Assembly: GCA_028222435.1 (NCBI GenBank)
Contig: JAOIST010000018.1
Location: forward strand, 1 to 8,237
DNA from: Candidatus Pelagibacter sp.
Lineage (GTDB): Bacteria > Pseudomonadota > Alphaproteobacteria > Pelagibacterales > Pelagibacteraceae
Direction of reading: 5' to 3'
Length of the DNA: 8,237 nucleotides
Shown: positions 1-8,237 of the stretch, one piece after another
Position numbering within the stretch: position 1 is the first letter of the stretch
Layout: each line of letters starts with the position of its first letter
Notes under the pieces: generated by a model
What the model was told of the DNA's origin: nothing
Databases searched by the model: none
What the model saw: only the letters and a program-made list of their open reading frames with translations
Program-made: the position numbers and the translations under genes

Positions 1-89
1 TGACCGAGATGTAATCCATCAAAATTGCCTATAGCTATTACTCCATTACGGTGTTTATTATTCAGGTTTACGTTACTGTAAATTTTCAT
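1..89 (-). CDS. ribF: RibF, bifunctional riboflavin kinase/FAD synthetase (N-terminal fragment)
   Basis: Only the first 29 codons are inside the window; the gene runs off the left edge. The peptide starts MKIYSN and reaches GNFDGLHLG, followed by a codon beginning CA, which fits His. GNFDGxHLGH is the nucleotide-binding signature of the FAD synthetase (FMN adenylyltransferase) domain that opens RibF. RibF phosphorylates riboflavin to FMN and adenylates FMN to FAD in the cytoplasm. The ATG at 89 is 1 nt after the TAG of the upstream HAD gene (TAGTATG), so the two are probably cotranscribed and may be translationally coupled. A possible weak ribosome site (AAAGAG) lies inside the end of the HAD gene. 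The family call is secure from the motif; nothing can be said about the kinase domain. Confidence 0.9.
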   Translation of the reverse strand, partial: MKIYSNVNLNNKHRNGVIAIGNFDGLHLG

Positions 90-90
90 A

Positions 91-927
91 CTACCATTTT
101 AACTCTTTTTGAAAAAAATTAGCTTTAACTTTGTATTTATTTAAGAGTTTTTCTAATTCCAAATTACTTTCAAATTCATTACGATGAACGCCATTTGAAA
201 TAAATATGCAGTCTTTATTCAAATTATTTGCTCCTTTAATATCTGTTCTCAAATTATCTCCTATTGCTAAAACTTTTTCACTTGCCTCAAAACACATTTC
301 ATATATTTCTTTATAAGGTTTTCCGTAATATATAACTTTTCCTCCCATCTCTTCAAAAATTTTAGCGATATAGCCTGCACAATATTCTTCTTTATTTCCT
401 CTGTGAACAATTAAATCTGGGTTGGTACATACTAATTTTTTAGAAATATGTTTTATTAAGAATTTTTTGTAATAATCTAAATCATTTTCATGTAATTGAA
501 CTTTATTTAGATCTGGATCATCTTCATCAAATAAACCAGTGCATAGTATAAAATCACAATCATCAATAATTGTTTTATTTTCTTTAACTTTTTCAAAAAT
601 CGTAGCATCTCTTGGTGGACCTAAGTGAAAAAATTTTTTTCCAAATTTATTTTTATTTATAGCGTGCATAGCTGCTTCTCCTGAAGTCATAATGTTAGAG
701 AGATATTTTTTGTCTATTTTCATCTTTAACAAAAAATCAACAACTTTTGCACTTGGTCGAGGAGCATTAGATAAAAACACTATTTTTTTTGAATGCTTTT
801 TTAATTGATCTACAGCTTCTATAGCTTTTTCATTAAGTGATATTCCGTCATGTATCACACCCCATAGGTCTATTACGAACGTGTCATAAGCATCAAATAC
901 TTCTGATAAATGATTTAATTCTCTCAA
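91..927 (-). CDS. HAD-superfamily class IIA hydrolase (alphaproteobacterial ribF-linked type)
   Basis: This 278-residue cytoplasmic protein has the HAD phosphatase layout. Motif I is FVIDLWGVIHDG with nucleophile Asp20, motif II is FLSNAPR (Ser53), motif III Lys is in YYGKP (Lys203), and motif IV is AIGDNLRTDIKG (Asp224, Asp229). The cap between motifs II and III carries CTNPDLIVHRG (about 167-177), as in class IIA (NagD-like) enzymes. It resembles the TIGR01459-type family. Trp22 stands where most HAD phosphatases have the second, acid/base Asp; from memory this DxW form is usual in this family, but it makes the chemistry uncertain. The start at 927 is preceded by AGGAAAG, 11 nt upstream. 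The gene abuts ribF, which suggests but does not prove a role in flavin metabolism. The substrate is unknown. Confidence 0.85.
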   Translation of the reverse strand: MRELNHLSEVFDAYDTFVIDLWGVIHDGISLNEKAIEAVDQLKKHSKKIVFLSNAPRPSAKVVDFLLKMKIDKKYLSNIMTSGEAAMHAINKNKFGKKFFHLGPPRDATIFEKVKENKTIIDDCDFILCTGLFDEDDPDLNKVQLHENDLDYYKKFLIKHISKKLVCTNPDLIVHRGNKEEYCAGYIAKIFEEMGGKVIYYGKPYKEIYEMCFEASEKVLAIGDNLRTDIKGANNLNKDCIFISNGVHRNEFESNLELEKLLNKYKVKANFFQKELKW

Positions 928-1008
928 TTTTTACAATCTTTCCTAAATTTAGTTCTATAATACTCTTTAAAATATAGTATTTACGCCTTTTTTTAGTGAT
1001 TTTAGCCT

Positions 1009-1036
1009 CTTGAAATTTTATTAAAACATACCATAT
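1009..1036 (+). promoter_or_regulatory. Sigma-32 (RpoH)-type heat-shock promoter of groESL
   Basis: CTTGAA at 1009-1014 is followed after 14 nt by TACCATAT at 1029-1036. This matches the RpoH consensus CTTGAA, 13-15 nt, CCCCATNT at all six -35 bases and six of eight -10 bases. The predicted start of transcription, near 1043, gives a leader of about 30 nt before groES. No CIRCE inverted repeat (the HrcA operator) was seen between 928 and 1071, so heat control here appears to be by sigma factor only. That part is inference. Confidence 0.7.
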
Positions 1037-1071
1037 CAGCCATACATCAAAATTTATAGGAGAAAATATAT

Positions 1072-1368
1072 ATGAAATTTAGACCTTTGCACGATCGTGT
1101 GCTTATCAAAGTATTAGATAGTGAAGAAAAAACAGCAGGTGGAATTATTATTCCAGACACGGCTAAAGAAAAACCTCAAGAAGGCGAAGTTATGGCTGTA
1201 GGCCCTGGCGCAAAAAATGAAGACGGTAAGCTTACTCCAATGGATGTAAAAGTTGGAGATACTGTCCTTTTTGGAAAATGGTCAGGAACCGAAATTAAAA
1301 TTGACGGCAAAGAATACAGCATAATGAAAGAGTCAGACATAATGGGGATTTCAAAAGGTAAAAAATAA
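1072..1368 (+). CDS. groES: GroES, 10 kDa co-chaperonin
   Basis: The 98-residue protein has the usual family length and begins [12 protein letters not shown]. The mobile loop that binds GroEL lies at about residues 17-35 and contains the hydrophobic GGIIIPD tripeptide motif. [10 protein letters not shown] (about 44-53) is the roof-loop region, and the barrel closes with [17 protein letters not shown]. GroES forms the heptameric lid of the GroEL folding chamber in the cytoplasm. AGGAGA at 1058-1063, 8 nt before ATG, fixes the start. groEL follows after 19 nt with its own ribosome site, so this is the classical bicistronic groESL operon under the RpoH-type promoter upstream. Nothing unusual is seen in the protein. 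Confidence 0.98.
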
Positions 1369-1375
1369 ACTTTAA

Positions 1376-3046
<1,671 letters not shown>

Positions 3047-3049
3047 TTT

Positions 3050-3730
3050 TCACCTACCCAAAGATTTTAAAAAAGGCTGCAATTTTGCAGCCTTTTTTTT
3101 TGCAATAAATAAACATGCTATTGAACTAAGTATCAATCCATCTTTAAGAATTCGTAAATTGTTATCAGCCAAAGTTTTTCCTGTAGATGTAATATCAGTA
3201 ATTATTTCTGAAGAGCCTATAAAAGGATATGTTTCTGTAGCACCAAGACTGGGTATCAATTTGTATTGGGTAACTCCTTTCGAAATCAAAAAATCATTAG
3301 TTAAATTTGGATACTTAGTTGCTACTCTCAACCTAGTATTTCTTTTGGATCTTATATCAAATGATATTTCTTCGAGGTCAGCAATCGTCTGCACATCTAT
3401 CCAGTCATCTGGCACAGCAACCACTAGGTTCGCATTTCCATATTCAAGTTTTTTTTGAATATTTATTTTATTTTGTAAATTTTTGTCTGATTCTTTTAAA
3501 AGATCTAGGCCTGATACGCCAATATCTAAAGTTCCGTCTCCTAATCTTTGAATAATTTCTTTAGCGTGAAGAAATATAATTTTAATGTTGGGTTTATTTT
3601 CGATAACACCAAAATAATTTCTTTCTTTTTCGCTTTGTATAATTTTCAACCCGTTGTCATTAAAAAATGATATTGATTTTTCTTTTAATCGCCCTTTACT
3701 TGGCAAACCTATTGTAATTAAATCTTTCAT
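3050..3730 (-). CDS. hisG: HisG, ATP phosphoribosyltransferase, short form (catalytic subunit)
   Basis: HisG catalyses the first step of histidine synthesis, ATP + PRPP to phosphoribosyl-ATP. At 226 residues it is the short form, lacking the C-terminal regulatory domain and needing HisZ for activity and feedback by histidine. Visible signatures are IGLPSKGRLKE (7-17), LGDGTLDIGVSGLD (63-76), LRVATKYPN (134-142) and the PRPP-binding DITSTGKTL (179-187). The ATG at 3730 overlaps the hisZ stop as ATGA, which implies translational coupling to the activating subunit. The last codons contain the groESL terminator and an A9 run (AAA AAA AAG at residues 211-213), a possible slippage site. The final 16 residues are therefore doubly constrained. 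The stop is 3 nt from the groEL stop. Confidence 0.95.
   Translation of the reverse strand: MKDLITIGLPSKGRLKEKSISFFNDNGLKIIQSEKERNYFGVIENKPNIKIIFLHAKEIIQRLGDGTLDIGVSGLDLLKESDKNLQNKINIQKKLEYGNANLVVAVPDDWIDVQTIADLEEISFDIRSKRNTRLRVATKYPNLTNDFLISKGVTQYKLIPSLGATETYPFIGSSEIITDITSTGKTLADNNLRILKDGLILSSIACLFIAKKKAAKLQPFLKSLGR
3069..3101 (+). terminator. Rho-independent terminator of groESL, embedded in the hisG 3' end
   Basis: GGCTGC (3075-3080) pairs with GCAGCC (3087-3092) across AATTTT. Flanking A's (3069-3074) pair with the start of a nine-T run (3093-3101). This is a textbook intrinsic terminator 28 nt after the groEL stop. It lies entirely within hisG codons 210-221 on the other strand. Read from the minus strand the same hairpin is followed by six T's, so it could act in both directions. 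On that strand, termination would come just before the hisG stop unless translating ribosomes prevent folding. Confidence 0.9.
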
Positions 3731-4764
3731 ATATTTTTTAAGTTTATTGCTGCTCCAACAGCAGAAATACTCTTTTTAGCGCCTAAACTTTTAAGCAAAT
3801 CGTCATATCGACCGCCTGAAGCAATTTCTTTTGTCCCTGAAAATACTTCAAACACAATTCCAGTATAATATTCAACATCTCTTCTAAAATTTGCAACAAA
3901 ATTAATATCTTGATTAAGTTTTTTTAAATTTTGTATAGATTTAAATTTTTTAAATGTACTTTTTTTAAGGTTATTCTTTTTGGCAAAATTTAATAACTCA
4001 CTGTCAAGTTTTGAAAGCTTACAATTAATTTTTAAAAAAGTTTTTATAATTTTTACAATTTTTTTTCCATCTGAGAATGATCTTGGGTCTTTAATTTTTT
4101 TATCAAATCTTTTTAAAATTTCCGATATTGACCTTTCAGCAATCGCTTTATCTTGATCTAGTTTTTTCATTTCATAAAATCTTTTTTTATCTGCATCAAA
4201 GGTTACTGCATCAATATCTGTATTTTTTTCTAATCTCTTTAAAAGTTCTTCAAAGTAACTTGGTCTCCAAAAGTGTCTTATTAATCTTAGCTTCCATCTT
4301 TCAGGCATCTCGAGAGCATTTATTAAGCTCTTGAATAAACTTATGTCACCTACTTTAATTTTAATTTTTTTCATTTTAATCTTTTTTGCTGAACTTAAGA
4401 TTGTACTGATTACTTTAAAATCATCTTTAATGAGGTTTTTTGAACCTAGAATTTCGATACCTAATTGATCATTAATAAAGTTTGTGCTTTTACTGCCTGA
4501 TCTTCTATATGCTTGACCAGAATAATAAATTTTTGAAGAAGATTTTTTTTGCAAAAAACTTATACATGATGCAACTGTTAAGTCTGGTCTTAAGCACATC
4601 GTTTTTCCATCCTCTCTATCAAAAGTAAACATTGAACTTCTAAATTTTTCTCCAGATCTTTCTATAATATAATCTGAGTCTAAAAGAACGTCTGGTTCTG
4701 ATAAAACAAAACCATTAGTCTTAAAGGTTTTAATTATTGCTTCAGATAATTTTTTTGATTTCAT
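3727..4764 (-). CDS. hisZ: HisZ, ATP phosphoribosyltransferase regulatory subunit (HisRS paralogue)
   Basis: The 345-residue protein is a class II synthetase-like catalytic domain without the anticodon-binding domain of HisRS. It retains the scaffold: CLRPDLTVA (57-65), the motif-2-like AYRRSGS (85-91), RDVEYYTGIVFE (295-306) and SGGRYDDLL (316-324). The HisRS motif-2 loop KPGPGRFREF is replaced by an unrelated stretch, so aminoacylation is not expected. HisZ binds short HisG in a hetero-octamer, activates it and carries histidine feedback. The middle (about 120-290) is Lys-rich and poorly conserved by eye. The start at 4764 lies 23 nt inside hisS, with only a weak AAAGAA upstream, so translation probably depends on hisS. 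The hisG start overlaps its stop. HisZ rather than a second HisRS is favoured by the length and by hisG next to it. Confidence 0.9.
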   Translation of the reverse strand: MKSKKLSEAIIKTFKTNGFVLSEPDVLLDSDYIIERSGEKFRSSMFTFDREDGKTMCLRPDLTVASCISFLQKKSSSKIYYSGQAYRRSGSKSTNFINDQLGIEILGSKNLIKDDFKVISTILSSAKKIKMKKIKIKVGDISLFKSLINALEMPERWKLRLIRHFWRPSYFEELLKRLEKNTDIDAVTFDADKKRFYEMKKLDQDKAIAERSISEILKRFDKKIKDPRSFSDGKKIVKIIKTFLKINCKLSKLDSELLNFAKKNNLKKSTFKKFKSIQNLKKLNQDINFVANFRRDVEYYTGIVFEVFSGTKEIASGGRYDDLLKSLGAKKSISAVGAAINLKNI

Positions 4765-6076
4765 TAACTAATTCTTTTATTTCAATTGATCTTTCTTCAC
4801 CTGAACTTAGGTTCCTTAAAGTTGGTTTCCCTGATTTGATTTCATTCTCACCGTATAAAATAACTGCTGGAGATTTTATTTTGTTCGCATACTCCATTTG
4901 TTTTTTTAGTTTGCTTTCTCCAGGATAAATTTCAGTGCTAACACCAGCCTTTCTTAATATTGTTTGAACATTTATGTAATCTTTCATTGAATTTTTATCG
5001 AAAACACAAATCACGACTGGTTTAGATTGTTTTAGTTTAAACTCTTCTTTTTGCATCAAGGCATAAACTAGACGATCTAGGCCAATAGATATTCCTGTAG
5101 CAGGAGCATCATAATTACCAAAATTATTTACCAAATTATCGTATCTTCCACCACCTCCTATGGATCCAAATTGTATGACTTGTCCTTTATTGTTTGTTAC
5201 ATCAAATTTTAAATTCACCTCAAAAATTGCTCCTGTGTAATATTCTAGTCCTCGAATAACTGATGGATCGAATTCAAAATTATTAAAATTGTAATTCTTA
5301 AAAATTTTCAATATCTCAACTAAATCTTCTGTTTCAGGTGAATTATTCTTAAGTGTTTCTTCTATAGTTTTGATATCCTCAGGCTTTAAATTTGCACCTT
5401 TTGTGTAATCGCCTGATTTATCTTTTCTTCCCTCACCTAATAATTCCTTTACTCCGTTCCAGCCAAGTCTATCAATTTTATCTAGGGCTCTCAGAGTAGT
5501 AAGCTTTTGTTGATTATCTTTAATGTTTATTTTTTTAAATAATTCTTCGGTAATTTTTCTCGATGATATTTTTATAATGTATTCTGATTTCAAAAGTCCG
5601 CACTTTTCAAGAATTTCTGAAATCATGACGCACAATTCGGCATCTGCCTGTAAACTTTTTGTTCCAACAAAATCTGCATCAAATTGTAAAAACTCTCTAA
5701 ACCTGCCAGGTCCTGGCTTTTCATTTCTCCAAACAGTCCCCAGTTGGTATCTTTTGAATGGTTTAGGAATTTCTAAATAATTTTTTGCAACATATCGCGC
5801 AAGCGGCGCTGTTAGATCATATCTCAAGGACAACCACTTATTTTCATCTTTAAATGAAAATACACCTTCATCAGGTCTATCTTTGTCAGGTAAAAATTTT
5901 CCTATGCTATCCGAATACTCAAAACTTGGAGTTTCAAGATATTGAAACCCATACTTAATCATAATTTCTTTAATGTTAGAAATTATAAAATCGCGTACGA
6001 GCAACTCTTTTTCTTGCCTGTCTACAAACCCTAAAGGAAGTTCCTTAGAGGGTTTAATTTTTTTTTCTTTTGTCAT
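4742..6076 (-). CDS. hisS: HisS, histidyl-tRNA synthetase
   Basis: This class IIa synthetase attaches histidine to tRNA-His. From the ATG at 6076 it has 444 residues. Motif 1 is KYGFQYLETPSFE (41-53), motif 2 is WRNEKPGPGRFREFLQFDAD (116-135), the histidine-specific sites are RGLEYYTG (275-282) and GGGGRYDNL (307-315), and motif 3 is ATGISIGLDRL (326-336). The anticodon-binding domain follows (about 353-444). The motif-2 loop KPGPGR, in place of the E. coli RPQKGR, marks the divergent alphaproteobacterial type. The frame is open to 6142, but those extra 22 codons lie in the tRNA-His gene, so 6076 is chosen. That start is 4 nt after the tRNA's CCA and has no Shine-Dalgarno. The 3' end overlaps hisZ by 23 nt. 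Confidence 0.95.
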   Translation of the reverse strand: MTKEKKIKPSKELPLGFVDRQEKELLVRDFIISNIKEIMIKYGFQYLETPSFEYSDSIGKFLPDKDRPDEGVFSFKDENKWLSLRYDLTAPLARYVAKNYLEIPKPFKRYQLGTVWRNEKPGPGRFREFLQFDADFVGTKSLQADAELCVMISEILEKCGLLKSEYIIKISSRKITEELFKKINIKDNQQKLTTLRALDKIDRLGWNGVKELLGEGRKDKSGDYTKGANLKPEDIKTIEETLKNNSPETEDLVEILKIFKNYNFNNFEFDPSVIRGLEYYTGAIFEVNLKFDVTNNKGQVIQFGSIGGGGRYDNLVNNFGNYDAPATGISIGLDRLVYALMQKEEFKLKQSKPVVICVFDKNSMKDYINVQTILRKAGVSTEIYPGESKLKKQMEYANKIKSPAVILYGENEIKSGKPTLRNLSSGEERSIEIKELVNEIKKII

Positions 6077-6080
6077 TATT

Positions 6081-6157
6081 TGGTACAGTAGGGTGGACTC
6101 GAACCACCGACCCCTAGTTCCACAAACTAGTGCTCTAACCAACTGAGCTACTACTGC
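6081..6157 (-). tRNA. tRNA-His (anticodon GTG), CCA encoded, no G-1
   Basis: The 77-nt gene folds as a cloverleaf on the minus strand. The acceptor is GCAGTAG with CTACTGT, the D stem GCTC/GAGC, the anticodon stem CTAGT/ACTAG with loop TTGTGGA (anticodon GTG at 6121-6123), and the T stem GGTGG/CCACC around TTCGAGT. The discriminator is A73 and CCA is encoded. The base before G1 is T, so the usual G-1 is not genomically encoded. Pair 1-72 is G-U. This A73/U72/no-G-1 pattern is the derived type of a subgroup of alphaproteobacteria. The gene heads the hisS-hisZ-hisG block and its 3' end almost touches hisS. Confidence 0.97.
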
Positions 6158-6190
6158 ATCCTTTTTGTTTTTATCTTAATTTTTATTAAA

Positions 6191-6220
6191 TTTATATATG
6201 TTTGATTATAAGCTAAGCAA
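6191..6220 (-). promoter_or_regulatory. Candidate promoter for tRNA-His/hisSZG
   Basis: On the minus strand TTGCTT (6220-6215) and TATAAA (6196-6191) are separated by 18 nt, placing the transcript start about 27 nt before the mature tRNA end. A perfect TATAAT also occurs at 6210-6205, but its -35 region is poor. The -35 lies inside the dyad at 6212-6229. This is pattern-based only, in a very A/T-rich stretch where such matches are common. Confidence 0.35.
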
Positions 6221-6283
6221 TAGCCTAGCGTGCATTCTGTGAGAATGTTTACTTAAAGTAGAAATCTTGTTTTTTATAACCAT
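6206..6283 (-). CDS. Candidate 25-codon His-containing leader peptide upstream of tRNA-His/hisSZG
   Basis: A short frame begins MVIKNK at 6283, reaches KHSHRMHAR at codons 12-20 and ends LLLSL before TAA. His occurs at codons 13, 15 and 18 (CAT, CAC, CAC), directly upstream of histidine genes and tRNA-His. Codons 13-17 are one inverted repeat and codons 19-24 a second. There is no Shine-Dalgarno, but a candidate promoter at 6292-6319 would start transcription within a few nt of the ATG, giving a leaderless message. No U-tract terminator follows, so classical attenuation is not demonstrated. A frame this short can arise by chance, and the start and its use are unproven. Confidence 0.25.
   Translation of the reverse strand: MVIKNKISTLSKHSHRMHARLLLSL
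6212..6229 (-). other. Inverted repeat upstream of tRNA-His (hairpin or operator)
   Basis: The minus strand reads GCTAGGC, TATT, GCTTAGC: seven pairs including one G-U, so it is complete as RNA from the minus strand but has one mismatch as DNA. It overlaps the candidate -35 of the tRNA promoter and codons 19-24 of the short His-containing frame. It is not followed by a T tract, so it is not an ordinary terminator. Confidence 0.45.
6233..6247. other. Perfect 6-3-6 inverted repeat upstream of tRNA-His
   Basis: CATTCT GTG AGAATG is an exact dyad with 6-bp arms, 3 nt from the dyad at 6212-6229. It could be a protein-binding site or an RNA stem. Its arms fall on His codons 13-17 of the short frame on the minus strand. 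No regulator family is recognised. Confidence 0.45.
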
Positions 6284-6291
6284 TATCGTTT

Positions 6292-6319
6292 ATTTAAGAA
6301 ATAAATGTGTCTTTTTCAA
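6292..6319 (-). promoter_or_regulatory. Candidate upstream promoter of the tRNA-His/hisSZG leader
   Basis: TTGAAA (6319-6314) and TTAAAT (6297-6292) are 16 nt apart on the minus strand; TAAATA at 17 nt is an alternative -10. The transcript would begin near 6284, next to the ATG of the short His-containing frame. It is weak and unsupported beyond pattern. Confidence 0.25.
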
Positions 6320-6329
6320 GGAATACTAG

Positions 6330-6363
6330 CGGGACAGAACAATATTTCTAATGCTTTGTCCCG
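6330..6363 (-). ncRNA. GAAA-capped hairpin 3' of the downstream csp gene (copy 1)
   Basis: As minus-strand RNA, CGGGACA pairs with UGUCCCG (7 bp). Then come an A-C mismatch, an inner stem AGCA/UGUU (A-U, G-U, C-G, A-U), a U-U mismatch, and U-A and A-U pairs closing a GAAA tetraloop. It begins 25 nt after the csp stop at 6389. The same architecture follows the other csp at 6662-6697, with sequence changes that keep pairing. No U tract follows, so it is not a standard terminator. It is probably part of the csp 3' UTR; its function is unknown. Confidence 0.65.
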
Positions 6364-6388
6364 ATAATTTGTGATTTTGGAAATAAGA

Positions 6389-6598
6389 TTAAGCTTTCTG
6401 CAATTTTACTGCCGAAGGACCTTTGTCTCCATTCTCTACTTCAAACGTTAATTCATCACCTTCGTTTAAATAATTTAAACCGGCTTCTTTAACAGCTGAA
6501 GAATGTACGAACACATCTTTTTCTTTATCTTCTCTTTCAATGAAACCATATCCTTTAGTACCATTGAACCACTTTACTTTACCTTTTAGTGTACTCAT
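6389..6598 (-). CDS. Cold-shock domain protein (CspA family), downstream copy
   Basis: The 69-residue single cold-shock domain is an OB-fold that binds single-stranded RNA/DNA and acts as an RNA chaperone. RNP1 is KGYGFI (15-20) and RNP2 is VFVHSS (29-34), with KWFNGTKG (9-16) at the start of the fold. It differs from the copy at 6724-6936 only at residues 37 (K for R), 42 (N for K), 69 (A for T) and in lacking the last Ser. The frame is open upstream to 6700, but the conserved [11 protein letters not shown] fixes the start at 6598. The added 34 codons have no counterpart in the other copy and run across the 6662-6697 hairpin. Upstream AAGAAAG is a weak ribosome site. The leader between the two copies is about 125 nt. 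Confidence 0.95.
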
Positions 6599-6661
6599 GT
6601 TTATTGTTTTCTTTCTTGTTGTTGTTGATACGCCATCTATATTGATGAGGTATTTTTTATA

Positions 6662-6697
6662 TTGGGACAAAACCATATTTCTAAAGTTATGTCCCAA
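6662..6697 (-). ncRNA. GAAA-capped hairpin 3' of the upstream csp gene (copy 2)
   Basis: As minus-strand RNA, UUGGGACA pairs with UGUCCCAA (8 bp). Then come a U-U mismatch, an inner stem AACU/GGUU (A-U, A-U, C-G, U-G), a U-U mismatch, and U-A and A-U pairs closing GAAA. It starts 26 nt after the csp stop at 6724 and lies in the leader of the next csp. Relative to copy 1 the outer pair is U-A instead of C-G, with pair-preserving changes in the inner stem. No such element is seen upstream of the first csp, so it goes with csp 3' ends. An overlapping TTTAGA-18-TATAAA could be a promoter for the next csp (weak). Confidence 0.65.
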
Positions 6698-6723
6698 CAA
6701 TTCTTGAATTTAGGAAATTTAGA

Positions 6724-6936
6724 TTAAGATGTTTTCTGCAGTTTTACTGCTGAAGGACCTTTGTCTCCATTCTCCACTTCAAACGTTAACTCATCACCTT
6801 CGTTTAAATATTTTAAACCTGCTTCTCTAACAGCTGAAGAATGCACGAACACGTCTTTTTCTTTGTCTTCTCTCTCAATGAAACCATATCCTTTAGTACC
6901 ATTGAACCACTTTACTTTACCTTTTAGTGTACTCAT
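6724..6936 (-). CDS. Cold-shock domain protein (CspA family), upstream copy
   Basis: The 70-residue cold-shock domain has RNP1 KGYGFI and RNP2 VFVHSS, identical to those of its neighbour, and 66 of 69 aligned residues match. The first 58 coding bases are identical between the copies; the rest carries about a dozen differences, mostly silent. This is a tandem duplication kept under purifying selection, perhaps with local gene conversion at the 5' end. AAGGAA (6953-6948) lies 11 nt before the ATG at 6936. A perfect 7-3-7 dyad sits in the leader at 6970-6986. The role is RNA chaperone activity; cold induction versus constitutive expression cannot be told from the sequence. Confidence 0.95.
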
Positions 6937-6969
6937 ATTATTTGTTTTTCCTTATTATTATTTACTTTA

Positions 6970-6986
6970 ACTAATCAAAGATTAGT
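6970..6986 (-). other. Perfect 7-3-7 inverted repeat in the csp leader
   Basis: ACTAATC AAA GATTAGT is an exact dyad 34-50 nt upstream of the csp start at 6936. If the candidate promoter at 6998-7024 is used, it lies at the very 5' end of the csp mRNA and would fold into a hairpin. As DNA it could instead be an operator. It is not found before the second csp. Confidence 0.5.
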
Positions 6987-6997
6987 CACTTGCATCT

Positions 6998-7024
6998 TTA
7001 ATATCTTAGAGCAATAAAAGTCAA
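6998..7024 (-). promoter_or_regulatory. Candidate csp promoter
   Basis: TTGACT (7024-7019) on the minus strand matches the -35 consensus at five of six bases. TATTAA (7003-6998) after 15 nt or TTAAAG after 17 nt is a weak -10. The expected transcript would start near 6990, about 55 nt before the csp ATG, in the gap after accA. Confidence 0.35.
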
Positions 7025-7069
7025 TAGGAGAAAATATTATTTGATTAAATTGTTTTTTTGCAACAATAG

Positions 7070-8176
7070 TTAAAATATTAGCGTAATTAAGCTTGTTATA
7101 GCTAGTAAACCTATTCCTGCGTAAATTAGTTTATTATTATTTATATGGGTCGCTAATTTTTGAATGCTTGATTCCTTGTAGCTTAATCCACCTCCCTCAA
7201 GATTGGTGGATTTACTGAAACCTTGATCTCTGCCGATTTGAAGAAATTTTGTTTTTCTATGATCATAAATTTCTTCTTTACTAAAATTTTCAAAACTTTG
7301 TAAATTTTTAATAATAGAATGTTTAATATCTGCAGCTATGCTTTCTGGGTCTCTGTGTGCTCCACCTAAAGGCTCTGGAACAATCTCGTCAATGACTCTG
7401 AGTTTCAACAAATCTTTTGCTGTTAATTTCATTGCCTCAGCTGCCTGCAATGATTTGCTAGGATCACGCCAAAGTATTGACGCACATCCCTCTGGAGAAA
7501 TTACAGAGTAAATTGAGTTTTCTAACATAATAACTTTATTTGATGAGGCTAAAGCAATAGCCCCTCCTGAGCCACCTTCACCAATGATAATTGATATATT
7601 GGGTACTGTAAGTGACATACAACACTCAATAGAGTTAGCAATTGCTGAAGCTTGTCCTCTTTGTTCCGCTCCAAGTCCTGGGTAAGCTCCCGGTGTATCA
7701 ATAAAACTTACTATAGGAATTTGAAAACGATCAGCTAATTTCATTAACCTTATACATTTTCTGTATCCCTCAGGTCTCATCATCCCAAAATTTCTTTCTA
7801 TCCTGCTATTAAGATCATCTCCTTTTTCCTGGCCAATAATTAAAACAGATTTATTGTCGATTAATCCGAAACCGGCTATGACAGATTTATCATCGCCAAA
7901 GTATCTATCACCAGATAACAATGTAAATTGTGAAAATATTTTTTTGATATAAAAATTTGCTTTAGGTCGGTCCTCGTGTCTTGCGACCTGTGTTCTTTGC
8001 CAGCTATTTAGATTAGCATAGGTCTCTTTTAGTTTTTCATTAATTTCGTTTTGTGTATTTTTTATTTTTTGTGTATCAACCTCTGAAATTCCCTCAGAAC
8101 CAAAAGGGCTTTTTAGCCCGTCTACCTCTTGTTCTAGAGCCTTAATTTCTTTTTCAAATTCTAAATAATTTTTCAT
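7070..8176 (-). CDS. accA: AccA, acetyl-CoA carboxylase carboxyltransferase subunit alpha, with C-terminal membrane-tail extension
   Basis: AccA with AccD transfers the carboxyl group from carboxybiotin to acetyl-CoA, making malonyl-CoA for fatty acid synthesis. The 368 residues start with the usual helical MKNYLEFEKEIKALE. The core has ERNFGMMRPEGYRK (127-140), FIDTPGAYPGLGAEQRGQ (158-175), IGEGGSGGAIAL (198-209) and SPEGCASILWRD (227-238), covering the family's active-site and CoA-binding region. By comparison with E. coli AccA (about 319 residues, ending near a GYA motif), the family sequence ends around GFSKS (319-323). About 45 further residues follow: a polar linker, then LIYAGIGLLAITSLITLIF (350-368), a hydrophobic segment running to the last residue, as in tail-anchored proteins. 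No frame break is seen. The ATG at 8176 has no clear Shine-Dalgarno, but it matches the expected N-terminus. Confidence 0.95.
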   Translation of the reverse strand: MKNYLEFEKEIKALEQEVDGLKSPFGSEGISEVDTQKIKNTQNEINEKLKETYANLNSWQRTQVARHEDRPKANFYIKKIFSQFTLLSGDRYFGDDKSVIAGFGLIDNKSVLIIGQEKGDDLNSRIERNFGMMRPEGYRKCIRLMKLADRFQIPIVSFIDTPGAYPGLGAEQRGQASAIANSIECCMSLTVPNISIIIGEGGSGGAIALASSNKVIMLENSIYSVISPEGCASILWRDPSKSLQAAEAMKLTAKDLLKLRVIDEIVPEPLGGAHRDPESIAADIKHSIIKNLQSFENFSKEEIYDHRKTKFLQIGRDQGFSKSTNLEGGGLSYKESSIQKLATHINNNKLIYAGIGLLAITSLITLIF

Positions 8177-8204
8177 AAATGCTTATTATTGCTACTATTA
8201 ATAT

Positions 8205-8233
8205 ATTATAATCTAATGTAAAGATCGGTTCAC
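8205..8233 (-). promoter_or_regulatory. Candidate accA promoter
   Basis: A perfect TATAAT (8210-8205) is preceded at 17 nt by GTGAAC (8233-8228), a half-match to TTGACA. The transcript would begin about 20 nt before the accA ATG. The window ends 4 nt upstream of the -35, so context is missing. Confidence 0.35.
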
Positions 8234-8237
8234 TATG

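Follow-up and report, generated by a model that had tools for sequence, protein, structure and literature searches.

Almost all cold-shock protein (csp) genes at the Pelagibacterales loci examined are followed by a hairpin that is conserved at the RNA level, with pair-preserving changes in its stem, and that in the window and in three of the four sequence groups defined below lacks a U tract. This hairpin is probably a 3′-end structure that defines and protects the csp mRNA, taking the place of an intrinsic terminator. The window is the whole stretch of Candidatus Pelagibacter sp. DNA that was analysed (8,237 nucleotides), and it carries two such hairpins, one after each of two tandem csp genes.

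The csp region of the window

The − strand of the window reads accA, csp-A, hairpin, csp-B, hairpin, promoter-like sequence, His-rich micro-ORF, tRNA-His and hisS, and the same series ends with a second histidyl-tRNA-synthetase-like gene and then hisG. By our own reading of the window ORFs, groES and groEL lie on the + strand. The features of the csp region are as follows.

6998..7024, − strand: promoter-like TTGACT (7024-7019) and TATTAA (7003-6998) before csp-A, by eye
6968..6988, − strand: small hairpin (TGACTAATC/GATTAGTTA) near the predicted 5′ end of the csp-A mRNA, position from the sequence
6724..6936, − strand: csp-A, the upstream copy, a 70-aa cold-shock protein (Pfam CSD PF00313, E 1.2e-25)
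6700..6723, − strand: linker from the csp-A stop to its hairpin, alignable to relatives (TCTAAATTTCC...)
6660..6699, − strand: 3′ hairpin of csp-A, also lying between both csp genes, no U tract (fold, shuffles, alignment)
6389..6598, − strand: csp-B, the downstream copy, a 69-aa cold-shock protein (Pfam CSD PF00313, E 2.7e-25)
6364..6388, − strand: linker from the csp-B stop to its hairpin
6330..6363, − strand: 3′ hairpin of csp-B, no U tract (fold, shuffles, alignment)
6291..6319, − strand: promoter-like TTGAAA-N17-TAAATA right after the csp-B hairpin, similar in relatives (by eye, alignments)
6157-6084, − strand: tRNA-His

Folding of the csp-strand (−) RNA gave both hairpins at the places and with the architecture that had been proposed from the sequence, namely a GGGACA/UGUCCC stem, a 1x1 mismatch, a 4-bp stem, a U-U mismatch, 2 bp and a GAAA tetraloop. 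The minimum free energy is −15.2 kcal/mol for the csp-B hairpin (6328-6365; z-score −4.95) and −17.2 kcal/mol for the csp-A hairpin (6660-6699; z-score −5.16), and in each case none of 200 shuffles folds as well. The complementary strand folds less well (−13.9 for the csp-B hairpin and −11.9 for the csp-A hairpin). The arm spacing is equal in the two copies, at 20 nt as proposed, and the upstream (csp-A) hairpin can be extended to 10 bp (6660-6699). Exact GGGACA-N20-TGTCCC occurs in the window only at the two hairpins; the same search gave one match with 3 mismatches, at the tRNA.

The differences between the two copies preserve pairing, as originally predicted: read on the folds, they are an outer C-G against U-A, an inner G-U against A-U, and A-U against U-G. 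The csp-A and csp-B ORFs are almost identical and have alignable 3′ UTRs, which within the window supports the proposal that the duplicated unit was csp plus its 3′ element. An importance of the GNRA loop is not supported; a GNRA apical loop is present in only 4 of 127 homologous hairpins, two of which are the window copies, and we therefore rule out the loop as a functional part and a GNRA-capped functional hairpin.

The interval between the csp hairpin and tRNA-His/hisS/hisG contains the His-rich micro-ORF (6206-6283, − strand; MVIKNKISTLSKHSHRMHARLLLSL). It is present in 133 of 134 csp-tRNA-His entries (same-genome duplicates included), with a mean of 3.23 His against 0.88 in base-shuffled ORFs, and looks like a histidine leader peptide. 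Eleven uORFs, unnamed in the portions of the text available, are reported for SAR11 HIMB5 (PMC6429828), and the micro-ORF may be among them. At its end lies a small hairpin, GCTAGGC-TATT-GCTTAGC (6212-6229, − strand), here without a U tract; other groups have other paired sequences at this place (GCTGGC...GCTAGC, ATAGCC...GGCTAT, by eye), and the hairpin is possibly part of an attenuator. The −10-like TAAATA ends 7 nt before the micro-ORF ATG (6281-6296, − strand), with a similar layout in relatives by eye, so the peptide may come from a leaderless or nearly leaderless mRNA. Elsewhere near csp, a glycine riboswitch (RF00504) was found in two of nine related loci scanned (L001, 65-150, − strand; L034, 54-141, − strand).

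Conservation of the stem across SAR11 csp genes

We found csp genes by motif in the window, in 80 loci and in 66 further loci (L081-L146). The 80 loci are the best csp-A matches listed from a GTDB genome scan, and all are assigned to Pelagibacteraceae, Pelagibacter or Pelagibacterales; the further 66 comprise 30 from among the matches listed and 36 picked by hand for diversity. An order-wide search gave a csp match in at least 183 of 197 genomes, so that the order is sampled rather than exhausted. The sample amounts to 152 csp genes with 135 distinct 3′ UTRs. Four groups, A (that of the window), B, F and G, were delimited manually, with no tree, and contain 127 of the 135 UTRs; their members are related sequences and not independent events. 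Outside the groups are L070_2, L074_2 and L075_2 (another hairpin, next to the leader ORF), L120, L122, L137 and L136 (no equivalent hairpin) and L127 (a canonical terminator).

A stem with a score of at least 17 and at least 3 G-C pairs is present in 129 of the 135 distinct csp 3′ UTRs, compared with 14 of 93 other gene ends from two SAR11 genomes. The score alone is reached by 132 csp 3′ UTRs, four of which do not have the equivalent hairpin (L136 and, in three tandem pairs, the second csp copy). A score of 17 is by itself a weak criterion: it was attained by 59 of 167 gene ends of our first, looser baseline, which we replaced with the 93-end baseline because it included stems inside neighbouring coding sequence. 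The stem starts 11-27 nt past the stop (median 20; 125 UTRs). For 86 of the 135 UTRs none of 20 shuffles was as good, and over all UTRs together the real score was matched by 147 of 2700 shuffles. At least 3 of 20 shuffles were as good for 16 UTRs, three of which are loci without the hairpin.

Within a sequence group the outer stem hardly changes; from one group to the next its sequence is entirely different, and still it pairs (CGGGACA/UGUCCCG; UUGUAUAGG/CCUAUACAA; AAAGGRCGUU/AACGUCCUUU; UAUUGGCUG/CAGCCAAUA). Across groups the G's lie in the 5′ arm and the C's in the 3′ arm, and the inner part and loop are variable. In a sequence-only alignment of group A (49 sequences), 99.4% of cells are paired, two-sided change occurs at 4 of 11 pairs (in one sequence each), and none of 500 shuffles reaches either the pairing value or the two-sided-change value. 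In a plain MAFFT alignment of the second group (A2; 43 of 58 sequences) the arms of the GGGGCA subgroup are out of register, and no pairs were therefore counted on it.

Pairing across groups was examined in a stem-anchored register, from which two rows (L128 and L075_1) were dropped because their best stem was another one. The 8-bp core is paired in 93.1% of cells, compared with 68.4% (maximum 72.9%) when partners are swapped (125 UTRs), and for the 55 distinct stems the values are 91.8% and 66.8%; pairing is favoured in this test, since the stems had been selected for it. Windows anchored on Watson-Crick pairs contain 14 A-C cells against 40 G-U cells. The proposal of a selected 3′ UTR RNA structure belonging to csp is thus supported, the hairpin recurring across the Pelagibacterales loci examined with compensatory changes. 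Homologous csp loci without a hairpin, which the original prediction had named as evidence against it, do exist: three of 135, where csp leads straight into another ORF, and L136, whose 3′ UTR is shortened. In three tandem pairs (L070, L074, L075) the hairpin after the second csp is a different one.

The hairpin goes with csp and not with the gene downstream. In the six loci of group G, which represent a second csp paralog, the downstream gene is a different one (from our reading of translations, a racemase-like ORF in 5 of 6 loci and an opposite-strand ORF in L142), yet the paralog carries a hairpin of its own, whose sequence is unrelated. In tandem csp pairs (the window, L070, L074 and L075) a hairpin follows each copy, and these are not all of one kind. 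Where an ORF begins ~30 nt after csp (L120, L122 and L137) there is no comparable stem in any of the three loci, and in L136 the hairpin was lost along with part of the UTR, by our own reading.

Three further arrangements were seen around these genes. The hairpins of L070_2, L074_2 and L075_2 have a long stem, for example TATTGTTGCAAAGTA/TACTTTGCAGCAATG, that reaches into the start codon of the His-rich micro-ORF. The ORF ~30 nt after csp in L120, L122 and L137 is small and basic (MGIHYDYKSKRGERAMLKEA...), representing another Pelagibacterales csp layout. In a csp-like paralog (L147-L150; 36-44% identical to the query), tRNA-Met begins 5-9 nt past the stop in 4 of 4 loci, so that a structured element bounds the 3′ side here as well, and its cutting would give this mRNA a defined end too.

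RNA structure, transcript end and stability

The original prediction had left room for a dyad operator, and the DNA dyad could be a transcription factor binding site acting on the downstream promoter, given the perfect inverted repeats and a −35-like TTGAAA ~10 nt past the stem. The arm spacing is not fixed, however, the GG-to-CC span ranging from 26 to 56 nt across loci. Of 127 hairpins, 109 fold more stably as csp-strand RNA than as the complement, 17 fold less stably and one is tied; 12 of the 17 contrary cases belong to group A (49 hairpins), the group of the window itself. The hairpin also occurs ahead of a different gene, and in the space separating tandem csp genes. Changing outer stems that still pair, variable spacing and better folding of the csp strand together argue for a selected RNA structure, and we reject a DNA operator as very improbable.

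Copy number points the same way: nine of 10 genomes have GGGACA...TGTCCC at csp and the remaining one a variant stem, with two extra matches in the ten genomes that fall inside coding sequence by our own reading, and TGTATAGG...CCTATACA occurs exactly once per genome in 10 of 10. A genome-wide repeat of the REP/BIME kind is ruled out as well, the stem being present once per genome, at csp, and not in many copies.

We infer that the hairpin is the 3′ terminus of the csp mRNA, with transcription ending at or just past it, before the putative promoter of the next operon. In groups without a U tract this end would probably come from Rho-dependent or other non-canonical termination, followed by 3′-5′ trimming back to the hairpin, which would then block PNPase-type exonucleases and stabilise the csp mRNA; group F has an ordinary U-tract intrinsic terminator in the same position. 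In the window, the upstream hairpin, between both csp genes, would protect the csp-A message.

Neither window copy is followed by a U tract, as had been noted originally, the 8 nt after the last stem G/C being AAUAUAAA (csp-A) and CUAGUAUU (csp-B). The number of U in these 8 nt is 2-5 in group A, 1-5 in group B and 1-4 in group G (maximum 5), and canonical intrinsic terminators occupy the same place in group F (6-8 U in 12 of 13) and in L127 (8 U). At least 7 U follow 10 of 129 csp stems; among the comparable stems that end other SAR11 genes the figure is 6 of 14. Among the 76 other genomes of the class that were searched we found 29 csp genes, one per genome, 16 of them with 6-7 U. Canonical csp terminators are therefore frequent elsewhere in the class and in one SAR11 group, and the window form has no U tract.

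These counts bear on a simpler reading, in which the hairpin has no stabilising role and is an intrinsic terminator, either with a decayed U tract or of a type for which SAR11 RNA polymerase needs no strong U tract. The U-tract terminators at the same place in group F, L127 and the other genomes of the class are in its favour, as are the 2-5 T left in the 8 nt past the stem in group A and the position of the hairpin just before a promoter-like sequence. Yet the same organisms have 7-8 U tracts at some other gene ends (6 of 14 stems, and the groEL terminator of the window at about 3075-3101, identified by eye), the sequence after the csp-A stem is AAUAUAAA, and the csp-A copy is enclosed by a tandem csp pair in which inspection by eye shows no clear second promoter. 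We consider this reading rather unlikely, and favour an end that is defined and protected by the hairpin.

The enzymes that a protected end would call on were present over cut-off in the related SAR11 genomes, Rho in 13 of 13 and PNPase in 12 of 13, the remaining PNPase being a fragment near a contig end. In groups A, B and G the linker between stop and stem is poor in G (1-4%) and contains C (16-28%); in group F, C is at 6%. For comparison, the 22 nt that follow other SAR11 stop codons contain 11-12% C and 10-12% G. Per sequence, the median excess of C over G is 4 in group A and 2 in both B and G; at other gene ends the 90th percentile is 3, a value that only group A exceeds. Rut sites are far longer than ~20 nt, and the linker, at about that length, is too short to be called one. 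Constancy of the stem within groups seems to exceed what a mere exonuclease block needs, which counts against end protection. Hfq was found in 0 of 13 related SAR11 genomes with a model that was positive in 5 of 14 controls, including E. coli and Caulobacter, and this weakens, rather than excludes, an Hfq-dependent 3′ UTR sRNA.

A small hairpin also lies ~45-50 nt before the csp start, just past the promoter-like −10 (by eye). Its stems change with pairing kept (AACTAATC/GATTAGTT, AAGCTAA/TTAGCTT, ATTACTTA/TAAGTAAT), and the share of shuffles that score as high is 8.5% in group A, 14% in B, 4% in G and 54% in F. It recurs in most csp genes of groups A, B and G and is absent in group F, which has the U-tract terminators; this contrast may reflect a single evolutionary event, so the association of the 5′ hairpin with the U tract is only suggestive. 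The downstream tandem copy, csp-B, has no 5′ hairpin. The 5′ and 3′ hairpins together fit an mRNA armoured at both ends.

Alternatively, the 3′ UTR might be autoregulatory, with CSP binding a post-stop box and/or melting the hairpin and so altering how stable its own mRNA is or how much transcription continues into tRNA-His/hisS. CSPs melt RNA hairpins and can be antiterminators, and the stop-proximal stretch is well conserved within groups. In P. ubique, the amounts of the CspE and CspL proteins are reported to have been correlated with iron availability, and among proteins up by at least 50% SfuC alone rose as much in mRNA (PMC2864753); these findings would be in line with autoregulation. 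Against it, the linker sequences differ between groups, and the stems are wholly different between groups while the CSPs share about 70-99% identity with the query. On these sequence comparisons we regard autoregulation as improbable.

We have similarly little confidence in a fuller model, in which the csp mRNA would be a double-capped, self-regulated module whose 5′ hairpin, stop-proximal box and 3′ hairpin set its lifetime, CSP melting the 3′ hairpin and thereby switching between a stable monocistronic mRNA and read-through into tRNA-His/hisS/hisG. If true, such a module would be a CSP-based post-transcriptional circuit in organisms without detected Hfq.

Relation to known systems

SAR11 bacteria are among the most abundant in the ocean and have few transcription factors. 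With or without a U tract within one order, the csp hairpin offers a natural experiment on the replacement of intrinsic termination, and csp is a good first gene for 3′-end mapping in SAR11.

We found no match to a known Rfam family at the window hairpins (E up to 1) and none above the gathering score in nine related loci. The Rfam cspA thermoregulator (RF01766) is likewise linked to csp, but it is a 5′ UTR element; its match in the window lies within the csp-B coding sequence, with a score of 18.3 against a gathering score of 78. Rho-independent terminators have a hairpin at the same place and occur in canonical form in group F and L127, whereas the window copies and groups A, B and G have no U tract.

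A 3′-end hairpin of this kind is already known, and its presence on SAR11 csp is the new part. No earlier report of a csp 3′ hairpin was met in the literature searched. The main texts of a SAR11 RNA search (PMC2704228) and of the HIMB5 study (PMC6429828), in the portions available, do not mention csp or cold shock; their supplements may list the region. As for the features expected of a stabilising 3′-end hairpin, we found a selected stem past the stop without a U tract, and both Rho and a 3′-5′ exonuclease in the set of 13 related genomes.

In work on E. coli, hairpin ends without a U tract are attributed to termination by Rho and subsequent trimming as far as a stabilising hairpin (PMC13289151). 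The SAR11 form is like these ends in its stable post-gene hairpin, in the absence of a U tract and in a presumed trimmed 3′ end, and Rho and PNPase are also present in related SAR11 genomes. It differs in being tied to one gene family at the Pelagibacterales loci examined and in being known from sequence alone.

Another parallel is with hairpins inside operons. The puf operon of Rhodobacter capsulatus has an intercistronic stabilising hairpin, and a study of programmed operon decay reportedly dealt with intercistronic and 3′ stabilising hairpins. Passages of a further paper name puf as an example of a stabilising hairpin (PMC7509114). The csp-A copy is likewise flanked by two genes, of which it could shield the one upstream; unlike the puf type, the tandem paralogs of the window each have their own hairpin, and here the effect on decay is one that we infer.
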